Source: Candidatus Fermentibacterota bacterium (lineage in GTDB: Bacteria; JAFGKV01). From it: DNA of 7,111 bases. The notes beneath the pieces are model-generated. The model had not been told where the DNA came from, did not search any database, and saw only the letters and a program-made list of their open reading frames with translations. Shown here piece by piece: positions 1 to 7,111 of this stretch. The position numbers were made by a program, and so were the translations under genes. How positions within the stretch are numbered: position 1 is the stretch's first letter; the number at the start of each line of letters is the position of its first letter. The stretch covers positions 1 through 7,111 of the forward strand of contig JAUXFG010000181.1 in NCBI GenBank assembly GCA_030620115.1, in the 5' to 3' direction.

Positions 1-184
1 GTCGGCCGCGGGACAGGGGATACGCCTGCGGGGTCCTCGGTCGCAAGCCTTGCAGCCACAGCCAACTACACCGCTTCGCGACGAAAGCCGGTGAGAAATC
101 CAGGCTAGCCTCCTACGAGAGTTCTGGCCAAAATAATCGGGATGTCTCAGGATAGGCCGGGAAGTGGTTTGCAATTTCGGAACC
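1..184. other. Left-edge DNA with no convincing gene
   Basis: No reading frame here shows a recognisable protein. Plus-strand frame 1 is open from the window edge to a TAG at 106-108 and could in principle be the tail of an upstream gene, but its translation is compositionally plain and I recognise nothing in it. A short imperfect hairpin (GCCGG at 87-91 against CCaGGC at 100-105) is visible, without a T tract. The 10-mer CTCAGGATAG at 146-155 recurs in inverted orientation at 273-282, inside the neighbouring composite repeat, so this DNA may belong to the same repeat-rich spacer. Confidence 0.4.
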
Positions 185-308
185 CTCCTTGCAATGACTG
201 AGGCCCCGGGGGTCATCGCGAGCGACAGCGCGGCGATCTCAATGGGCGGATGAGATTGCTTCGTCGCGGACTCTATCCTGAGTTTGCCGAAGGGCTCCTC
301 GCAATGAC
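185..308. repeat. Composite inverted repeat of the GTCAT..GAG / CGAAG..ATCTC class
   Basis: Three arms of one short-repeat class lie side by side in alternating orientation. A partial arm CTCCTTGCAATGACTGA (185-201) recurs 16/17 as CTCCTCGCAATGACTGA (295-311). A forward arm at 212-240 begins GTCATCGCGAGCGAC and ends CGGCGATCTC. An opposite arm at 252-308 begins GAGATTGCTTCGTCGC and ends GCTCCTCGCAATGAC. The two longer arms can therefore fold on each other around an 11-nt spacer. The 252-308 arm is longer because of a 26-nt interior block (268-293). The same class appears in another sequence variant at 5591-5691. No transposase is nearby, so if mobile it would be non-autonomous. Function unknown. 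Confidence 0.65.
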
Positions 309-315
309 TGATGGC

Positions 316-342
316 GGGGTCGGCGGTTGGATCACCGACCCC
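316..342 (-). terminator. Stem-loop after the secreted-protein gene, possible terminator
   Basis: A perfect 8-bp inverted repeat, GGGGTCGG (316-323) and CCGACCCC (335-342), encloses an 11-nt loop. It begins 28 nt beyond the stop codon of the minus-strand gene ending at 371, where a transcription terminator is expected. In the minus direction it is followed by GCCATC rather than a run of T, so it is not a classical intrinsic terminator. It could be a T-less terminator, an mRNA 3'-end stabiliser, or another unit of the palindromic repeats next to it. Confidence 0.4.
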
Positions 343-370
343 TTCATGCGACGAACTGTAGGCCGACGTA

Positions 371-1687
371 TCAGTCAGCGAGAATTATCTTGCGATTCAG
401 CATGCCGGCGGGAGAGACAAGCCGCATCACGTAGGTACCTGCAGCCAAACGCGATCCCTCCCCATCCATCCGGTCGAAGCTCAACACATGGCTCCCTGCC
501 TGCATTTCACCCTTGAATATGACCCTTTCCATTCTCCCCTTGAGATCATACAAGTACATCCGGGTCATTCCGCTTTCAGGAATAGTGAAACGCACGGTGG
601 CCTCTTCACGGATAGGATTCGGCACAGGAATCTCGAGCGAGAGAACGGCGCCAGGGCTCGGCACCACGACCTTGAGCGGGCCGTAATACGTCTCTACTCC
701 ATCGGTGGAGATATCCGCGAGACGGTAGTAGTAGGTCGAGCCATCCACCACGCTTCTGTCGAGATATTTGTAGCTGTGGACCGTGGGACTGGTACCTGCA
801 CCAGGGATGAGTTCCATAGTGATGGGGCAATAGTCTGTCTGTTCGGAGTCTGACCTGTAGACATGAAAGCCAAGATTCTCCGATTCGGATTGCGTGGTCC
901 ATTCCAATCTCACACCGCCCTCTCTGGGAGTGGCAGTGAAGGAGCTCATCTCAACAGGCACATAGGTGTCGGTGAACATGAATGACAGATCGATAGACTC
1001 GCCGGCAAAGGGATGATTCACAGGATAGCGCAGCTCGCGCCAACCGGGGACGGTTTGATCCCACCAGACCGCATCATCATTCCAGTGCGCGGCAGTGGTT
1101 TTCCATCCAAAATCGCCGCCTGTAAACTGCACGTCGATGCCCAACCAGTAGATCACGGGAACTGCCTCGGTCCCCGTCTGCAGAAAAGCGTCCATGGGAT
1201 CTATGTAGATGTTGTACTGATAGACAACGGTATCGGCATCCTGAATCGCAAAATCCTCTTTGGGGTCCCACCACCATTCACCAATAGGCTCCAGGATATA
1301 GTAGATCCTCTCGGTAAATTCCGGGGGCACGAAAGTGCGCTCCCAGAGCAAGTCGCCGGGCCTGCTGTAGGGTACACCGGGTGGATTCGCGGGGATATCG
1401 CTCCAGATCTTGAGTGTGATCTGCGTGATCTCTCCCTTCATGTCGCCCAACCAGGATCCCCAGAAATGAACATCCGTGATCAGTCCGGTTATTCTGCACT
1501 CGAAGTCGTCGGCCAATCCTCCCGGCTCGACGATGTCTATATCGATTCCATCGGGTGTGAGATCCGGTTCCTGAGCCCATTTTGCCGGATCACCGGGGTC
1601 CCAGTCCGCCTTGACCGGCACTGCACTTGTAGCCAGAAGCAGCACCATCACCACGGCAACTGGCAGCGACCATACTCTCCCATTCAT
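371..1687 (-). CDS. Secreted multidomain protein with FN3-like module and T9SS/FlgD-like C-terminal domain
   Basis: This encodes a predicted exported protein of 438 aa. The start is ATG at 1687, chosen because AGGAGG (1695-1700) lies 7 nt upstream and a clean signal peptide follows: short basic start, hydrophobic core about 7-22, likely cleavage after VKA at 27. The frame is open upstream to 1813, but that extension would bury the signal peptide. Residues 28-240 form a Trp- and Asp-rich domain (GLADDFEC near 57-64, HFWGSWLGD near 74-82) that I associate with uncharacterised exported proteins. Residues 245-342 look like an FN3 module (ENLGFHVYRS at 270-279; YYYRLADIS). Residues 350-438 look like a type IX sorting or FlgD-like Ig domain: PNP at 356-358, FTIPESG, LYDLKGR, AAGTYVMRL and a terminal RKIILAD. 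By family knowledge such proteins are exported by Sec and then, if the host has T9SS, sent to the surface or medium. No catalytic motif is visible. Function unknown; cell-surface or extracellular binding is inference. Confidence 0.88.
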   Translation of the reverse strand: MNGRVWSLPVAVVMVLLLATSAVPVKADWDPGDPAKWAQEPDLTPDGIDIDIVEPGGLADDFECRITGLITDVHFWGSWLGDMKGEITQITLKIWSDIPANPPGVPYSRPGDLLWERTFVPPEFTERIYYILEPIGEWWWDPKEDFAIQDADTVVYQYNIYIDPMDAFLQTGTEAVPVIYWLGIDVQFTGGDFGWKTTAAHWNDDAVWWDQTVPGWRELRYPVNHPFAGESIDLSFMFTDTYVPVEMSSFTATPREGGVRLEWTTQSESENLGFHVYRSDSEQTDYCPITMELIPGAGTSPTVHSYKYLDRSVVDGSTYYYRLADISTDGVETYYGPLKVVVPSPGAVLSLEIPVPNPIREEATVRFTIPESGMTRMYLYDLKGRMERVIFKGEMQAGSHVLSFDRMDGEGSRLAAGTYVMRLVSPAGMLNRKIILAD

Positions 1688-1773
1688 GGGCAAACCTCCT
1701 TGTGTGGGTAGATATGGCACAGGATCAACAAAGCCGCCCTCGCGAACTACGAACAAGGCCGACAACTTTGTCC

Positions 1774-1801
1774 AATGTACTATGCCGTCCGATGATGTCA
1801 A
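1774..1801 (-). promoter_or_regulatory. Putative promoter of the secreted-protein gene
   Basis: Read on the minus strand, a perfect -35 hexamer TTGACA (1801-1796) is separated by 16 nt from TACATT (1779-1774), which matches the -10 consensus TATAAT at 4 of 6 positions. This would place transcription start near 1767 and give a leader of about 80 nt before the ATG at 1687, with the AGGAGG ribosome-binding site at 1695-1700 inside it. It lies between the zinc-ribbon stop (1916) and the secreted-protein start, supporting independent transcription. The sigma factor preference of this organism is unknown. Confidence 0.4.
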
Positions 1802-1915
1802 CAGGGGCTTCATGTGCGCGATCCATAGGGCATGCGATCTACGCTCCGGACTAATGTCGGGGACTATGCACCGCTGACTATCATGGCCTTGGGGTCAATC
1901 TTCAGCCCATGGTTC

Positions 1916-2296
1916 TCACCCAAGCCCTTCCGGGAAATCCTCCTCGATGATCTTCTCCATCCGCCGCTGATCCTCCTGTGATGCGATCAGCTCCAGCACA
2001 TGTTCGAACTCTTTCTGAACGTCCTCGCCGAATTCCTCCACCATGTGTAGTGCACTCTTGCCACTCGTCAGTCGACTGATACGCATCTCATGAAGCAGTG
2101 ACTCATACGGCTCATCAGATGTATAACCAGAGAGCGTGTAACGCGCCACGTAGGACCCGCATTTAGCGCACTTCAGGTATACTCTAATTCGTTGCCCCCT
2201 GCAGAAATACACATTGTTTTCCACTGTGGTGGCGCCGCATTTCATGCAGTGATCGAGTCTCGCCGTTTCATGGCTTCTTGTCCCGGAATCTGTCAC
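1916..2296 (-). CDS. Small zinc-ribbon protein, conserved-hypothetical type
   Basis: This 126-aa protein has two CxxC knuckles, C17-x2-C20 (CMKC) and C43-x2-C46 (CAKC), plus an extra Cys at 32. This suggests a treble-clef or ribbon zinc site at residues 17-46. After it come a short segment (SYVARYTLSGYTS, 48-60) and an acidic, probably helical tail (about 85-120) rich in Glu. No signal peptide or membrane segment is seen, so it is probably cytosolic. The start is GTG at 2296, because GGGAGGTGA lies immediately upstream with 7 nt between GGAGG and GTG; the in-frame ATG at 2311 overlaps the Shine-Dalgarno and has none of its own. The gene follows the symporter gene after 18 nt and is surely co-transcribed. 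I do not recognise a named family. A role in nucleic-acid or protein binding, or in regulating the symporter, is only inference. Confidence 0.82.
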   Translation of the reverse strand: MTDSGTRSHETARLDHCMKCGATTVENNVYFCRGQRIRVYLKCAKCGSYVARYTLSGYTSDEPYESLLHEMRISRLTSGKSALHMVEEFGEDVQKEFEHVLELIASQEDQRRMEKIIEEDFPEGLG

Positions 2297-2300
2297 GCTA

Positions 2301-2309
2301 TCACCTCCC
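2301..2309 (-). promoter_or_regulatory. Ribosome-binding site that decides the zinc-ribbon start
   Basis: On the minus strand the string GGGAGGTGA sits 4 nt before GTG at 2296, with the GGAGG core 7 nt away. The alternative ATG at 2311 overlaps the left edge of this string and is preceded by an A/T-rich stretch with no purine-rich site. The ribosome-binding site lies just after the symporter stop TGA (2317-2315), so translational coupling between the two genes is plausible. Confidence 0.7.
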
Positions 2310-2314
2310 ATGGA

Positions 2315-3682
2315 TCAAAAAACAAAATGGACAAAAATGGGCACGAGCAATACTGCGATCGCCGTGATGATGGCGCCCGCTTTCATCATCTCTCTGATTT
2401 CGATCTGTTTCGACCCATAAGCAATGGCATTCGGCGGCGTGCTCACAGGGAGTATCATGGCGGCGGATGCGACCAAGGCGATCACCACGGCTCCGGCACG
2501 CGGAGACAGGGCCGACACACCCACCACAATGGGGATGAGCAGGTTTGCCGTGGCGCTATTCGAAATGAAGGTTGTCATGACGGCAGCAACCACCCCAAAC
2601 AGAAACAGAACACCAAGGGATCCCAGGTCTTCCAGCGGTACTTGCTGAACGACCCAAAAACTCAGTCCGCTCTCACGCATGGCAACTCCCAGACTCATCC
2701 CGCCTCCTATGATAAACAGAATCCCCCATCCCAGATCCTGCAAATCATCGTCTCCCAATAGGTGCAATCCGAAGAACACAATCAGGGGAACCAGTGCCAC
2801 GATTGACGAGGGAATCCCATGTACACTGGAAGTGAGCCAGAGGATTACTACGACCCCGAATACCCCGAGGATGAACTTTGATATATGATCCATGGGGCCT
2901 TCCTCGCCCAGTTCGAGAGGAATCGTCGAAATTCGAGGAGGATAAAGCAGGCAGAGAATCCACCAACACAGAGCCAGAAGGATTACGACGATGGGAATGC
3001 CGAAGAGCATCCACTGCAAGAATGTGAATCCCTGGCTGGATTGCTCGAGAATGCCCATGGCAATCGCATTCGGAGGGGTACCGATTGGAGTACCGATTCC
3101 CCCAATGTTGGCCGCAAATGGAATGCCAAGGATGATAGCTTTCCGAAAAGGCTCATGGCGGGGGAAAGCGCGGACAATGGGAATCGCCACCGCCATCATC
3201 AGAGCAGTAGTGGCAGTGTTTGAGATCCACATGGAGAGAAATGCCGTGGTTGCCATCATCCCCATCAGGACGAACTTCGGCCTCGAACCCACTCTCCGTA
3301 GAATCTCTCTCGAAAGGCGCTCATCAAGACCATAGCGCTTCACCGCCGTGGCTAACACAAAACCCCCAAGAAAGAGCACCACTACTGAATCGAAGAACGG
3401 ATGCAGAAACATCGTGTATTCTTTGCCCCTCAAGCCAAGCGGGCCTCCTGGGCGTCCCAAGAATACGACCTCAAGAAATACGATCAGGAAGGAAGTGACA
3501 TAGAGGGGAAACGGTTCAAGAACCCAGAGGATGGTGGCTATGGTGAATATGCCGAGGGTTATGTGACCTGCCTCGCTCAACCCTTCGAGCCCCGACCTGC
3601 TGACGGCAACCCCTAGTATCAGGGCGATCAACAGCGTCAGAAATGTTCTTACATTCTGACGGGTAAGAATGACAAACTGCAT
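2315..3682 (-). CDS. SLC13/DASS-family sodium-coupled anion symporter (substrate unknown)
   Basis: This 455-aa inner-membrane transporter belongs to the divalent anion:Na+ symporter (SLC13/DASS, VcINDY-like) group, which imports dicarboxylates, citrate or sulfate with sodium. The protein is almost entirely hydrophobic helices, about 11. It shows the family's internal inverted repetition: SNTATTA at 154-160 mirrors SNSATAN at 374-380, and GTPIGTPPNAIA at 197-208 mirrors STPPNAIAYG at 414-423. These SN(T/S) loops and adjacent segments form the sodium and substrate sites in characterised members. The third residue of the second SNT is Ser instead of Thr, a conservative change. Length is normal for bacterial members. 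The ATG start has GGAGG 5 nt upstream. It is the first gene of a two-gene operon with the zinc-ribbon protein and is divergent from the MFS gene. Substrate cannot be told from sequence; a related Na+/sulfate or arsenite-type (IT superfamily) permease is the main alternative. Confidence 0.88.
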   Translation of the reverse strand: MQFVILTRQNVRTFLTLLIALILGVAVSRSGLEGLSEAGHITLGIFTIATILWVLEPFPLYVTSFLIVFLEVVFLGRPGGPLGLRGKEYTMFLHPFFDSVVVLFLGGFVLATAVKRYGLDERLSREILRRVGSRPKFVLMGMMATTAFLSMWISNTATTALMMAVAIPIVRAFPRHEPFRKAIILGIPFAANIGGIGTPIGTPPNAIAMGILEQSSQGFTFLQWMLFGIPIVVILLALCWWILCLLYPPRISTIPLELGEEGPMDHISKFILGVFGVVVILWLTSSVHGIPSSIVALVPLIVFFGLHLLGDDDLQDLGWGILFIIGGGMSLGVAMRESGLSFWVVQQVPLEDLGSLGVLFLFGVVAAVMTTFISNSATANLLIPIVVGVSALSPRAGAVVIALVASAAMILPVSTPPNAIAYGSKQIEIREMMKAGAIITAIAVLLVPIFVHFVF

Positions 3683-3816
3683 CTATCCCTCCAATGAATG
3701 ATACAGGCTGCACATACGAAAATCGGCCACAAATTAGCGCCTTGAGCTTAATGAGAAAGTAGAAAATGAAGACTCAGATGTCCTCCTCTCGCAATCCTGA
3801 ACTTCGTTACTCGTAC

Positions 3817-3844
3817 ATCGGTTGCGGCGAGCTGCTCAACCGAT
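3817..3844. promoter_or_regulatory. 8-bp perfect dyad in the divergent intergenic region
   Basis: ATCGGTTG (3817-3824) and CAACCGAT (3837-3844) form a perfect inverted repeat around a 12-nt spacer. It lies between the divergent symporter and MFS genes, 91 bp before the MFS start. On the plus strand it is followed by TTCTTT, so it could be an operator for a dimeric regulator, a leader hairpin, or a weak attenuator in front of the MFS gene. I found no convincing -35/-10 pair around it for either gene. Confidence 0.4.
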
Positions 3845-3935
3845 TTCTTTCCATGGCGGCAGTTCATCGTGCCTGCCTAACAAATCATTCTTACCCATTG
3901 TTCGAAGCCATTGGGTCGAGTGGGAGATACCAGCG

Positions 3936-5156
3936 ATGAGTTTCAAAAAAGATGGACAGTTTCGGAGATTCGCCGCCTATGGGTTCTTGAAGAACCTCCG
4001 ATTCTTCGAACCCTTCATTGTGCTGTACTTCCGCGAAGAGGGTTTCTCCTTCCTTGAAATCGGCACCCTTTTCTCAATCCGCGAAATCGCCATCAATCTC
4101 CTGGAACTTCCTACGGGTTTCGTGGCCGACATCTATGGCCGAAGAAGATCCATGGTCTTTTCGATGCTTGCATACATCACGAGCTTTGTCCTGTTCTACT
4201 TCTTCCCTCACTTCTTTCTCTGCGCCATGGCCATGATCTTCTTTGCCGTTGGCGAGGCCTTTCGAACCGGCACACATAAGGCGATGATCCTGGAGCATCT
4301 GCGACTCAATGGCATGTTGGACATGAGGGTCGAGTACTACGGCTCCACCAGGGCTGCCTCGCAACTTGGGTCAGCGCTCAGCTCGATTCTCGCGGCTGTG
4401 CTGGTGGTGTGCAGCGGCACCTATCGATTGATCTTTCTCGCATCGGTTGTGCCCTACGCGGCGAACCTAGTCAACCTCGGCACGTATCCCGGAAAGCTTG
4501 ATGGTGAGATCGGAACCCGCAGAAAGAGGGAAACCATCAAAGAGTTCTTGCTCATCTTCAAGCGGGAAGCGGCACTCACGAGTGTTCTGAACTCAGCGGC
4601 CTTTGACGGATTCTTCAAGGTCGTCAAGGACTATCTCCAACCGATTCTCAAATCCCTCGCTCTCGGGCTGCCGGTCTTGCTTGCGCTGGGCGGGCAGGAG
4701 AGGACGGCGGTAGTGGTGGGAATAGTCTACTGTATCATCTATCTCGGAACCAGCTGGGTATCGAAAAACGCCGCAAAGCTTACGAGCGGCCTGAAGGACA
4801 AGGAAGCAGCGATTCACCTGACCTATTTCGCTGGTGCCATATGCGTCACCGCGGCGGGATTGCTGCACCACTTCGACGCACGGATTGCATCAGTTGTCGT
4901 TCTCCTGCTTCTTTATCTTCTGCAGAATATCAGACGACCGATCAACGTGGCCTACATCAGCGAGAATATCTCCCACCGTGCCATGGCATCGGGCCTTTCC
5001 GCAGAATCACAATGCAAGGCGCTGCTGATGGCTGTGTTGGCTCCGGGCGTGGGAGCCCTTGCTGACCATTTTGGCGTTGGAGGCGCCCTACTGCTCACAG
5101 GAATGGCGATGACGTTTATTGGCTATGTGGTGCGGCCTCGACGATCTTCCCTTTGA
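3936..5156 (+). CDS. Major facilitator superfamily (MFS) transporter
   Basis: This encodes a 406-aa polytopic inner-membrane protein of the major facilitator superfamily, which move small solutes or drugs using an ion gradient. The MFS signature (motif A) in the loop after the second helix is clear: GFVADIYGRRRS at 61-72, with the key Gly, Asp and Gly-Arg-Arg. The chain shows about twelve hydrophobic segments in two halves, with a charged central loop near 183-212 (TRRKRETIKEF) as expected between the six-helix bundles. Length is typical. The start is ATG at 3936, with GGGAG 9 nt upstream; the frame is open back to 3822, but those 38 residues are polar and would precede the first helix without purpose. 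Substrate unknown; drug efflux is a common assignment but is not shown here. No neighbour on the plus strand is close enough to form an operon, and no clear terminator follows. Confidence 0.88.
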   Translation: MSFKKDGQFRRFAAYGFLKNLRFFEPFIVLYFREEGFSFLEIGTLFSIREIAINLLELPTGFVADIYGRRRSMVFSMLAYITSFVLFYFFPHFFLCAMAMIFFAVGEAFRTGTHKAMILEHLRLNGMLDMRVEYYGSTRAASQLGSALSSILAAVLVVCSGTYRLIFLASVVPYAANLVNLGTYPGKLDGEIGTRRKRETIKEFLLIFKREAALTSVLNSAAFDGFFKVVKDYLQPILKSLALGLPVLLALGGQERTAVVVGIVYCIIYLGTSWVSKNAAKLTSGLKDKEAAIHLTYFAGAICVTAAGLLHHFDARIASVVVLLLLYLLQNIRRPINVAYISENISHRAMASGLSAESQCKALLMAVLAPGVGALADHFGVGGALLLTGMAMTFIGYVVRPRRSSL

Positions 5157-5372
5157 CCAGTGCTTGACAAGCCGCGAAGCCTCTCTTAGCTAGCTCCACA
5201 TCTTGGAAACTCGAAAACCGAAAAGAGTGACCGACTTCTTTCTCCTCATGCCTCACGAAAGATCACAGGCTACCCCCCTGAGGGAAAAGCTGACACTCGA
5301 ACACACCTGACACCGCGGGAAATTCGAGGTGAAATCCAACGCTTTGATGTTCTGAAAATGCGCTGCCATTGT
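5157..5372. other. Spacer after the MFS gene, no gene seen
   Basis: This is the first part of a roughly 920-bp stretch without a confident gene. Long minus-strand frames cross it, but they are only open frames running through palindromic repeats and show no protein-like features. I saw no intrinsic terminator for the MFS gene. The stretch leads directly into the three-hairpin repeat at 5373. Confidence 0.5.
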
Positions 5373-5465
5373 GCCCCGAAGGGGCTTGACATACCAGCCC
5401 AGGGCAAGCCCGATAGGGCATAACCCTGGGGCACGGAAACAAAATGCCCTCAGCCCTGACAGGGC
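5373..5465. repeat. Three-hairpin palindromic intergenic repeat
   Basis: Three hairpins follow each other within 93 bp. The first is GCCCC-gaa-GGGGC (5373-5385). The second is a two-tier stem: outer CCCAGGG (5398-5404) with CCCTGGG (5424-5430), and inner GCCC (5408-5411) with GGGC (5416-5419) around a GATA loop. The third is GCCCT-gac-AGGGC (5453-5465), mirroring the first. Another small hairpin, TGGGC-caaac-GCCCA, follows at 5495-5509. From memory, similar units with central CCCAGGG/CCCTGGG arms flanked by short G/C-rich hairpins are scattered in environmental bacterial genomes and often get annotated as spurious small proteins. The layout resembles REP/BIME-like elements. Whether it is mobile, transcribed or structural is not known from this window. 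Confidence 0.7.
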
Positions 5466-5590
5466 GAGACATGAAAGAGAGAATCGGATTGACATGGGCC
5501 AAACGCCCAACACCGAATGAGTGTAGGGAATCGGGGAATGAGAAGAAGAGAGCGTGCAGCATTGAGGATGATGGAACAAGAAGCAAGGAG

Positions 5591-5691
5591 AGATTCTTCG
5601 CTCCTTGCAGTCGCTCAGAATGACAGTGGTAGTGCATAAGTGGGTGTGTGAATGCGTGTCATTCTGAGGGAGCACAGCGACCGAAGAATCT
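5591..5691. repeat. Pair of inverted 35-bp repeat units with mismatched cores
   Basis: The left unit (5591-5625) begins AGATTCTTCG and ends CTCAGAATGACA. The right unit (5657-5691) is its inverted partner, beginning TGTCATTCTGAG and ending CGAAGAATCT. Both are exactly 35 bp: the outer 12 bp and 10 bp match perfectly and only the central 13 bp differ. The units are 31 bp apart and could form a long hairpin with an internal bubble. The same class in another variant occurs at 185-308. No transposase is nearby. A terminator role for flanking genes is unlikely given the distance. Confidence 0.7.
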
Positions 5692-6078
5692 GGGAGGGGG
5701 GAAATGGGGAGAGAAGCCAAATGCTTGAATGAGGGAATAAACGCCGAAGTAAGAGCCTCAGTGGGCTGGTGGATTGAATGTGTGATATTTCCAAGATCTC
5801 CATAGCGACCACGCGGCCCGCATGGTCGATCCTGTGACACAAAGCGTCTAATGTCTTTATCCTTGATCGGAATCGGCATCGAATTGAGGCATGATCACAT
5901 GGTCCTCAATCACGAGAATCTGGATGTTTGATGAAGGCGAGAGCAACGGGGTGGGTTATTTCGATCGCGATTCCGATTCCGATGATTTTGTGGGGATCAG
6001 GGAATGGCCACGGTATTATGTGTGTCCAATAGTCGCTGAGGGAAAAGGGGGATACCCCTCCAGCATCGGAGATGTCAA
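5692..6078. other. Spacer before the GGDEF gene; small ORF and gene scrap only
   Basis: No confident gene. On the minus strand, 5833-5783 reads RIDHAGRVVAMEILEIS, which resembles the C-terminal strand of DUF2283-type small proteins, but the frame lacks the rest of such a domain, so it may be a decayed remnant. On the plus strand a 66-codon frame (5891-6091) overlaps the start of the GGDEF gene by 13 nt; it has no good ribosome-binding site and its translation is not recognised. ATCGGAATCGGCATC (5866-5880) is matched 14/15 in inverted form at 5969-5983. Confidence 0.45.
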
Positions 6079-7111
6079 GTGGCAAGGATAGGCAAAGAAT
6101 TCATCGATCATCTGACCAACCTCTATAATCGCCGTTATCTATCCAAGAGGATACGAGATAAGATCTCCGAAAGCCAAGAAACGGAACTTCCATTATCAAT
6201 AGTATTCATTGATATTGACAATTTCAAGAATATAAATGATATCTATGGCCATGCTACTGGTGACGTCGTTCTCAAGGAATTCGCGATATTCTTGAAATCT
6301 TCAGTGCGACGTGATGATATGGTGTTTCGCTATGGCGGCGACGAATTCATCTGCATGCTTCCCAATACCGATTATGAACGCGCCGCCATGATTTCCCAAC
6401 GATTCATAGACCAATCCCGAACAAAGAAGTTCTCCGACATACGTTTGACCTTGAGCGTGGGAATTGCCTCATCTCCTGTGGACGGCATCGACTGGCCAAC
6501 AATCTTTTCGGCAGCAGACAGAAACCTCTATAGCGCAAAGAGGCATGGCAGAGATCGCATAGGTGTTGCTCGCAAAGAAGGAAGGGAACTCATTATCCCC
6601 ACAGAGGAGATCATCGGCCGTGACTCAGAGATCGCCAGGATTGGGGAATTTCTCGATCCCATTCTTGCGGGTGCCGGTGGCGTAGTGAATGTGAGCGGAG
6701 AGGTTGGCGTGGGGAAGACAAGGTTGATACATGAAGTCCTCAGGAAGCCCAAATTCCGAACTGTCCGGTTTTTCGGAAGCGCTCTGTCGGCCACCACAAG
6801 CTCGATTCCCTACTATCCGTTCAGGGAAATGCTGCGAGCCGTTCTCGCCAAGGAGGGCAGGAAAAGCGTGACGCGGCTCCCCTCGGCCTATCAGATCGAA
6901 CTTATCAAGATATTGCCCGAGCTTTCAGATGAATCAATAGGGCATCATAAGCCATTCATGCTCGACAAATTCCGATTGTTCGAAGGCATCAGACAACTGT
7001 TGGCATCCCAATTGGAAGATGGCCCTCTCTTTCTCTCATTTGATGATCTTAATTGGGCTGATCGTGGTTCATTGGATCTCTTACACTACCTTGTCAGGAC
7101 ATTGAAGAGCA
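6079..7111 (+). CDS. Diguanylate cyclase (GGDEF) fused to AAA/STAND-type ATPase, 3' end beyond window
   Basis: The visible 344 residues start with a GGDEF domain (about 8-165) that by family makes cyclic di-GMP from two GTP. It shows DHLTNLYNRRYL at the domain start, the metal-binding FIDIDNFKNIND (43-54), a full GGDEF at 86-90, and an RxxD inhibitory site (R77, D80) at the canonical spacing, so activity and product inhibition both look intact. From about 179 (IGRDSEIARI) an ATPase domain of the AAA_16/STAND type begins: Walker A GEVGVGKT at 207-214 and a Walker B-like LFLSFDDLNWAD at 317-328. The frame runs off the window, so more domains, often TPR repeats in such proteins, may follow. The start is GTG at 6079, with GGAG 7 nt upstream and a TGA in frame at 6037-6039; no ATG is available. 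There is thus no N-terminal sensor, receiver or membrane segment, and it is probably cytosolic. The 5' part is visibly more A/T-rich than neighbouring genes. Confidence 0.88.
   Translation, partial: MARIGKEFIDHLTNLYNRRYLSKRIRDKISESQETELPLSIVFIDIDNFKNINDIYGHATGDVVLKEFAIFLKSSVRRDDMVFRYGGDEFICMLPNTDYERAAMISQRFIDQSRTKKFSDIRLTLSVGIASSPVDGIDWPTIFSAADRNLYSAKRHGRDRIGVARKEGRELIIPTEEIIGRDSEIARIGEFLDPILAGAGGVVNVSGEVGVGKTRLIHEVLRKPKFRTVRFFGSALSATTSSIPYYPFREMLRAVLAKEGRKSVTRLPSAYQIELIKILPELSDESIGHHKPFMLDKFRLFEGIRQLLASQLEDGPLFLSFDDLNWADRGSLDLLHYLVRTLKS

Follow-up and report, generated by a model that had tools for sequence, protein, structure and literature searches.

The three-hairpin module described here lies on a 7,111-nucleotide stretch of DNA from a Candidatus Fermentibacterota bacterium, which is referred to as the window. 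The module occupies an intergenic stretch between an MFS transporter gene (end at 5156) and a GGDEF/AAA gene (start at 6079). Its outer end is formed by hairpin 1 (GCCCC-GAA-GGGGC, 5373–5385), which is supported by the sequence, by the other copies and by compensated pairs in relatives, and its inner end by hairpin 3 (GCCCT-GAC-AGGGC, 5453–5465), the side that faces the transposase gene tnpA in complete elements (loci L083, L052 and L095). Between them stands a central stem of two tiers (5398–5430): an outer tier, CCCAGGG (5398–5404) paired with CCCTGGG (5424–5430), encloses an inner tier, GCCC (5408–5411) paired with GGGC (5416–5419). The hairpins and the stem are annotated without strand. 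Read directly from the window sequence, these coordinates agree exactly with the preliminary description, which had drawn three hairpins with a two-tier central stem at 5373–5465. Hairpins 1 and 3 are each followed by a short tag on the forward strand, a detail absent from the preliminary description: TGACATA after hairpin 1 (5387–5393; TATGTCA on the reverse strand, at the 5′ foot) and the nearly identical GAGACAT after hairpin 3 (5466–5472). The module is therefore two versions of one hairpin-plus-tag unit flanking the central stem. In the first alignment of copies (A1), which supports both tags, every position of TGACATA except the first base is invariant, and this tag is likely a guide sequence. 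The whole module matches covariance model R1 with 86.9 bits (5372–5473, forward strand) and is enclosed by a larger repeat (5287–5510, forward strand) delimited by blast and alignment of the copies in the same genome, window copy included. The sequence folds better than its shuffles (z −3.0 as RNA and −3.7 as DNA; 0 of 200 shuffles as good), and the minimum-energy single-strand fold favors a pairing partly different from the three hairpins as drawn; the evidence from copy number is far stronger than that from folding.

Other repeats are present in the window. A second palindromic repeat at 5591–5691 (AGATTCTTCGCTCC...TGTCATTCTGAGGGAGC), with arms that are 80% complementary, has at least 44 good copies in the same genome and is unrelated to the three-hairpin module. 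Positions 1–360 contain further dispersed repeats (GTCATCGCGAGCGAC...GAGATTGCTTCGTCGC) and a unit ending in CCGGCCTATCCTGAGACATCCCGA that also flanks two module copies elsewhere (L020 and L027). Tracts of GATTCCGATCCCGATAGCGATG-type hexamer-like repeats adjoin many module copies (window 5868–5990; L019, L026, L028 and L029), which makes the genome a mosaic of nested repeats.

The module is repeated throughout its own genome. A blast search with a 161-base query returned 36 matches at E ≤ 1.1e-6 and the covariance model about 36 at E < 1e-3, both lists counting partial copies and inverted right ends as well, and the copies are 87–99% identical across the whole module (blast). These copies split into two groups. 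About half, with the window copy among them, are embedded in the larger repeat spanning approximately 5287–5510; in the other group the module is followed by a different sequence and, in several copies, by an inverted second module. In two copies the tip of the central stem is interrupted by an insertion of about 180 bases (L031, 1112–1291; L032, 1144–1322); the inserted bases, in the inner-stem loop, resemble the repeat at 75–118 of the window (TTCTCACCGGCTTTCGTCGCGA). Two genomes of the same family gave no covariance-model match.

Copies were also found well outside this lineage. An exact 24-base pattern taken from the element was matched by 76 stretches, which represent at least six bacterial groups: Gammaproteobacteria (Thiodictyon and Lamprocystis), Lentisphaerae, Verrucomicrobia, Sumerlaeota, a deltaproteobacterium and a spirochaete bin. 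These matches come mostly from metagenome bins, and single odd ones could be mis-binned contigs; the spirochaete bin gave no covariance-model match despite its 24-mer match. The highest numbers of model matches per genome are at least 150, 134, 116 and 102. The general plan is hairpin 1, tag, central stem, some 20–30 bases, hairpin 3 and tag. Across lineages the outer tier of the central stem is general and the inner tier variable; in many relatives the stem is plain (CCCAGGGCAACGCCCTGGG), and in Lentisphaerae it is often longer. The inner tier in the window is a lineage-specific elaboration of the central stem. In Thiodictyon, a two-ended element of about 185–214 bases is one of the common forms. 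One genome outside the window’s phylum (G217; contigs C11, C15, C17 and C49, loci L165, L170, L173 and L176) holds at least 13 diverged module copies, several of them clustered a few hundred bases apart in the same orientation. The deltaproteobacterial elements L052 and L072 are enclosed by a larger unit whose inverted ends are GTCCGGTTA and which is apparently another insertion sequence (IS) or MITE.

Complete elements are found in other genomes. At L083, L052 and L095, the module (hairpin 1, tag, central stem, hairpin 3, tag) lies directly 5′ of an open reading frame for a Y1 transposase of about 150 residues, and the module in inverted orientation lies directly 3′. The protein matches Pfam Y1_Tnp (PF01797; E 2.8e-22) and the NCBIfam IS200/IS605 model NF033573 (58 bits, cut-off 55), does not match the REP-associated model REP_Tyr_transpos (NF047646), and is weakly similar to the IS608 transposase chain (E 0.075). 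It contains the motifs DHVH, WQ and Y---Q--HH and a C-terminal tail. Since DH[IV]H, WQ and Y---Q--HH are the signature of TnpA-Y1 subclass 1.2 (Quentin et al., 2018, PMC6006769), the partner protein is assigned to this subclass by its motifs. Among 50 partner-type proteins, Y---Q--HH (counted with the pattern Y...Q..H[HYG]) is present in 46, WQ in 48 and Y---NP in none. The preliminary description had advised looking for a RAYT gene (a Y1 transposase) flanked by the same hairpins; a Y1 gene with the hairpins on both sides does exist, in other genomes, and it is of the IS200/IS605-like Y---Q--HH type and not a RAYT. When 33 loci were scanned with the covariance model, 12 (L138, L184–L187, L189, L190, L192, L195, L198, L199 and L202) showed mirrored matches (E < 1e-3) near each end of the gene. 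Among 290 genomes surveyed, a subclass-1.2-type gene was found in 17 and a match to the element model in 8 besides the window’s own genome; the two occurred together in 5 genomes (hypergeometric P 1.9e-5). The absences in this survey are soft, because few candidates were scored per genome and the filters were strict. Many element-bearing genomes show no such gene and many gene-bearing genomes no model match, in a comparison that drew on incomplete assemblies and strict model searches. Module copies far outnumber transposase genes.

No intact subclass-1.2 transposase was found in the window’s own genome as assembled, so mobility in this host would be past or supplied in trans. Traces of such a gene can nevertheless be read in several copies. 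Directly after the tag comes AAGGACAAGAGGATGGCCCAGTCGTTG or a close variant (ATG GCC CAG TCG TTG, M-A-Q-S-L), the same start as in complete elements. Next comes a frame of the type EFLELLQEHRVEYD, similar to the transposase C-terminus, then a YLWD-like scrap, a stop and the inverted hairpin CTGTCACGCCCTTTCAGGGC. The C-terminal scrap was the best of 1470 peptides against the tnpA profile, at a weak 7.6 bits (best shuffled peptide, 5.3). In the deltaproteobacterium, the second copy at L052 and the copy at L072 are internal deletions with an unambiguous tnpA start. Several copies in the window’s genome likely arose from a complete Y1 element, because their left end and inverted right end still enclose the MAQSL start and a short C-terminal tnpA scrap. 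On the strength of these scraps and of the comparable deletions at L052 and L072, the window copy is read as the solo left end of a deleted element, and, as the assembled genome encodes no subclass-1.2 transposase, it should be an inert remnant. The feature at 5373–5465 would thus be a solo end of a non-autonomous (REP/PATE/MITE-like) element derived from an IS200-like HUH/Y1 transposon, a reading to which a probability of about 0.8 is given.

The strongest competitor, itself improbable, is a classical REP/BIME family mobilized by a RAYT of the same genome. This was close to the suggestion in the preliminary description that a RAYT elsewhere in the genome moves the repeat. Two proteins of this genome lie clearly above the RAYT cut-off (NF047646) and one barely above it, and the module is built of REP-like hairpin-plus-foot units. 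However, none of the genome’s five Y1 genes adjoins the module motif, the gene in complete elements is always of the IS200-like Y---Q--HH type and never Y---NP, and the tag is neither GTAG nor GTGG. The REP/RAYT idea was right in kind, but the genome’s own RAYT-like genes are unflanked and the true partner is absent. Two of the genome’s Y1 proteins (L021, 907–1881; L022, 1450–2445) have a C-terminal DnaA-like helix-turn-helix, as in TnpA-Y1 subclass 2.1.

Selection on structure was assessed from base-paired positions. In alignment A1, covariation reached only a modest level, since the exact 24-mer by which most sequences were chosen fixes most of the arms, and a wider set of sequences was therefore needed. 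In an alignment of all model matches (A3), changes on both sides were present at 18 of 18 base pairs, in 230 double-change cells, where shuffles predict 43 and sliding the partners gives no more than 42; A3 was fitted to the model, which inflates this count, and the flank tests described below are independent of it. The earlier proposal of a dispersed element under structural selection is borne out by the many copies and the strong compensatory change, and the module is neither single-copy nor devoid of compensatory changes in relatives. The same covariation, together with the stable fold, could be expected of a structured non-coding RNA, riboswitch-like or regulatory in kind, that recombination had spread; a structured RNA was also the alternative given in the preliminary description. 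That possibility is disfavored and considered very unlikely: the window has no Rfam match at the gathering score, the modules are inserted in either orientation and flank a transposase gene as inverted pairs, G-U type pairs make up 2.6% of paired cells, which is low for RNA and as expected for DNA palindromes, and the hairpin sequence differs completely between transposase families.

For the preferred reading, a derivative of a Y1 transposon, a mechanism can be proposed by analogy with IS608/ISDra2 and TnpA-REP. The hairpins would be bound by the transposase in single-stranded form, the cleavage site would be chosen with the repeated foot tag (TATGTCA on the reverse strand) as guide and cut by the tyrosine, and the element would move through a single-stranded intermediate without target duplication. 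In 13 copies the flanks gave no sign of a target duplication (shared words averaged 2.4, versus 2.5 in mismatched flanks). The search for an exact empty site yielded none; in four relatives, the intergenic region corresponding to that of one Thiodictyon copy lacks the element but has diverged. A classical MITE, mobilized through its terminal inverted repeats by a DDE transposase, would agree with the inverted ends of two-ended copies, which are about 90 bases long, and with the existence of internal-deletion derivatives, but given the absent duplication signal, the Y1 transposase gene enclosed by complete copies and a tag that changes with the transposase, its chances are slight. Least credible of all are transcription terminators or attenuators that recur for their function without mobility, since, apart from the position of the window copy downstream of the MFS transporter gene, the hairpins there lack a 3′ T run, identity extends over the whole module and copies surround transposase genes in other genomes.

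The Y1 transposon reading was extended to the partner genes at large with a set of 50 genes collected by protein similarity, 30 from the survey and 20 from genomes chosen for holding the element. Perfect hairpins were counted in the 150 bases on each side, with other stretches of the same loci as controls, and averaged 2.02 on the upstream side and 2.07 on the downstream side, compared with 0.69 in controls (P 3e-16 and 2e-12; n=50). The upstream flank also resembled the inverted downstream flank of the same gene (median score 36, against 17 for mismatched pairs; P 2e-18), as it did when the mirror test was repeated on 33 genes mainly from the survey (P 3e-13). Mirrored, hairpin-rich ends are general to subclass-1.2-type genes among the 50 genes. 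Within the transposase tree, the GACATA-type tag corresponds to a single clade (one change, as low in 0 of 500 shuffles; branch support 83), in a test that is indicative because L144 and L156, flagged by a loose pattern, were left out after inspection. It is fairly probable that subclass 1.2 in general comprises the enzymes of widespread transposons with mirrored multi-hairpin ends, in which the tag co-evolves with the enzyme, and that these form a further cross-phylum REP-like tag system beside those of GTAG and CnGA. If so, a function and DNA partners would be found for a Y1 subclass whose published description gives it no REP or IS ends, and a palindromic repeat that several unrelated bacteria carry in at least 100 copies would be accounted for. 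The joint variation of hairpins, tag and enzyme makes the family well suited to testing how HUH transposases recognize their ends, and its cross-phylum spread makes it usable as a marker of mobile DNA exchange.

A search of open-access full text, with subscription literature and ISfinder outside its scope, found no description of the element, which is read as new: a family of subclass-1.2 Y1 transposons whose mirrored ends carry three hairpins each, together with their non-autonomous offspring. In its workings it resembles a REPtron or an IS200-type element. Its partner protein is a Y1 HUH transposase, as in IS200/IS605 elements, whereas the ends are inverted three-hairpin modules and not single subterminal hairpins without inverted repetition. 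REPtrons share the many dispersed hairpins, the short foot tag and the inverted pairs around a Y1 gene (PMC3733652, PMC2817692). In REPtrons the tag is GTAG or CGTC, whereas here it is of the TATGTCA type and no 5′ GT[AG]G stands at the hairpin foot; the module has three hairpins with a long central stem, and its partner is of the IS200 class rather than a flanked RAYT with Y---NP. TIRtrons likewise place a Y1 gene between inverted repeats that are also dispersed in the genome, but TIRYT proteins are mostly of subclass 2.1 (Y---NP), and their TIR motif, GGGGWSAS, is not the plan seen here (PMC3733652). PATEs are transposase-free IS200/IS605-type derivatives with near-terminal palindromes, some formed by internal deletion, and lack target duplication, as here; they have no terminal inverted repeats (PMC3119063), and the present element is not a PATE because its ends are inverted three-hairpin modules. 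TnpA-Y1 class 3 is similar in its IS200-like Y motif with Q, its atypical flanking hairpins and its copy numbers of up to hundreds, but has NHVH, Y----Q and a CnGA foot (PMC6006769). TnpA-Y1 subclass 1.2 agrees with the partner protein in its length of about 150 residues, DHVH, WQ, Y---Q--HH and C-terminal tail (PMC6006769). As published, this subclass has no REP, generally no IS200 end structures and a low copy number, and is found mainly in Cyanobacteria and Bacteroidetes (Quentin et al., 2018, PMC6006769). In contrast, the genes described here have mirrored, hairpin-rich ends, give rise to high-copy derivatives and occur in other phyla.
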